This document shows, one piece after another, positions 1 to 64,000 of a stretch of 64,000 nucleotides of DNA. Position 1 is the first letter of the stretch. Every line of letters begins with the position of its first letter. The position numbers and the translations under genes are program-made. The stretch is taken from the NCBI GenBank assembly GCA_030432695.1, contig JAUILN010000001.1, positions 186,001-250,000 of the forward strand, read 5' to 3'. The DNA is from a bacterium (GTDB lineage Bacteria; Planctomycetota; UBA1135; UBA2386). The notes under the pieces are model-generated. The model saw only the letters and a list, made by a program, of their open reading frames with translations, made no database searches and was not told the DNA's origin.

Positions 1-1281
1 CTGCTGACCGCGGCCATGGTCGTGCCCGCTGTCGTCCTGCTCGCTGCCCGCACTCCGGACCCGGATCGGAAGTGGTTCAAGGGCAACCTCCACACCCACA
101 CCCTGTGGAGCGACGGCAACGACTTCCCCGAGATGGTCGTCGATTGGTACCGCAGCCGCGGCGACTACGACTTCCTGGCGCTCAGCGACCACAACACGCT
201 GCAGCAGGGGGAGCGATGGATGGACAACGACCTGGTGATCCGCCGCGGCGGGCGCACCGCGTTGGCCGAGTACCGCGCGCGCTGCGGCGACGCGGTCGAG
301 ACCCGCGAGGGCGAGGATGGCAAGCTCGAGGTTCGGTTGCGCACCCTCGAGGAGTTCCGTGGTGCCTTCGAGGCGCCCGGCGAGTTCCTGCTGATCCAGT
401 CGGAGGAACTCACCGCCAGCCACGACGGCGCGCCGATCCACATCAACGCCACCAACCTTGGCGAGGTGCTGCAGCCGGCGAAGGGTACGAGCGTCGCCGA
501 GGTGCTGCGCAAGAACCTCCAGGCGATCCTCGAGCAGGAGGCGCGGCTGGGGCGGCCGATCCTGGCGCATCTCAACCATCCGAACTTCGGCTGGGCGTTC
601 GCCGCCGAGGAGATGGCCGAGGTGCTGGAGGAGCGCTTCTTCGAGGTCTGGAACGGCCACCCGTCGATCCATCACCTGGGTGACGAGCAGCGCGCTTCGG
701 TCGAGAAGATCTGGGACGTGGTCAACGCGCTCCGCATCCAGCAGATGGGCCAGCCGCCGTTGTTCGGGGTGGGCACCGACGACAGCCACAACTACCACAA
801 CGAGTCGGCGTCGATCCCAGGGCGCGGTTGGGTGATGGTGCGCGCCGCCGAGCTGACTCCGAAGGCGCTGATCGAGGCGATGCGGGCCGGCGACTTCTAT
901 GCGAGTTCGGGCGTGGAGCTGGCCGACGTGCGGTTCGAGGACGGGATCCTCGAGGTCGGTGTCGCGGCGCGCGCTGGCGAGACCTACCGCGTCGAGTTCG
1001 TCGGTACCAGGAAGGGCGTGGAACTCGCGGGCGAGGCGCGGACCGACGGCGAGGGCAAGGCCCTCCGCACCACGCGGCGCTACCCGGATGCGGTGGGCGA
1101 GATCCTGTCCAGCCACGAGGTCGCGGGGCAGGGCACGATCCGGGTCGGCTACCGCCTCGGCGACGACGAGCTGTACGTGCGCTGCGTGGTCACGTCGTCG
1201 GCGGCGCCGGAGCGTCCGGTGTGGGAGGGTCAGAAGCAGCAGGCCTGGACCCAGCCGATGGGCTGGCGGCGCTGGCTCTGA
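1..1281 (+). CDS. Secreted PHP-domain phosphoesterase (5' end outside window)
   Basis: The frame is open to the left edge, so the start may lie upstream; the first ATG inside the window is at 16. A hydrophobic stretch (VVPAVVLLAA) directly after it looks like the end of a signal peptide, so export is likely. The PHP metal-binding signature is clear: GNLHTHTLWSDG followed by FLALSDHNTL, and later a GTDDSHNYH motif, which are the His/Asp ligands of the polymerase-and-histidinol-phosphatase fold. Family members hydrolyse phosphoesters with two or three bound metals; the substrate here cannot be told. The C-terminal ~120 residues look like a beta-rich accessory region. A secreted glycosidase-like gene follows 73 bp downstream on the same strand. 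Confidence 0.85.
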   Translation: MLTAAMVVPAVVLLAARTPDPDRKWFKGNLHTHTLWSDGNDFPEMVVDWYRSRGDYDFLALSDHNTLQQGERWMDNDLVIRRGGRTALAEYRARCGDAVETREGEDGKLEVRLRTLEEFRGAFEAPGEFLLIQSEELTASHDGAPIHINATNLGEVLQPAKGTSVAEVLRKNLQAILEQEARLGRPILAHLNHPNFGWAFAAEEMAEVLEERFFEVWNGHPSIHHLGDEQRASVEKIWDVVNALRIQQMGQPPLFGVGTDDSHNYHNESASIPGRGWVMVRAAELTPKALIEAMRAGDFYASSGVELADVRFEDGILEVGVAARAGETYRVEFVGTRKGVELAGEARTDGEGKALRTTRRYPDAVGEILSSHEVAGQGTIRVGYRLGDDELYVRCVVTSSAAPERPVWEGQKQQAWTQPMGWRRWL

Positions 1282-1336
1282 GGTCCGGGATCAGGCGGGA
1301 CGGGACGGGGCGGGGCGACGGTCTGCGAGCTGTCGA

Positions 1337-1350
1337 TATATTGGGGGGTC
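1337..1350 (+). promoter_or_regulatory. Possible -10 element and G-rich ribosome-binding site
   Basis: The AT-rich hexamer TATATT stands out in a GC-rich spacer and is followed by GGGGGGT, 5 nt before the ATG at 1355. The pair could serve as the promoter -10 and a weak Shine-Dalgarno for the next gene. No convincing -35 is visible. Confidence 0.35.
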
Positions 1351-1354
1351 TCTC

Positions 1355-3076
1355 ATGACTTGCACCCCTCGCTCCGCCGGCCTGTGCCGGCTCGGTCTCA
1401 CCGCGCTCACCGCGTGCGTCCTCGGTCTCGCGCCGGTCCGCGCGCAGACGCCCTCCGCCGACGTCGGCGTCGGCCTGTTCCCGTTCCTGGTCGGCAACAT
1501 GGACGGCCGCGTCCAGGAGGTCGTCGACAAGTGCGTGCTGGAGGGCGCCGACTCGCTCTACGTGAGCATGTTCCGGACCACCGGCCGGCTGCAGGGTGAT
1601 CTGTGGGTCACCGACACCAACCGGCAGTGGCCGGCGAGCTGGGGACCGGTGCGGCCGGGTGGCGCCGGCATCGACCTGCGCGCGCTGATCGGCTACGCGA
1701 AGAGCCGCGGGCTGCGGGTGGTCGGCGTGGTGAAGTGCTTCGCCGATTCGGTGCAGCCGACCGACGCCGCGCATCGCCAGTACCTCCTCGACGTGATCGG
1801 CTGGATCGTCGATCGGGTGCAGCCCGGCACCGGGGAACCGACCTGGGACCTCGACGGCATCGCGCTCGACTACATCCGCTTCGTCGGCTCGCCGCAGCCC
1901 GGCGGCGACCAGTTGGTCACCAACCTGGTGCGCGACATCAAGGCACGCATCGGCGCCCTCACGCTGCACGCCTACCTGATCGCCAGCCGCTACTACATCG
2001 ACGGCCCGCCCTACGACGGCGTGACCTTCCGCGGCTACAGCCAGGCGACTGCGCTGTTGAAGCAGGACTTCGGCCAGGACTGGCAGGCGCTGGCCCAGCA
2101 CCTCGATGTGCTGATGCCGATGTGCTACACGGCAGACGGCTCGATCTACTCGAGCTACGCGCACCATCAGAACTACGTGCGGGCGGCGGCGCGCTACGCG
2201 GTGCTCGCCGCGCAGGCCTGGCCGGGCACGCGGGTGCAGCCGGTGGTGCAGACCTACAGCAGTTCCGGTCAGACGACCACGCAGCAGACCGTCGACGCGT
2301 CGATCACCGGCGCGCTGCTGTCCGGCGCGCAGGGCTTCCAGACCTTCCGCTATGCGACGACCGCGACGAGCTGGTGGATCCCGGTGCGGACCTGGTCGGT
2401 GGCCGGTCCGAATCTGCCGACCCCGGGCCTCAGCGCCAACGTCCAGGGCCTGTCGTTGACCGTCGATTCGCGGGCCAGCACCGACCAGGACCAACCCGCC
2501 GGTACCCTGCAGGTGCGCTACGACTGGAACGACGACGGGGTGTTCGACACCGGTTGGGGGACCCCGGGAGTGGTGACCAGTCTGCTGCCGAGTGCCGGTC
2601 CGCGCTGGATCGGTATGCGGGTTCGCGACGCCAGCGGCACCGAGACGGCGGTCCGCCGGCAGGTGAACGCCGGTCAGGTGCTGAGCCCGACGCCCGGCGT
2701 GGTGCTTGCCTCGCAGGGCACCGCGGTCGACCTGCGGCTGGATGCAGGACCGGCCGCCGCGGGCCAGCGCTACGCGATCCTCGGCTCGCTGTCCGGTAAC
2801 TCGCCGGCGACGCCGTGGCAGCCGGGCTTCGACCTGCCGCTGGTGATCGACGGCTTCTCCGAGGCGGCGCTGTCGATCTCGAACTCGGCGGCGTTCACCA
2901 ACGCACTCGGCACGCTCGATCCGCAGGGCGCAGCGGTGGCACGGATCCAGCTGCCGCCGCCGGTGTGGGCCGCGCTGCTGTTCCGCACCGTGACGTGGGC
3001 GGCGCTGGCTACCGATCCCGTGACTGGTCAGCCGGCTTTCGTGAGCAACCCGACGGCGTTCTTCGTGGTGCCGTGA
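1355..3076 (+). CDS. Secreted GHL10-like putative glycoside hydrolase with PKD-like domain
   Basis: A 573-aa protein with a signal peptide ending near PVRAQ. The N-terminal ~370 residues resemble the GHL10/YngK (beta/alpha)8 putative glycosidases: travel through VGVVKCF and, at about residues 165-176, DLDGIALDYIRF, the family's typical DGIxLDYIR signature. A PKD/Ig-like segment follows (YDWNDDGVFDTGWG, ~385-430). The last ~100 residues (GQRYAILGSLSGNSP onward) form a beta-rich tail of a type often seen at the C-terminus of secreted planctomycete proteins, perhaps for surface attachment. The start at 1355 is chosen because the signal peptide begins there; the open frame continues far upstream only by chance in GC-rich DNA. 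Substrate unknown. Confidence 0.75.
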   Translation: MTCTPRSAGLCRLGLTALTACVLGLAPVRAQTPSADVGVGLFPFLVGNMDGRVQEVVDKCVLEGADSLYVSMFRTTGRLQGDLWVTDTNRQWPASWGPVRPGGAGIDLRALIGYAKSRGLRVVGVVKCFADSVQPTDAAHRQYLLDVIGWIVDRVQPGTGEPTWDLDGIALDYIRFVGSPQPGGDQLVTNLVRDIKARIGALTLHAYLIASRYYIDGPPYDGVTFRGYSQATALLKQDFGQDWQALAQHLDVLMPMCYTADGSIYSSYAHHQNYVRAAARYAVLAAQAWPGTRVQPVVQTYSSSGQTTTQQTVDASITGALLSGAQGFQTFRYATTATSWWIPVRTWSVAGPNLPTPGLSANVQGLSLTVDSRASTDQDQPAGTLQVRYDWNDDGVFDTGWGTPGVVTSLLPSAGPRWIGMRVRDASGTETAVRRQVNAGQVLSPTPGVVLASQGTAVDLRLDAGPAAAGQRYAILGSLSGNSPATPWQPGFDLPLVIDGFSEAALSISNSAAFTNALGTLDPQGAAVARIQLPPPVWAALLFRTVTWAALATDPVTGQPAFVSNPTAFFVVP

Positions 3077-3079
3077 GGA

Positions 3080-5929
3080 TCAGCGCGCGGCCGGCTCGGG
3101 CACGGTGTCGACCAGCAGGTCGACCACCCGGTCGGCCAGCTCGCGGCGCACCGCGACGTGCCCGGAGTTCTCGCGCGTCGGGTGCACGCGGTTGGTGAGG
3201 AGCACGATCGACACGTCGGTCCGCGGGTCGCACCAGATCGAGGTGCCGGTGTAGCCGGTGTGGCCGAAGGCGCGCGCCGACAGCTTCGAGCCGCCCGAGC
3301 CGCCGGCGCGGAACGTGTCCCAGCCGATCGCGCGGGAGCTGCCGGCGACGACCTCGGCGGGGCGGGTCGCGGCGCGGGCGAGGGCGGGCGACAGCCAGCC
3401 GCGGCCGCCGCCGAGGAAGGCCTGGCCGAGGCGGGTCACATCGGCCGCGGTGGCGAACAGGCCGGCGTGGCCGGAGACCCCGCCCATCGCCGCGGCGTTC
3501 TCGTCGTGGGCGCGGCCGACCACCAGCGAGCCGTCGGGCCAGGCGCGGGCTTCGGTGGGCACGGCGTCGAGCGGCGAGGTGCCGCTGGCGAACTGCGCGC
3601 TCTGCATGCCGAGCGGTTCGAAGACCTCGGTGCCGGTGAGCGCGGCGAAGGGCTGCTGCCCGGCGTGCTCGGCGACCAGCATCGCGCACATCAGGCCGAT
3701 GTCGCTGTACTTGGTCGCGGCGCCTGGAGCCGTGACGAGGGGCGTGCGCACCGCTGCGTGGAGTACCGCGTAGGCGCCGTGGTGGTCGCGGAAGAACCGC
3801 AGGAACGGCGGGAAGCCGGCGGTGTGGGTGAGCAGGTGCTGCGTGGTCACGCGCGGGTCGTCGAAGCCGGCGATGCGCGGAGCGATCGGCGCATCGAGGT
3901 CGAGGGCGCCGCGGTCGACGAGGCGGAGGATCGTCGGCGTGGTCGCGCAGACCTTGGTGAGCGAGGCCATGTCGAACAGCGCGTCGACCTGCATCGGACG
4001 GCTGATGGACCGGTAGGGACCGTCGGCCCAGGTGGTTCTGCCGGCGGCGACCTCGGCGACCACGACGCCGCGGCGCGCGATGGTGGCGACGGCGCCGGGG
4101 AAGGCGCGGTTCTCGATGCCGCGGGCGAGGACCTCGCGCAGCGCGTCGGGCAGGCGCGGGTCGAAACCCTGGGCCGCGGGGGTGGCACGGACCAGGTCCT
4201 TGGCTGGCGGGTACCACGACAGGCCGTCGCCGGCTGCGCACTGGCCCGGCACGGTGATCGGCATGCGGCCGGTGATCGCTGCCTTGCCGCTCAGTGCATC
4301 CGCCACCGCCGCGACCGTCGCCTCCGAGCCGTGGAAGATCTGCAGCAGGGCGCCGTCGGGGTGGACGTGGCCGACCGCGTAGGGATCGCCGAACAGCACG
4401 CCGACGTGGCGGGGGATCGCGGCGAGGCCGGCGAGCAGGGTGTCGAGGCCGGTCAGCGGGCGCCGCGCGCGGTCGGCGCGGTGGAACAGCAGGCTGACCA
4501 GCGCGGTGTCGTCGTCGCCGCGGACGCTGCGCGCGAGGTCGGCCGCCAGGCGACGCTGGTCCGCGGTTGAGGCATCGCTGCCGATCGCGTGCACCGCGAC
4601 CTCGAGTCCGGCCTCGGCCAGCGCATCGCGGACCGGCGCGGCGGTCTCCGGCTCGGCGCTCGGTGCCAGCACCAGCAGCTCGACGCGGCGCAGCGGCTGC
4701 GGGCGACCGGAGTGGGCCAGCGGCACGAGGCCACGCGGGTCGCGCATCAGCGTGAGGCCGGCGCGGGCGATCTTCGCGGCGACCTCGCGGTGCGCGTCGC
4801 AGGCCACGATCTCGCGCCAGTCGTCGCGCGGCTTGCCGCCGGTCTCGTAGAGGCCGGTGCGCAGCTTGGCGCGCAGCACCCGCAGTGCGGCGTCGTCGAC
4901 GCGTGCGGCCGGCACGGTACCGTCGCGCACCGCCTTCGCCACCGCGTCGATGGTGGCCTGAGGGTCTTTCGGCATCAGCAGGATGTCGGCGCCGGCGAGC
5001 AGTGCGGGCAGCGCCGGATCGGGCGCGTCGGGGTCTTCGTGGAGCGCGCCCATGTCGAGCGCGTCGGTGACGATCAGGCCGGCGAAGCCGAGTTCCTCGC
5101 GGAGCAGGCCGGTGAGGATCGCCGGCGACAGCGTCGCGGGCAGGTCGGCGGGGGTGCCGAGTCCAGGTACCGCGAGGTGGCCGGTCATGATCGACGACAT
5201 GCCCGCCGCGATCGCCGCGCGGAACGGCACCAGCTCCACCGCGTCGAGACGCGCGCGGTCGCCGGGCACGGTCGGCAGCGCCAGGTGCGAGTCGGTGTCG
5301 ACATCGCCGTGGCCGGGGAAGTGCTTGCCGGTCGACAGCACGCCGGTCGCCTCGCAGCCGCGGACGAACGCCGCGCCGAGCCGTGCCACGGCCTGCGGGT
5401 CTTCGCCCAGCGAGCGCACGTTGATGATCGGGTTGGCGGGGTTGACGTTCACGTCGAGGACGGGCGCGAAGCTCCACTGGAAGCCCAATGCGCGGCACTC
5501 CAGCCCGGTGATCCGACCCGCGGCCTCGGACAGCTCCGACGAGCCGGTCGCACCCCAGAGCATCGGCTTGCCGAGGTCGGTGGCGCCCTGCAGGCGGAAC
5601 GACAGGCCGCCCTCGAAGTCGCCGGCCATCAGCAGGGGGACCTTCGCGCGGCCCTGCAGGTCGGTGACCACCTTCGCCGCGGTCTCGACGTCGCCCAGCG
5701 ACAGGATCACGCCGCCGATCTCCTGGTCCTCGACCCACCGGCGCAGCTCGTCGCGCCGCGGGTAGGCGGCGTCGTCGCGGGTCAGGCTCCAGCACATGAT
5801 GAGCTGGGCGATGCGTTGCTCGAGGGTGAGGTCGGCGAGGAGGGATTCGGCGGTGCGCTGCTGCGCGGGTGCCGGGCTCGCCAGGGCGGCGAGGAGGAGG
5901 GGGAGGACGGCGAGGAGGGTCCGACGCAT
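3080..5929 (-). CDS. GH3 beta-N-acetylhexosaminidase (NagZ-type) fused to class C beta-lactamase-like serine hydrolase
   Basis: A 949-aa protein with signal peptide (cleavage near PAPAQ). Residues ~28-400 are a GH3 NagZ-type domain: KHFPGHGDVDTDSH (202-215) is the family's signature, and D289 in VTDALDM fits the nucleophile. Residues ~400-575 look like the GH3 C-terminal sandwich. Residues ~585-949 form a beta-lactamase/penicillin-binding-protein-like domain with SLTK (656-659) as the SxxK catalytic motif and YSD (741-743) in the place of YxN. NagZ enzymes cut GlcNAc from muropeptides; the second domain could be a muropeptide peptidase or esterase. Such two-domain proteins are known in other phyla. 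It may help process peptidoglycan outside the cytoplasm. The start is the Met opening the signal peptide. Confidence 0.9.
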   Translation of the reverse strand: MRRTLLAVLPLLLAALASPAPAQQRTAESLLADLTLEQRIAQLIMCWSLTRDDAAYPRRDELRRWVEDQEIGGVILSLGDVETAAKVVTDLQGRAKVPLLMAGDFEGGLSFRLQGATDLGKPMLWGATGSSELSEAAGRITGLECRALGFQWSFAPVLDVNVNPANPIINVRSLGEDPQAVARLGAAFVRGCEATGVLSTGKHFPGHGDVDTDSHLALPTVPGDRARLDAVELVPFRAAIAAGMSSIMTGHLAVPGLGTPADLPATLSPAILTGLLREELGFAGLIVTDALDMGALHEDPDAPDPALPALLAGADILLMPKDPQATIDAVAKAVRDGTVPAARVDDAALRVLRAKLRTGLYETGGKPRDDWREIVACDAHREVAAKIARAGLTLMRDPRGLVPLAHSGRPQPLRRVELLVLAPSAEPETAAPVRDALAEAGLEVAVHAIGSDASTADQRRLAADLARSVRGDDDTALVSLLFHRADRARRPLTGLDTLLAGLAAIPRHVGVLFGDPYAVGHVHPDGALLQIFHGSEATVAAVADALSGKAAITGRMPITVPGQCAAGDGLSWYPPAKDLVRATPAAQGFDPRLPDALREVLARGIENRAFPGAVATIARRGVVVAEVAAGRTTWADGPYRSISRPMQVDALFDMASLTKVCATTPTILRLVDRGALDLDAPIAPRIAGFDDPRVTTQHLLTHTAGFPPFLRFFRDHHGAYAVLHAAVRTPLVTAPGAATKYSDIGLMCAMLVAEHAGQQPFAALTGTEVFEPLGMQSAQFASGTSPLDAVPTEARAWPDGSLVVGRAHDENAAAMGGVSGHAGLFATAADVTRLGQAFLGGGRGWLSPALARAATRPAEVVAGSSRAIGWDTFRAGGSGGSKLSARAFGHTGYTGTSIWCDPRTDVSIVLLTNRVHPTRENSGHVAVRRELADRVVDLLVDTVPEPAAR

Positions 5930-6117
5930 GGCCAGACGATCGCGTGTCGCGGGGCGCGGGGGAAGTACGGAGCGAGGGGGAGTCGGACCGCGCAGGTGCG
6001 CAGGTCCGCGCTGCCTCCTCCCGCAAGCGAAGGGGCGTGACTCGCTGCGCTCGCCTCGTCCCCGGGCAGTCGGTCGCGCTGACGGTGTCGTTCGGGTCGA
6101 CCTCCGGCAGGAGTCGA

Positions 6118-8121
6118 TCACAGCGCGGCGCCGAGCGCAGCCAGCAGACGGTCGATGTGCTCGTCGGTGTGGCTGGCGAAGACCGCGATGCGCAGCGCGC
6201 CGGCGGGGCCGAGGCCGGAGTAGCTGGCGAAGTGGGGGACCAGCAGGCCGGCGGCGCGGAGGCGCTCGGCGAGGCCGCTCATGGCGGGCGCGTCGCGGTG
6301 GGTGAAGCTGACCTGTGGGGTGGGGGCGCTGGGGTCGACGTCGAGGCCCAGGGCGTGCAGGCCCGAACGGAGGCGTTGTGCGTTGCTGCGCAGGCGGTCG
6401 CGGAGTGCGGGTTCGGCCTGGGCGATGCGCAGGGCCGCGGCGGCGGCGGCGGCGACCGGGATCGGCGGCGCGCTCGCGCCCTCGAACCAGTGGGAGGCGC
6501 GGCGGGCGGCGTCGACGTCCGCGGCGCTGCCGGCGATCACACCGCCGAAGCCGCCGAGGGCCTTGCTCAGGGTCGCTGCGAGGAGCACGCGGGGAGCCGC
6601 GCCTTCGGTCGGCAGCCAGAGCCCGTGGTGCTCGAGCGCGCCGCGGCCGTGGGCACCGAGGACGCCGAGGCCGTGGGCGTCGTCGACCAACAGCACGGCA
6701 CCCGGTCGGTCCCGGAGCAGGTCGGCATAGGCGGCGAGGGGCGCGATCGCGCCGCTCATCGGGAACACGCCGTCGGTGGCGACGAGCACGCGGGTGCCGG
6801 CTGCCGCGTGCGTTCCGAGGGCCGCCGCCAACGAGTGCGCGTCGCGATGCGCGAACGCGTGGTCCGGTACGCCGAGGCGCTGGATCGCCTCGCGCACCGC
6901 GTAGTGGGCGTGCTCGTCGTGGAATGCGACGTCGACCGAGCCGCGCAGCATGGCGGCCCATACCGACGCCGACGCCCAGCCAGTCGCCAGGTGGAACGCC
7001 GCCTCCACCCCGAGGAACCGCGCCGCCTCGCGTTCGCAGTCGAACAGCTCCGGCGTCTCACCGAACCCGCTGCGCGAGGTCGCCGCATGCAGGCCGCCAC
7101 GCTGCAGCGCGCGGGTCGCCGCCGCGATCGGCTCGGGCCGCGCGTGCAGGCCGAGGTAGCTCGTTCCGCCGAAGTAGACGAAGCGCTCACCGCCGATCGT
7201 CACCTCTGCGTCCGGCGGCCCGTCGAGCCGCGCCTCCCCTCCCTCGGGGGGGTTAACATCTCGACCCGGCCGAGTTGTTAACCCCCCCCTGGGCAGTGAG
7301 GGGGATGCTGGGGCGAGGCTGGGGCGGCGGGCGACGACCAGGGGCCGGCCGGCTGCGGGGCGGTCGTCGGGCGGGAGGCGGTCGAAGTGCAGGTCGTGGC
7401 CGTAGACCGGGCCGAGGACCGCGGGGCGCAGCACCTGTTCGGGCGTGCCGTCGGCGACCAGCCGGCCTTCGTGCAGCAGCACCAGCCGGTCACCGAACTG
7501 CGCGGCGAGGTTGAGATCGTGGGTGACCAGCACCACCGCGCGCGCATCGCAGGCGGCGCGGGCACAGAGCTCGAGGATGCGGATCTGGCCGGCGACGTCG
7601 AGCGAGGCGGTCGGCTCGTCGCAGAGCAGGATCTCGGGGGACTGCGCGAGGGCGCGGGCCACCAGCACGCGTTGGCGCTCGCCGCCGGACAGGGCCTGCA
7701 CCGGGCGTTCGGACCAGGCGGCGGTGTCGGTGCGCTCGAGGGCTTCGGTGACGGCGCGGTGGTCGTCGGCAGTGAGACTGGCGAAGGCCCCCTGGCGCCA
7801 GGCGTAGCGGCCGCCCTCGACGAAGGTCCGCACGTCGACCGCCGGCCAGGCTTCGAGGTCCTGGGGCACGCGGGCGATGCGGCGGGCGAGGTCGCGGGGC
7901 GTCCGATCGACCAGCGACGTGCCGTCCAACGTGATCGTCCCGCTGTCGGGGCGGAGGAGTCCGGCACACAGGCGCAGCAGGGTGCTCTTGCCCGAGCCAT
8001 TGGGACCGACCACGACCAGCACCTCGCGGACGCGGACTGCGAGGTCGATCGCGTCGACCGCGGCGGCGTCACTCTCCGGGTGGCGGTAGGAGACGCCGCG
8101 GAGCACCAACCGATCGCTCAC
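6118..8121 (-). CDS. BtuD-type ABC transporter ATPase in frame with alpha-oxoamine synthase (KBL/BioF-like)
   Basis: One uninterrupted frame of 667 aa. Residues ~1-255 are an ABC ATPase of the vitamin B12/iron-siderophore class: GPNGSGKST (Walker A), LSGGERQRVLVA (signature), ILLCDEPTASLD (Walker B) and VLVTHD (switch His). Residues ~295-667 are a PLP-dependent alpha-oxoamine synthase (8-amino-7-oxononanoate synthase or 2-amino-3-ketobutyrate CoA ligase family), with VLLVDDAHGLGVLG and the PLP lysine K520 in ATLSKALGGFGG. GTG at 8121 overlaps the permease stop (GTGA), so the ATPase is translationally coupled. The linker contains a strong DNA hairpin. An internal GTG at 7203 could start the synthase separately (361 aa). 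Whether the two domains form one protein is open. Confidence 0.85.
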   Translation of the reverse strand: MSDRLVLRGVSYRHPESDAAAVDAIDLAVRVREVLVVVGPNGSGKSTLLRLCAGLLRPDSGTITLDGTSLVDRTPRDLARRIARVPQDLEAWPAVDVRTFVEGGRYAWRQGAFASLTADDHRAVTEALERTDTAAWSERPVQALSGGERQRVLVARALAQSPEILLCDEPTASLDVAGQIRILELCARAACDARAVVLVTHDLNLAAQFGDRLVLLHEGRLVADGTPEQVLRPAVLGPVYGHDLHFDRLPPDDRPAAGRPLVVARRPSLAPASPSLPRGGLTTRPGRDVNPPEGGEARLDGPPDAEVTIGGERFVYFGGTSYLGLHARPEPIAAATRALQRGGLHAATSRSGFGETPELFDCEREAARFLGVEAAFHLATGWASASVWAAMLRGSVDVAFHDEHAHYAVREAIQRLGVPDHAFAHRDAHSLAAALGTHAAAGTRVLVATDGVFPMSGAIAPLAAYADLLRDRPGAVLLVDDAHGLGVLGAHGRGALEHHGLWLPTEGAAPRVLLAATLSKALGGFGGVIAGSAADVDAARRASHWFEGASAPPIPVAAAAAAALRIAQAEPALRDRLRSNAQRLRSGLHALGLDVDPSAPTPQVSFTHRDAPAMSGLAERLRAAGLLVPHFASYSGLGPAGALRIAVFASHTDEHIDRLLAALGAAL
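7246..7288. repeat. Long DNA hairpin inside the ATPase/synthase linker
   Basis: Perfect 13-bp arms GGGGGGGTTAACA (7246-7258) and TGTTAACCCCCCC (7276-7288) enclose a 17-nt loop that pairs again (CTCG/CGAG, then CC/GG). It lies in coding sequence exactly between the two domains of the 6118-8121 frame, at residues 278-292, and keeps the reading frame. No T-tract follows on either strand, so it does not look like an intrinsic terminator. It may be an inserted palindromic repeat. Confidence 0.75.
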
Positions 8122-9242
8122 CACGTGCGCGACCTCCGCAGGCCTGCGAGCAGGATCCACAGGAAGATCGGCCCGCCGATCAGCGACATCAGCACGCCGG
8201 GATGCAGGGGTCGGTCGCCGGTCACCAGCACCTGGGCGAGATCACAGGCGAGCAGGAACACCGCGCCGGCCAGCACCGACAGCGGCAGCACCGCGCGGTG
8301 GCCGCTGCCGACCAGGGCGCGGACCATGTGCGGGATCACCAGGCCGACGAAGCCGATCTGGCCGGCCGAGGCGACGGCGCTCGCGGTGGCGACCGCGGCG
8401 GCGAACAACACCAGGATGCGGGTGCGGTGGGTGGCGACGCCGAGGGCGCGGGCGTCATCCTCACCGCTGGCCAGCAGATCGAGTTCGGTGGCGACCAGTG
8501 GGATCACCGGGACGGTCAGCAGGAGACCCAATCCAACCAGGCCGGCGTGCCAGGCCTGCCGCGAGTAGAGGGTGCCGAAGGTCCACGACTGCAGGGCGGA
8601 CATCGCGGCGTTGTCGCCGAGGACGAGGTCCTGCAGCGCGGACAGCAGGCCCGCGATCAGCGTGTTGATCGCGACGCCGACCAGCAGCAGCGTCGCCACG
8701 GAAGGGCGTGGCCCGCGCAGGCCGAGCAGCACCACGACGCCGGACACGCCGAGCGCGCCGGCCAGCGCAGCCAGGGTGACGAGCCAGGGTCCGGAATCCC
8801 CGAGACCCCACAGTGCCCAGTGCGCGTGGCCGCTCAGGGCCAGCATCGCGACGAACGCGCCGAGGTTGGCGCCGGCGGTGACGCCGATCAGGGACGGGGA
8901 GGCCAGCCCGTTGCGGAACAGGCCCTGCAGCAGCGCTCCGGCGAGTGCCAGGAGTGCGCCGACGCCCGCGGCGGTGAGCGTGCGCCACAGACGCATCTCC
9001 AGGGCGTCCTGACTGTGGTCCTGGGGTGCGCCAGGCTCGATGGGGACATCTGCGCCCAACGGATCTGCCAGCCCCAGCATCGCGCCCAGACCGCGGAGCA
9101 CCTCTCCGAGATCGAAGCTGCCCCAGAGGTCCGAGCTGTGAGCCAACTGCAGCAGGAACAACGCGACCAACCCGGCAGCGAGCAACCCCGCCGCGAAGCG
9201 CGGCGGCAGTCGAGGGTGGCTGGCTCCGAGTCCGGTGGTCAT
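8118..9242 (-). CDS. BtuC/FecCD-type ABC transporter permease
   Basis: A 374-aa polytopic membrane protein of the FecCD family, the transmembrane channel of importers for cobalamin, haem or ferric siderophores. Typical family segments are visible: RLWRTLTAAGVGALLALAGA near residue 105, then LFRNGLASPSLIGVTAGANLGA, and late in the protein GQIGFVGLVIPHMVR, the region that contacts the ATPase. Roughly ten hydrophobic segments alternate with short loops. The ATG at 9242 gives a short cytosolic head before the first helix; the open frame upstream has no hydrophobic or family-like sequence. It lies 77 bp after the binding-protein gene and overlaps the ATPase start by 4 nt, forming a btuF-C-D order. 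Substrate not determined. Confidence 0.9.
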   Translation of the reverse strand: MTTGLGASHPRLPPRFAAGLLAAGLVALFLLQLAHSSDLWGSFDLGEVLRGLGAMLGLADPLGADVPIEPGAPQDHSQDALEMRLWRTLTAAGVGALLALAGALLQGLFRNGLASPSLIGVTAGANLGAFVAMLALSGHAHWALWGLGDSGPWLVTLAALAGALGVSGVVVLLGLRGPRPSVATLLLVGVAINTLIAGLLSALQDLVLGDNAAMSALQSWTFGTLYSRQAWHAGLVGLGLLLTVPVIPLVATELDLLASGEDDARALGVATHRTRILVLFAAAVATASAVASAGQIGFVGLVIPHMVRALVGSGHRAVLPLSVLAGAVFLLACDLAQVLVTGDRPLHPGVLMSLIGGPIFLWILLAGLRRSRTW

Positions 9243-9319
9243 CGAGAGGGGGGCGGTCGCGGGCCGATCATCTTGCCGCGGACCCGCAGTCGAAGCCCGA
9301 GCCGGGTCGACCCCGAGTC

Positions 9320-10309
9320 TCAATCGAGTCGGACGGCGAGCTGCTCGGCGGCGGTCACGATCTCGTGCGAGGTCGTCGAGAACAGCCACGGGTGGATCGC
9401 GACGATCCGGTCGTTCCGCCGGGCGCGCAGGCGGGCGAGGCGTGGGTCGCGCTGGACGGAACTCTGCGAAAGGCCGTCCTCCTCGCCGAAGGCCGCGGGA
9501 ACCAGCAGCCACTCCGGATCGAGCGCCAGCAGGTCTTCGAGCGGCAGGCGGCGGGCTCCTTCGCGGCCGACCGCCGCGACTGCGTTCTCGAAGCCGGCGA
9601 GCTCGATCGCCGCGTGGATCAGGGTCCCCGAGCCCATGGTCCAGCCCTCCTCGCCGAGTCGGGAGTAGGCGACGAGCGAAGGCCGGTGTTCGCGGGACGC
9701 GGCTCGGGTCCGCAGCGCGGCGATCCGCGCATCGAGGTCCTGCCGGAGTTCTGCGGCACGCTCCTCAGTGTCGAACAGACGGCCGAGCAGCGTCAGCCGT
9801 GGGCCGAGTTCGTCGATCGTCGTGGGGTCGGCGAGTTTGACCACCTGGATCCCGAGACCGCGCAGCACGTGCACGGTCTCGAGCTGGCTGAACGGGCTGC
9901 ACAGCACCAGGTCCGGCGAGTAGGCGAGGATGGTCTCGGCGTCGAAGTGGCGGAACGTGGGCCGGCCGGCCCAGATCTCGGGATGCGCCGCCAGCGACGA
10001 CCAGGTCCGCGCCTGGTCGCAGAGCGCGACGATGCGGTCGGTGGCGAGCAGCTCGAGGGAGGCGTCGACCAGTGCTGTGTTGGCGACCACCACCCGCCGC
10101 GGACGGTCGGCGAGCTCGACCTCGCTGCCGTCGGGCAGGGCCACCGTCCGCGGAAAGCCGGCCGCGGGTGGGGCAGCACCCGGTCGGGGCGTGGGCGGCG
10201 AGCGGTCCCGGCAGCCAGCCAGTCCTGCGCACAGCGCGAGCAGGACCGTGCAGACCCAGCGCGCTGCCGCGGGGCGGATGCTGCGGGATTCGGGCTGGAG
10301 GCTGATCAT
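9320..10309 (-). CDS. BtuF/FecB-type periplasmic substrate-binding lipoprotein
   Basis: A 329-aa lipoprotein: basic head, hydrophobic core and lipobox LAGC with the acylated Cys at 33. The mature part matches the class III (helical-backbone) binding proteins: RPRRVVVANTALVDASLELLATDRIVAL, then DAETILAYSPDLVLCSPF, ending in the C-terminal lobe with LEDLLALDPEWLLVPAAF. It should deliver a metal chelate (cobalamin, haem or siderophore) to the permease encoded next. First gene of the btuF-C-D-like operon. No cobalamin riboswitch is recognisable upstream, where the 93-bp gap to rpsN mainly holds a terminator-like hairpin. Confidence 0.88.
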   Translation of the reverse strand: MISLQPESRSIRPAAARWVCTVLLALCAGLAGCRDRSPPTPRPGAAPPAAGFPRTVALPDGSEVELADRPRRVVVANTALVDASLELLATDRIVALCDQARTWSSLAAHPEIWAGRPTFRHFDAETILAYSPDLVLCSPFSQLETVHVLRGLGIQVVKLADPTTIDELGPRLTLLGRLFDTEERAAELRQDLDARIAALRTRAASREHRPSLVAYSRLGEEGWTMGSGTLIHAAIELAGFENAVAAVGREGARRLPLEDLLALDPEWLLVPAAFGEEDGLSQSSVQRDPRLARLRARRNDRIVAIHPWLFSTTSHEIVTAAEQLAVRLD

Positions 10310-10330
10310 GTCTCGCTCGCCGTACGTGCA

Positions 10331-10364
10331 GAAGCCGCGCGGTCCCTCCGGGACGCGCGGCTTC
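10331..10364 (-). terminator. Terminator-like hairpin after rpsN
   Basis: Perfect 11-bp arms GAAGCCGCGCG and CGCGCGGCTTC, extended inside by TCCC/GGGA around a tight loop. It lies 38 bp beyond the rpsN stop and 21 bp before the binding-protein start, so it probably ends the rpsN transcript. A T-tract is missing. Confidence 0.6.
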
Positions 10365-10402
10365 AGGACTGCTCGGGACGCGGCTTGCGCCAGCGAGCTA
10401 CG

Positions 10403-10708
10403 TCACCACGACGCCTTCCGCACGCCCGGGATCTGCGCAAGGTTCGCGAGCTCGCGGAACTTGACGCGGCAGACGCCGAACTTGCGGAGGTAGGCGCGGG
10501 AGCGACCGGTGATCAGGCAGCGGTTGCGGACCCGCGTCGCGCTGCTGTCACGCGGTAGCTTCAGGAGCTTGCGCTGCGCTTCTTCCCGCTCCTCGAACGG
10601 GAGGTCGTAGTTCTTCATGATGTCGAGCAGCTTCTGGCGCTTGGCGCCGTGCTGCTCGACGAGGCGCCGACGGCGCACGTCCTTGGTCTTCGCGGAGGTC
10701 TTGGCCAT
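10403..10708 (-). CDS. rpsN: 30S ribosomal protein S14, zinc-independent long form
   Basis: 101 aa, the usual length of the long S14. The diagnostic block [18 protein letters not shown] ends in PGVRKASW. It lacks the two CxxC pairs of the zinc-binding short form. The protein belongs to the head of the small subunit near the decoding site. It stands alone, away from any spc-type ribosomal operon, which is common for the zinc-independent paralogue that some bacteria express under zinc limitation through Zur; no Zur box is evident, so that regulation is only a possibility. A TATCCT hexamer at 10738-10743 (minus strand) lies 29 nt upstream of the ATG and may be its -10 element. Confidence 0.95.
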
Positions 10709-10817
10709 ACCGTTCTGCGGCTGCAGGAGGGGCGAGGAGGATAGCGAGGTCGGGCGCCGGGCGCGAGCGGGGTCGGAGCTTTTTCCGCTCATACGCCGGA
10801 TCGTTCCTGCTGGCCGG

Positions 10818-12827
10818 TCAGCGGTCGACGAACATTCCCACCCCCGACTCGCCGGTCCGGTCCTCGAAGGTGTCGGTCTTGCGCCGCGTCACGGTCCGGT
10901 CGTCGCCCGGGGCGGGATCTCCTGCAGCCCGCCTGTAGGAGTCTTCCGTCCCCCCGAGGTCGGCGAACAGGGCCACCGAGCGGGTGCGGTTGCGCAGATC
11001 GGTCGGGTGGCCGCAGGTGCCGAAGGACAGGCCGCTGCCGGCGCCGTCGTAGTGGTCGGTCCCGCCGCAGTCGATCAGTGCGGCGAACGAGGTGATGGTC
11101 GCCGAGCCGAGGGTGATGCCGCCGCCCTCGTAGCGGTCGTCACCAGCGGCATCGACCAGGATCGAGACCGTGTGGTCCCAGTTGCCGGCGAGGCTGGCGG
11201 TGTGCGGATTGGTGCGGATGTCGTCGCCGGCGTCGTCGAGGACGATGCCGACCGCCTGGTGTGCGCCGGTCGCGATGCCGTAGCGGGAGCCCTCGACGGT
11301 GTCGTTCCCGGCCCGGTCACGGACGATCCCGGTGCCGAGGAAGTAGCCGACCCCGTAGCCGAACTCGCCGACCAGGCACTCGTCGTCGCCACCGCCGTCG
11401 ACCAGGATCCCGAATCCGCCGGCGACGTGGTGCGCGGTCGCCGTCAGCGTGCGCAGGCCCACCGCCGCACCCTGGCTGAAGCCCTGGAACTCGCCAGCGG
11501 TGCCGTAGCTGGAGGGATACCGGCCGGTCGCCTCGTAGCGGTCCGCGCCCTGCCGGTCGCACAGGACGCCCATCGCCCACGGTCCGCCGAAGCCCTGCGC
11601 ATACATTCGGCCGAGGTAGGAATCGCGACCGTCGAGGTCGAGGAGCGCCGCGTAGCCGCAGACCGCGGCGCCCTGGACGCAGGCGTCGGCCTCGTAGCGG
11701 TCGTCGCCCTCGACGTCGAGCAGGAGGCCGATTCCGCACAGCGCCGCACCCTGCGCCAGCCGACCCGCGGTGTAGCGATCGTCGCCGCGCAGGTCGACCA
11801 ACAGCGCAGCACCCAGCATCCCGGCGGCCTGCGCGCCGAGCTGATCCTCGCCCGTCTCGTAGACGTCGTCGCCCCACAGGTCCACCAGCACGCTCACCGG
11901 GCGCTCGGGGCCGGTCACACAGCAGGCACCGCGGTAGACGTCGTCGCCGCCGGTGTCGAGCAGCAGCATCGCGTCGACGTCGGGCCAGACGTTGTCACCC
12001 GGGCCGCCGACCACCAGCTTGCCGAAGGGGGTCTCCCGCACCGCCAGCACCCGGCCCTCGACGCCCGGAATGCCGTGCTCGGTCAGCGCCGGCGCGCGCC
12101 GCGCGGCCTTCTTCAGTGGCTCCCAGAACTCCGCCCGGGTCAGCGGCATCAGCCACGCCGCCGCGCGCAGCAGCGCCGCGTGGTCGACCCGCGCGGCGCC
12201 GTCCTGCCAGGTCGCGGTGTGGGCCTCGCCCTTGGTGACGTAGACCGTGGCGACGAACTCGTTCAGCAACGCGCGCAGCCGCTCCGCCAGCGCTGCCCGC
12301 TCGTCGGGCGGGATCTCGCGGAGCGCGTAGTCGACCTCGGCGGCGGCTTCGGCGCACAGCCGCTCGGCGAGATCGAGCCGGGTGGTGAAGACGTCCTCGA
12401 CGGCCTCGGCTTCGCGCAGGATCTCGGTCGCGAGCGGCGCGCCGAGGCTCGGGTCCGGTGCGTCGCGGTCGAGGAGTTCGGCGCCGAGCCGCCACAGCTC
12501 GAAGGGCGCCGCGGGCGCGGCGTCGACGGCGGCGAGGATCCGGTCGGTCCAAGCGACCGCGTGGCCGGCGGCCGCCAGGGGATCGGCGAGCAGGGCGCTG
12601 GTCGCCTCCGGAGTGCCGTCGGCCCGGTAGAGCCGGCCGCATTCGCCGAGACGCTGGCGCAGCGCGTCGTAGGCTTCGGTGACCCCATGGGCGTCGAACA
12701 GCTCGCGGAGCGGTGCGGGGTCGGGCCAGGCGGTGGTGGCCGGCGTGGTGGGGGTCTGCGCGTTGCCGGTCATCCCCGTCGCCGCGGCGAGGACGATGCC
12801 GAGCAGGCCGGTCGGGACGTGACGCAT
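10818..12827 (-). CDS. Secreted protein with GDD-type beta-strand repeats
   Basis: 669 aa with a signal peptide (cleavage near GNAQT). Residues ~30-285 are a mostly helical domain I do not recognise. Residues ~290-625 are built of about nine degenerate repeats of some 30 residues of the form LLDxxGDDxYxxGxxxQGAAxxG, for example [20 protein letters not shown]. The regular hydrophobic-GDD spacing suggests a beta-solenoid or calcium-binding roll, somewhat like but not identical to RTX repeats. Its ATG shares one base with the stop of the KDPG aldolase gene (TGATG), so the two are co-translated, an odd pairing of a cytosolic aldolase with an exported repeat protein. Function unknown. Confidence 0.75.
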
Positions 12828-13474
12828 CAACCTGCCGCCTCCCGCGTCGCTGCCAGCATCCTGGCGGCGCGCTCGCGCACTGCCTCGAACCGACCCGCAG
12901 CGAGATCGTCGGCCGCGAACAGATCGTTGACCCAGCCGACGCCGAACGCGCCGGCCGCGAAGTAGTCCTTCACGTTGGCGAGCGTCACCCCGGAGGTCGG
13001 GAACACGCGGAGGAACGGCATCGGTCCGCGGCAGGCGCGGAGGAACGCCGGTCCGTCGGGTGGTCCGGGGAACAGCTTGAGGACCTGCGCGCCGGCCCGC
13101 CACGCGCGCAGCATCTCGTTCGGCGTGAACACGCCGGGGACCATCAGGGCACCGGCGTCGACCGCGTAGCGGATCACCTCGTCGTCGGCGACCGGCGAGA
13201 CCAGGAAGCGGGCGCCGGCGTCGAGCGCGCGGCGCGCGTCGGCGACCGTCAGCACCGTCCCGGCACCGACGGTGAGCCCATCGGTTGCCGCGAAGTCCGC
13301 GACGTGACGCAGCGCGTCGGGACAGGTCAGCGTGAACTCGACGATCCGGAAGCCGGCGTCGACCGCGGCCTGCATCGCGGGGGCGACGGCGTCGGCGTGG
13401 GGGGTGCGCAGGATCGCCGAGCAGCGTTCGGCGGCGAAGGTCTCGAGCAGGGGGTGGACGGGGGCATCGGCCAT
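12827..13474 (-). CDS. eda: KDPG/KHG aldolase (Entner-Doudoroff)
   Basis: 215 aa, normal for the family. The pattern of a 2-keto-3-deoxy-6-phosphogluconate aldolase is complete: IVEFTLT (catalytic Glu), TVGAGTVLT, ARFLVSPV, and QVLKLFPGPP with the Schiff-base lysine, then FLRVFPTSGV, the phosphate-binding strand. It cleaves KDPG to pyruvate and glyceraldehyde-3-phosphate in the cytoplasm. First gene of a two-gene unit with the repeat protein downstream. The ATG at 13474 is supported by a TACGCT hexamer 6 nt upstream and no Shine-Dalgarno, so its mRNA may be leaderless. Confidence 0.92.
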   Translation of the reverse strand: MADAPVHPLLETFAAERCSAILRTPHADAVAPAMQAAVDAGFRIVEFTLTCPDALRHVADFAATDGLTVGAGTVLTVADARRALDAGARFLVSPVADDEVIRYAVDAGALMVPGVFTPNEMLRAWRAGAQVLKLFPGPPDGPAFLRACRGPMPFLRVFPTSGVTLANVKDYFAAGAFGVGWVNDLFAADDLAAGRFEAVRERAARMLAATREAAG

Positions 13475-13480
13475 GCCAGC

Positions 13481-13486
13481 AGCGTA
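13481..13486 (-). promoter_or_regulatory. Putative -10 TACGCT, 6 nt before eda start
   Basis: TACGCT on the minus strand ends 6 nt before the ATG at 13474 and fits the TAnnnT pattern seen before several starts in this window. A transcript from it would begin at or next to the start codon. Confidence 0.45.
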
Positions 13487-13508
13487 GCCCGCCCACGCCC
13501 CGCGCCGA

Positions 13509-16500
13509 TCAGCCGTCCTTTTGCTGCGGCACCGCGCGGATCCGCACGCCTTCGACGTCGGCGCCGTCGACCCGCACCCTTCGGTCGCCGACCAGTTGCC
13601 CGCCGAAGTCCGCGTCGCGGAGGTTGTGGTAGATCAGCAGCTCGTACTCGCCACTCGACAGACCTTCCGCCTCGAAGGTCCCGTCCTCGTTGTCGACCTG
13701 GATCCAGTTGCCGTCGTTGTCGTCGCCGCCCACCGGCCGGAACCGGATCGACAGCCAGCGCGGCTTCTGCTCGCCGAAGATCGACAGGTCGAGGGTGCCA
13801 CGGGCCGTGTAGACCCGGTCGAGCTGGATCTGCAGGTTGCGGACCCCGAAGCCGTCGGTGGCCTGCACGTCGGCGAGCTGCCCGCGGCCGACCTCGTCGT
13901 TCTGCGCCTCCAGCGAGTAGACGCCGCAGGGCACCTGCTCGAACACGAAGCGGCCGTTGGCGTCGGTCTCCTCGCGGAACCACACATTGCTCTGCGAGGT
14001 CGAGCCGTCGGCGGCCTGCTGCTCGATGCGGCCATTGGCGCTGACCTGGACGTTCTCCGCTGGCCTGCCGTCGGGCGCGTAGACCACGCCTTCGATCCGC
14101 GAGATCGTGACCTGGACGTCGAGGATCCGGTCCTCGCCCTCCTTGATCTCGTAGTTGCCCGACCAGAGCTGCTGGCCCATCCGCCGCATCTCGAGGAAGT
14201 TGCCACTCGGCTTCTGCATGAGCTGCAGGCGCAGGTTGCCGACCGCGACGGGACCGAGGTCGAACTGACCGGCCGCGTCGATCTCGGCCGAGATCCGCCG
14301 GCCTTGGCCCCAACCGCTCAGCAGGTAGCCCGTGGCCGGTCGCCCGTCGACCATCACCGAGCCGCTGACCATCGCCGACGGTCCGGTCACCATCTTGCCG
14401 GCGAGCGCGTCGAGGGTGATCTGCGCGGTCTGGCCCGGCGTGACCTCGACGTCCTGCTCGTCGGTCTCGCCCTGCATGAACATCATCATGCCGAAGTCCA
14501 TCGCCTTGCCTGGCGAGGTCAGCACGTCGACCGAGCGGACCACCTGCAGCCGGTAGGAGCCGGGCGGCAACCCGACGATCCGGAACGAACCGTCCAGCCC
14601 GGGCGCGGTGAGCTGCGGCAGATCCGGCATCGCGCCGCGGCCGCGGTTGCCGCCGCGCGGCATGCACACCAGCATCCACTTGCCCGGCGTCGGCTGCGCG
14701 CCGCCTTCGAGCAGGTTGCCCTGGATCGAACCGACCTGCGTGAACTGCAGCGACAGCGGGCCCGGCGCGGGGATGGTGGTCTCGCCGTGCGCATTGCCGA
14801 ACGCCGGGTGCGCGGCGGTGACCCGGACGTTCTCGGCGCGGATGCCACCGACCTTCACGCGGCCGGTCTCGCCGGTCACACCGGCGCGGATCGGCGCATC
14901 GGGGAAGCCCTCGCCGCGGGCCTCGACGAACACCTCGGCACCGCGCACCGGGGCGCCGGCGAAGTCGAGGGCGATGACCTCGAAGGTCTGTTCACCCGGC
15001 AAGGTGACCGTCACCTCGGTGTCGGCGTCGAGGGTCACGCTCACGGCGTCCACCGCGTGTCCCTCCGCGCCGACGAGCAGCGTGTATTCGCCCTTCGGCA
15101 GGCCGGTGATCCGGTGCAGGTCGGCCTCCTTCGCATCGTGCTCGACCCGCTCGCCGAGCGTTACCGGCTGATTCATCCCGAACATCGCCATCTCGATCGA
15201 GCCTCGGTTCTTGCGGCCGGCGGTGACCTGGAAGCGCGGGTCGGCGACCGGCTCGCCCTCGGCATCCCTGACCCGCACGCTCAGGATGTGCTCGGTCGGC
15301 AGCGCGATGACGATCTCGTCGACGCCGTCGAGCGGACCGACCAGCTTCCAGGGCTCGCCGCGGTCGCGGCGCGCCGCCGCGTAGACCTCGCCGGGCGGGA
15401 AGCCGCCGAGCTCGAACTCGCCCTTCGCGTCGGTCGGAGCCGTGAACGACGCGAAGTGCACCGGCGCCTGGTTGAAGCGGGTCTTCGGCGCGACTGCGAC
15501 CTGGGCGCCCTCGATCGGCTTGCCGTCCTCGTCCTTCACGGTGCCCCAGACCACCTCGCCCTCGCGCATCCGGATCTCGCCGAGGTCCTCCTCCTCGCCG
15601 GCGCTCACGTCGACGCGCCCCTTGATCCAGCTCAACAGCCCGGTCGACGTCACCGCCACCAGGTTGCCACCGGGGACCACGCCGGTGAGCCGGAACGTGC
15701 CGTCGTCGAGGGTGCGCGTGGTGGGGATCGGCAGTTCGTCGAAGCGCTTCGCCGCCCAGGCCGGGAAGGTCAGCACCATCTCGGTCTCGTTCTGCTTGAC
15801 GATCAGGGCGCCGTTCGGATCGAAGCGCTCGACCGGGACCATGCTGAGGAGCTCTCCCGGCAGGTCGACTGCGCGGACCAGGGCGCCCGCGACCGGCTCG
15901 TCGGCGTCGTCGACCACGCGACCCACCAGGATCCCGGCGTCCTGCAGCACGATGTCGCCGAGGTCGACCATCTCCGCCGGCCCGGGGCAGCGCTCGATGA
16001 TCTTGTTGGTCGGCGCGTCGCCGTCGAAGTCCGCGCGCAGCAGGAAGAACGCCCGCGGGAACACGCCCTGGACCGTGAAGCGGCCGTCGCCCCCGGTGCG
16101 GGTCTCGCCGGCGATCAGCTCGGGCTCGCGCACGCTCTCCTCCGCGAACGCGCCCGAGGCGGTGCGGAGGAAGGTGTCGGCGGCGAAGCGGTAGATCCGC
16201 ACCAGGGAGTCGGCGACCGGCGCGCCGGCCGAGTCGACCACCCGGCCCTCGAAGCCCGCGAGTGCCGCGCGGACGCTGGGATCGAGATGTGCGTTGGGTG
16301 CCGAGGCCTCGACCACCTCGGTGCGGGTCCCGGAGTCGGCCGCCACCCGCTCTCCGTCCTCGTCGCCGGCGCGGCGCTCGGTGACCACTCGGGGACCCGT
16401 GTCCCCCTCGCCACGCGGCGCGACCGGTGGGGCTTCCCCGGTCGGCCAGAAGAAGAACGCGGCGATGCCTCCGAAGAGGAGCAAGAGGACGACGAGGACG

Positions 16501-16520
16501 AGCGGGCCTTGGCGTTGCAT
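13509..16520 (-). CDS. Membrane-anchored protein of multiple carboxypeptidase-regulatory-like domains
   Basis: 1003 aa. A single N-terminal membrane segment (LVLVVLLLLFGGIAAFFFW, ~7-25) without a clear cleavage site suggests an anchor. The rest is a string of about ten beta-sandwich modules of the carboxypeptidase-regulatory-like (CarboxypepD_reg) type, recognised by the recurring pattern GxVxDxxGxPVxGAxVxxxxxTxxDGxFxxxGVPPGxY, for example FEGRVVDSAGAPVADSLVRI near residue 95. Such modules bind or present other proteins or glycans at the surface; no catalytic motif is visible. It is the largest of six such proteins in this window. The start at 16520 is the Met of the membrane segment; a minus-strand TACACT lies about 80 bp upstream. 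Confidence 0.82.
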   Translation of the reverse strand: MQRQGPLVLVVLLLLFGGIAAFFFWPTGEAPPVAPRGEGDTGPRVVTERRAGDEDGERVAADSGTRTEVVEASAPNAHLDPSVRAALAGFEGRVVDSAGAPVADSLVRIYRFAADTFLRTASGAFAEESVREPELIAGETRTGGDGRFTVQGVFPRAFFLLRADFDGDAPTNKIIERCPGPAEMVDLGDIVLQDAGILVGRVVDDADEPVAGALVRAVDLPGELLSMVPVERFDPNGALIVKQNETEMVLTFPAWAAKRFDELPIPTTRTLDDGTFRLTGVVPGGNLVAVTSTGLLSWIKGRVDVSAGEEEDLGEIRMREGEVVWGTVKDEDGKPIEGAQVAVAPKTRFNQAPVHFASFTAPTDAKGEFELGGFPPGEVYAAARRDRGEPWKLVGPLDGVDEIVIALPTEHILSVRVRDAEGEPVADPRFQVTAGRKNRGSIEMAMFGMNQPVTLGERVEHDAKEADLHRITGLPKGEYTLLVGAEGHAVDAVSVTLDADTEVTVTLPGEQTFEVIALDFAGAPVRGAEVFVEARGEGFPDAPIRAGVTGETGRVKVGGIRAENVRVTAAHPAFGNAHGETTIPAPGPLSLQFTQVGSIQGNLLEGGAQPTPGKWMLVCMPRGGNRGRGAMPDLPQLTAPGLDGSFRIVGLPPGSYRLQVVRSVDVLTSPGKAMDFGMMMFMQGETDEQDVEVTPGQTAQITLDALAGKMVTGPSAMVSGSVMVDGRPATGYLLSGWGQGRRISAEIDAAGQFDLGPVAVGNLRLQLMQKPSGNFLEMRRMGQQLWSGNYEIKEGEDRILDVQVTISRIEGVVYAPDGRPAENVQVSANGRIEQQAADGSTSQSNVWFREETDANGRFVFEQVPCGVYSLEAQNDEVGRGQLADVQATDGFGVRNLQIQLDRVYTARGTLDLSIFGEQKPRWLSIRFRPVGGDDNDGNWIQVDNEDGTFEAEGLSSGEYELLIYHNLRDADFGGQLVGDRRVRVDGADVEGVRIRAVPQQKDG

Positions 16521-16640
16521 GACGGATGGGGCGCGGGGCGAGGCGCGGCTGCCAGAGGAGGGGGCCTCGCACAGCACCCTCCCGGCGCGGGCGGCCAGTG
16601 TAGCCGCCGGCCCCGGGGTCCTGTCGGTGGGCGCCGGGCC

Positions 16641-16646
16641 TAAGCT
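16641..16646 (+). promoter_or_regulatory. Putative -10 TAAGCT, 6 nt before methyltransferase start
   Basis: TAAGCT fits TAnnnT and ends 6 nt before the ATG at 16653. No Shine-Dalgarno lies between, as expected for a leaderless transcript. Confidence 0.5.
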
Positions 16647-16652
16647 GTTTCC

Positions 16653-17246
16653 ATGTCGGAGTTCCCGGATCGTGGTGTGGATGCGCGCGCGCTCGGCGAT
16701 CCATCGCCGTGGTTCGCGTCCCACGTCGGCCTGTTGCCGCGCGCCGGGCGGGCCGTCGACGTGGCGAGCGGAGCCGGCCGCCACGCGCGCTGGCTCGCCG
16801 GTCTGGGTCTCGACGTGGTCGCCGTGGATCGGGACCGTGACGCCTTGGACCGCATCGGCAGCGGCACGCGGGGGTCGATCACGCCGCTGTGCGCCGACCT
16901 CGAGTCCGCGGGCTGGCCGTTCGGGTCGGATGCCCGATTCGCTGTCGTGTTGGTCAGTCGCTACCTCTGGCGGCCGCTGTTGCCGATCCTGGTCGCCGCG
17001 GTGGATCCGGCGGGGGGCGTGCTCTGCTACGAGACCTTCGCTGCCGGGAACGAGCGGTTCGGGCGGCCGCGCAACCCGGACTTCCTGCTGCGACCGGACG
17101 AGCTGCTCGAGGCCGTGCGCGGGCGCATGACGGTGCTCGACTACCAGCACGGCGTCGTGGGGTCGGGCCCGGAGCGCCGGGTGATGCAGCGGCTCGTCGC
17201 CTGGAAGCCCGGCGTACCGGGCGAGTTGCCACCCACGCCGGGATAG
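16653..17246 (+). CDS. Class I SAM-dependent methyltransferase
   Basis: 197 aa. SAM-binding motif I is AVDVASGAGRHARWLAGLG with the acidic end of strand 2 in VVAVDRD. The following FAVVLVSRYLWRPLL corresponds to motif IV and resembles TehB/UbiE-like small methyltransferases that act on small molecules. The substrate is not evident. The gene is transcribed divergently from the 1003-aa repeat protein and precedes apaG-trmO on the same strand, with a gap of about 150 bp before the likely apaG start. Confidence 0.82.
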   Translation: MSEFPDRGVDARALGDPSPWFASHVGLLPRAGRAVDVASGAGRHARWLAGLGLDVVAVDRDRDALDRIGSGTRGSITPLCADLESAGWPFGSDARFAVVLVSRYLWRPLLPILVAAVDPAGGVLCYETFAAGNERFGRPRNPDFLLRPDELLEAVRGRMTVLDYQHGVVGSGPERRVMQRLVAWKPGVPGELPPTPG

Positions 17247-17393
17247 GCGGTGTCGCGGGCGCGGGGTTCGATCGGCGGCGTCGAGCGCGCACCGCTGGTT
17301 GCGCCGTCCCGCCGATGGGGCGATCATCCCTGCCGTTCCCACCTCCGCCGCCTTCTGCCCCACCGCACCGTGCACCGAGCCGATTCCGACTGC

Positions 17394-17783
17394 GTGACCG
17401 AAGGGATCCGCATCCGCGCCGCCGCCCAGCCGGTCCCCGAGGAGTCCGATCCCGACCGCCCGCTCTACGTGTTCGCCTACCGCGTCAGGATGGTGAACGA
17501 GGGCGACGAGCCGGCGCGGCTGGAGTCGCGTCACTGGGTAGTGCTCGATGCCAACGGCGAACGGCGCGACGTGCGCGGACCGGGCGTCGTCGGCCAGTTC
17601 CCCTACCTCGAGCCGGGCGAGAGCTACGAGTACACCAGCCGCTGTCCGATGGCCACGTCGTGGGGGACCATGGAGGGTTCCTACCGCTTCCGTCGGACCG
17701 ACGGCTCGGCGTTCGACGTCGAGGTCGGACGCTTCTTCCTGGTCCACACCGCACCGACGATCGTCGAGCAGTTCAGTTCGTGA
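17394..17783 (+). CDS. apaG: ApaG/DUF525 domain protein
   Basis: 129 aa if started at GTG 17394, close to the ~125 aa of Escherichia coli ApaG. The fold signature is visible: YVFAYRVRMVNEG, LESRHWVVLDANGE, RGPGVVGQFPYLEPGESYEYTSRCPMATSWGTMEGSY, here read across several strands. ApaG is a small immunoglobulin-like protein whose biochemical role is unsettled. The open frame reaches back to 17250 but the upstream part has no family similarity; GTG 17370 is an alternative start. The TGA stop overlaps the GTG of the next gene by 3 nt (GTGA). Confidence 0.85.
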   Translation: MTEGIRIRAAAQPVPEESDPDRPLYVFAYRVRMVNEGDEPARLESRHWVVLDANGERRDVRGPGVVGQFPYLEPGESYEYTSRCPMATSWGTMEGSYRFRRTDGSAFDVEVGRFFLVHTAPTIVEQFSS

Positions 17784-18325
17784 GCGGATCAGGAGCTGGC
17801 GTCGGGGGGGCCGGGGCGGTGCGTGGCCGCGACCCTCGCGAGTTCCCGCTGCGTCCGATCGGGGTCTTCCGTTCGCCCTACAAGGTGCACGTCGGCACCC
17901 CGCGTCAGCCGCGCGCCGAGACCGGCGACCGCGACCTGCCGGGCCGCGTCGAGATCGAGCACGGCCTGCAGAACCTGCTGCAGGATCTCGACGGCTTCTC
18001 GCACATCTGGATCGTCAGCTGGTTCAACTACGCCTACGGCTGGAACGACCTGGTGCGGCCGCCTCGCGACCAGCAGAAGCGTGGCCTGTTCGCGACCCGC
18101 GCGCCGCACCGGCCGAACCCGATCGGTATCTCGGTCGTGGAGCTCCTGAAGGTCGAGAAGCGGGTGTTGCACGTCGGCGCGCACGATCTGCTCGACGGCA
18201 CGCCAGTGCTCGACGTGAAGCCCTACCTCGTCTACGCGGACTCGGTGCCGGACGCGCGGTGTGGGTGGGTCGATGCGCTCGGCGACGCGGCGGGCCCCGA
18301 TCATCGGGACTGGCAGCGGAGCTGA
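17780..18325 (+). CDS. trmO: tRNA (N6-threonylcarbamoyladenosine37-N6)-methyltransferase TrmO (TsaA family)
   Basis: 181 aa from the GTG overlapping the apaG stop. The TsaA/TrmO barrel is clear: LRPIGVFRSPYK at the start, then LDGFSHIWIVSWF and the family signature RAPHRPNPIGISVVELL, ending in GTPVLDVKPYLVYADSV. TrmO uses SAM to methylate t6A at position 37 of threonine tRNAs. A second in-frame GTG at 17819 would trim the poorly conserved first 13 residues. The last 21 nt including the stop are followed by a near-exact tandem copy in which the stop codon position reads AGA. Confidence 0.9.
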   Translation: MSGSGAGVGGAGAVRGRDPREFPLRPIGVFRSPYKVHVGTPRQPRAETGDRDLPGRVEIEHGLQNLLQDLDGFSHIWIVSWFNYAYGWNDLVRPPRDQQKRGLFATRAPHRPNPIGISVVELLKVEKRVLHVGAHDLLDGTPVLDVKPYLVYADSVPDARCGWVDALGDAAGPDHRDWQRS

Positions 18326-18346
18326 CGGGACTGGCAGCGCAGCAGA
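18305..18346 (+). repeat. 21-bp tandem duplication across the trmO stop
   Basis: The unit 18305-18325 (starting CGGGACTGGCAGCG and ending in the TGA stop) is repeated at 18326-18346 with two substitutions, one of which turns TGA into AGA. The duplication of seven codons lies just upstream of the blaI promoter. Confidence 0.8.
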
Positions 18347-18378
18347 AGCGCTCGGCAAACTCTCCCCGCAGGCGACGC

Positions 18379-18408
18379 TGGACACAGCTTCGACATCTGT
18401 CGTAGTTT
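18379..18408 (+). promoter_or_regulatory. blaI promoter (TGGACA, 18-bp spacer, TAGTTT)
   Basis: -35 TGGACA at 18379-18384 and -10 TAGTTT at 18403-18408 match the housekeeping sigma pattern with an 18-bp spacer. The -10 ends 9 nt before the blaI ATG, which would give a leaderless mRNA. The element sits inside the BlaI operator. Confidence 0.65.
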
Positions 18409-18426
18409 CTGTGACAGATGTCGAAG
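18388..18426. promoter_or_regulatory. Putative BlaI operator: paired GACA-NN-TGTC dyads overlapping start codon
   Basis: Perfect 14-bp inverted repeat CTTCGACATCTGTC (18388-18401) and GACAGATGTCGAAG (18413-18426), 11 nt apart. Each arm contains its own dyad GACA-NN-TGTC, similar to the BlaI/MecI half-site pair TACA-NN-TGTA; their centres are 21 bp, two helical turns, apart. The -10 lies between the dyads and the blaI ATG is within the right one, so repressor binding would block transcription of the whole operon. Confidence 0.8.
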
Positions 18427-18819
18427 TCGCCCGCGCCAGTCCTGCAGCTCAGCGATGCCGAGTGGACCGTGATGGACGCGGTCTGGGCGCTCGACGGCGA
18501 CGTGGTTCGCGCGCGCGAGGTGCTCGACGTCGTCGAGGCGTCGACCGGTTGGAGCTACTCCACGGTGAAGACGCTGCTCGGCCGTCTGGTCGAGAAGGGC
18601 GCGTTGACCGAGTCCAAGCGCGGCAACGTCAGCGTCTACGCGCCGAAGGTCACCCGCTCGCGGGCTCGCCGCTCGGCGCTCAGGGCCTTCGTCGACCGGG
18701 CTTTCGGCGGCACGGTCGGCTCGCTGATCCATCACCTGGTCGCCGAGGAGAAGCTGTCGCCGCGGCAGCGTGACGAGCTGCGGCGGCTGCTCGATGCGGA
18801 CCGGGAGGCAGGCTCGTGA
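18418..18819 (+). CDS. BlaI/MecI-family transcriptional repressor
   Basis: 133 aa, normal for the family. The winged-helix shows LSDAEWTVMDAVWALDGDVVRAREVLD and the recognition helix YSTVKTLLGRLVEKGAL, followed by a wing (KRGNVSVYAPKVTR) and a helical dimerisation domain. BlaI proteins repress their own operon until a membrane metalloprotease (BlaR1/MecR1) inactivates them; such a protease is encoded directly downstream with a GTGA overlap. The operator covers the start codon, indicating autoregulation. No beta-lactamase gene is in the operon, so the regulated function is probably not antibiotic resistance but a cell-envelope response. Confidence 0.92.
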   Translation: MSKSPAPVLQLSDAEWTVMDAVWALDGDVVRAREVLDVVEASTGWSYSTVKTLLGRLVEKGALTESKRGNVSVYAPKVTRSRARRSALRAFVDRAFGGTVGSLIHHLVAEEKLSPRQRDELRRLLDADREAGS

Positions 18820-19958
18820 ACGACTTGCTGCTCGGTGGCTTCACGTGGCTACTGCAGCGCGGCGTGGAGGTGCTGTGGTTGGCCGTCCCTGTGTGGCTGG
18901 TCGACCGGTCGTTCCGTCACCGTCTGTGGCCGGAGTTCCGCGAGTCGCTGTGGTGGGCCGTGGCCCTGACGTTGTGTCTGCCGTCCTGGGTGCCGGTCTG
19001 GTCGGGCCTCAGTCTCGAGTCGGTCGGAGTCGATGCGGGGTTGGCCGGCGCTTCCCGGAGCGTGGGCGCGAGTCTGCGGAGCGGGAACCTGTCCACGGCG
19101 GAGTTGCCGTCGCTGGGTGTGCTGCTGGCGTGGGTATGGATCGTCGGCGTCTTCCTCGGGCTGGTCCGGCTCGGTGTCGGGGCGTGGCGGGTTCGCAGCG
19201 CTCTCGCGTGGCGGGCCGAGCGGCCCGGCACCGAGCTGCGTGCTGCGCTGGCACGGGCAGCCGCGCGCGCCGGCCTGATGCGCGCGCCGCGGCTCAGGGT
19301 CGATCCCGGCGTGACGGGACCGTCGGTGGTCGGTGTGTTCCGGCCGTGCATCGTCGTGCCCAAGGAGTCGTCCGCGCGCGCGGCGCGCGACGCGTCGCTC
19401 GAGCTCGCCCTCCTGCACGAGTGCGTGCACCTGGCGCGTCGCGACCTGCTGCGCGGAGCCGCCTTCGAACTCGTCCGGTTGGTCCACTGGTTCCATCCGT
19501 TGGCCCACGCGTTGGCCCGAAGGGGACATGCGGCGCGCGAGTTGGCCTGCGACCGGCGGGTCGCCGAGCTGCTCGGAGCGGAGCGGGGGCGCTACCGCGA
19601 GACGGTCGCCGCCGCGGCCCGCGAACTGCTCGCCCGCCCGCCGCGGCGCGCGGCGCCGGGCGTCGCCTTCATCACTCCGGGCTCGATGATCGCCGAGCGG
19701 CTGCGCGCGCTGGGGCGCGAACTCCGCGTGCCGCGCGCGGTCCGCAAGATCACGGCGCTGTGCTGCGCCACCTGCGCGCTGTCGTGTTCGCTGTCGCTGG
19801 CTCGCGCGGTGCTGCCGACACCGATGCACGACAAGGCCCTGGAACTCCTGGAGACCGCCGACCAACCCGGCTGTCTGCAGCTCCGCTACGCGGTGCTCGG
19901 CGCGATGGCCGAGGCCGCCTCCTCCGCATCCGAAGATCTCCGAGAGTCGTCCCGATGA
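18816..19958 (+). CDS. M56 (BlaR1/MecR1-like) membrane metalloprotease
   Basis: 380 aa starting at a GTG that overlaps the blaI stop. Several membrane segments precede the catalytic motif LLHECVHLARRD (HExxH, H201 to H205), and LACDRRVAELL supplies the third-ligand region (ExxCD-type). A last hydrophobic segment (ALCCATCALSCSLSLARAVL) is followed by only about 60 residues. Known BlaR1 proteins carry an extracytoplasmic penicillin-binding sensor of ~250 residues at this end; it is missing here, so the input signal must differ. Expected role: cleave BlaI on signal. The stop overlaps the next start (ATGA). Confidence 0.9.
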   Translation: MNDLLLGGFTWLLQRGVEVLWLAVPVWLVDRSFRHRLWPEFRESLWWAVALTLCLPSWVPVWSGLSLESVGVDAGLAGASRSVGASLRSGNLSTAELPSLGVLLAWVWIVGVFLGLVRLGVGAWRVRSALAWRAERPGTELRAALARAAARAGLMRAPRLRVDPGVTGPSVVGVFRPCIVVPKESSARAARDASLELALLHECVHLARRDLLRGAAFELVRLVHWFHPLAHALARRGHAARELACDRRVAELLGAERGRYRETVAAAARELLARPPRRAAPGVAFITPGSMIAERLRALGRELRVPRAVRKITALCCATCALSCSLSLARAVLPTPMHDKALELLETADQPGCLQLRYAVLGAMAEAASSASEDLRESSR

Positions 19959-20596
19959 AGTCCGTCCTGCTCGTCTCCCTGCTCTGCGGCGCGGCCGCGC
20001 TGCCGTTCGCCTCGTCCGTGGTCCCCGCTGTCACCCCAGACCCGACTCCGGCCGTGCAGGATCCGGTCAAGCAGGACCCGCAGCCGTCCGCGCAGGACAT
20101 GGCCGCGATGATGGCCAAGGCGGCGAAGTTCACCCAGCCAGGGCCCAACCACGAGTTCCTGAAGCGGTTCCTCGGCAAGTGGGACTGCGAGCTGAAGATG
20201 ACCGGGATGCCTGGGGCCGGCGGGAAGATGGTCTCGACCGGCGAATGGCTGATCGAGGGTCGCGTGGTCCAGGTGCGCAGCGAGGGCAGCATGATGGGCA
20301 TGCCGCACGAGGGCTTCCTGATGATGGGCTACGACAACTTCAAGCAGAGCTTCGTGACCACGATGACCTCGTCGATGGACACCGCGATGCTGCGCTCGGA
20401 GGGTGACCTGACCCGCGACCAGAAGACGCTGATCACCTACGGGACGCTCGACGAGTACCTGACCGGCGAGCACGACAAGATGGTGAAGTACGTCTGGCGG
20501 TTCGTGTCCGACGACGAGATCGTCCAGGAGGTCCACGATCTGCCGATCGGCGAGACCGGCACCAAGGTCCTGGAGCTGCGCTTCACGCGGCAGTGA
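19955..20596 (+). CDS. Secreted DUF1579 family protein
   Basis: 213 aa. A signal peptide (MKSVLLVSLLCGAAALPFAS) and a Pro/Gln-rich spacer precede a DUF1579 domain recognised by HEFLKRFLGKWDCELKMTG, TGEWLIEGRVVQVRSEG and GYDNFKQSFVTTMTSS, a lipocalin-like beta barrel of unknown ligand. It is the third gene of the blaI operon, with a 4-nt overlap, and so may be the main output of the regulator or part of signal perception together with the sensor-less protease. Function not known. Confidence 0.85.
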   Translation: MKSVLLVSLLCGAAALPFASSVVPAVTPDPTPAVQDPVKQDPQPSAQDMAAMMAKAAKFTQPGPNHEFLKRFLGKWDCELKMTGMPGAGGKMVSTGEWLIEGRVVQVRSEGSMMGMPHEGFLMMGYDNFKQSFVTTMTSSMDTAMLRSEGDLTRDQKTLITYGTLDEYLTGEHDKMVKYVWRFVSDDEIVQEVHDLPIGETGTKVLELRFTRQ

Positions 20597-20617
20597 TCCA
20601 CCAGCACTCGACTCCGC

Positions 20618-20623
20618 AGGAGG
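20618..20623 (+). promoter_or_regulatory. Strong Shine-Dalgarno AGGAGG
   Basis: AGGAGG lies 7 nt before the ATG at 20631. A canonical Shine-Dalgarno is rare in this window, where most starts are coupled or leaderless, and it fixes this start. Confidence 0.8.
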
Positions 20624-20630
20624 ATCCGGG

Positions 20631-21107
20631 ATGGCTCCGCATCTGAAGATCGACACCTACGTCGCCGCCAGGCCCGAGCGGGTGTTCGCACTCGCGACCG
20701 ACTTCCCGAACGCGCCCGAGCGGGTGACCGGCATCACCGCGGTCGAGATGCTGACCGACGGACCCGTCGGCGTCGGCACGCGCTTCAAAGAGACCCGGAA
20801 ATTGTTCGGCAAGGAGGCCTCGGAGACGATGGAGGTCACCGCGTTCGAGCCGCCCTTGCGCTACGTGCTGGAGGCGCGGAGTCACGGTTCGCACTACGTC
20901 TCGGAACTGCGCTGCGAGTCGGACGGCGACGGGACGCGGTTCTCGATGACCTTCGAGGCGACGCCGCTGACCTTCATGGCGAAGGTCATGAGCGTCTTGA
21001 TGCGGCCGATGATCAAGATGATGGGCAAGGAGTGCCTGCGCGACCTCCAGGACATCGGCAAGGCGGCCGAGGCGGAGGCCGGAGCTGGGGACGCGACTTC
21101 GAGCTGA
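20631..21107 (+). CDS. SRPBCC (START-like) family protein
   Basis: 158 aa. The sequence has the layout of the polyketide-cyclase/dehydrase-like SRPBCC fold: KIDTYVAARPERVFALATDFPNAPERV at the N-terminus, VGVGTRFKETRK, TAFEPPLRYVLEAR and a long C-terminal helix from TFMAKVMSV. The fold makes a hydrophobic pocket for lipids or other small ligands; no specific function can be read. It follows the blaI operon by 34 bp on the same strand and may be co-transcribed with it, though its own strong ribosome-binding site makes it independent of coupling. Confidence 0.8.
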   Translation: MAPHLKIDTYVAARPERVFALATDFPNAPERVTGITAVEMLTDGPVGVGTRFKETRKLFGKEASETMEVTAFEPPLRYVLEARSHGSHYVSELRCESDGDGTRFSMTFEATPLTFMAKVMSVLMRPMIKMMGKECLRDLQDIGKAAEAEAGAGDATSS

Positions 21108-21148
21108 CCCGGCTGGCGTTCGATCGCCCGGCGCGCGATGCTGCCGGG

Positions 21149-21835
21149 ATGAACCGTCCCACCGAGGATCCCCGCGTCTGGATCGCCTTCGCCCACCCGC
21201 GCGAGGGGCGCGCGCTCGACGAGGAGCGTGGGCTGCGGATCCTGGAGCTCGGCGTCGGCAAAGTGGCGGCGGCGGTGAGTCTCTGCCACGCGCTCGACGC
21301 GGCGCGGCCGCTGCGGGTCGTGCTCGCGGGGATCTGCGGGGCCTATCCGGGTCGGCACGCCGGCGGTGAGCAGGTGCTCGAGGTCGGTGATGCCTGCGTG
21401 GTCCGCGAGAGCGTGTTCGGCGACGAGGGCCTGGAGGACGAGGACGGCTTCCACAGCCTCGCGGACCTGGACCTCGGCAGCGATGGCCCGTGGCCGACCG
21501 ATCCCGCGACCGCGCAGGCGTTGGCCGACGAGTTCGGCCTGCCGCTGGTCCGTTGTGCGACCGTGAGCACCTGCTCCGGGCGCGACGCGCGGTCGGCGGC
21601 GGTGAGTTCGCGGACCCGGGCCGACGTCGAGACCATGGAGTCGGCGGCGGTGGCGCAGGTCTGCGCGCGCTTCGAGGTGCCGCTGACCGAGATCCGGGTG
21701 GTCAGCAACTACACCGGCGACCGCGAACACGCGGCCTGGAGCCTGGCCGAGGCCGCCGACCGGGCGCAGGACCTGGTGATGCAGGCGTGGCGTGCCGGTC
21801 TGCTCGGCGAGCGCGTGGAGCTGGAGGGGGCGTGA
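21149..21835 (+). CDS. mqnB: Futalosine hydrolase (menaquinone biosynthesis)
   Basis: 228 aa of the nucleoside phosphorylase/hydrolase fold. The glycine-rich ILELGVGKVAAAVSL and RVVLAGICGAYPG form the nucleoside pocket, and VETMESAAVAQVCARFEVPLTEIRVVSNY carries the ribose-binding Glu-Ser of MTAN/futalosine hydrolases. MqnB removes hypoxanthine from futalosine to give dehypoxanthine futalosine. The identity is strengthened by mqnD, which starts inside its stop codon (GTGA). Start ATG 21149 is chosen because the WIAFAHPREG strand begins there. This shows the organism makes menaquinone by the futalosine route. Confidence 0.9.
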   Translation: MNRPTEDPRVWIAFAHPREGRALDEERGLRILELGVGKVAAAVSLCHALDAARPLRVVLAGICGAYPGRHAGGEQVLEVGDACVVRESVFGDEGLEDEDGFHSLADLDLGSDGPWPTDPATAQALADEFGLPLVRCATVSTCSGRDARSAAVSSRTRADVETMESAAVAQVCARFEVPLTEIRVVSNYTGDREHAAWSLAEAADRAQDLVMQAWRAGLLGERVELEGA

Positions 21836-22698
21836 GCGGCGGCGGCCGGCGACGGCTCGACTTCGGCTTCTCGCCCTGCCCGAACGACACCTTCGCATTC
21901 CATGCCGCGGTGCATGGCGAGCTGCCGGAGTTGCGCGGACTGCAGCTGATTCCGCACCTCGCCGACATCGAGGAGCTGAACCGTCGCGCGGTCGGCGACG
22001 ATCCGCTGCCCGTCACCAAGCTCAGCGTCGGCGCGTTGGCGCGGGTCTGCCATCGCTACGCGGTGTTGCCAGCCGGTGCGGCGCTGGGGCGGGGTGTCGG
22101 GCCCTTGGTGGTCGGGCGGCACGAGGTGCCGAATCGCGACGGCGTGCCGGCACTGCGTGGGCGGGTGGCGATCCCCGGAGTCGGCACCACCGCGTGGCTG
22201 CTGCTCCGCCTGCTGCTGCCGTGTGACGGCTTCGAGGCGGTGGAGCTGCGCTTCGATCGCATCCTGGGTGCCGTCGAACGCGGCGACGTCGACGCCGGGC
22301 TGATCATCCACGAGAGCCGCTTCACCTACGCGGACCACGGGCTGGAGAAGCTCTGCGACGTCGGTGAGCTTTGGGAGGCGCGGACCGGCTTGCCGCTGCC
22401 GCTCGGCCTGATCGCCGCGCGGCGCGACCTGGAGCCTGGCGTGCACCAGGCGCTGGGCCGAGCCCTGCGCGTGTCGGTCGAGCGGGCCTTCGCGGAGCCT
22501 GCCGCCTCGCGGGCCTGGGTGCGAGAGCACTCGCAGGAGATGAGCGACGCGGTCTGCGACCGGCACATCGCGCTCTACGTGAACGAGTTCTCGGTCGACC
22601 TCGGCGAGGAGGGGCGCGCCGCGCTCACCGAGCTGCTGGCGCGGGGGCGCGCGGCGGGTCTGCTCGCGGACGGTCCTGCGCCGTTCCGCGAGCGCTGA
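21832..22698 (+). CDS. mqnD: 1,4-dihydroxy-6-naphthoate synthase (menaquinone biosynthesis)
   Basis: 288 aa from a GTG overlapping the mqnB stop. The N-terminal FGFSPCPNDTFAFHA is the hallmark of MqnD, followed by PVTKLSVGALARV, RVAIPGVGTTAWLLLRLLLP and GLIIHESRFTYADHGLEKLCDVGELWE, all typical of this periplasmic-binding-protein-fold enzyme. It converts cyclic dehypoxanthine futalosine to 1,4-dihydroxy-6-naphthoate in the cytoplasm. MqnA, the related first enzyme, has a different start and lacks the SPCPNDT box. mqnA and mqnC are not in the window. Confidence 0.92.
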   Translation: MSGGGRRRLDFGFSPCPNDTFAFHAAVHGELPELRGLQLIPHLADIEELNRRAVGDDPLPVTKLSVGALARVCHRYAVLPAGAALGRGVGPLVVGRHEVPNRDGVPALRGRVAIPGVGTTAWLLLRLLLPCDGFEAVELRFDRILGAVERGDVDAGLIIHESRFTYADHGLEKLCDVGELWEARTGLPLPLGLIAARRDLEPGVHQALGRALRVSVERAFAEPAASRAWVREHSQEMSDAVCDRHIALYVNEFSVDLGEEGRAALTELLARGRAAGLLADGPAPFRER

Positions 22699-22738
22699 CT
22701 TCGTTCACCGACTCGTTGCCTTCACCTGCCCGCCGACT

Positions 22739-24214
22739 TCACTTGCCGGCGAGCTTGTCGGCGAACTTCGCCGGATCGGCGTCGAACTTGGCCTTGCAGT
22801 TGTTGCAGCAGAAGGCCACGAGGTTGCCCTGGTACTCGGAGGTGGCGGCGGGATCGATCGGCTTGCCGGAGACCGGGCAGGTGGCGTTGATCGGCGCCTT
22901 GGCGACCTCGATGCCGAGCTTGGCGAGGAACGGCTTGGGATCGGCGTCGAACTTGGCCTTGCAGTTGTTGCAGCAGAAGGCCACGAGGTTGCCCTGGTAC
23001 TCGGAGGTGGCGGCGGGATCGATCGGCTTGCCGGAGACCGGGCAGGTGGTGTTGATCGGCGCCTTGGCGACCTCGATACCGAGCTTGGCGAGGAACGGCT
23101 TGGGATCGGCGTCGAACTTGGCCTTGCAGTTGTTGCAGCAGAAGGCGACCCGCTGACCCTCGTAGATCGAGAAGGCGTTGGGGTCGATCGGCTTGCCGGA
23201 GACCGGGCACTCGGTGTTGATCGGTGCGGTGCCCTCGGCGACCGGTTCCGGGTCGTCGCCGCGGAGCATCGCCTCGGCGTCCTGGCCGCGGTCGATGCGC
23301 AGGCCGGGGAGCTGCTCGGCGAGCTTCGCCGCACCCTGGTCGGTGACCGCGGTCTGCCAGAGGTACAGCTTCGACAGCCGCTCCATGCCGTGGAGCGCGG
23401 CGAGGCCGGCATCGCTGACCTTGGTGCCGTAGAGATTCAGGTACTCGAGTTCGGCGAGCCCGGCGAGGTGCTTCAGGCCGGCGTCGCCGATGCCGGTGTT
23501 CGACAGGTCGAGACGGCGCAGGTGGGAGAGCTTCGCGAGCTGGGCGAGGCCTGCGTCGGTGACGCCGGTGCGCGCGAGGTCGAGCCAGACCAGCGCGGGC
23601 TCGGTGCCGTTCAGGGTCTCGAGTTCGGCGTCGCCGATCTTGGTGCCGAGCAGCGAGAAGTTGACCTCGATCGCCTGGGTGTTGGCGGCGATCCGCATCG
23701 CCAGCGCGTTGGTCTCGCGGACCTTGGCCAGCGCCTGCTCGATGGTCGCGTTCTGGGCGTCGCTGATCTCCGGCAGCGTGATGATCTCACGCTCCATCCG
23801 GCGCTTCTCGGCGGCCAGGATCGCCTCGTCGGCGCTGTCCGGCCAGTTGGCGCCCTGCTCGATCCAGCGGCGGATCAGCGCGATCTGCTCATCGGGCAGC
23901 TTGTCGCCGTCTTCCGGCATGATGTCCGGGTCGTCGGCGTCGAGGCTGATCCGCTCGTAGACCGGGCTGAAGTCCGGGTCCCCGGGGACGATCGACCAGA
24001 GATCCTCCTCGCCGGCGAAGACGTGCTGCTTCAGGTCGAGCCGCAGGTCGCCCTCCTGCTTCTTGGTGCCGTGGCACTTCACGCAGTGGTCCTGGAGGAT
24101 CGGCTGGATCTGCGTGACGAAGTCGACGCGGTCCGCAGGAGCTTCTTCCTGGGCGAAGGCGCCGGCGGTGGGGAGGACGCTCGCGGCGAGCGCGAGGAGC
24201 GGGAGGATGCGCAT
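22739..24214 (-). CDS. Secreted cytochrome c / leucine-rich-repeat protein with three CxxC metal-binding modules
   Basis: 491 aa with a signal peptide (cleavage near GAFAQ). Residues ~30-125 are a planctomycete-type cytochrome c domain: the haem motif CVKCHG and the later IMPEDGDKLPDEQ segment holding the axial Met. Residues ~195-310 are leucine-rich repeats of about 24 residues (LAQLAKLSHLRRLDLSNTGIGDAGL). Residues ~330-491 are three near-identical 55-residue modules, each with CPVSGKPID and FCCNNCKAKFDADP, a YHS/TRASH-like treble-clef metal site. The combination points to extracytoplasmic electron transfer or metal handling. The modules have been copied recently, as their DNA is almost identical. 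Confidence 0.88.
   Translation of the reverse strand: MRILPLLALAASVLPTAGAFAQEEAPADRVDFVTQIQPILQDHCVKCHGTKKQEGDLRLDLKQHVFAGEEDLWSIVPGDPDFSPVYERISLDADDPDIMPEDGDKLPDEQIALIRRWIEQGANWPDSADEAILAAEKRRMEREIITLPEISDAQNATIEQALAKVRETNALAMRIAANTQAIEVNFSLLGTKIGDAELETLNGTEPALVWLDLARTGVTDAGLAQLAKLSHLRRLDLSNTGIGDAGLKHLAGLAELEYLNLYGTKVSDAGLAALHGMERLSKLYLWQTAVTDQGAAKLAEQLPGLRIDRGQDAEAMLRGDDPEPVAEGTAPINTECPVSGKPIDPNAFSIYEGQRVAFCCNNCKAKFDADPKPFLAKLGIEVAKAPINTTCPVSGKPIDPAATSEYQGNLVAFCCNNCKAKFDADPKPFLAKLGIEVAKAPINATCPVSGKPIDPAATSEYQGNLVAFCCNNCKAKFDADPAKFADKLAGK
22742..23227 (-). repeat. Three 165-bp tandem repeats encoding 55-residue CxxC modules
   Basis: Units at 23063-23227, 22898-23062 and 22742-22897 (the last lacks three codons at its end). 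The period of 165 bp is exact, and the second and third units are nearly identical at DNA level, which implies recent unequal recombination or gene conversion. Confidence 0.92.
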
Positions 24215-24291
24215 GGGGCTGTCCGGGAGGGGCTGAACGGTCAGATGATCGCAGCCCGGGCCCGCGTCGTAAACCTCGGCCACCACGTCCC

Positions 24292-24332
24292 CGACTTTTA
24301 CAACCGGTGCCTGGCACGCGTTGTAAAAGTCG
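24292..24332. repeat. Palindromic repeat, copy 1
   Basis: Outer arms CGACTTTTACAAC and GTTGTAAAAGTCG (13 bp, perfect) surround an inner palindrome GTGCC-T-GGCAC with two mismatches between. It lies in the 130-bp spacer between two minus-strand genes. The GGTGCC-N-GGCAC core is shared with the copies at 25.9 and 27.7 kb while the arms differ. It resembles REP-type elements. Confidence 0.85.
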
Positions 24333-24344
24333 CGGCAGCGGGCC

Positions 24345-25865
24345 TCAGACCGCGCGGCCCAGGATCCGCACCTGGAAGCCCATCTCCTGGCTCAGCGCCA
24401 CCATCTCGCCGAACACGTCGCCGTAGGCCACCGCGACGTGGTTGGACAGGTAGTGGGCCATCAGCGTGTCGCGGGAGATCCCCATGTCGGCGGCCATGAA
24501 CGGCCACTCGCGGGTGGTGCCGTTCCACCAGGCGTCGCGGACGTCCGGCGGCAGCTTCACCACCTCGCCGCGGCCGACGTCCATCCACAGCTTGCCGCCC
24601 TTCAAGTAGGCCCGCGCCCAGGTCATCTCGCCGGGCAGGCTCTCGCCGGCGAACGAGCCGCCCGGGGTCGGGAAGTACAGCTTCGGCTGCCGGTAGCTGT
24701 GCGCGCCCTGCAGGGTCTCGGGGTCGTGGTTGAAGGCGTAGGCGCCGCAGGAGCCCGAGTTCAGCAGGACCCACAGGAACCTCCCGTCGTGCTCGGCACC
24801 CCAGCGGACGTCGTGGAACATCACCGCCTGGTGCAGGCCCTTGGCCTTCAACAGCCGCTTCAACATCTCCATCGGTACCGCGTTGCCCTGGTCGGCCTCG
24901 GTCGCGGTGGCCACCGTGTCGCCGTTGGTCTCCGGCCGACATGCGGAGTTGAACAGGCCCTCGGCGAGGTCGCTCGGCGGGCGCAGCGGGATGAGTCCGA
25001 GCTGGTACTGCCAGCCCAGGCAGTCGGCGCGGTACTCCTCGAGCAGGTCCTTCACCACCAGGTAGTCGCGGAGCTGCTCCTTGGTCGACTCCTCGGTGAA
25101 GTCGTCCGCGCCGTTCTCGCCCCAGTGGAACGTCACACCCTTGTCGACCACGAAGCGGAACGCGTCGTCGATGCGCGATTGCGGGATGTCCTTGCCGCGC
25201 GCCACGATCCAGGCCTGGTCGATCTTGTGCTCCGAGAAGCCGTGCGGGGCGAGCAGCCGCGGGCCGAAGTAGCCGTTGGTCATGCCCATCGAGGTGTCGC
25301 CGAGCATGAGCAGCAGGGCCCGGCGGTCCGCGAAGCTCTGCGCCACCTGGCGCGCGCGGGCCAGCGCGTCGGCGGAGACGCTGGCGGAGTAGTGGACCTC
25401 GGCGTCGTCCCAGACCACCTGGCCGCGTGAGCACCACTGCTCGAGCCGCTGCATGAACGCGTCGTCGGCGGTCCAGTCGGGCGCATCGGTCCACAGCCGC
25501 GAGAACGGCCGGTCGACCAGTTCCAGGCACGCGCCGGTGTTCAACAGCCCGACCAGCCCCGGCCACTGTCCGGAGAAGTTGCTCGCCAGCAGCAGCGGGT
25601 TGTCCTTGCCCACCACGCCCTCGGTCGTGTGCGGGCCGTAGAACCAGTGCACGCAGATGCCGACCAGCGGGTCGTCGAGGTGGCCGAGCTTCTCGATCGA
25701 CTCGTGCGGCTTCGACAGGAAGCCCTCCACGCGGTAGGGCCGATGCCCGAGCTTCTGGAGCGCCCGCTCCATCTGCCCGGTCGCCTCCTCCGCGTTCGGC
25801 AGGGCCAGTTCGTTGGGGACCGCCCGGGCGTCGCCGGGCCAGAACAGTGCGATGCGCTGAGCCAT
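24345..25865 (-). CDS. L-fucose/L-arabinose isomerase-like family protein
   Basis: 506 aa starting at MAQRIALFWPGDARAV, with no signal peptide. The protein has the layout of the FucI/AraA superfamily: an N-terminal Rossmann-like part (VGICVHWFYGPHTTEGVVGKDNPLLLAS), a central part with LLMLGDTSMGMTNGYFGP, and a C-terminal part with Glu/Asp/His candidates for the metal site. Homologues are annotated as L-fucose isomerase-related proteins of sugar catabolism, converting aldoses and ketoses with Mn; the exact sugar is not evident. It is divergent from a carboxypeptidase-regulatory-like gene, with only 55 bp between the two starts, most of it occupied by a palindromic repeat. Confidence 0.75.
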   Translation of the reverse strand: MAQRIALFWPGDARAVPNELALPNAEEATGQMERALQKLGHRPYRVEGFLSKPHESIEKLGHLDDPLVGICVHWFYGPHTTEGVVGKDNPLLLASNFSGQWPGLVGLLNTGACLELVDRPFSRLWTDAPDWTADDAFMQRLEQWCSRGQVVWDDAEVHYSASVSADALARARQVAQSFADRRALLLMLGDTSMGMTNGYFGPRLLAPHGFSEHKIDQAWIVARGKDIPQSRIDDAFRFVVDKGVTFHWGENGADDFTEESTKEQLRDYLVVKDLLEEYRADCLGWQYQLGLIPLRPPSDLAEGLFNSACRPETNGDTVATATEADQGNAVPMEMLKRLLKAKGLHQAVMFHDVRWGAEHDGRFLWVLLNSGSCGAYAFNHDPETLQGAHSYRQPKLYFPTPGGSFAGESLPGEMTWARAYLKGGKLWMDVGRGEVVKLPPDVRDAWWNGTTREWPFMAADMGISRDTLMAHYLSNHVAVAYGDVFGEMVALSQEMGFQVRILGRAV

Positions 25866-25876
25866 GGGGTGGGTCG

Positions 25877-25915
25877 AACTTGTACACCCGGTGCCAGGCA
25901 CCCGCTGTACAAGTT
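25877..25915. repeat. Palindromic repeat, copy 2
   Basis: Arms AACTTGTACA (25877-25886) and TGTACAAGTT (25906-25915) with the inner palindrome GGTGCC-A-GGCACC. It takes up 39 of the 55 bp between two divergent start codons and ends 5 nt before the ATG at 25921. It could act as an operator or simply be a REP-like insertion. Confidence 0.85.
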
Positions 25916-25920
25916 GCCGG

Positions 25921-27729
25921 ATGCGCAGCGTGGGAAGCAGACCGGTGCGGTTGATGGCGATGATGGGCTCGTTGCTCGTGGCCGGGGGTTCGGTCGGTCA
26001 GGAGCGCCCGGCGGCGATCTCGGAGGGCGTCGTCACCGGCCGCGTGCTCGGTCCACTCGGCGAGCCGGTCCCGGCGTGTCGGGTCGAGTTCCTGGAGTTC
26101 TTGGATGGTGCCTGGTCCGACGTGGTGCGCGGTGAGCAGCTCACCGACGCGGAGGGGTTCTTCGTCCAGCGTCTGCCGGTCGACGCGGGCTCCCTGCTCG
26201 CGCGGGTCCGGATGCCCGGCCGCACGCTCGCGCTCGGTCTCGTCCATGTGACCGCGGCCCGCCCCCGCAGCCACCTCGACCTGCGCCTCTGGGAAGCTCG
26301 CGACGTGCGCGGTCGTGTGGTCGACCCCGAGGGCCGTCCCGTTGCCGGCTGCGAGGTGATCGCGGTATGCGATGCCGCGCGCAGTCTGCCCAGGCCCATG
26401 GCCGAGGCCACGACCGCCGACGATGGCTGCTTCACGCTGGAGAGCGTGGCGCTCGGGCCCGCAACCGTGCGCGCGTGGAGCCGCGAACACGGATTCGGCG
26501 AGTGCAGGATCGAGGCGGGGGAGGACACGGCACCCGTGATCCGGCCCACGCGCGAAGGCGGCGTGGGGATGGTCCTCGGCGTGGTCGGCCTCCCCCGAGA
26601 GGTCGTGGCGGTTCTCGACGTGTCTGCAAACGAGGGCCGTCGCCCGCGCAGCATGCCGCGCGCGCTGACCCGCGCCGAGGTTCGTGTCGGTCACAACTGG
26701 CAGCGCGACTGCCTCCCGGATCTGTCCTACACCGTGCGCCCGTTCGCTGCGGGCTACGTGTTCGAGCCTCCGGAGGCGCAGCGCGCCGCCGGCCACGCGC
26801 CGCATGTGGCCGCGTTCCGAGCGCGTCGGATCGGTGCCGATTCGGATGCCGCTGCCGGCCAGGTCTCCGGTCGCCTGGTCGACGACCGCGGCGAGCCGTT
26901 GGCAGGCGAGATGCTGGTCTGTCGCGCCCGGGAGGGCAGCGGTGGGGAGACGACCGCGCGCACCGACGCCGAGGGCCGCTTCGCGATGCCCGCGCCGGCG
27001 GCGGATGGCGTGCGTTGCGTCCTGTTCCTGCGCGACTCGCAGCACGTCGTCCGACAGGAGAAGCGCGACGGCCATCTCGGATCGTGGGATGCCCGCTTCC
27101 TACGAACCCACGAGTTCCGGCTCGGCTCCTCCGACCCCCTGGTGGTCCATGCCGCGCCGGGCGCGCGCGTCGAGGGTCGGGTGGTCGACGAGGACGGGCG
27201 GCCGCGACCCTGGACCCGCGTCGATCTCGAGTCCTCCGCGGAGAATCGCTCGCCGCGGTGGGCGAGCTTCCAGGACACCCTCACCGACCGCGAGGGGCGT
27301 TTCGTGTTCCGCACCGTGCACCCCACCGGTGACCCGCTCCGAGTCGCCGTCGGTCAGGGGCCGACCGAAGCCGGTGTGTCCGAGGCGCTGTCGCTGACCG
27401 CATTCGGCGAACGCGTCACGGGGCTCGTCGTGCGGGTACCCGCGACGGGCTCGGTCGCTGGCCGCGTGGTGGACGGCGACGGGGTCGGCCGACCCGGTGC
27501 GCGGCTCTGGCTGCGTTCGGGCCCGCGCACCGTCGCGGGTCACCGCGAACGATCGAGTTCCCTGGTCGAGGCCTTCACCGACCGGGACGGACGATTCGTC
27601 TTCGTCGAAGTGCCGCCTGGACCCCACATCGTGCAGGTCTTCGGTCTCGACGAAGCGGCGGTCGTCGAGTCCGAGACCCTGGACGTTCCGCCCGGCAAGC
27701 GCATCGAGTGCACCCTGGAGTGGAAGTGA
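25921..27729 (+). CDS. Secreted carboxypeptidase-regulatory-like repeat protein (paralogue A)
   Basis: 602 aa. MRSVGSRPVRLMAMMGSLLVAGGSVGQ is a signal peptide read in parts: basic head, hydrophobic core, cleavage near VGQ. The mature protein is composed of beta-sandwich modules of the carboxypeptidase-regulatory-like type: GVVTGRVLGPLGEPVPACRVE at the start, then VRGRVVDPEGRPVAGCEV, VSGRLVDDRGEPLAGEML, VEGRVVDEDGRPRPWTRV and VAGRVVDGDGVGRPGARL, each followed by a TDxxGxF turn. No catalytic residues are recognisable. The next gene is a shortened tandem duplicate, including the palindrome upstream. The ATG has no Shine-Dalgarno; TACAAG of the palindrome lies 8 nt upstream. Confidence 0.8.
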   Translation: MRSVGSRPVRLMAMMGSLLVAGGSVGQERPAAISEGVVTGRVLGPLGEPVPACRVEFLEFLDGAWSDVVRGEQLTDAEGFFVQRLPVDAGSLLARVRMPGRTLALGLVHVTAARPRSHLDLRLWEARDVRGRVVDPEGRPVAGCEVIAVCDAARSLPRPMAEATTADDGCFTLESVALGPATVRAWSREHGFGECRIEAGEDTAPVIRPTREGGVGMVLGVVGLPREVVAVLDVSANEGRRPRSMPRALTRAEVRVGHNWQRDCLPDLSYTVRPFAAGYVFEPPEAQRAAGHAPHVAAFRARRIGADSDAAAGQVSGRLVDDRGEPLAGEMLVCRAREGSGGETTARTDAEGRFAMPAPAADGVRCVLFLRDSQHVVRQEKRDGHLGSWDARFLRTHEFRLGSSDPLVVHAAPGARVEGRVVDEDGRPRPWTRVDLESSAENRSPRWASFQDTLTDREGRFVFRTVHPTGDPLRVAVGQGPTEAGVSEALSLTAFGERVTGLVVRVPATGSVAGRVVDGDGVGRPGARLWLRSGPRTVAGHRERSSSLVEAFTDRDGRFVFVEVPPGPHIVQVFGLDEAAVVESETLDVPPGKRIECTLEWK

Positions 27730-27731
27730 TC

Positions 27732-27779
27732 GTACACCTGGTGCCATACACCCGGTGCCCGGCACCCGCTGTACAAGTT
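27732..27779. repeat. Palindromic repeat, copy 3 (partly duplicated left half)
   Basis: The core GGTGCC-C-GGCACC and the right arm TGTACAAGTT (27770-27779) match copy 2, and the 20 bp from the arm into the next ATG are the same as at copy 2. The left arm is replaced by an extra partial left half (GTACACCTGGTGCC) followed by ATACA. The element therefore travelled with the gene duplication and later changed. Confidence 0.8.
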
Positions 27780-27784
27780 GCCGG

Positions 27785-28987
27785 ATGCGCAGCGTGGCGA
27801 GCAGACTGGGGCGGCTCCTGGCGGTCTTCGGCGCTTTGGTCGCAGCCGAGATCGCGGTTGGTCAGGAGCGACCGGAGACGCCTTCAGAGGGCGTCGTGTC
27901 CGGCCGCGTCCTCGGTCCGCTCGGCGAGCCGATCCCGGCGTGTCGGGTCGAACTGCGGGAGTCACGCTCCGTCGGGATCGCCGACGCGCAGACCCTGACC
28001 GACGGCGAAGGGCTGTTCGTGCTCCGCGCGCCGATCCGCGACCGGGCGAGTCTGGTGCGCGCGGTTACGCCCGGTCTGGCGACGGCCAGCACCGCGGTCG
28101 TCCTGTCGGCGGCGGAGCCCATGGCGTACGTCGAGCTACGACTCTGGGACGCCGGTCGGGTCCGAGGTCGGGTCGTGGATCGCGGTGGTCAGCCGGTTCC
28201 TGGTGCCGAGATCGCGGCGGGTCGCGATGTGGCGGCGGTACGCAGCGACGCGGAGGGCGGCTTCGTGATCGAGGACGTCGCGCTCGGCCCGGTCGAAATC
28301 GCCGCGTGGCGGGACGGCTTCGCGTGCGCCGTCGAGTCGCTCTGGCTAGACGACGAGACGACCGTCGAACTGGTGCTCGCGCCGGCCGCCGACGGCATGC
28401 AGCTCGAAGTGGGGGTGGTTGGACTGCCGGAAGGCGTGGTGGCGCGCTTTCGATTGCGGGCGGTCGAGGGGGTCGGGCATCCGCAGCTGCCCGCGTCGCT
28501 GGTGGAGGGGGCTGCCGAGACCGGTCGGTCCTGGCGACGCAGTGGCCTGCCCGCCTACCGCTACGAGATCCGACCGGCTGCGGACGGCTACGTGATGGAG
28601 CCAGCGATGGCCGCGCGGGGTCCGGCGGGGGCCTCGCACGTCGCCGTGTTCCGGGCGCGGAAGCTGGACGCGGCCACCCCGGCGCCCGGCGTCCGCGTCG
28701 GCGGGCAGATCGTCGGGCTCGATGGCGCGGGCCTCGCCGACGTGGAGTTCGAGTGCCGTGACCCGGCGAGCGGCCCGGGCCGTCACCCGCACCGATCGCC
28801 ACGGCGCGTTCGAGTTCGTCGGTCATTGGCCCGCCGGCGATGCCTGTGCAGTGACGGTGGCGCCCGAGCCCGGGCAGGTCGGCAGCTCCTCACCGTGCGC
28901 CTCGGCGGGCAGCAGCCGGTGTTCAGCGGCGAGAACTTCGTCGTGAAGTCGGGGGAGCGCGTCGAACGGCCGATCCGGATCGAGTGA
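27785..28987 (+). CDS. Shortened carboxypeptidase-regulatory-like paralogue B with internal frame shift
   Basis: 400 aa, tandem duplicate of the gene before it: MRSVASRLGRLL at the start and GVVSGRVLGPLGEPIPACRVE in the first module align directly. After about residue 325 the frame becomes Arg-rich and unlike the family, while the +1 frame over ~28770-28880 reads AVTRTDRHGAFEFVGHWPAG, an excellent family match. Family-like sequence returns to the original frame at QLLTVRLGG. A +1 and a compensating -1 indel are therefore likely, real or from sequencing. Relative to paralogue A, about 200 residues covering two modules are missing before the C-terminus (GERVERPIRIE). It may be decaying. Confidence 0.7.
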   Translation: MRSVASRLGRLLAVFGALVAAEIAVGQERPETPSEGVVSGRVLGPLGEPIPACRVELRESRSVGIADAQTLTDGEGLFVLRAPIRDRASLVRAVTPGLATASTAVVLSAAEPMAYVELRLWDAGRVRGRVVDRGGQPVPGAEIAAGRDVAAVRSDAEGGFVIEDVALGPVEIAAWRDGFACAVESLWLDDETTVELVLAPAADGMQLEVGVVGLPEGVVARFRLRAVEGVGHPQLPASLVEGAAETGRSWRRSGLPAYRYEIRPAADGYVMEPAMAARGPAGASHVAVFRARKLDAATPAPGVRVGGQIVGLDGAGLADVEFECRDPASGPGRHPHRSPRRVRVRRSLARRRCLCSDGGARARAGRQLLTVRLGGQQPVFSGENFVVKSGERVERPIRIE

Positions 28988-29023
28988 GCGCGTGGGGGCA
29001 GGATCGTGCGAGCGGCATCGAGC

Positions 29024-29041
29024 CCGCGTCGCACGACGCGG
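29024..29041 (+). terminator. Small GC hairpin after paralogue B
   Basis: CCGCGTC-GCAC-GACGCGG, a perfect 7-bp stem with a 4-nt loop, 36 nt after the stop at 28987. It has no T-tract, so a role in termination is only possible. Confidence 0.3.
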
Positions 29042-29113
29042 TCCGGGATTGCCTCCGGAGTGTGGTCGACCCGCGAGGGGTTCTCACATCGAGCCTTCCT
29101 CGACGGTCTTGCC

Positions 29114-29941
29114 ATGAACCCTTTCGACGCCCCTCGTGGCGCCGCCGCCCTGCTCGGTGCGACGACGCTGTTCCTGTCGTCCCTGGCCGTGGCGCAGTCC
29201 GCGGAGTGGATCGAGCTGACGCCGCCGATCACCCCCGCCGACCGGAGGCACGCACCCATCACCTTCGACGAGGCCCGCGGTCGGGTCGCTTGCTTCGGTG
29301 GACGGATCGGCGGCTCGGGGTGGGGAACCGATACCTGGGAGTTCGACGGCGCGAACTGGCAGCAGATCCAGCGGCCGGTGCGGCGGACTCGCGGGATCCG
29401 GCGGCGTGACGGCGAATGGGCGCTGGTGACGAACTCGACGCCGGCGTTCGAACCGTACGGGCGGTCGTGTCCGGGCAGCCGGGGTACGCCGGTGTTGACC
29501 TGCCACGAGCCGGGCCCGGCGCGGATCGGTGCGTCGTTCGAATTGGTCCTGCAAAACCTGCCGCTCGATCCGCTGCGGGTCCCGTTCGGACCGATCGGGA
29601 CCTCGCGGACCAGCATCGGCACGCTGCCGTTGCCCATTCCGCTGACCCACTGGGGGATGACGGACTGCTGGCTCCATATCCGCAACGAGTATGCGGTGAC
29701 GCTCGCCAACGACGCCGGCCGCGCGGTCTGGAACGTCGAGCTGCCGAATGCTCCGGCATTGGTGGGTCACCACCTGTTCGTGCAGGGCGCGGTGGTCGCA
29801 CCGGGCGCAGTCCCGCTGGGCGTGATCACGACGCACGGCGGCGCGGTCGGGAATTCTCCGGAGTTCCGTTCCACGACCCCGGGGGGACTGCGCTCGGGAG
29901 GGTGTCCACGGCCGATCCGCGGCCCACACCAACCCGATCCG
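29114..29941 (+). CDS. Secreted Kelch-like protein, compact, without its own stop codon
   Basis: About 276 aa from ATG 29114 with a signal peptide (cleavage near LAVAQ). One Kelch-type repeat is clear: HAPITFDEARGRVACFGG followed by TDTWEFDGANWQQI. It is then joined abruptly to WALVTNSTPAFEPYG and the beta-rich C-terminal domain (CPGSRGTPVLTC) common at the end of secreted planctomycete proteins. Relatives normally have several Kelch repeats at this point, so an internal deletion is likely. No stop occurs before the next gene's ATG at 29942, and the two read in one frame to 31696. A one-base change in the C4G6 run near 29880 would restore a TGA overlapping that ATG. Confidence 0.55.
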
Positions 29942-31696
29942 ATGAAGCGCACCCGACTCGTCCTCCTCGTCGCCGGTCTCGCCGGCACCGCTCCGGCTCA
30001 GGCGCCGATCACCCCGAACCTCCTGGCGACCCGCGCAGGGTCGTTCCTCGACGACAACCCGAGAATGCTCACCGCGGTGGGCTCGACCCTCTACTGGAGC
30101 GGTAAGAACGGCTCCGGACCTGCCCTGTTCTGGCACCAGGGAGCTCGCGCCAGCGCCACCGAGGTCCGGCGACCTGGCAACCTTCGGCTCGCTCCGAACG
30201 CGATGACCGCCTACCGGGGCGCGTTGTTCGTCGGTCCTGCCTCGATCCGCGAACTCTACCGCGTCGACCGCGGCACCACCGCGACTCCGATCAGCGGAGG
30301 TACTCCGCTCGCGGGCCAGATCAACGACATGGCGGTCACCCGTGGGCTGCTGTTCTTCGCGGCGCGGTACGCCGGGTCGAACTACCTGTGGGTCTGCGAT
30401 GGCACCAACAAGCGGCCTCTGGTCGGCATCGGCGCGCCGTTCACGCCCCAGCATCTGACCCCGGTTGCCGGCGCCCTCTACTTCGTGGCGGACTACGCGA
30501 GTGGCAACGCGCTCTACAGGGCCGACGTCACCGACTACCACAACGTCTCGGTCAAGCGATTGACCGGTCAGGTCGGCCCGACCGAGCTGACCGCCGTCGG
30601 CAACAAGCTGTTCTTCCAAGCCCGGATCAACGGGTCTGCGGACGTGCTGGTCACGGATGGATCGGGGGCGGTCGGCAACGCCTACACGTCGGTGCACACC
30701 GGAGCTTCGCCCAATCACCTGACCGCGCTGCTCGGGAAGTGTTACTACTCGGGCATCGGCGGGGGCAACGGGCGAGAGCTCTACGAGGCCAGCCCGGACG
30801 GCACCTACCGGCTCGTTCGAGACGTCCACCTGGGTCTGGGGGCTTCGGAGCCGACCGCGTTGACCGCCGTCGACGGCCGGCTGTTCTTCTTCGCGAACGA
30901 CGGCAATCGGGGCAAGGAGCTGTGGTCGTTCGATCCCTCGAGCGGCGCCACGCGCATCGCCAAGGACATCCAAGCCGGCAGCGCCGATGGCGTGCCCACC
31001 GCGGGCAGCACCGAAGCCGCCGGGAGTGTCGCCGGCCAGCCGCTCCTGGTGTTCCAGGGACGGGGCGCCGGCAACGGCGACCGTGAGATCTGGGTCTCCG
31101 ACGGCACCGGCCGCGGCACGCGTGCCGTGACCGACGATGGACTCTCGGTCACCGGCTTCGAGCCGGAGTCCTTCCTGTCGGTCGGCAGCAACGTCTACTG
31201 CGTCGGCAGCCCAGGCTCGGGCTCCTGGCAGAGGCTCTACTACTTTCCGAGCTGGGAGCTGCGGCGCTTCGGCGCGGCGACCCACTTCGAGGTCTACGAT
31301 TCCTGCGCCGCGAGCCAGAACGCGCCGGACCTCTGGCCGGTGCGGCCCACCGCCAACGGAACCGACATGCCCGCCATTCCCCTGTCCGGATTCCCGATGG
31401 ACCTGCTGCTGTCGGATGCCGAGAGCGGCTCGCTGGCGGTGTTGCTCGCGGCGCCGGCCACGGTGGGGCCGTCGTCCCGGATCACGATCGGTGGCGCGGC
31501 GTGTCCCTTGGTGCTGGACGCGACGCAGACGATCAGCATCGGTCTCGGAGTCGTCGCCCCGGGGGCGCCCGTGCGGTTCCCGGTGAGCGACGGCACGGTC
31601 GGGCTCGTCCGTCAGTTCTTCCAGGTGGTCACGCTCGGCGCGGGGACCGGTACCGTCGAGATGTCGAAGACCCGTGCGGTGTTCTGGGGCGCCTGA
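29942..31696 (+). CDS. Secreted ELWxxDGT-repeat protein
   Basis: 584 aa from an ATG that opens a good signal peptide (MKRTRLVLLVAGLAG, cleavage near APAQA). The body has six or seven degenerate repeats of the ELWxxDGT type: NYLWVCDGTNKRPL, NALYRADVTD, DVLVTDGSG, RELYEASPDGTYRLVRDVH, KELWSFDPSSGATRI and REIWVSDGTGRGTRAV, each followed by a TAVxGxLFFxA strand. These form propeller-like blades in secreted bacterial proteins. The last ~130 residues are a beta-rich domain ending in AVFWGA. Role unknown, probably at the surface or outside the cell. It shares a frame with the Kelch-like gene upstream. Confidence 0.75.
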   Translation: MKRTRLVLLVAGLAGTAPAQAPITPNLLATRAGSFLDDNPRMLTAVGSTLYWSGKNGSGPALFWHQGARASATEVRRPGNLRLAPNAMTAYRGALFVGPASIRELYRVDRGTTATPISGGTPLAGQINDMAVTRGLLFFAARYAGSNYLWVCDGTNKRPLVGIGAPFTPQHLTPVAGALYFVADYASGNALYRADVTDYHNVSVKRLTGQVGPTELTAVGNKLFFQARINGSADVLVTDGSGAVGNAYTSVHTGASPNHLTALLGKCYYSGIGGGNGRELYEASPDGTYRLVRDVHLGLGASEPTALTAVDGRLFFFANDGNRGKELWSFDPSSGATRIAKDIQAGSADGVPTAGSTEAAGSVAGQPLLVFQGRGAGNGDREIWVSDGTGRGTRAVTDDGLSVTGFEPESFLSVGSNVYCVGSPGSGSWQRLYYFPSWELRRFGAATHFEVYDSCAASQNAPDLWPVRPTANGTDMPAIPLSGFPMDLLLSDAESGSLAVLLAAPATVGPSSRITIGGAACPLVLDATQTISIGLGVVAPGAPVRFPVSDGTVGLVRQFFQVVTLGAGTGTVEMSKTRAVFWGA

Positions 31697-31746
31697 TCAC
31701 GCCCCTGGATGCTGCCTGCGGGCTGCGCGTGGTCGCCCGGTTCGGC

Positions 31747-31752
31747 TATCCT
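31747..31752 (+). promoter_or_regulatory. Putative -10 TATCCT, 8 nt before sigma-factor start
   Basis: TATCCT fits TAnnnT and ends 8 nt before the ATG at 31761, with no Shine-Dalgarno between. It is preceded by GGC, as is the similar element before corA. Confidence 0.5.
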
Positions 31753-31760
31753 CCCTGGCG

Positions 31761-32396
31761 ATGCCAGCCGGGGATGACCGAGAACCGCCGCTCGAGCCGC
31801 GCAGCACGATCCGCCACGTCCGCGACGCCAAGGCCGGGGCCGCTTCGCCGTGGCCGAGGCTGGTCAAGAAGATCGGCGAGGAGGTGCGGCGGGTCTGTCG
31901 ATCCGGCACCGTCCCCGAGGGCTGGGACGCCGACGACGTCGTGCAGATCGTCAGCGCCGAGGTCTTCAAGACCATCGACCGCTTCGGCGGCGGCGACCGC
32001 GACGACTTCCGCGCCTGGGTGCGCAGCATCACCCGCCAGCGGGTCATCGACCTGGCGCGGCGCCGCGCCGCCCGCGGCCGGCCCGACGCCGAGGCCTCGC
32101 TGCAGGATCTCCTCGACGGCGCGTTCGACCAGCCCGACGCCGCGGCCCACACCCCCAGCCTGTTCGCCCGCGCCCAGGAGATCGAGACCCGCGCGAAGGC
32201 GGTGGTGGAATCGCTGAGCGAGCGCCATCGCCGGGTCCTCGAACTTCGCGAGGAACAAGGCCTCGACTTCGGCGAGATCGCGGGCCGGATCGAGGGAGTC
32301 GAATCGGCCGACGCGGCGCGGTTCCTCTACCACTACGCGCGCAAGCGCCGGGCGGCGGCGATGCAGAGCTACGCCGAGTTGCACGTCGAGGCCTGA
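31761..32396 (+). CDS. ECF-type RNA polymerase sigma factor
   Basis: 211 aa. Region 2 is seen in WDADDVVQIVSAEVFKTIDRF and FRAWVRSITRQRVIDLARRRAA; region 4 in VVESLSERHRRVLELREEQGLDFGEIAGRI and a following helix with ARKRRAA for -35 recognition. The spacing between the regions is normal for ECF sigma factors. The N-terminal ~35 residues before region 2 are poorly defined. No anti-sigma gene is adjacent, unlike many ECF loci; downstream are carboxypeptidase-regulatory-like genes that share a TGTATGACC element, so control of those genes is conceivable. The first of the possible starts with a -10-like box is chosen. Confidence 0.82.
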   Translation: MPAGDDREPPLEPRSTIRHVRDAKAGAASPWPRLVKKIGEEVRRVCRSGTVPEGWDADDVVQIVSAEVFKTIDRFGGGDRDDFRAWVRSITRQRVIDLARRRAARGRPDAEASLQDLLDGAFDQPDAAAHTPSLFARAQEIETRAKAVVESLSERHRRVLELREEQGLDFGEIAGRIEGVESADAARFLYHYARKRRAAAMQSYAELHVEA

Positions 32397-32726
32397 AGGG
32401 CGCAGGGTCGCAGGTGGATGACGGGTCGCAGGAGTTGCCAGACGAGGTCGAGGCCGGGGTCCTGCGCGTACTCGCCGGTGACGGTGTGGAGCGGTCGCGA
32501 AGCTTGGAGGGGCGCTGTGTGTGGCATCCCGAGGATGCTCTCTTCCGTTCGATACCGACCGATCTCCGCCGGAATCTTCGAGGTAGACGAGTAGACGGGC
32601 GTGCGGTGGCGGCCGACCGCAGGCGGGCCGGGCGCCGGATTCCCGGTGTCCAGGAACTCCCGTGCGTCGAGTTGGCCGAGCGACGGGCCTCCTTCGCGAG
32701 GGCGTGCGCCGGTGTATGACCGTCCC
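32397..32726. other. 330-bp stretch without a recognisable gene
   Basis: Frames on both strands are open but none shows a family match or a credible start. The minus strand reads a short segment GEYAQDPGLDLVWQLL that could be a relic, but there is too little to name it. The last 15 bp carry the TATGAC element of the next gene. Confidence 0.6.
32715..32720 (+). promoter_or_regulatory. Putative -10 TATGAC, 6 nt before start at 32727
   Basis: The block GGTGTATGACC occurs at the same distance before the paralogous gene at 34608. TATGAC ends 6 nt before the ATG in both, with no Shine-Dalgarno. Confidence 0.5.
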
Positions 32727-34508
32727 ATGAATTCCGGAGCATGCCAGGTTCTGCTCGCCGTCCTGTTGCTGGCGCCGTGGTCGGTCGCGCAGATCGATGG
32801 GCCTCCGTCCCGCGCCTCGATCACCGGCGAAGTCCTCGACGCGCTCGGCGAGCCGCTCCCGGCGTGTGTCGTCCACCTCGAGACCGGCCCCCGCGGCGCG
32901 CCGCCGATTGCCAAGACCCTCACCGATGGCGAGGGACAGTTCGTCTTCCAGGTGCCATCGGAGAGCGCGCGCTACGTGGTGCGTGCATCGAGCCCGGGGC
33001 GCGTGAGCGACTTCGGCCATGCGTCGATCGGACCGTCGCGGCCGACCGACGGGGTGGCACTGCGGCTGTGGGACGCGGGCACGATCAAGGGGCGGCTCGT
33101 CGATGGCGAGGGCGCGCCGATCGAGGGGGCCGAGGTCCTCGCCGCCTACGACACGGCCCGCGTGTTCGGCTTCGAGCCGCAGGCGACCGCGCGGAGCGAC
33201 GCGCACGGGCGCTTCGAGCTCGGCGGTGTGCCGCTGGGGTGGATCCAGGTGCGCGCCTGGAAGGCCGGCCAGAGTCTCGTCGAGGAGTCGGTGTGGCTGC
33301 GCGACGAGTCCGAGGTGGAGCTGGCGTTCGGGACCGAGCCCAGCGTGCGAATCGAGGTCGGGGTCGAAGGCCTGCCCGAGGATGTCTCCGCGAGCGTCCG
33401 CGTGCTGCCCTACTCCGGCGGCTCGCACATGATCCTGCCCGAACCGCTGGTCCGTGGTGCGGCGAGCACGCAAGCGCCATGGATCGTCACCGGTCTGCCG
33501 GACTGCGAGTTCGTGGTCTCGCTGAATGCCGAGGGCTACACGTTCGCACCCGACCGGGCCAGGCTGCCTCCCGGCGAGGCCATGCGGCGGGTGAAGTTCA
33601 CCGCGACCGCGGCGCCGACCGATGGCGAGGCGGCCGACGACGCCGCGCGCATCCGCGGTGTGCTCCGCGACCTCGAGGGCAAGGCGCTGGCCGGCGAACG
33701 GCTGGTGGTGCGGCACCACCAGGGCGGACGGCAGGCGGACGCGGTGACCGACGCGGAGGGCCGCTTCGAGTGCGTCGCGCCGAGGGCACCCGGCACGCCG
33801 TGCATCCTCTACCTCGTCGACTCCGACTACGTCACTGCGCAGCCGAAGGTCGAGGGTCACTACGGCACCTGGGACGCGCGCTTCCTCGCCGACCACGAGT
33901 TCGTGGTGGGTGCCGAGGAGGAGCTCGTGGTGCGGGCCGCGCCGACCGCGGTGGTCTCCGGTGTCGTCGTCGACGACGAGGGCCGGCCGGCGCGCTGGAC
34001 CCGCGTGCAACTGCAGGAGTCGAGCGCGTCGCGCCTGCCGCAGTGGATGACCTTCGCCTACGGCGAGACCGATCGCGACGGCGCCTTCCGGTTCCGCAAC
34101 CTCAACCCGCCGCAGGGCGGCCTGCGCGTGTCGGTGGGAACCGGCGAGACCGGCGCGAGCGTCAGCGCGGAGTTCACCCTCGGCTTCGGCAAGGTCGTCG
34201 AGGGGCTGCGGATCGTCGTCGCCCGGCCGGGCGTGGTGGAGGGCGAGGTGGTCGACGCCGAGGGCCGGCCGCTGCCCGGTGCGCGGGTGTGGCTTCGCAA
34301 CTACGACCTGGCCACCGGGCAGCAGTCGGACGGCAGCGTCCACGAGGTCCTCGCCGACCGGCGCGGGCGCTATCGCTTCCCCGACGTCGAGCCGGGCGGG
34401 CACCGCATCGAGGTCATCGTCGGCGACCAGCGGGGGCCCGGGGCGCACAGCGAGATGTTCGAGGTCGGGTCGAAGCAGACGGTGGAGATGCCGATCAAGC
34501 TGCCGTGA
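32727..34508 (+). CDS. Secreted carboxypeptidase-regulatory-like repeat protein (paralogue C)
   Basis: 593 aa with a signal peptide (cleavage near SVAQI). Modules of the carboxypeptidase-regulatory-like type run through the chain: SITGEVLDALGEPLPACVVH, IKGRLVDGEGAPIEGAEVL, IRGVLRDLEGKALAGERLV, VSGVVVDDEGRPARWTRV and VEGEVVDAEGRPLPGARVW, each with the TDxxGxF turn and ending in a final GGHRIEVIVGD strand. It is most like the protein encoded next (589 aa), to which it aligns along its whole length. No enzyme motif is visible. The gene starts a same-strand cluster that includes an oxygenase. Confidence 0.8.
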   Translation: MNSGACQVLLAVLLLAPWSVAQIDGPPSRASITGEVLDALGEPLPACVVHLETGPRGAPPIAKTLTDGEGQFVFQVPSESARYVVRASSPGRVSDFGHASIGPSRPTDGVALRLWDAGTIKGRLVDGEGAPIEGAEVLAAYDTARVFGFEPQATARSDAHGRFELGGVPLGWIQVRAWKAGQSLVEESVWLRDESEVELAFGTEPSVRIEVGVEGLPEDVSASVRVLPYSGGSHMILPEPLVRGAASTQAPWIVTGLPDCEFVVSLNAEGYTFAPDRARLPPGEAMRRVKFTATAAPTDGEAADDAARIRGVLRDLEGKALAGERLVVRHHQGGRQADAVTDAEGRFECVAPRAPGTPCILYLVDSDYVTAQPKVEGHYGTWDARFLADHEFVVGAEEELVVRAAPTAVVSGVVVDDEGRPARWTRVQLQESSASRLPQWMTFAYGETDRDGAFRFRNLNPPQGGLRVSVGTGETGASVSAEFTLGFGKVVEGLRIVVARPGVVEGEVVDAEGRPLPGARVWLRNYDLATGQQSDGSVHEVLADRRGRYRFPDVEPGGHRIEVIVGDQRGPGAHSEMFEVGSKQTVEMPIKLP

Positions 34509-34595
34509 GGCTCCGGGTCACTCGTCCCTTCTTGCTGTTCGGTGCGTGACTCCAGGCAGAAAGCAGGAAGTCCGCCGAAGCGCGGGCCTGCGGTG

Positions 34596-34601
34596 TATGA
34601 C
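34596..34601 (+). promoter_or_regulatory. Putative -10 TATGAC, 6 nt before start at 34608
   Basis: Second copy of the GGTGTATGACC block, placed as before paralogue C although the surrounding sequence has diverged. The conserved block in otherwise diverged upstream DNA suggests a shared promoter. Confidence 0.5.
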
Positions 34602-34607
34602 CAGGGC

Positions 34608-36377
34608 ATGAGGATCGGAGGACGTGTCGTTGCGCTCGCCGTCGTTCTGCTCTCGGCACTCGCGAGCGCGCAGTCCATGGAGCCGAAGGACCGCGTCTCC
34701 ATCCTCGGCGAGGTCGTCGACGCGCTCGGTGAGCCGGTGCGCGCCTGCGTCGTGCACCTGGAAGCGGGAACTCCCGATCCGCTGCCGATCGCGAAGACCT
34801 ACACCGACGGCGAGGGCCAGTTCGTCTTCGACGTCTCGGGCGAGGAGGCCTGGTACCGGGTCCGCGCATCCAGCGCCGGCCGGGTCGACGCCAGGCGGGG
34901 CCTGCAGGTCGAGAGGGGGAGCCCGGTGCCGCGCGTCTCGCTGCGTCTGTGGGACGCGGGCTCGATCCTCGGCACCGTGGTCGACTCTGCCGGACGACCG
35001 GTCGCGGGTGCCTACGTCGTCGCGAGCTACGACTCCTCGCGGGTCCTCGGCTTCGAGGCCCAGGCCACCGGCCGGACGGACGACGACGGGCGGTTCCAGC
35101 TGGACGGCGTGCCGGTCGGTCGGATCCAGGTGCGGGCCTGGAAGGACGGCTACTCGCTGGCCGAGGAGTCGGTGGAACTCCGCGATCAACTGTTCACGTC
35201 GTTGCAGCTCGGCACCGCGCCGGGAGTCCGCGTGGAGGTACGGGTCGAGGGGCTGCCCGCCGGCGAGACGGCGACGGTCCGTTCCGCGCCGTACAGGTCG
35301 GGATCCCACCGAGTCCTGCCCGAGCCGCTGGTCGCGGGTTCCGTCGGCGTCGGCGTGCCGTGGATCCGGACCGGCTTGCCGAACCTCGATTACCGGGTCA
35401 GCCTGTCGGCCGACGGCTACTCGTTCACGCCCGACGAGTCGAGGCTCCGAGCCTTCAAGGGTCCGCACCTGGCCACGTTCGTCGCCACACCGTTGCCCGC
35501 CGGTCCGCAGCGCCAGCGGATCCGGGGCCGGCTCCTCGAGCTGCAGGGCGAGCCGCTCGCCGGCGAGCGCATCCTGATCCACGCTTTTCCGCGGGGCCAC
35601 CGGACGGAATGCGTGACCGACGCCGAGGGTCGCTTCGACGTCGAGGCGCCGGACCGGGCGGGCACGCGCTGCGCGCTGTTCCTGGTCGACTCCGACCACG
35701 TCGTCTCCCAGCGCAAGCAACCCGAGCACGCGGGCCGCGGCCGCGCCGATTCCCTCGACGTCCACGAGTTCGAGATCGGCGACGTCGACGACCTGCTGGT
35801 GCAGGCCGCGCCGGCCGCCACGGTGTCCGGTCGGGTCGTCGACGCGGACGGCGCACCCCTGCGGTGGGCCACGGTCTGGCTCCAGGAGTCGAACCCGAGC
35901 CGCAACCCGCAGTGGATGAACTTCGCGCAGAGCGCGACCGACCGCGACGGCCGGTTCCGTTTCTCGGGCCTCCATCCGCCGGCTACTGCATTGCGGGTGA
36001 GCGTCGGCCCGGGAGCGGTCGGAGCCAGCCGCAGCGACGAGTTCCGGATCGGGCTCGGCGAGGTGGTCGAGGACCTGTCGGTCGTCGCGGCTCGCCCAGG
36101 CGTCGTCGAAGGATCGGTGCTGGATCCGGAGGGTGTGCCGGTCCCCGGTGCGCGCGTCTGGCTCCGCAGCTACGACCGCGTCACGGGCAAGCTGACCGAC
36201 TCGAGGATCCACGAGGTCCTCGCCGACCGTCGGGGTCGCTATCGATTCCCTGGGGTCGAGCCGGGCTGGCATCGCGTCGGAGTGGTCGTCGCGTCGCAGC
36301 GCATGGCGAGTCACGAGAGCGAGACGTTCGAGGTCGAGCCGGGCGCGACCGTGCAGATGCCGGTGAGGCTGCGATGA
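34608..36377 (+). CDS. Secreted carboxypeptidase-regulatory-like repeat protein (paralogue D)
   Basis: 589 aa; signal peptide MRIGGRVVALAVVLLSALAS with cleavage near ASAQS. Modules match paralogue C one by one: SILGEVVDALGEPVRACVVH, ILGTVVDSAGRPVAGAYVV, IRGRLLELQGEPLAGERIL, VSGRVVDADGAPLRWATVW and VEGSVLDPEGVPVPGARVW. The segment FEAQATGRTDDDGRFQLDGV shows the usual turn. It arose by duplication with paralogue C, including the promoter block. Its stop overlaps the start of the oxygenase gene (ATGA), so the two are co-translated. Confidence 0.82.
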   Translation: MRIGGRVVALAVVLLSALASAQSMEPKDRVSILGEVVDALGEPVRACVVHLEAGTPDPLPIAKTYTDGEGQFVFDVSGEEAWYRVRASSAGRVDARRGLQVERGSPVPRVSLRLWDAGSILGTVVDSAGRPVAGAYVVASYDSSRVLGFEAQATGRTDDDGRFQLDGVPVGRIQVRAWKDGYSLAEESVELRDQLFTSLQLGTAPGVRVEVRVEGLPAGETATVRSAPYRSGSHRVLPEPLVAGSVGVGVPWIRTGLPNLDYRVSLSADGYSFTPDESRLRAFKGPHLATFVATPLPAGPQRQRIRGRLLELQGEPLAGERILIHAFPRGHRTECVTDAEGRFDVEAPDRAGTRCALFLVDSDHVVSQRKQPEHAGRGRADSLDVHEFEIGDVDDLLVQAAPAATVSGRVVDADGAPLRWATVWLQESNPSRNPQWMNFAQSATDRDGRFRFSGLHPPATALRVSVGPGAVGASRSDEFRIGLGEVVEDLSVVAARPGVVEGSVLDPEGVPVPGARVWLRSYDRVTGKLTDSRIHEVLADRRGRYRFPGVEPGWHRVGVVVASQRMASHESETFEVEPGATVQMPVRLR

Positions 36378-37678
36378 ACGTCCTACCACCACTCGGGCCG
36401 TTCCGGTCCCGCGGCGACGAGGCCGCCGATCTCGCCGTCCGTGACGCGACCGCCGGCGGCCTGAACCTCCGCGCCGTCTCCGACCTCCTCGACGCGCTGA
36501 TCCGCTGGTTCCCCGGCGGTGGCGAGCCGCCGCCCGCTGCGGTCACCGACTTCCTCGCCGCGCCGCCCGGCTGGCACGCGGTCGAGACGCGCGACGCGGT
36601 CGAACGCGGCCAGCAGGTGTTCCAGTCGCGCAGCACCCAGTCGTTCCTGATCCTCGGCCTCGCCGGTCTGCCGGTGTGCTACGCGATTCCTTCGATCGCC
36701 GAGACGCTGCTGGTGCGCGGTCGCCTCGCGGTGCAGGTCGATCTGCGGCTGCGTGAGACCGCGACCTTCGTGGCGGCGGTGATGATCCCGGGCGCGCTGC
36801 GGGCCGGCGGGCTGGGACTGGTCTGGTGCCGCAAGGTCCGGCTGGTCCACGCCTGCATGCGCCTGCTGGCCCGGGCGTCGCCACCGCCACCCGACTGGCC
36901 GTCGTTCGGTGAGCTGCAGGATGCGCTGCTGGCCCGCGATCCCGAGCCGCGCGACCGGCATCCGATCGACCAGGTCGAACTCGCGCTGGTGCTGCAGACC
37001 TTCGCCGAGCTGGTGCTGCGGAGTTGGTCGGAGCTCGGTGCTCGTGCGAACCCGAACGAGCGGGAAGACTACCTCGCGGCCTGGAACGCCATCGGCCACG
37101 AACTCGGGATCGACCACGCATTGCTGCCGCGGGCGGATGCGAGAGGGCGTCGCCCGGCGAAGCAGGTCTTCGACCAGCTGCTGCGGTCCGAGCAGGGACC
37201 GAATCGCAACGGTCGCCTGCTTACCGCGACGCTGCTGGTCGCGATGCGCGCTGCGATCCGCCGCGGCTTCCCCAAGCTCGTCGACCTGCAGCAGGAGACC
37301 CGTCTGGGCAGCGAGCTGTCGCTGCTGCGTGCGGTGCCGCGCGGCGTGCTGCGCATCCTCGACGGCATGCTCGAGCGCTCGCTCGCCAGCCTGCCGCGCA
37401 GCTACGTCCGCCAACTGATCGGCCGCCCGCTCGCCCACGACCTCGACGTCGACCGCGCGCCGCTCTGGCACTTCGTCCTGCACCGCGCCGTGATGGCCGC
37501 GTTCCGCTGGGTCGGCCCGGCGTTGTTGGCGCGCTCGCTGCGGGGGCCGGACGCGGTGCGCGGCGCGTTCGCGCCGTTGGCGGAGCAGGTGGTGCAACGA
37601 TTGCCCGGTGAATTGGTCGGCCGATCGTGCGGAGTCGAACTCCGCGCGCCGGTGCATGCGCCGAGGCGCGACGGATGA
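36374..37678 (+). CDS. MpaB/Lcp-type (DUF2236) oxygenase family protein
   Basis: 434 aa, helical and without a signal peptide. Family segments include QSFLILGLAGLPVCYAIPSIAETLLVRGRL, ETATFVAAVMIPGAL and especially ANPNEREDYLAAWNAIGHELGI, the DUF2236 signature shared by latex-clearing protein and MpaB, haem-dependent oxygenases. In those proteins a His in this region and a distal Arg/Lys serve the haem; candidate residues are present but cannot be assigned with certainty. The gene lies between two carboxypeptidase-regulatory-like genes with ATGA overlaps on both sides, so all three must be made together. The substrate is unknown. Confidence 0.78.
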   Translation: MNVLPPLGPFRSRGDEAADLAVRDATAGGLNLRAVSDLLDALIRWFPGGGEPPPAAVTDFLAAPPGWHAVETRDAVERGQQVFQSRSTQSFLILGLAGLPVCYAIPSIAETLLVRGRLAVQVDLRLRETATFVAAVMIPGALRAGGLGLVWCRKVRLVHACMRLLARASPPPPDWPSFGELQDALLARDPEPRDRHPIDQVELALVLQTFAELVLRSWSELGARANPNEREDYLAAWNAIGHELGIDHALLPRADARGRRPAKQVFDQLLRSEQGPNRNGRLLTATLLVAMRAAIRRGFPKLVDLQQETRLGSELSLLRAVPRGVLRILDGMLERSLASLPRSYVRQLIGRPLAHDLDVDRAPLWHFVLHRAVMAAFRWVGPALLARSLRGPDAVRGAFAPLAEQVVQRLPGELVGRSCGVELRAPVHAPRRDG

Positions 37679-39147
37679 CGACCCCGAACACCCGCCTCGT
37701 CGAGGGCCGCGTCGTCGACGGCATGCAGTCACCGGTGCCGTTCGCTCTGGTGCGCCTCGTCGACGACTGGGAGCCGGATCGCGTCCTCGCCGAGACGGTC
37801 GCGGACGACGCGGGCTGCTTCCGCCTCGAGGCGCCGCACTCCGAGCGGATGCTCGAACTCCGGGTGCAGTTGGATCGCCGCGCCTACGGAGAGATCCATC
37901 TACCGCCCGACCGCGGACCACACGCGTGGCAGCCACCGACCGGTCGGCACGAGGTCCGCGTCTGGGCCGCGGCGCCGATGCGCGGCCACGTGTTCGACGC
38001 GGATGGCAAGCCGGTTCGTGGTGCCTGGGTCGGCGCGTTCCACGCCGAATACCTCCTGTTCGCCGAGCACGCCCAGTGCTGGACGGTCACCGACGAAGAA
38101 GGCCGCTTCGAGCTCGGGACGGTGCCGTTGGGGAGTGTTCAGGTGGTCGCCCATCGGCCGGGATCGGTGTGCGGCGCGGGCACGTTCGAGCACACGGGAG
38201 ATTCGGTGGTCGGCGTATCGCTCGGGAACGCAGTAGGGATCGGCTACGACGTCGAAGTGCCGTCACTCGTTGCGGGGCAGGTGGCGCAGGTCCGGATCGT
38301 GGCTTGGGCCGGTCCGCCTGAGGTCCGTCACCCGCTCCCGGACCGACTCGCGCGCGGGACGGTCACCGCGGGCGAGACCTGGTCGGTCCGCGACCTGCCT
38401 CCCGGCCTCCGCATCGTCCGGTGTCGCATCGACGACGTGCCCTGCGTGCCGAGGCGGCAAGGACTCGGTGCGGAGCACCTCACCGGGGGCCAATCCTTCC
38501 GGGACGAGCGAGCCGAGGGGATCGGGCAGATCGTGTTCGAGCCCGATCCGAGATGGCTGGAGGCGGCGAACGAGTCGGCGGCGGCAGGTGCTCGCCGGGT
38601 CGGCGCGGTCACGGGGCGGGTGGTCGATCCCGGGGGCGAGCCGGTGGTCGGATTCCGCGTGGCCCTGGAACGCAGCGACGTCCGGAAGGGGTTGCCTGGT
38701 TGGACGGGCTACACGGAGACCGAGACCGATCGTCGTGGACACTATCGGTTCGAGGACCTCGACGGCGTCGGATTGGAGCAAGGAGCACTGCGCGTGAGGT
38801 TCGGCAGCGGAGATTCGGTGACCCCGGAGTTCGACCTCCCGCTCGATACCGACCAGCGCTGCGAGGAGTTCGTGCGGCCGACCCCCGGCAGCGTGTACGG
38901 CCGAGTCGTCGATGCCGACGGCGTCGGGCGTCCGGGTCGCGCGGTGCTGCTCGAGCATTGCGGCGCGCTCACGCTCACCGATCGCGCGGGCCGCTTTCGC
39001 TACGACGTGGTCGACGTCGGCCGCTACCGGTTGTGTAGTGCCAGTCACTGGGGGGAGATCGGCGGGGTCGGATGCGACGTCGTCGTGAACGAAGGCGCCA
39101 GCATCGAGGTCGAACTCATCGACGCGCCTCCTGCCGACGTCGACTGA
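37675..39147 (+). CDS. Carboxypeptidase-regulatory-like repeat protein without signal peptide (paralogue E)
   Basis: 490 aa beginning MTTPNTRLVEGRVVDGMQSP directly in the first module, without a signal peptide, unlike paralogues A-D. Further modules are MRGHVFDADGKPVRGAWVG, VTGRVVDPGGEPVVGFRVA and VYGRVVDADGVGRPGRAVL with TDxxGxF turns. It is translationally coupled to the MpaB-like oxygenase (ATGA), which suggests that it stays in the cytoplasm as a partner of that enzyme, or that it is exported by another route. The middle (residues ~180-320) is more divergent and Arg-rich but in frame. Confidence 0.8.
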   Translation: MTTPNTRLVEGRVVDGMQSPVPFALVRLVDDWEPDRVLAETVADDAGCFRLEAPHSERMLELRVQLDRRAYGEIHLPPDRGPHAWQPPTGRHEVRVWAAAPMRGHVFDADGKPVRGAWVGAFHAEYLLFAEHAQCWTVTDEEGRFELGTVPLGSVQVVAHRPGSVCGAGTFEHTGDSVVGVSLGNAVGIGYDVEVPSLVAGQVAQVRIVAWAGPPEVRHPLPDRLARGTVTAGETWSVRDLPPGLRIVRCRIDDVPCVPRRQGLGAEHLTGGQSFRDERAEGIGQIVFEPDPRWLEAANESAAAGARRVGAVTGRVVDPGGEPVVGFRVALERSDVRKGLPGWTGYTETETDRRGHYRFEDLDGVGLEQGALRVRFGSGDSVTPEFDLPLDTDQRCEEFVRPTPGSVYGRVVDADGVGRPGRAVLLEHCGALTLTDRAGRFRYDVVDVGRYRLCSASHWGEIGGVGCDVVVNEGASIEVELIDAPPADVD

Positions 39148-39159
39148 ATTCTCCCACCC

Positions 39160-39648
39160 TCACACGATCGTCACGTCGATCGCCGGTCCGAAGCCCTGCG
39201 CGCCCGAGTTCGACACCCCGAACGACTGCACCCGGAACACCAGGCCGATCGGCGCCGTCCGCGGGATCGCGAGCGTCGTCGGCACCAGCCCCTGGCCACA
39301 CGGCGTCGGCACCAACGGCGGCGCGCTGGTGAGCCCGGCCGCGATCGGCACGAACGGCGGGCCGAGCAGCAGGCGGTTGTCGAGACCGGGCAGCGCGGTA
39401 CATGGGCCCGGCAGGCCGAGGACGATCGCGTAGTTGCTGCGTGGCGCGCCGTAGTGGGTGAAGTCGCGACTCTGGCCGGCGGCGACGTTGCCGCCGACGA
39501 ACGGTTGGCAGGCGACGGGTCCGCAGATCTGGCCGTAGAGCACGGTGAGCGGACCGGCGCTGGAGGTCAGGCCGATGTCCTGGGACTGGGCGGTCGCGAG
39601 AGTGGTGGCCAGGAGGGCCGCGAAGAGGATCGAGGTTGGTGTTCGCAT
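39160..39648 (-). CDS. Small secreted protein with planctomycete-type beta-rich domain
   Basis: 162 aa with a signal peptide (MRTPTSILFAALLATTLATA, cleavage near ATAQS). The mature part has four Cys in CGPVACQPF, GPCTALPG and PCGQGL and ends with FGVSNSGAQGFGPAIDVTIV, similar in style to the C-terminal domains of the larger secreted proteins in the window. It may be such a domain existing on its own. The start has a TACAAC hexamer 6 nt upstream. It converges with paralogue E, only 12 bp apart. Function unknown. Confidence 0.72.
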   Translation of the reverse strand: MRTPTSILFAALLATTLATAQSQDIGLTSSAGPLTVLYGQICGPVACQPFVGGNVAAGQSRDFTHYGAPRSNYAIVLGLPGPCTALPGLDNRLLLGPPFVPIAAGLTSAPPLVPTPCGQGLVPTTLAIPRTAPIGLVFRVQSFGVSNSGAQGFGPAIDVTIV

Positions 39649-39654
39649 GTGCTC

Positions 39655-39660
39655 GTTGTA
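39655..39660 (-). promoter_or_regulatory. Putative -10 TACAAC, 6 nt before start at 39648
   Basis: TACAAC on the minus strand ends 6 nt before the ATG, the same arrangement as at other leaderless-looking starts, although its last base is C rather than T. Confidence 0.4.
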
Positions 39661-39765
39661 GGAGTGGGCGCGCGGAGACTCACGGTCCGTCCCATCTTGC
39701 GGCGGGTCCGGGTCCTGCGCCTTGGCATCGTTCCCGACCCAGGCCGTACGTTCGCCGACTTCCCC

Positions 39766-40203
39766 GTGTTCCAGACTCAGCTCCGCTTCCGCTTCGGCGA
39801 CGTCGACCTCGCCGGCATCGCCTATTACCCCAAACTCCTGCACGCCTGCCATTGCGCGATGGAGGACTGGTGGAGCGATGGCCTCGGCAAGCCCTACGCC
39901 GCGGTGATGGCCGAGGAGCGCTACGGGATGCCGGCCGTCCACCTCGACGTCGACTTCGTGAAGCCGGTGCGCTACGGCGACGTGCTCACGGTGCAGATCG
40001 GGGTGCTGGCGATCGGCTCGACCTCGGTGGAGCTGGGGTTCCGGTTGCTCGGCGCGGCGGGCAACGACGACCTGCGCTGCGTGGCGCGGATCAAGACCGT
40101 CGGTGTGGACATGGATACGCTGCGGCCGGTGCCGATCCCGCCGAACTGGCGGACGGAGTTCGAGCGGTTCGGCGTCGCGATCGACTGGTTGCGTGGCGGT
40201 TGA
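39766..40203 (+). CDS. Hotdog-fold acyl-CoA thioesterase (4HBT family)
   Basis: 145 aa from GTG 39766. The 4-hydroxybenzoyl-CoA-thioesterase signature is complete: RFRFGDVDLAGIAYYPKLLHACHCAMEDWW (catalytic Asp and following Ala-Gly-Ile), then HLDVDFVKPVRYGDVLTVQIGV and LRCVARIKTVGVD. Such enzymes hydrolyse small or aromatic acyl-CoA esters in the cytosol. Because this organism uses the futalosine route, a DHNA-CoA thioesterase role is unlikely. The start is uncertain: TTG 39697 is also in frame, but family similarity begins right after the chosen GTG. Confidence 0.85.
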   Translation: MFQTQLRFRFGDVDLAGIAYYPKLLHACHCAMEDWWSDGLGKPYAAVMAEERYGMPAVHLDVDFVKPVRYGDVLTVQIGVLAIGSTSVELGFRLLGAAGNDDLRCVARIKTVGVDMDTLRPVPIPPNWRTEFERFGVAIDWLRGG

Positions 40204-40214
40204 GTCGCTCGGGT

Positions 40215-40727
40215 TCAGCCGCGCGCCAGCGCGGTGATCCGGGCCAGGTGGTGGTCGTCATGCTCGGCGACGAACACCAGGTGGTCGAGCAGCCGCATCG
40301 GCTGGTCGAGGCGCGGGTGCTTGGACAGACGCGCGAAGTCGACCTCCGCGAGGTCGTCGAGTCGGGCGAGCAGTCGGCCTCGGAGCGTCTCCAGCTCGTC
40401 GACTACCTCGTCGATGGGGCGCTCGTTGTGCCGACGCTGGAAGGTCCGCCGGTTCTCGAGGTCTGCGGGTCGCAGGACCTCGGTGTCCGCAAGGAAGTCC
40501 TCGAGGCGCCCGAGCCACAGCGGCTCGAGGTCGGCCAGATGGCCGAGGTTCTCCTGGATGGACCAGGTGTCGCCGTCGACGGCCACGCGACGCGCCGCGG
40601 AAGTGTCCGCGACCTTGGCGCGCACGCGGGGCAATAGGCCCCGCAGTCGCTCGGTCACGACCGGATGCAGCGCGATCGGCAACAGGAACTCGAACGACCG
40701 GTCGAACCAGCGGGGTGGCGTCGGCAT
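40215..40727 (-). CDS. DinB-superfamily protein
   Basis: 170 aa, a four-helix bundle of the DinB/YfiT type. The first metal-ligand motif is in WSIQENLGHLADLEPLW and the second in LVFVAEHDDHHLARI, giving the three-His site typical of these proteins. Family members include damage-inducible DinB and thiol transferases (bacillithiol, mycothiol or maleylpyruvate isomerase-like). The particular thiol is not evident. It converges with the thioesterase gene (11 bp apart) and shares strand with the lipoprotein gene 12 bp upstream, so these two may form an operon. Confidence 0.82.
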   Translation of the reverse strand: MPTPPRWFDRSFEFLLPIALHPVVTERLRGLLPRVRAKVADTSAARRVAVDGDTWSIQENLGHLADLEPLWLGRLEDFLADTEVLRPADLENRRTFQRRHNERPIDEVVDELETLRGRLLARLDDLAEVDFARLSKHPRLDQPMRLLDHLVFVAEHDDHHLARITALARG

Positions 40728-40739
40728 GGCGGGTAGGGA

Positions 40740-41405
40740 TCAGCGAGAACCGGTCGGGACTGGCAGTGCGCGCACCAGCACGTCGTCCGCCAGCAGCTGG
40801 GCGATGCCGCTGTCGATCGCCGCGCGTCGCACCTCGTCCCACTCCGCGCGGCTCGAGCCCTCGCCACGCACCGTGGCGAACCAAGCAGTCTCGCGGCTCG
40901 CCTGGTCGACGAGGCGCATCTCGTAGACCGCGCGCGGCAGGTCGAGGTCGTAGCCGCCGTAGGTGGTGGTCGTCGACCAGCCGGGGTAGGCGCCCCAGCC
41001 CGGGCCCCAGAACCGCCCGCCTGTGCCGTAGAACGTGGTGGTCCCGCTGGCCGGGACGCTGACCCGCTGGGTCCAGGTCTTCGAGGTCTGGAAGGTGAGC
41101 ACCGCGTCGTAGCCCTGCTCGCCGAGCTTCGCGGCGATCTGGTCCTCGGTGTGCTCCTGGCCGGGGAAGAACAGGTCGCCCCAGGGTGCGGCGTCGACGC
41201 CGGCCTTCCGGAGTTCGGCGACGACCCGCTGCTCGGTGTCCTGCTGCGCGGCGAGGTCGTCGTAGCGCGCGCCGACCAGGACCTTCTGGAAGCGGTGGCC
41301 GCGGAACTCGGGGTTCAGCGCCGAGGTGGTCGTGGCGTCGGTGGTGGCCGCGCAGGCGGTGAGGGCGAAGAGCGCAAGCAGCAGCGCGGCGGGGAGCGGT
41401 CTCAT
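40740..41405 (-). CDS. Lipoprotein, DUF4136-like
   Basis: 221 aa with lipobox LTAC (Cys 18) after a hydrophobic core. Mature sequence: FQKVLVGARYDDLAAQQDTEQRVVAELRKAGVDAAPWGDLF, then EDQIAAKLGEQGYDAVLTF, a Gly/Trp/Tyr-rich loop (FYGTGGRFWGPGWGAYPGW), and VYEMRLVDQASRETAWFATV near the end. This strand-helix pattern resembles DUF4136-type outer-membrane-associated lipoproteins. It probably lies at the periplasmic face of a membrane; no catalytic motif is seen. The start is the Met of the lipoprotein signal; the gene is the first of a pair with dinB. Confidence 0.75.
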   Translation of the reverse strand: MRPLPAALLLALFALTACAATTDATTTSALNPEFRGHRFQKVLVGARYDDLAAQQDTEQRVVAELRKAGVDAAPWGDLFFPGQEHTEDQIAAKLGEQGYDAVLTFQTSKTWTQRVSVPASGTTTFYGTGGRFWGPGWGAYPGWSTTTTYGGYDLDLPRAVYEMRLVDQASRETAWFATVRGEGSSRAEWDEVRRAAIDSGIAQLLADDVLVRALPVPTGSR

Positions 41406-41496
41406 GGTCGGTGGCGCTCGGCGGCGCGGACCAGTGGGTACGCCACCGCGCGGACCGGGGCCAGACAGCGCCGGGTGCCGACCCCTGGCGACGCGT

Positions 41497-42681
41497 TCAC
41501 CCGCCCGCGGCGCGGGCCGCCTCCAGGAACTCGACGTACTTCTGCGCCGCGCCGGTGTTGAACACCACCACCTCGCTGTCGGCCGACAGGTGGCCGTCGC
41601 GCAGCGCGTCGCGGAGTGCGCCGAGGCAGGCGGCCGACTCGGGACACAGCGCGATGCCCTCGGTGCGCATCGTGAGGCGCAGCCAGTGGTGCAGTTCGGC
41701 CTCGGCAGTCGCCATCGCACGGCCGCCGGACTCGCGCACCGCGCGCAGGATCAGGAAGTCGCCGAGCGCCTTGGGCACCCGGATGCCGCTGGCCTCGGTG
41801 TGTGGGGCGTCGAGCGCCACGCCGTGGTCGAGGCCCTGGTCGAAGGCTCGCACGATCGGGTCGCAGCCGGTCGATTGGCAGGCGAACATGGAGGGGCGCT
41901 TCGGGTCTTCGAGCCAACCGAGCGCGTCGAGCTCTGCGAACGCCTTCCACATCCCGATCAGACCGGTGCCGCCGCCGGTCGGATAAAAGATCGCGTCGGG
42001 CAGGCGGAAGCCGCACTGCGCGGCGAGTTCCAGGCCCATGGTCTTCTTGCCCTCGATGCGGTACGGCTCGCGCAGCGTGCTGACGTCGAACCAGCCCTGC
42101 GGCACCCAGTGCTCGCGGACCCGCGCGCCGCAGACGTCGATCAAGGCGTCGAGGACCTCGACGTGCGCGCCGTGCAGTTCGGCCTCCAGGCGGTTCACGA
42201 CCGGCGTGTCGGACGGCATCACCACCACCGCGTCCATGCCGCAGCGCGCCGCGTAGGCCGCGAGTGCTCCGCCCGCATTGCCTGCGGTCGGCACCGCGAC
42301 GCGGCCGACGCCCAGTTCGTGGGCCATCGAGATCGCCAGCGCCATGCCGCGCGACTTGAACGAGCCGCCGGGCAGGCGCGACTCGTCCTTGATCTTCAGC
42401 GAGCGCACGCCGAGCTCGGTGGCGAGGCGCGGGCAGTCGAGCAGCGGGGTCTCGGTCTCGCCGAGCGACACGCGGTGGCGGTGGTCCTGCAGCGGCAGCA
42501 GCTCGCTCCAGCGCCACAGGTCGGCGGGGCGGCGCAGGACCTCGTCGCGCGACAGCTCGGCCTTGGTCCGCTCCAGGTCGTAGCGGACCAGGATCGGCTT
42601 GCCGCCGTGCACCTGCTGCAGCGTGCCGGCTTCGAGCTGCGAGCCGTCGGCGGTGGACTCGAGGTGGGAGACGTAGCTCAT
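41497..42681 (-). CDS. thrC: Threonine synthase
   Basis: 394 aa from ATG 42681. A fold-type II PLP enzyme: the cofactor lysine is in LPGGSFKSRGMALAI, the phosphate-binding glycine loop in VPTAGNAGGALAAYAA, and IFYPTGGGTGLIGMWKAF follows. The N-terminal HRVSLGETETPLLDCPRL is typical of threonine synthases of the shorter type. It converts O-phosphohomoserine to threonine. The protein frame continues without a stop into a pseudouridine synthase upstream, so it may be made either from its own ATG or as the C-terminal part of a fusion. The ATG stands in an ATGA context typical of overlapping genes here. Confidence 0.88.
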   Translation of the reverse strand: MSYVSHLESTADGSQLEAGTLQQVHGGKPILVRYDLERTKAELSRDEVLRRPADLWRWSELLPLQDHRHRVSLGETETPLLDCPRLATELGVRSLKIKDESRLPGGSFKSRGMALAISMAHELGVGRVAVPTAGNAGGALAAYAARCGMDAVVVMPSDTPVVNRLEAELHGAHVEVLDALIDVCGARVREHWVPQGWFDVSTLREPYRIEGKKTMGLELAAQCGFRLPDAIFYPTGGGTGLIGMWKAFAELDALGWLEDPKRPSMFACQSTGCDPIVRAFDQGLDHGVALDAPHTEASGIRVPKALGDFLILRAVRESGGRAMATAEAELHHWLRLTMRTEGIALCPESAACLGALRDALRDGHLSADSEVVVFNTGAAQKYVEFLEAARAAGG

Positions 42682-43413
42682 GGTCGGTCGGGGAGCGGGG
42701 CGGAGGGCGTGGAGGTCGGGAGTGCGCTCGCGGGCCAGCCCGGCGAGGAACTCGCGGGGTGCGCCGGGCAGGCCGATCAGGAAGGTGGCGAGGTCGTGCG
42801 GCAGCGGGTCGATCAGCTCGATGCGCTCGCCGCTGCTCGGGTGGTCGAAGCACAGCCGCCAGGCGTGCAGGCACAGCCGCGGCAGGCCGTGCCGCTTGCG
42901 GAACATCTGGTTGATGCGGCCCTTGCCGTGCGTGGTGTCGCCGAGCACCTGGTGGGCGAGGTGGTCGAGGTGGCGGCGGATCTGGTGGGTGCGGCCGGTG
43001 TGGATCCGCGCGCGCAGCAACGAGCAGCGGAAGAACCGCGCCAGGGTCTCGAACTCGCTGTGGGCCGGCTGGTAGTTGCCGGCGTCGCTGGTCAGCTCCT
43101 GGTGCGACTCGAAGTGGTCGGGGGCGTGGCCGCGGGCGAGGACCAGGTAGTCCTTCTCGGCGTTGGCCAGGCTCCGCTGCAGGCGCGCCGCGGAGTCCTT
43201 CGACAGGCCGAACGTGAGGATCCCCGAGGTGGCCTTGTCGAGGCGATGCACCGGGAACAGGTGGTGACCGATCGCCGCACGGGTCTCCTGCAGCGCGAAC
43301 CGCTCGCCGTCGGTCGAGCGCGGCCCGCGGTGCACGGCCATGCCACCGGGTTTCGACACCGCGACGAGGTCGTCGTCGAGGTGCAGGATGCGGAGGGGGG
43401 CGGGGTCAGGCAT
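42682..43413 (-). CDS. truC: RluA-family tRNA pseudouridine synthase (TruC-like), no stop before thrC
   Basis: 244 aa from ATG 43413 to the thrC ATG, in one continuous frame with it. LHLDDDLVAVSKPGGMAVHRG opens the catalytic domain, PVHRLDKATSGILTFGLSK has the catalytic Asp in HRLDxxTSG, and GRTHQIRRHLDHLAHQVLGDTTHGKGRINQ (read in parts) is typical of TruC, which modifies U65 in tRNAs. The S4 domain of other RluA proteins is absent, also as in TruC. No stop codon is found between this domain and threonine synthase; the junction is Pro/Arg-rich (ALRPAPRPT). Either a true 638-aa fusion or a stop lost through a small indel. Confidence 0.82.
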
Positions 43414-43451
43414 CCGTGTGCGGGTCCGGGCGGGATGGCGATGAAGTGCGC

Positions 43452-43856
43452 TCAGGCACGCCCGCTCCGCGCCCTGCGGTAGGCCTCGATCACCGGCATG
43501 AAGTCCCAGTAGTTCTGCATCGTGCGCAGCTCGAACAGCACGCGCTGGTCCTGGTCGGCATCGAGCAGCAGCTTGCCGTCGCGGAGCACACGGAAGGTCA
43601 GCTCCAGGTCGGCGTCGTTGATCGGCACCACGTCGATCGCGCGGCCGGTGCCGAGCGCCTCGATCAGATCCGCCTGGATGTCGTCGGCGCGCATCTGTGC
43701 CTCGATCGCATCGACCCGGTGCCCGGGCAACAGGATCGCGACGTCGAGGTCGCTGTCGGGGCGGGCCTCGCCCCGCGCTTCGCTGCCGAACAGCCACGCG
43801 GCGACCAGGCCGCGGGGCTCGGCGAAGTAGCGGCGGAGGGCCGGGAGCGGGTCCAT
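43452..43856 (-). CDS. MNT-type minimal nucleotidyltransferase domain protein
   Basis: 134 aa. The polymerase-beta-like active site is LFGSEARGEARPDSDLDVAIL, with the GS(x)ARG and DLD motifs and a third acidic residue in IDVVPIND. Such small proteins usually act as antitoxins that AMPylate or otherwise modify a HEPN toxin encoded next to them. No HEPN gene is adjacent: the neighbours are truC and the selenoprotein candidate. It may act alone or have an unrecognised partner. A TAGACT hexamer 7 nt before the ATG supports this start over the upstream GTG-type start at 43892. Confidence 0.82.
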   Translation of the reverse strand: MDPLPALRRYFAEPRGLVAAWLFGSEARGEARPDSDLDVAILLPGHRVDAIEAQMRADDIQADLIEALGTGRAIDVVPINDADLELTFRVLRDGKLLLDADQDQRVLFELRTMQNYWDFMPVIEAYRRARSGRA

Positions 43857-43863
43857 GGCCCAG

Positions 43864-43869
43864 AGTCTA
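43864..43869 (-). promoter_or_regulatory. Putative -10 TAGACT, 7 nt before nucleotidyltransferase start
   Basis: TAGACT on the minus strand fits TAnnnT and lies 7 nt before the ATG at 43856; no Shine-Dalgarno is between. Confidence 0.45.
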
Positions 43870-43949
43870 TCGGTGGGGTCGTTCGCGCCCACGGGCTGCG
43901 ACGGAAGAACGCCAACGCGGTGGCGCGGCCCCGAGCCGAGGGCCGCCGC

Positions 43950-45203
43950 CTACTCCGGCAACCGATACCGGAAGCTGCCGCGCTTGCCGTTCCGCAGGTA
44001 CACCACCTCCACCTCGTCTCCCGCCCGCTTCGTCAACCGCACCCAGGTGTGGAACTCCGCCGGCGAGGTGAAGTCGTCGCGGCCGTCGAAGCTGAGGATC
44101 ACGTCGCCCTGGCGCAGGCCGGCGCGCTGGACTGCGCGGCCGCGGTGGGCCTTCTCGCCCCAGGTGACGAGGTACTGGACGCGGAACGCGTGAGTGTCCT
44201 CGGGCAGGCCGAGTTTGCGGAGATCCGCCGGCGGGAGGAACGGGCCGCCGAAGCCGGGCGCGGGCGACAGGCCCCACTTGTAGGGACGCCAGGTGTACTC
44301 CGCGACGGTGCCGCGCTTCCAGCCGTCCGGCAGCTCGAGGGTGTCCTCGATCCGCTCGTCACCGCGCTGCCATGCCAGCTCCAGCTCGTGGGCATCGGGC
44401 GGCGCCTCGTGCAGCGCGAACGACAGGTCGGCAATCGTGAGCACGCGCGGCTGCACGCCGACGCGCAGCAGGCGATCGCCAGCGCGCAGCCCTGCGGCGG
44501 ATGCCAGGGAGTCCGGAACGACCGACGCGATCACCGCCTGGTCGTGGTGATCGAGCGCGACGCCGATCCGCGCCGGCGGCGGATACACCCACTTGGTGTC
44601 CTCGGTGACGGTGCCGGCTTCGACCGCCACGCGGTGCAGGGTCTCGTGGACCGTGTGGCAGTGCACGCAGCTCGCGCGGAGCTTCGGGTCGCGCTCGCGT
44701 TTCTTCGCCAGCGGCGGCAGGTCGATCACCTGGCGCGGCTGGTGTTCGGGATCGAGGTCGCCGGCTTCGTGCGCGGCGAACTCGTCGAGCGTCGTGCGCA
44801 GCAGCGCGGTCAGACCCCCGAGGTCGTTCCAGTCGGTCGGCTCGTGGACATCACGGCCGCCGTAGCGGTGGAACACCGTGCCGTCGCCGTGCATCAACAG
44901 CGCGGCGAAGGTCAGGTCGTAGTCGAAGCGGTAGACGTCGAGATCGACCCGACTCATGTCGAGGACCTTGACCGAGACGTAGCTCTCGGCGACCTCGATC
45001 AGCTCGCTAGGGGGCTCTGCGACCAACTGGCCGTAGAGACTCGCGCAGTCCTTTCAAGGCTCGCAGCGGAACACCGCGAGCAGCGGCTTGCCGTCGCGGA
45101 GTGCCTCGGCACGGGCGGCGTCGAGGTCGGTGCGCCAGTCGATCGAGGTGGGGGCCTGGCCGGGCAGCGACAGGGTGGCGGTGAGAACGGCCAGCAGGCG
45201 CAT
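43950..45203 (-). CDS. Probable selenoprotein: secreted thioredoxin-like / cytochrome c / PDZ protein with in-frame TGA (Sec50)
   Basis: Reading TGA at 45056-45054 as selenocysteine gives 417 residues. Residues 1-17 are a short signal peptide. Residues ~20-110 look like a thioredoxin-fold domain (IDWRTDLDAARAEALRDGKPLLAVF) whose redox motif is C47-E-P-U50-K-D-C53, followed by YVSVKVLDMS and FAALLMHGDG in the same frame. CVHCH (179-183) is a haem c motif. PDZ-like segments are at ~215-255 (GVALDHHDQAVIASVVPDSLASAAGL in parts) and ~355-400 (AGLRQGDVILSFDG). Downstream of TGA only a TTG could restart translation, in mid-domain. A SECIS-like hairpin follows, and the gene ends in TAG. Alternative: Cys-to-stop pseudogene. 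Start 45224 is also possible. Likely role: extracytoplasmic redox reactions. Confidence 0.72.
45015..45038 (-). promoter_or_regulatory. Putative bacterial SECIS element
   Basis: RNA hairpin within the coding sequence, starting 15 nt after the in-frame UGA: CUCU, then A, CGGCC, loop AGUU, GGUCG, C, AGAG. It has nine base pairs (one G-U) and one A-C mismatch. The apical loop starts 26 nt from the codon and has G as its second base. Both features fit the bacterial SECIS consensus (loop at about 16-37 nt, G among the first two loop bases). Confidence 0.65.
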
Positions 45204-45230
45204 GGCGGGTCGCGAGGACGTCATGCCGGG

Positions 45231-45288
45231 TATCCTCGGGGCGATGCAGCCACCGATCCAGAGGGGGCGCACGCAGCCCGTGCTGTGA
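45231..45288 (+). other. Possible 14-codon leaderless mini-ORF with TATCCT box
   Basis: TATCCT at 45231-45236 stands 7 nt before an ATG at 45244 that opens MQPPIQRGRTQPVL and a TGA at 45286. The layout is the same as at full-length leaderless genes here. It lies in the divergent region between the selenoprotein candidate and a lipoprotein gene and could be a leader peptide, or the hexamer may simply be the lipoprotein promoter. Confidence 0.25.
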
Positions 45289-45343
45289 CCTCTGGGACCG
45301 TGACTTCCGGGACGTGACTTCCCGCACGTGACTTCCGGCTCAG
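45285..45343 (+). repeat. Four degenerate 14-15-bp tandem repeats (GTGACTTCC family)
   Basis: Units begin at 45285 (GTGACCTCTGGGACC), 45300 (GTGACTTCCGGGAC), 45314 (GTGACTTCCCGCAC) and 45328 (GTGACTTCCGGCTC). They lie just upstream of the first lipoprotein. A single related unit, CGTGACTTCGGACC, occurs at about 50719 before the paralogous lipoprotein. Confidence 0.75.
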
Positions 45344-45395
45344 GTCAGACTAGCGCCGGGTATCTCTCGTCCCGCCAGGCCGACCCAGAACCCTC

Positions 45396-48041
45396 ATGCC
45401 TCGATCTGCCACGTGCCGCTCCTGGATCCTCGCGCTGGTCCCTTCGTTCCTCGTGCTGGCGGGTGCCGGCTGTTCGGGTGGCGGATCCACTGGCAACGAT
45501 TCCCGATTGCCTGCTCCGGACCGGACCGTGCACCGCCTGTCGCGGCTGGAGGGCGGAGTTCCTCCGGCGCCCGGAGAGACCTTCGACGCCGTCTATCTCG
45601 ACAGCGGGATCGGCGTCGCGGTCTGGGAGGAGGTCGTCGACGGGGTCGGGCAGATCCGCTACGCCGTCGACCTGGGAGGAGTGCGCGGCTTCGGCGAGGT
45701 CATGGATCTGGCGTCCGGGCGGATCCTGGATCTGGTCGGGTTCGGCTTCCTCGCGGACTGCGTCTACGCGACCGAGGATCCGAGCAGCGGCCGGGTGCTC
45801 ATCCAGCTGGCGACGTTCAACGGTGGGGCGTGGGGTGCGCCGTCGAGCGTCACGACCCTGTCGCGCGATCCAGCGACGGCGCGGCTCGCGCGGGACGCGG
45901 GCGGTGCCTGGGCCGTGGCGTTGGGGCTGTCCGGCAGCGGTGTGGCGGCGCTGACCTACGAACTGGTCGGCGGCGCGTGGATCCGCGTCGACGAGATCGG
46001 TGAGCTCGCCGACCCGCAGACGATCCCCGACGGTGCGGTCGATGCGGCCGACGTCCGGTTGTTCGGGCTGGAGCAGGGCTTCGTGGTCGCGGTGCAGACC
46101 GATCCGACCGCTGGCCGCCTGTGGACCGCGTTCTGGTCGGGTGGCACCGCCGGCGACGTGATCGAACCCTTCTCCGCCGAGACGGTGAGGCTGCTGGGGA
46201 TCGCGACCGAGGGCTCGAGCGCGCAGCTCGTCGCGCGGGCGGACGACCAGTTGATCGCGCGGGCGTTCGAAGGTGGGGCGTGGGGAGGAGCGACCGTGTT
46301 GGTGGTCCTTCTCGACGCCGATTCCATCGTGGACCTGGTCGGCGTCGCGGCGCGCGATGGTCGGCCTGCGCGCTTCGCGTTCACTCTGGGCGACGTCGGG
46401 GTGCAATCGAGACCTGGCCGCATCACGTTGTTCGAGCGCCTGATCGGCACACCCGGTTGGTTCAGCAACCTGGCAGTGGTGCTGAACCCCGGGCCGATCA
46501 CCGAGCTGCAGCTGGTGCCGACGCCGGCGAGCTACGTCCTCGCTTGGAACGAGGGCGAAGTGCGCAAGGTCCAAGCCGTCGGGACGCCGAACGGCACGAC
46601 GCACACCATCCCCGATGCGGTCGGTCGGCTCGAACTGGTCGCCGCCACGCCGTCGAGCCAGGGTGCCGACTACCTGGTCGCCACCGCGGTGCGTTCCGGT
46701 CCGACCGGTCGGGAACGGTCGGTGGTGGTCGGCTACGGGCTGGGAGACGATCTCGATGGTCCCCTCCCGCTGGCGTCCGCCAACCTCGAGCCGCAGCAGG
46801 AGCTGTTGGGGCTGCACCGAAAGGCCGACGGGAGCGTCGTGTTCACCCAGGGGCCAGCCCCCGAGTCCGCGGTGCGCTACGACCAGCTCGCCGAAGCGGG
46901 GGCGGGGACGACGGGGCTCCTGACCCGCTTCGGGGGCGATGTGGTGTTCCCGCCCATGGCGACCCGGGTCGCGTGTGCCGCGGCGCCGGGGAATCGGCTG
47001 CTGGTGATCTGGGACGAGCGGGATGGCGAGCAGCCGTTGGCGTTCGCGGACTGGGTCGGAATCGACTGGAGCCTGCCGGGCGTGCTCCTGCCGGGGCGGC
47101 GGCAGCGCTTCTGGGATCTCCGTTCGATCCAGGGACCGGGGTCCGAGGCACCGCTGGTCTCCGCCCGCGACGACGAGCTGCTGCGTCACGATCCGGCGGG
47201 TGGACCGGACCGGTTCCTGGCGTCGATCGGAACCGCGGGAGACGGGTCCCGCCTCGCGCTCGCCGGCGGGCCGGCCGATCGGTTCGTGATGGCCTACCAC
47301 GACGTCGACCTGCAGGGGCGGAGCGAACTCACGCTGCGCGGCTTCGACGGGGATCGGCTGCGGTTCGAGCAGCACTTCGAGGACGCGGTGGCCGGGTCCG
47401 GGATCGCGGTCGCGGTCGGAGAGCGCGATTTCCACGTGGTCTACCGTCGGCAGGACGCGGTGGTGCATTGGCGAGGCAATCCGGTGGACCCATCGTCCTT
47501 CGATTCGATCGAGCCGCGCGACGAGGAGCAGGTCCTCGGCTACGCGGTTGCGGGGCGCGGTGCCGAGGGATGGGTCCGGGCGATCGCCTGGTCCCACTCG
47601 GTCGACTTCACGTTCGACGACGGTGCGTCGTTCACGGCTGCGTCGACCGTCGGTCCGCGCGGTGCGCCGTCGGTGGCTGCCGTGGGCGAGGGTGCGCTGG
47701 CGGTCTGGCTGGACGGTGAGGAGCTCGTCGGCTGGTCGAACGCCGGTCCGCGGGTCGGATCCGTGGTGTTGGCGGCGGGTGCGCTCCGGCCTTCGGCGGT
47801 GAGGGTCAGGGCCCGCGAGCTGGACGTCGAGGTCCTGTGGCTCGAGGAGCGCCCGGACGTGAGCGGCTCGCGCCTCGTCCGCCGCCGCTTCGATGCCGGC
47901 GGCTGGGGCTCCGAGGTGGAGATCCTGTTGCGGTCGCGGCCGATCACCGCCTTCGACCTGGGCCGGCTGTCCAACGGCGACCTCGCGGTCGTCTGGATCG
48001 AGGACGGCGCGGTGTGGGGGCAGGTGCTCGCGGTGGACTGA
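45396..48041 (+). CDS. Large lipoprotein, propeller-like repeats (paralogue 1 of 3)
   Basis: 881 aa; lipobox LAGAGC (Cys 26) followed by a Gly/Ser stretch (SGGGSTGN). The long mature part consists of recurrent short strands with patterns such as FVVAVQTDPTAGRLWTAFW and ARFAFTLGDVGVQ spaced by about 50-60 residues, which suggests beta-propeller blades. Two relatives, at 50800 and 53454, share order and end: a C-terminal SRLVRRRFDAGGWGSEVEIL, then LSNGDLAVVWIEDGAVWGQVL. No known domain is recognised and no catalytic site is seen. It probably sits on a membrane facing outside. The upstream region has TATCTC at about 45364 and the GTGACTTCC repeats. Confidence 0.78.
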   Translation: MPRSATCRSWILALVPSFLVLAGAGCSGGGSTGNDSRLPAPDRTVHRLSRLEGGVPPAPGETFDAVYLDSGIGVAVWEEVVDGVGQIRYAVDLGGVRGFGEVMDLASGRILDLVGFGFLADCVYATEDPSSGRVLIQLATFNGGAWGAPSSVTTLSRDPATARLARDAGGAWAVALGLSGSGVAALTYELVGGAWIRVDEIGELADPQTIPDGAVDAADVRLFGLEQGFVVAVQTDPTAGRLWTAFWSGGTAGDVIEPFSAETVRLLGIATEGSSAQLVARADDQLIARAFEGGAWGGATVLVVLLDADSIVDLVGVAARDGRPARFAFTLGDVGVQSRPGRITLFERLIGTPGWFSNLAVVLNPGPITELQLVPTPASYVLAWNEGEVRKVQAVGTPNGTTHTIPDAVGRLELVAATPSSQGADYLVATAVRSGPTGRERSVVVGYGLGDDLDGPLPLASANLEPQQELLGLHRKADGSVVFTQGPAPESAVRYDQLAEAGAGTTGLLTRFGGDVVFPPMATRVACAAAPGNRLLVIWDERDGEQPLAFADWVGIDWSLPGVLLPGRRQRFWDLRSIQGPGSEAPLVSARDDELLRHDPAGGPDRFLASIGTAGDGSRLALAGGPADRFVMAYHDVDLQGRSELTLRGFDGDRLRFEQHFEDAVAGSGIAVAVGERDFHVVYRRQDAVVHWRGNPVDPSSFDSIEPRDEEQVLGYAVAGRGAEGWVRAIAWSHSVDFTFDDGASFTAASTVGPRGAPSVAAVGEGALAVWLDGEELVGWSNAGPRVGSVVLAAGALRPSAVRVRARELDVEVLWLEERPDVSGSRLVRRRFDAGGWGSEVEILLRSRPITAFDLGRLSNGDLAVVWIEDGAVWGQVLAVD

Positions 48042-48067
48042 GTCGCGCGGCGCGCCGTCCCGAAGCG

Positions 48068-50077
48068 CTACTTCGCCAACGGGTCGTGCAGGTTGGTCTC
48101 GCCGCTCTTGTGGTACACGTCGACCGCGGTCGCCGCGGCCTTGCCGTAGTAGCAGCTCGCACCCCGTGACGCCGCGAGCTTCTCCAGCCGAGTGGCCAGC
48201 GGCGCGAGCTTGCGCAGGTAGAGCGCCTGCGCTTTCTCCTCGGCCTTCTGGCGGGCGCGCGGCGCGGTGATCTCGGCGTTCTTGGCGACCAGCTCGCGCT
48301 GGCGCTCGTCGAGGTCGGCGAGGTCGGCGAACACCTCGGTGTAGGTCTTGCCGGCGTAGAAGGCGTTCTTCACCTCCTGGTCGCGGAACTCGTCGTTCCA
48401 GCGCGACTCGGCCTCGTCGAAGGCGGGGATGCGGTCGAAGCGGTCCTTCGCCTCCGCGACGGCGGTGAACTTGCCATGGACGTCTCCGAGTGCGCCGCGG
48501 GCGTCGATCGCGGCGATCGTCGCGCGGACCTCTTGGTCGATGCCGGCCAGCTCGCCGGTCGCCTCGCGCGCGGCGAAGGTGCCGGAGTGCTCGGCCTGGA
48601 ACTTGTCGAGCTGGCCGTGCCAGGCGGCGAGCTTCAGGCGGTCCTTCCGTGCCAGCAGCGACTGCCACGCGGCGCCGGCGGCCAGTTCCTCGGCGGCGGC
48701 GTCGGTGCCGAGCAGCGCGGTGTGCTTGGCGTGCGCGGCATCGAATGCCGCGACGCCACCCAGCTTGCGCTGTTGCTCATCCAACGCGGACTGCAGCGCG
48801 AACAGGTCGCCGCGGTCGGCGAGTCCCTGCAGTCCGGCGAGCGCTGCGCCGACGATCTCGTCGAGATGGCCGGCGAGCTGTCGTGCATGGGCGATCTGCG
48901 CCGCATCCTCCTGGCTGCCGGCGGCGAGGTAGGGCTCGAGGCCGGCCGCGGCCTGGGCGAAGCGCTCGTCGACCAGAGCCGCGAACACGCTCCGGAGGCC
49001 TCCGTCGAGCTCGTCCTCGTCGACGAGGCGGCGGACTGCGCCGCCGGGGCGCGCGTTCTCGAGCAGGGCGGCCATCGCCCAGCCGAGCCCGTTGCCGACC
49101 TCCATGTAGGTCTCCGGATTGCCGCCGTAGTGCGCGCCGCCGCCGCGCCAGAACGGCCGCGCGTCGACGGTTGCGACGTTGCCGGCGAACTCGGGATACT
49201 TCCGCGGGTCGCTGACCGCCAGCTGGGCCTCGGCGACGGTCAACGCGTGCGCGCTCATGCCGCGGCCGCCGAAGCCGATCGTCGCGCAGACGAACGGCGC
49301 GTCGGGGGCGTCGAAGTCGTGGCGCAGCGACTTGATCAGCTGCACGAAGTTCTGCTCGTAGCGCACCGCCCACTCGGCCTTCTGGTCCTTGTGGCCCTGC
49401 CACCAGACGAAGCCGGCGATCTCGTAGCGCCGCGCGCCGGGGTAGTACTTCGGCAGGTGGGCGAGCACTTCGCGGACGCAGTCGGTGTCGTCGTCGTACT
49501 GCTTGCCGGCGTACCAGCTGCCCTTGGGCCGTTTCGACGGATCGCGCGAGCCCTGGTAGCCGGGGATGGTCTGGCCCTCGTACTCGTAGTCCTCGGTGCC
49601 CGGCGGCAGCAGGTCCCAGCCGAGCGCGCGGTTGCCGATGCAGGCCTTGAGCACCAGCACCGGCGCGTCGAGGACCTCTCCCATGATGTGGCCGAAGCCG
49701 ATCTCCGGTCCGAAGTTCTTGCCGCTGACGGTCAGCCAGTCGTTGACGTGTTCGGTCATGCGGCCGTTGGCGTGCATCACCCGCACGTTGCGGACGTCGC
49801 GGCGCGTGGTCCAGTTGCCGGCGTCGTCCATCAGGTGGGTGAAGCGCTGCTTGTCGCGGACCACGTTGGCGAGCGAGGCGACGTCGCCGAAGCCCAACAT
49901 GTTGGACTGGCCCATCAGGATGAAGACCTGCACCGGCTTCGACATGTCGGCCGGCTCCGCGTCGGGAGGCGGCAGGTTCTCCGGGCCGACGCCGGTCGGG
50001 CTCTGAGCCGGCAGGGTCAGCGTATGGGCGGCGAGGAGGAGGACGAGAGCGGGGACGACGGCGGAGACGGTTCGCAT
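48068..50077 (-). CDS. Secreted sialate O-acetylesterase-like (SASA domain) protein with helical C-terminal region
   Basis: 669 aa with a signal peptide (cleavage near LPAQS). Residues ~48-330 are an SGNH/SASA esterase: FILMGQSNMLGFG (catalytic Ser in GQSNM, 56-60), PEIGFGHIM, VLVLKACIGNRALGWDLLPP and FVWWQGHKDQ, the block that carries the catalytic Asp/His region (usually WxQGExD; here GHKD, so the Glu is replaced). Family enzymes remove O-acetyl groups from sialic acid or xylan. The C-terminal ~300 residues are Ala/Glu/Lys-rich helices, perhaps a coiled coil, unusual for the family. Located on the minus strand between the lipoprotein paralogues. Confidence 0.82.
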   Translation of the reverse strand: MRTVSAVVPALVLLLAAHTLTLPAQSPTGVGPENLPPPDAEPADMSKPVQVFILMGQSNMLGFGDVASLANVVRDKQRFTHLMDDAGNWTTRRDVRNVRVMHANGRMTEHVNDWLTVSGKNFGPEIGFGHIMGEVLDAPVLVLKACIGNRALGWDLLPPGTEDYEYEGQTIPGYQGSRDPSKRPKGSWYAGKQYDDDTDCVREVLAHLPKYYPGARRYEIAGFVWWQGHKDQKAEWAVRYEQNFVQLIKSLRHDFDAPDAPFVCATIGFGGRGMSAHALTVAEAQLAVSDPRKYPEFAGNVATVDARPFWRGGGAHYGGNPETYMEVGNGLGWAMAALLENARPGGAVRRLVDEDELDGGLRSVFAALVDERFAQAAAGLEPYLAAGSQEDAAQIAHARQLAGHLDEIVGAALAGLQGLADRGDLFALQSALDEQQRKLGGVAAFDAAHAKHTALLGTDAAAEELAAGAAWQSLLARKDRLKLAAWHGQLDKFQAEHSGTFAAREATGELAGIDQEVRATIAAIDARGALGDVHGKFTAVAEAKDRFDRIPAFDEAESRWNDEFRDQEVKNAFYAGKTYTEVFADLADLDERQRELVAKNAEITAPRARQKAEEKAQALYLRKLAPLATRLEKLAASRGASCYYGKAAATAVDVYHKSGETNLHDPLAK

Positions 50078-50144
50078 GGTTGGGGAGGACCGGGCGAAGG
50101 ACCCCGCGACCCTAATGCGAAGATCCGTCTGCGGCCAGCGCGGC

Positions 50145-50618
50145 TCACACCTGCAGTCGGTCGACGGCGACCACGCCGTGCCAGGCGAGCACCAGGCCGT
50201 AGGTCACCAGCAGCGCCACCAGCGCCGGTCGCACCAGGCGGAAGCGCACATGCAGCAAGAGGAACAGCAGTGGCAGCAGGGTCAGCGACAGCTTGGCCGC
50301 CGCGAAGGCGGGGACGCCGCCGGCGCGGAGGAACCAGTCCATGACCGGATTGGCCTCGCCGCCGCCTTCGACCAGGTGCAGCCAGGTCAGCAGCAGGTCG
50401 CTGCCGGACAGCCCGAGGATCAGTCCGATCAGGAGCCATTCGCCGGCGCGGTAGCGGTCGACGTACTGGCCGACGGCTTCGTCGGCGCGGCGCGCGCCGC
50501 GACGGCGGCCGACGAGCCAGTAGCGCGACAGGATCGGGGTCGGGCGCCGGCGACGGTCGGGTCCTCGCCGGCGCTCGGCCACCGTGCCGGTCACGGGAGC
50601 CTCGGATGCGGTCGTCAC
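50145..50618 (-). CDS. DUF5658 family small membrane protein
   Basis: 157 aa if started from GTG 50618. After an Arg-rich cytosolic head (ERRRGPDRRRR, also seen in DUF5658 proteins), three membrane segments follow: WLLIGLILGLSGSDLLLTWL, VPAFAAAKLSLTLLPLLFLLL and LVRPALVALLVTYGLVLAWH. The loop GGGEANPVMDWFL matches the family's conserved NP motif. Function unknown. The open frame extends to 50807 without hydrophobic or family sequence; the start is therefore only probable. It follows, on the minus strand, the divergent region to lipoprotein paralogue 2. Confidence 0.72.
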   Translation of the reverse strand: MTTASEAPVTGTVAERRRGPDRRRRPTPILSRYWLVGRRRGARRADEAVGQYVDRYRAGEWLLIGLILGLSGSDLLLTWLHLVEGGGEANPVMDWFLRAGGVPAFAAAKLSLTLLPLLFLLLHVRFRLVRPALVALLVTYGLVLAWHGVVAVDRLQV

Positions 50619-50799
50619 GGGCGCCCATCTGATCCGACCGGCGGCGCGGCACAAGCGGGACGTCCCGATCGGGGACCGGTGGTAGGCAGAGCTGCAGGAT
50701 CTCCCGGGACCCGGGACTCGTGACTTCGGACCGCGGCGGGGATAGTGCGACCACGCCCGTCGCGTCGATCTCCCCGGCCCTCTATCTCCGGACCCTCGC

Positions 50800-53454
50800 A
50801 TGCCCAAGCCCCGGATCCTCCGGCCGCCGCTCGCGGTCGCTCTCCTGCTCTCGATCGCCGGTTGCTCCGGGGGGAGCGGGAGTGGCGCCGGTGCCGCACT
50901 GCCCGATCCGGACCGTTCGATCCTGCGCTTGTCGCGGGACGAGCCGGCGATGCTGCGGCCACCGCACGAGAGTCTCGAGGTGCGGTTCCTCGACGACGGC
51001 GTCGGCTACGCGCTGTGGGAACAGCAGATCGAGCGGGCGCCCCGGGTCCGCTACGCGCGGAGCGTGCCGGGCGTGCCGGGCTACGAGACTGCCGAGGTCT
51101 TGACCGTGGGGCGGCTCCTGGCGATCGGCAGCGGGTCGGACCGGCTGCAGGTCGCGTACGTCACCGAAGACCCTGGCACCGGGCGGTTCGTGGTGTCGAC
51201 GGTGGTGCTGACGTCGTCGGCGCGCGGCGCGTCACGGGTCGTCACGACCCTCGACGAGTATCCGGCGGCGGGCGCCCTGGCCCGCGACGATGATGGCCGC
51301 TGGGCCCTGGCGATCGGGCGCACCGGGGTGGGGGCGGCGGCGCGGGTGTTCCAGCAGGCGGTCGGCGGCGACTGGCAGGCGGTGGCCGAAGTCGGCAGCC
51401 TGCTCGATCCGGTCGCGGCGTCGCCCGGTGACGGCACCGACCGTGCGGCTGTCCAGCTGATCTCTCAGGGCACCGGCTTCGCGTTGGCGGTCGTCACCGA
51501 GCAGGAGCCGAGGAGCCTCGCCGTCGCGACCTGGATCGACCCGTCCCGCGTCGAGTCCATCGAGCCGTTCCCGGGCGGCGAGCTGACCGGGCTCCTCGGC
51601 CTCGCCAGCGATGGCGATTCGGTGATGGTCGTCGCGCATGTCGAGGGCGCCGTGGTGTCGCGTCGCCGGGAGTTCGGTTCCTGGGCACCTCTCGAGTCGC
51701 TCGGCGCGGCAGGGCTTCGCAGCGCGCGTGCGGTCCTTTTGGCCAACGCAGGCCCCGCCGGCGGCGGGGAGTCCGAGTACGCGCTGGTCATGGCGATCGA
51801 GGCAGGACCGGTCGGGATGGAGACGACCCAGGTCCGACTCCAGACGCGAGGGCGGACCATGCTCGGGTGGACCTTCGGCCAGCAGTTGGCGCTGACGCCG
51901 GACCAGGTCTCCGACATCGTTCTGACGGCGACGGCCAGCGGGTATGCGATCGCCTGGAACCAGGCGGGCGTGTTGCAGGTCGCGATCCTCCAAGGACAGC
52001 AGGTCGCCGTGCATCCGATCCCCGACGCGGTGGGAGCGCCCCGGCTGGTGGCTGCGCCGGCCGGGACCTCCAGCTACGACTTCGCGGTCGCGACGAGCCT
52101 CGAGTCGGGCGCACCCGGCGCGTTGCGCTCGGTTGCCATCGCCCGCGGGCTCGGTGCCGCGCTGGAGACGCCGATCCTGGCGCCACGGACCTCGGCGGTG
52201 GAGTCGAAGACGCTCGACGGTCTGGTCGCGCACCCGGGCGGAATCGCGGCCTGGAGTCATGGCTCCGCGCCGCGCAACCTGCTGCAGATCGACACCCTGG
52301 CGGAGACGGGTTTCGGCGCTACGCACCCGCTCGCGACGCTCGGGGAAGGCGAAGCGGAGCCGGCCGCGGCGCGCGATGTGGTGTGCATCGCGGTGGGGCC
52401 GACCTCCATGCAGGTGGTGTGGGACGAGCAGTCGACGCGGTTGCCGTTGGTCGGTGCGGATTGGAGCCTTCGCGGCGGCTGGCGTCCGACCGCCGAGGTC
52501 GTGGTCGAGGGCAGCTTGGAGGAGTTCTGGGGCCTCGGCGCGGTCCGCGGCGGGGCGGGTGGTGAGCGGCTGTGGCTCGGTCGCGGCGCTCGGTTCTGGT
52601 CGCCGGCTCTCGGGGCGGGACAGGAATGGGACCTCGGCAATCCCGGAACCACGCCGGCGCGTTCCGAGCCGCGGTTCGCGGCGCGGGACGGGCGAGTGGT
52701 GATGGCACTTCAGGACTTCCGGACTCCTACGGCGGCTGACGGCTACTTCCGCGCCTACGACGACCTGACGTTGGATTACGTCAAACGCCTGCCCGGCTAC
52801 GTCGCCGACACGCCGCTGGCGGTCGAGTTGGGGACCGACCGCGCGTTCGTGCTGTTCGTGCAGGGCGGAAGGCCCGTGATGATGGTCGTCGACGCGGTCG
52901 GCAGCTCGCGGACCCTGGCGGTCGACGAACCGATCGACTCACGGTTCGTCGGTGCCGCGGTGACCGATCTGGCGGCGTCGGGTTGGGCAAGGGTCGCCAC
53001 CTTCGACGTGCAGGCACGAGTCGAGTTCGAGGACGGCGGTCGATTCGAGATCGCGGTCGGCGCCACCCCGCGTGGTGCGCCGACGATCCTGGACGTCGAC
53101 GGTGGGGTGGTCGCGGCCTGGTGGGAGGGCGAGGAGTTCGTGTCGTGGACCAACGTGGGCGGCACGCCCAGCTCCGCCGTAGTCGTCGGTGCGACCTCGT
53201 CGGCGCGTCGCCTGCAACTGCGTCACGACGTCGGCGGCGTGGAGCTGTTCTGGATCGAGGACCTGCCCCGGGAGGGCGGGTCGCGGATCGTGCGGCGACG
53301 CTTCCTGGGGAAGGCCTGGGGTCCGGCGGAGGAACTGCTGGTGCGCAGCCGACGGATCTCGACCTTCGATGTGTGCCAGGTCGGCACGGACGATCTCGGG
53401 TTGGCATGGATCGATGGCGGTGCCGTCTGGTCGCAGGTCCTGGAGCGGAACTGA
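50800..53454 (+). CDS. Large lipoprotein, propeller-like repeats (paralogue 2 of 3)
   Basis: 884 aa; lipobox SIAGC (Cys 22) and a Gly/Ser linker (SGGSGSGAG). It aligns with the protein encoded at 45396 from end to end: PDPDRSILRLSRDEP near the N-terminus, RVFQQAVGGDWQAVAEVGSL, then VAVHPIPDAVGAPRLVAAPAG and, at the end, GGSRIVRRRFLGKAWGP and DDLGLAWIDGGAVWSQVL. Blade-like repeats of strands make up the body. The ATG has TATCTC 11 nt upstream, like a box before paralogue 1. The stop codon shares a base with the ATG of paralogue 3 (TGATG), so the two are co-translated and may form a complex. Confidence 0.8.
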   Translation: MPKPRILRPPLAVALLLSIAGCSGGSGSGAGAALPDPDRSILRLSRDEPAMLRPPHESLEVRFLDDGVGYALWEQQIERAPRVRYARSVPGVPGYETAEVLTVGRLLAIGSGSDRLQVAYVTEDPGTGRFVVSTVVLTSSARGASRVVTTLDEYPAAGALARDDDGRWALAIGRTGVGAAARVFQQAVGGDWQAVAEVGSLLDPVAASPGDGTDRAAVQLISQGTGFALAVVTEQEPRSLAVATWIDPSRVESIEPFPGGELTGLLGLASDGDSVMVVAHVEGAVVSRRREFGSWAPLESLGAAGLRSARAVLLANAGPAGGGESEYALVMAIEAGPVGMETTQVRLQTRGRTMLGWTFGQQLALTPDQVSDIVLTATASGYAIAWNQAGVLQVAILQGQQVAVHPIPDAVGAPRLVAAPAGTSSYDFAVATSLESGAPGALRSVAIARGLGAALETPILAPRTSAVESKTLDGLVAHPGGIAAWSHGSAPRNLLQIDTLAETGFGATHPLATLGEGEAEPAAARDVVCIAVGPTSMQVVWDEQSTRLPLVGADWSLRGGWRPTAEVVVEGSLEEFWGLGAVRGGAGGERLWLGRGARFWSPALGAGQEWDLGNPGTTPARSEPRFAARDGRVVMALQDFRTPTAADGYFRAYDDLTLDYVKRLPGYVADTPLAVELGTDRAFVLFVQGGRPVMMVVDAVGSSRTLAVDEPIDSRFVGAAVTDLAASGWARVATFDVQARVEFEDGGRFEIAVGATPRGAPTILDVDGGVVAAWWEGEEFVSWTNVGGTPSSAVVVGATSSARRLQLRHDVGGVELFWIEDLPREGGSRIVRRRFLGKAWGPAEELLVRSRRISTFDVCQVGTDDLGLAWIDGGAVWSQVLERN

Positions 53455-56084
53455 TGCGGTTCGTTCGCGCAGGTTCGTTGCTCGTCGCACTCCTCGTGTC
53501 GGGTTGCTCGGGTGGGGGGAGTGACTCGCCGGGTGCGCGGACCCCGGACGTCCTGCAGCAGGTCTCGTCGACCCTGCCGGCGGTGTCCGGGCCGATCTTC
53601 GACTCTCGTGCCTCCGGCGTGCTGTCCGACGGCCACGGTCTGGTCGCCTGGACCGACCACCGGGACGGAGCGGCGTGGGTCACCGTGGTCCGCCGGCTGC
53701 CGGGCGGCGGAATGGCCGCAGTCGGCGAACTCGGCGAGGGGGTGCTGCTCGGCGTCGGCTTCGGATCCGACGCGGCGTGGTTGGTGTGGGCCGGGTCGCC
53801 CGAGGCGCCGGGGCGCGGCCACCCTCTGCGCGTGGTGGAGTTCCGGGCCGGGACCTTCGGCGCCGTCGAGACCATCGCGGAACTCGACGTGCGGCCCGGG
53901 TCGGCGGTGCTGGTCGAAGGCCGTCGCCGGGGCTCCTGGGGACTGGTGCTCCAGGGCATCGGGCCGGGTCCGGCGGCACGGCTGTTCGAGCGCGGCGCGG
54001 CGGGTGTGTGGGAGTCGCGCGGGTCCCTCGGCACGTTGCACGAGGTGACCTGGCCGGCCGACGCGGCGATCGCGTTCGCCGAGGCGCGGTTGGCGGCGGT
54101 CGACGGTGGCTACGTCGCGGTGATCGACATCCGCGACGCGCGGCGGCGGGTCGTCGCGGGGCACTGGTCGTTCGGAGAACCGGTCGACGCGCTGCGCCCG
54201 TTCGATGGCGAGGCGTCGGCAGTGGTGGGGCTGGCCGCGGCCGACGGTGCCGCGATGCTGGTCGGCAAGGTCCGCGCCAGCCTGCGCGCGCGGCGGTTCG
54301 TCGACGGTGGGTGGGAGCCAGCCGAGTTCGTGGCGCTGGCGGACCGGGCCGCGTTGACCGGCTGGGACGACGACGTCGGCCGGCCCGCGGGGTTCGCGCT
54401 GTTGGCGTGCGAGCGGCGGAGCTTCGGCTGGAACGTGGACCTGATCGAGCGATCGGCTCGGGCGGCCGGGGCTTGGGCGGCGCGAGCGCGGCTGGCCGAT
54501 TTGGACGACGGCGCTGCAGAGCCGGAGCTGTTCGCCACGGCCGAGGGCGTGGTGGCGAAGTGGTACGACGGGGGTGCTCCGAAGGTCACTGTGCTGGACC
54601 GTCGCGGGATCACTTCGCGGCGAGTCGGCACTCCCATCCCCGGTGCGCTCCTGGTGCGGGCCGCCCCTGGGGATGCCAGCGCCGACTGGGCGGTCGCGTC
54701 CACGGTCGACCATTCGGTCGCACCGCCGGGCATCCTGTCGGTACGACTCACGGTCGGGCGTGGACGTGAGGTGGTCGACGAGTGGCTCGTCCCGGCCGAG
54801 GTCCGCCAGGCGGACTACCGGCTCGCGGCCCTCGCGCCGACGCCCGACGGCGTGATGCTGCTGAGCTGGGGGGCATCCGACGGCTTCACGCGGCTCGAGG
54901 CCGACGAGTGGCAGATCGGTCCGTCGCGCAGTCACTCGGTATTGCGTGGCGGGTCGGATGGGGCAGCGCTCGGACCACCGGAGGCGGTCACCGCGTTCGC
55001 GTTGGCGCGAGACCCCGTGCACGACACGGTGACGTTGCTCTCCGCGGATCCGGGGAACGGCACACCCCGGCTGATGCGCCGGCGGCTCGCGGGTGGTGTG
55101 TGGGCCGCAGACGAGCAGATCTCCCGCACCGAGGCGCCGATCTGGCTGGTCGGGGAGGCGCAGCGCAGTCCGGACGAGCAGGGCTTCCTGGTCGGGCAGG
55201 GAGGTGGACTGGGCTGGTACCCGCAGGGTGCGACGGTGCCCACGTCGCTCGCCTACTCGGGTCTGATCGGCGCCGGTTTCGGGGTCGACGTCGCCACCCG
55301 CGGCTCGGAGTTCGTGATCGCGTTCGTCGCCTGGAGCGACGGCAGCAACGCGGTCTGGCTGCGCCGTCTCGACGGAGCCGAGCGCCGCTTCGACGTTCGG
55401 CCACCGCTCGCGGCGGTCGGCGAGGGGAAGTTCGATCCTCGGGTAGGGATCGGAGGCAGCGCCACTGGCCTGCTGTTCGGCGACTCGTCGGAGGTCGTCG
55501 TCCAGCGCTACGACCTGAGCGGTGGGTTGATCGAGGAATCGCGGCACACGGCCGAGCCCGATGAGGCGATCGTCGATGCCGACCTGGTGATGCTCGCCGA
55601 CGATCGCCTCGGCGTCGCGGTGCACGTCGAGGACAGGATCGAGCTGCGTGCCCCGCCCGGGTTGGTCGACGTCGTCGGTCCGGCGTCGCCGGTCCGGCCG
55701 GCGGCCCCTCGCTTCGCCGAACTCGACGGCGGTCTGCGGATGGTCTGGTTCGACGGTCCGCTGCTACGCACCACGCTGTCCACCCCCCAGCGCACCATCG
55801 CCGATCTGCTGTCCGACCCGGCGACCGTCGCGCGCTCGCCGCGGGTGGACGTGGAGCCGGTGACCCGGATCGCATGGATCGAGGACCTGCCGGCGGGTGG
55901 TTCACGGATCGTCGCGCGCACGCTCGAACTCGGGGTCTTCACCACGCCGGTGGAGTGGTTGCGGCGGGCACAGCGGATCGAGTCGTTCTCGACCCGCCGC
56001 TTCGCCGACGGCCAGCGGGTCGTGGTGTGGCAGGAGAACGGTCAGCTCTGGAGTCGGAGGTGGTCGCCCGACCCGCCGGAGTGA
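53454..56084 (+). CDS. Large lipoprotein, propeller-like repeats (paralogue 3 of 3)
   Basis: 876 aa; lipobox LVSGC (Cys 18) and SGGGSDSPG linker. It is more distant from the other two but has the same plan: HGLVAWTDHRDGAAWVTVV near the start, AARLFERGAAGVWESRGSLG, and the shared C-terminal GGSRIVARTLELGVF and RFADGQRVVVWQENGQLWSRRW. Its start lies in the stop codon of paralogue 2. The frame is open further upstream, but this Met opens the lipoprotein signal. Function unknown; probably a surface lipoprotein acting with its neighbour. Confidence 0.8.
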   Translation: MRFVRAGSLLVALLVSGCSGGGSDSPGARTPDVLQQVSSTLPAVSGPIFDSRASGVLSDGHGLVAWTDHRDGAAWVTVVRRLPGGGMAAVGELGEGVLLGVGFGSDAAWLVWAGSPEAPGRGHPLRVVEFRAGTFGAVETIAELDVRPGSAVLVEGRRRGSWGLVLQGIGPGPAARLFERGAAGVWESRGSLGTLHEVTWPADAAIAFAEARLAAVDGGYVAVIDIRDARRRVVAGHWSFGEPVDALRPFDGEASAVVGLAAADGAAMLVGKVRASLRARRFVDGGWEPAEFVALADRAALTGWDDDVGRPAGFALLACERRSFGWNVDLIERSARAAGAWAARARLADLDDGAAEPELFATAEGVVAKWYDGGAPKVTVLDRRGITSRRVGTPIPGALLVRAAPGDASADWAVASTVDHSVAPPGILSVRLTVGRGREVVDEWLVPAEVRQADYRLAALAPTPDGVMLLSWGASDGFTRLEADEWQIGPSRSHSVLRGGSDGAALGPPEAVTAFALARDPVHDTVTLLSADPGNGTPRLMRRRLAGGVWAADEQISRTEAPIWLVGEAQRSPDEQGFLVGQGGGLGWYPQGATVPTSLAYSGLIGAGFGVDVATRGSEFVIAFVAWSDGSNAVWLRRLDGAERRFDVRPPLAAVGEGKFDPRVGIGGSATGLLFGDSSEVVVQRYDLSGGLIEESRHTAEPDEAIVDADLVMLADDRLGVAVHVEDRIELRAPPGLVDVVGPASPVRPAAPRFAELDGGLRMVWFDGPLLRTTLSTPQRTIADLLSDPATVARSPRVDVEPVTRIAWIEDLPAGGSRIVARTLELGVFTTPVEWLRRAQRIESFSTRRFADGQRVVVWQENGQLWSRRWSPDPPE

Positions 56085-56099
56085 GCCCGTGCCAGCGAC

Positions 56100-58991
<2,892 letters not shown>

Positions 58992-59115
58992 GCCAGGAGG
59001 GGTCGTGCGGAGGCTTCGAGCCCGGCACCGGCCGGGCGGGAGGGTCGCCCGTTATAGAGCGCCGGGAAGGCGGTCGGAATGGTGTGCGGGCGTCGGAGTT
59101 GCGGGGCGCGTCGAT

Positions 59116-60582
59116 TCAGCCGTCGAGCCAGGCGAAGACCTCGGGCAGTGCCTCCTGGACCACCAGCATGTGCTCGACGCCGGGAACGACCCGGTAGCGG
59201 CAGTCCGCGCCGGCGTCGTCGAGTTCGTCGGCGAGGCGGCGGGCGCCACCCAGCGCGAAGTCGAACTCGCCGGGCAGCACCAGGAAGCGGCTGGCGCGCG
59301 CCGCGTCGTCGTCGCCGACCCGTCCGCCGCCACCGAGTGCCGCCACCGCGCGCAGTCGGCCGGGGAACTTCGCGACCGTGCCGATCGCGGTGCCGGCACC
59401 CATCGAGTGGCCGATCACGTAGATCCGCTCGGGGTCGAAGCGGAGCCGGGTGGCGAGGGCGTCGAGCAGCGGGCCGACCCCCGCGGCGGTCAGGGTGCGC
59501 GGCGCGCAGAACGGCCAGCCGCGGGCCGCGGCGAGGCGCACCGCCAGGCCGTCGCCGTAGCCGTCGAAGAACAGGTGCTCGCTGCCGCCCATGCCGTGCA
59601 GGGCCAGGACCAGCGGGGGCGGTGGACCGTCCTCGGCATCGGTCTCCCGGTCGGCCGGGTGCGCGGGGACGTGCAGGCGCACCGCGGCGGCGCGCACGCC
59701 GATCGGGATGCGCAGCCAGTGTTCGCCGGGGTGGTCGTCGAGGCGCAGCGGGGCGGCCGCCTCGACGTGCTCGCGGAGCAGGCGAGCGCGGTCGAGGAGG
59801 TGGCAGGCCGGGACGTCGGTCTCGTAGGCGCGCCCGGCGTCCAGGTCTGCCAGGATCCTCCGAAGGCCGGTGAGCGACTCGAGCTCGAACCGCATCGGGC
59901 CGTCGGTGGATTCGAGAGGTTGCGCCAGCAGTGCATCCAGCTGTCGACGCCGCGCGGCATCGAGGACGGAGACGGTTCGGCGGTCGAGTTCCACGGCGCC
60001 GAGGTCGGCCGGGCGTTCCCACCACATCCGGACCGTGAAGTCCCCGGGCGTGTCGAGGGTGAACGAGCCGGTGTCGGCCGGGCGGGAGGGGGCCGGGGGG
60101 GCGCGACGCGCGGCGGCCTGCCACGTGGTGTCGACCGTGAAGCCCAGTCGCTCGAGGTTGCTCCGGTCGGCGGTGAGCAGCGCCTCGGGGAGCGGGCCCC
60201 GGTCGAACCCGATTGGAGCGTCGGGCGAACCGAGTCGGGTCGCGGCCTCGGGTCGGCAGTCCGCGGCGCCACGGAGCTCGGCGGCGTCGCCGTCGTCCGC
60301 GGCGACCAGTGCGACCCAGGCTGCGTCGACCTGCTCGGCGACCCTGGCCGGGTTCATCGAGAAGAACGACGTGACCGCGGCCTGCATCGCCTGGCGCGCG
60401 GCGACCCGGCGCTCCTGCAGCGAGGGATCGGTGCTCTTGCCGGCCGCCGCCCAGGCGTTCTCGAAGCGGCGCAGGCGTTGGCCCAGGTCGTAGCGGACCT
60501 CGGGGGGGAACTGTGCGCGGGCAGTCCCGGCGGTGGCTGCCAGTGCGCAGGTGGCGAGGAGGACGGACGTGATCGATCGCAT
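59116..60582 (-). CDS. Secreted alpha/beta-hydrolase esterase
   Basis: 488 aa with a signal peptide (cleavage near ARAQF). The N-terminal ~230 residues are an unrecognised mainly helical region. Residues ~260-488 are an alpha/beta hydrolase: LVLALHGMGGSEHLFF (oxyanion region), YVIGHSMGAGTAIG (Ser nucleophile in GHSMG), VLPGEFDFAL (acid) and VPGVEHMLVV (His). It resembles feruloyl/acetyl esterases of the PHB-depolymerase-like group, so it may deacylate polysaccharides or small esters outside the cytoplasm. Divergent from corA with 118 bp between the starts. Confidence 0.82.
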   Translation of the reverse strand: MRSITSVLLATCALAATAGTARAQFPPEVRYDLGQRLRRFENAWAAAGKSTDPSLQERRVAARQAMQAAVTSFFSMNPARVAEQVDAAWVALVAADDGDAAELRGAADCRPEAATRLGSPDAPIGFDRGPLPEALLTADRSNLERLGFTVDTTWQAAARRAPPAPSRPADTGSFTLDTPGDFTVRMWWERPADLGAVELDRRTVSVLDAARRRQLDALLAQPLESTDGPMRFELESLTGLRRILADLDAGRAYETDVPACHLLDRARLLREHVEAAAPLRLDDHPGEHWLRIPIGVRAAAVRLHVPAHPADRETDAEDGPPPPLVLALHGMGGSEHLFFDGYGDGLAVRLAAARGWPFCAPRTLTAAGVGPLLDALATRLRFDPERIYVIGHSMGAGTAIGTVAKFPGRLRAVAALGGGGRVGDDDAARASRFLVLPGEFDFALGGARRLADELDDAGADCRYRVVPGVEHMLVVQEALPEVFAWLDG

Positions 60583-60688
60583 GGTTGGCTGCGGGTCGGA
60601 CGGAACGGTCGGGACGGTGCGTTCGGCGCCGGGCGGGTCCACGGATGCGGCGGACGTTCGTAGGCGGGAGAAGGACACGGGGCCCGGC

Positions 60689-60694
60689 TATCGT
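60689..60694 (+). promoter_or_regulatory. Putative -10 TATCGT, 6 nt before corA start
   Basis: TATCGT fits TAnnnT and ends 6 nt before the ATG at 60701, with no Shine-Dalgarno between. It has GGC directly before it, as does the element at 31747. Confidence 0.5.
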
Positions 60695-60700
60695 GCCGCG

Positions 60701-61849
60701 ATGAGGTCACATCCCGAACCCCGTGTCACCCCGGCGACGAGCGCACGGCGGCGCCGCCGACTGGTCGCGCGTCGGAGGGTCACCCCGGGCTCCGCGCCCG
60801 GTACCATCCAGCACGACGCGGTGGCGAGGCCGACGGCGCTGCGCGGGGTCTCGGTGTCCGCGGCCGAGCACGTGGTGACCGAGCCGCGGGTCGAGGCCGG
60901 CGTCTGGCGCGATCTGCCGCATGGTGGCAGCTCGGACTGGCTACAGGTCACCGGCCTCCAGGACGTCGAGGTGCTCCGCGCCATCGCCGCACGCGTCGGG
61001 ATGCCGGACCTGGTGCTGGAAGACGTGGCCCACGTCGACCAGCGCGCCAAGCTCGACGAGACCGAGGACGGCATCTTCGTGGTGCTGCGCGTGCCCTCGC
61101 CCGAGGGCGAGCACGACCACGGCACGGTGCAGGTGACGATGTTCCTCGGGCCCGACCTGCTGGTGAGCTTCGAGGAGTCCGCCACGCCGCTGTTCGACGG
61201 TGTCCACGAGCGGCTGTCCCGCAAGGGGCGCCGGATCCGCACCGCCGGCCCCGCCTACCTGCTGTACGCGCTGGTCGATGTGGCGGTGGACTCGTACTTC
61301 CCGGTGCTGGAGGCGCTGGCCGAGGAGCTGGAGGCGATCGAGGAGGAGGTGACCTTCCGACCGCGCGACGACCACCTCCGCCGGCTGCACGTGATCAAGC
61401 ACGACATCCTGCGGCTGCGTCGCGACGCGCGGCCGATGGTCGACGTGCTGAAGCGGCTCCTGCGCTGCGAGGACGAGCGCTTCGACGACAAGGTCGCGCC
61501 GTTCCTCGGGGACTGCCTCGACCATGCCCAGCGGGTGGCCGACCAGGTCGAGCACCTCCGCGATGCGGCCAGCGCGGCGATGGACCTGCATCAGTCGGTG
61601 GTCGGCAACCGGATGAACGAGGTGATGAAGCTGCTGACGCTGATCGCGACCATCTTCATCCCGCTGTCGTTCGTGACCTCGCTCTACGGGATGAACTTCG
61701 ATTCCGAGGCTTCGCCCTGGAACATGCCGGAGCTGCGATGGCGCTACGGCTATCCGGCGGTGGTCGGCGGCATGCTGCTCGCCGCGTCGTTGTTGCTGTG
61801 GTGGTTCCGGCGCAAGGGCTACCTCGGTTCGCCGCCGCCCAGGGACTGA
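60701..61849 (+). CDS. corA: CorA-family magnesium/cobalt transporter
   Basis: 382 aa. The long helical cytoplasmic part includes LPHGGSSDWLQVTGLQDVEVL and VLEDVAHVDQRAKLDETEDGIFVVLRV, then a stalk helix, and the two C-terminal membrane helices LLTLIATIFIPLSFVTSLYGMNF and VVGGMLLAASLLLWWF. The GMN selectivity motif (YGMNF) is intact at the end of the first helix, followed by a short loop. CorA is a pentameric Mg2+ channel of the inner membrane. The first ~50 residues are Arg-rich and not conserved. The 3' end overlaps the end of the convergent mscS-like gene by 31 bp. Confidence 0.93.
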   Translation: MRSHPEPRVTPATSARRRRRLVARRRVTPGSAPGTIQHDAVARPTALRGVSVSAAEHVVTEPRVEAGVWRDLPHGGSSDWLQVTGLQDVEVLRAIAARVGMPDLVLEDVAHVDQRAKLDETEDGIFVVLRVPSPEGEHDHGTVQVTMFLGPDLLVSFEESATPLFDGVHERLSRKGRRIRTAGPAYLLYALVDVAVDSYFPVLEALAEELEAIEEEVTFRPRDDHLRRLHVIKHDILRLRRDARPMVDVLKRLLRCEDERFDDKVAPFLGDCLDHAQRVADQVEHLRDAASAAMDLHQSVVGNRMNEVMKLLTLIATIFIPLSFVTSLYGMNFDSEASPWNMPELRWRYGYPAVVGGMLLAASLLLWWFRRKGYLGSPPPRD

Positions 61850-64000
61850 CCGGCGGCGGCGCGGTCGGCTTCGGGTGCCGCCACGACCGGGGTGGTGGGC
61901 GGCGTCGGCGGGCCGGTGAAGCCCTTGGGCAGCGAGCGGACGTGCAGGTCCTGCTGCGGGAATGCGATCTCGATGCCGGCCGCCTTGAACTTGTCGTCGA
62001 TGTTGCGGTGCACGTCGTTCATCGCCGCGAGCCAGTCGTCCATCGATGCGATGAACAGGCGCAGTTCGAGATCGAGCGAGCTGCCGCCGAAGGCCTTGAA
62101 GACCACGGTGGGCTTGGGGCTGGCCATCACCACCGAGCATTCGTCGGCCGCGTCTTCCAGCAGCTTGGCGGCCAGGCGGGTGTCGCTGCCGTAGGCGACC
62201 CCGACCGGGATCACCAGCCGGGTCAGCGGGTTGGTGAGGCTCCAATTGACGAACCGGCTGGTGATGAACTCGCGGTTGGGGACGACGAGTTCCTTGCGGT
62301 CCCAGTCGGTGATCGTGGTCGCCCGCATCTGGATGCGCGTCACCCGGCCGTCGGTGTCACCCACGGTCACCAGGTCGCCGACCCGGATCGGTCGCTCGAG
62401 CAGCAGGATCAGCCCGGACACGAAGTTCGCGAAGATCTCCTGCATGCCGAAGCCGAGGCCGACCGAGACCGCGGCGAGCAGCCACTGGACCTTGTCCCAG
62501 CCGAGGCCGATGGTGCCGAGCGCCATCGCGATGCCGGTCAGGCCGACCGCGTAGTTGGCGATCGTGCGGGTCGCGTAGCGCTCGCCGGACTGCATCGAGG
62601 TGTGGCGCAGCACCGCGACCTCGATGAAGCCGCCGACGTTGCGGGCCAGGAACCAGGTCGCGACCAGGATCACCAGCGCGGCGAGCAGGCGCTCGAGGGT
62701 CACCGCCTGGACCACGTCTTTGGAGACCAGTTCCTCGACGCCGTCGGCGTTGGTCACCACCTGGGTGACCCGGACCTGCTCGTCCCAGAGTTCGAACTGC
62801 TCGAGGATCCCGAGGGCGGGCAGTACGTCGACCCACAGGAACCACAGGCCGAGCACTGCGGTGAGCTGGACGATCACCCGGACCACGGTCTCGGTCTGCT
62901 GGTCGACGCGGGCCAGGTCGGCGGCGTGGTCGATCGGGATCTCGGGACCGTCCGCGGCCGTGGCGACGGCCTGCGCGGCGCGGGTGCGGTGGGCCTCGCG
63001 TGCCCGCGAGATCGCCAGGGCCCGCTGCGACAGCAGCATCCAGCGCACCACCAGGCCATGGATCAGCAGCATCACCAGCACCAGCGCGATGGTCGACAGG
63101 AGCCGGGTCCAGAGGATCAGCGCGGTGAACTGGTAGCCGGCCAGCGACAGGCCGGCGAGGAGCAGCGGGACGGTGAGTGCCACCACGTGCAGCACGTGGC
63201 GGGTGCGGAGTCCGGTGAGCGCGTTGCGTTCGTCACGGCCGAGCGCCAGCACGCCGCGGTTCGGGTGGAGCAGCGCGGCGCCGGCGATGGAGACCGACAG
63301 GGCGGCGACGACCAGCGAGACGCGGCCGGCCGACCGCGTCCAGATCTGTGACTCGGCGGCCGCCACCGAGGCCAGCGACAGACTGGTGAGGACCAGCACC
63401 GGGTTGAGCCAGCGCAGCCGGCGGACCAGCAGGCGGCAGGCCTCCCGTGGCCAGTTCAGGTGGATCTGGAGCAGTGCGTCGGGATGCGCAGAACGGCGCA
63501 GGAAGCCGAGCAGGAACGCGACCATCGCCGCCGTGCGGAGGCCGGAGGCGATCGCCGCGAGGCGCGGACCCGACTGGCCGTCGTTCGGCGCGGCGTCGGC
63601 CACGGCGTCGACGGCGCTGCTGACCAGCACCATCGCGATCGGCACCGCCAGCGAGAGGAGCGCCAGGCATAGCACCGCGCGGAGGCTCGGGGCGATCGAC
63701 GTGTTGGAACGACGGGACGCCGCCTGGTTGGCTTCCGCCAGGCGGGCCTTCAGCGGCCGGCGGATCAGCAGCAGGAGCAGCAGCGAGGCCAGCACGCCGA
63801 GCACCGTCTTCGAGCCGGCCAGGCTGGCGAGGGTGTCCTCGTGGAATGCCGACCACAGCGCCTCGCCGAGTTCCGACGGGGTCGTGCGGACGTCTTCCAT
63901 CTCCTGCGCCAGCGGAGTGCTCCAGACCGGTGCGGCGCTCGGCACCCACAGGACCCGTTCGGTGGCGAAGTCGAGGCACTCGGCGAGGCGTTCTCGGAGA
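61819..64000 (-). CDS. Large MscS-family mechanosensitive channel (5' end outside window)
   Basis: At least 726 aa; the frame reads on coherently to the window edge (LRERLAECLDFATERVLW before the first in-frame GTG), so the start lies outside. About ten hydrophobic segments precede the conserved channel core: the pore helix in WLLAAVSVGLGFGMQEIFANFVSGLILLLERPIRVGDLV, read in parts, then the beta domain VTVGDTDGRVTRIQMRATTI and NREFITSRFVNWS. This is the MscK/MscM (KefA) layout with extra N-terminal membrane helices. It opens under membrane tension to release solutes. The gene ends in TAG inside the 3' end of corA. Confidence 0.92.
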   Translation of the reverse strand, partial: LRERLAECLDFATERVLWVPSAAPVWSTPLAQEMEDVRTTPSELGEALWSAFHEDTLASLAGSKTVLGVLASLLLLLLIRRPLKARLAEANQAASRRSNTSIAPSLRAVLCLALLSLAVPIAMVLVSSAVDAVADAAPNDGQSGPRLAAIASGLRTAAMVAFLLGFLRRSAHPDALLQIHLNWPREACRLLVRRLRWLNPVLVLTSLSLASVAAAESQIWTRSAGRVSLVVAALSVSIAGAALLHPNRGVLALGRDERNALTGLRTRHVLHVVALTVPLLLAGLSLAGYQFTALILWTRLLSTIALVLVMLLIHGLVVRWMLLSQRALAISRAREAHRTRAAQAVATAADGPEIPIDHAADLARVDQQTETVVRVIVQLTAVLGLWFLWVDVLPALGILEQFELWDEQVRVTQVVTNADGVEELVSKDVVQAVTLERLLAALVILVATWFLARNVGGFIEVAVLRHTSMQSGERYATRTIANYAVGLTGIAMALGTIGLGWDKVQWLLAAVSVGLGFGMQEIFANFVSGLILLLERPIRVGDLVTVGDTDGRVTRIQMRATTITDWDRKELVVPNREFITSRFVNWSLTNPLTRLVIPVGVAYGSDTRLAAKLLEDAADECSVVMASPKPTVVFKAFGGSSLDLELRLFIASMDDWLAAMNDVHRNIDDKFKAAGIEIAFPQQDLHVRSLPKGFTGPPTPPTTPVVAAPEADRAAAGQSLGGGEPR

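Follow-up and report, generated by a model that had tools for sequence, protein, structure and literature searches.

We identified in the window, the 64,000-nucleotide stretch of planctomycete DNA analyzed here, a gene with a single in-frame TGA that is very probably decoded as selenocysteine (Sec) by SelB and tRNA-Sec with the help of a downstream hairpin (H2), yielding an exported thioredoxin-fold redox protein of the catalogued NF041199 family. The observed support comprises the conservation of Sec or Cys at the site, the hairpin and the domains of the protein, together with the presence of selA, selB and selD in the genome; actual Sec insertion, export, redox activity, a substrate and possible haem binding are inferred for the window protein. 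Comparison with relatives that carry two Sec codons further revealed a second hairpin (H1), which probably serves the additional UGA.

A sequence-only reading of the window had placed the TGA between a signal peptide plus the start of a thioredoxin-like domain and the remainder of that domain. This arrangement was confirmed, and the frame stays open to a TAG (Table 1). A GAGGA lies just 5' of the first ATG (45224) and favors it as the start; from a second ATG at 45203, the Sec would be residue 50 rather than 57. The protein comprises a signal peptide, a Thioredoxin_7 domain, a CxxCH motif and two PDZ domains, in agreement with the CVHCH motif and PDZ-like segments noted earlier, and its active site reads F-R-C54-E-P-U57-K-D-C60. 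The CxxCH is unchanged across 15 aligned homologues; Pfam matched no cytochrome c domain in the window protein. When gene neighbourhoods at 21 loci were compared with that of the window, no neighbour gene was conserved and only shadow frames of the selenoprotein gene itself turned up. Long lipoprotein-like ORFs at 45396-48149 (+) and from about 50800 (+), which diverge from the selenoprotein gene, resemble tandem paralogues with similar N-termini containing ...CSGG.

Table 1. Features of the selenoprotein gene, in window coordinates.
Feature	Position	Strand	Details
Trx7/PDZ selenoprotein gene, 424 residues	43950..45224	-	ATG 45224-45222, TAG 43952-43950; NF041199 366.7 bits, cut-off 300
UGA read as selenocysteine (predicted), residue 57	45054..45056	-	Column is UGA or Cys in all compared family members
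Cys54 codon, TGC at -3 of the UGA	45063..45065	-	UGA (second Sec) at 77 of 133 compared sites
Bacterial SECIS hairpin H2 (putative)	45015..45038	-	Kept with compensatory changes in Sec homologues, missing in Cys homologues
Thioredoxin_7, residues 29-92	44949..45140	-	Pfam PF13899, 32.3 bits, cut-off 27
CVHCH, residues 186-190, candidate haem c site	44655..44669	-	CxxCH invariant in homologue alignment
First PDZ, residues 231-283	44376..44534	-	Pfam PF17820; fold match to DegQ/RseP PDZ
Second PDZ, residues 365-418	43971..44132	-	Pfam PF13180

Judged by its profile match, the window protein is a full-length member of NF041199, catalogued as 'Trx7/PDZ domain-containing (seleno)protein': residues 29-420 align with positions 2-388 of the 390 in the profile, and nothing in length, domain order or CxxU motif sets it apart. 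All six homologues tested also match the profile, five of them above the cut-off. The active-site signature of the family (CxxU or its Cys version) is present as C54-E-P-U57 in the window protein and as UxxU, CxxU or CxxC in the homologues. A 2026 review lists NF041199 as a CxxU selenoprotein with one Sec and cites for it the 2008 GOS survey (PMC13188914), in which a CxxU selenoprotein is reported as a 'putative secreted serine protease MucD' (PMC2398784). The review's citation suggests that the two are one family. The GOS protein, which has the CxxU in common with ours, was named for PDZ similarity to MucD/DegP, whereas Pfam detected no protease domain in the window protein. Given the membership in NF041199 and the listing in the review, the earlier proposals of a new-type selenoprotein and of an undescribed domain order, which is already that of NF041199, therefore fall. 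The VPGUxxT thioredoxin-like selenoprotein NF041383 bears a weak likeness to the window protein in the N-terminal thioredoxin region around the UGA but differs in its VPGU motif, and the window protein scores only 19.2 bits against a cut-off of 275. Genes for NF041383-like VPGU selenoproteins were also encountered at six loci in relatives of the order, as weak matches to the N-terminal domain.

The read-through protein was searched against genomes of the same order, and a larger set was then drawn from the phylum. The homologues retrieved within the order contain a single in-frame TGA codon or a pair of them; those farther removed contain no such codon. In every family member the aligned site is UGA or Cys (FRCxxUxxC, FRUxxUxxC or RCxPCKQC). 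Close homologues retain the UGA and distant ones have RC-x-P-C-K-Q-C, with Cys at the same column, consistent with the earlier suggestion that Sec occupies the place of a redox Cys. The 133 sites collected from the phylum, a set biased to UGA-bearing genes whose counts do not represent natural frequencies, included 77 UxxU, 42 CxxU and 7 CxxC, the remainder being mainly VPGU-type thioredoxin relatives. The sequence-only reading had described the motif as CxxUxxC, and C54 and C60 do flank U57 in the window protein, but the Cys at +3 is not invariant, being replaced by S, A, G, N or F at 11 of the 133 sites. For this reason, the redox pair conserved in the alignment is [C/U]xxU, with the +3 Cys dispensable in evolution. 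The named records with the family belong to Planctomycetota and include the complete chromosome (CP036434) of Planctomycetes bacterium Poly30.

The hairpin described earlier downstream of the UGA was recovered base for base. Its 5' arm (45038-45029) and 3' arm (45024-45015) form nine pairs with one A.C mismatch around an AGUU loop (45028-45025); 15 nt separate the UGA from the stem and 25 nt separate it from the loop, which starts at the 26th nucleotide after it. The pairing in the window alone gave p = 0.03 against synonymous codon shuffles. Across 28 Sec homologues, the mean was 7.21 of 9 pairs versus 5.68 +/- 0.16 in the shuffles, none of which (0/500) reached as high, and in the Cys homologues, where the hairpin is missing, 480 of 500 synonymous shuffles did. 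With the first base of the UGA numbered 1, the commonest register (22 homologues) is a stem of 22-28:34-40, in which 97% of cells are paired versus 28-45% when the register is slid by one to three bases; compensatory pairs occur at 22:40, 26:36 and 27:35. The register in the window (19-28:33-42) is one nucleotide off that of the relatives and lies beside an insertion of one codon in the 3' arm relative to them; this shift and the A.C mismatch count against the Sec reading. The loop has the consensus CAG[G/U]U (CAG followed by UU or GU), and the Leu codons within it are TTG in 13 of 13 cases in the first 28 Sec homologues and in 44 of 47 in the larger set, compared with a TTG share of 14% among the Leu codons of the genes concerned. 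The geometry agrees with the published bacterial model, which calls for a G within the first two nucleotides of the loop and for a loop 16-37 nt from the UGA (PMC13188914). The comparison supports the view that H2 behaves as a bacterial SECIS and is selected beyond the amino acids it encodes.

The genome (10.03 Mb in 37 contigs, 88% complete) contains selA, selB and selD, with matches of 471.7, 329.9 and 337 bits, all above curated cut-offs. The selA gene adjoins selD, and selB is located elsewhere. The selD gene itself carries an in-frame UGA (about 9240-10300 of locus L022, contig C30) and the protein reads SSAAG-U-AAK, so SelD is also predicted to be a selenoprotein. The search for the Sec machinery suggested earlier was thus answered in part: the three sel genes were present, but tRNA-Sec(UCA) was not found in the 37-contig draft assembly with the Rfam model, an anticodon/T-arm pattern, a conserved 3' pattern allowing 3 mismatches or the whole gene of a relative, nor by ARAGORN near selA/selD and selB. 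All 12 relatives searched have a tRNA-Sec with anticodon UCA (70.8-76.2 bits), and an assembly gap is the likeliest explanation. In three other genomes the family member found is all-Cys and yet tRNA-Sec is present, so these organisms probably make other selenoproteins.

The missing tRNA-Sec gene would also fit two other accounts of the UGA. It could be a genuine stop codon, or one created by a nonsense mutation, followed by a pseudogene remnant, which we regard as highly improbable when dozens of diverged homologues have UGA at the same codon with open frames on either side, the hairpin is selected beyond the amino acids and the genome carries selA, selB and a Sec-containing selD. Alternatively, a tRNA near-cognate to UGA (that for Trp or Cys) could read the codon, or the code could be reassigned, with an amino acid other than Sec inserted. 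That homologues exchange the UGA for Cys, that a SECIS-type hairpin close to the UGA is kept in the UGA members only, that UGA seems to end other genes in the window and that the genome encodes Sec machinery make this account equally hard to credit. Decoding as Sec is the reading that we favor.

In the proposed pathway, SelB carrying tRNA-Sec would decode the UGA as Sec, guided by the hairpin at 45038-45015. The exported thioredoxin-fold product would have Cys54 and Sec57 as a selenenylsulfide-type redox center, and [C/U]xxU within a Thioredoxin_7 domain points to thiol/selenol chemistry of a reductase or peroxidase-like kind. A partner protein or substrate is probably held by the pair of HtrA-like PDZ domains, with the CxxCH as a possible haem site that could relay electrons. 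An AlphaFold model (pLDDT 86.6, pTM 0.84, with lower confidence near the active-site loop) shows the N-terminal domain as a separate unit alongside two PDZ folds. A fold search of the PDB matched only the PDZ regions of DegQ, DegP and RseP with low whole-chain TM-scores, and thus retrieved no solved structure with the same architecture.

The UxxU relatives carry a second hairpin, H1, directly 3' of the second UGA and before H2, about 16 nt from the first UGA. In a scan of every sequence with a sliding 20-nt segment, in which the longest helix was scored against synonymous shuffles, the 77 UxxU members gave two peaks (nt 1-20, z = 12.3; nt 22-41, z = 26.9). The 42 CxxU members, the window gene among them, had one peak (nt 22-41, z = 13.0) and no H1 signal (nt 1-20, z = -0.4). 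An uninterrupted H1 helix of at least 5 pairs is present in 56 of the 77, with 26 different 5' arms (AAGGAC/GUCCUU, GCUGG/CCAGC and GGCGACU/AGUCGUU are examples of paired arms). A protein tree from which the motif residues had been left out requires at least 13 changes of the first-site label (U or C). Independent pairs followed the same direction for H1 in about 8 cases, the opposite in about 0.5 and no difference in about 4.6 (median sign-test p 0.016, range 0.001-0.45); with a quick tree and a 5-pair threshold of our choosing, this test is supportive but short of decisive evidence that the association of H1 with the first UGA recurs in independent lineages.

We interpret these hairpins as tandem SECIS elements in the UxxU relatives, where H1 probably serves the first UGA and H2 the second, and where H1 would come and go together with the first UGA; in this view, the window gene would be a one-Sec member with H2 only. 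When the first UGA is in the A site, both hairpins would lie outside the ribosome with H1 nearest; by the arrival of the second UGA, H1 would be inside the ribosome or unwound and H2 would take over. It is conceivable, though rather unlikely, that H2 alone serves both UGAs and that H1 is otherwise used, slowing the ribosome or preventing H2 from misfolding. Measured from the first UGA, the H2 loop is at 34 nt, a distance that the model still allows (16-37 nt; PMC13188914), and 21 of the 77 UxxU members are without an uninterrupted 5-pair H1 helix, both consistent with a shared SECIS. Against it, H1 accompanies the first UGA and is missing where that UGA is missing, a pattern repeated across the tree, and the distance from the first UGA to the H1 loop is 14-17 nt, 48 of 56 members having a G among the first two loop nucleotides. 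One SECIS per UGA is, hence, the interpretation we prefer. Two Sec residues three apart are also known from the UxxU selenoproteins of the Prx-like, NF041115 metal-binding and FmdB families (PMC13188914), which differ from Trx7/PDZ in fold and family. The review entry for NF041199 (CxxU, one Sec) includes neither the UxxU form nor a second hairpin (PMC13188914). In the part of the literature covered, nothing closer than PMC13188914 and PMC2398784 came up on paired SECIS elements in bacteria or on the family together with Planctomycetes, and the second recoding hairpin of the two-Sec members seems to be new.

The window gene is a well-supported addition to a catalogued selenoprotein family, and one that ordinary gene calling would truncate at the UGA. 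The wider family comparison outweighs it in importance. With 77 two-Sec and 42 one-Sec homologues, the family offers a natural experiment in which an additional recoding hairpin goes with an additional UGA at a distance of nine nucleotides. This comparison makes directly testable what bacterial ribosomes and SelB do with Sec codons so near each other and whether two of them can share a single SECIS.
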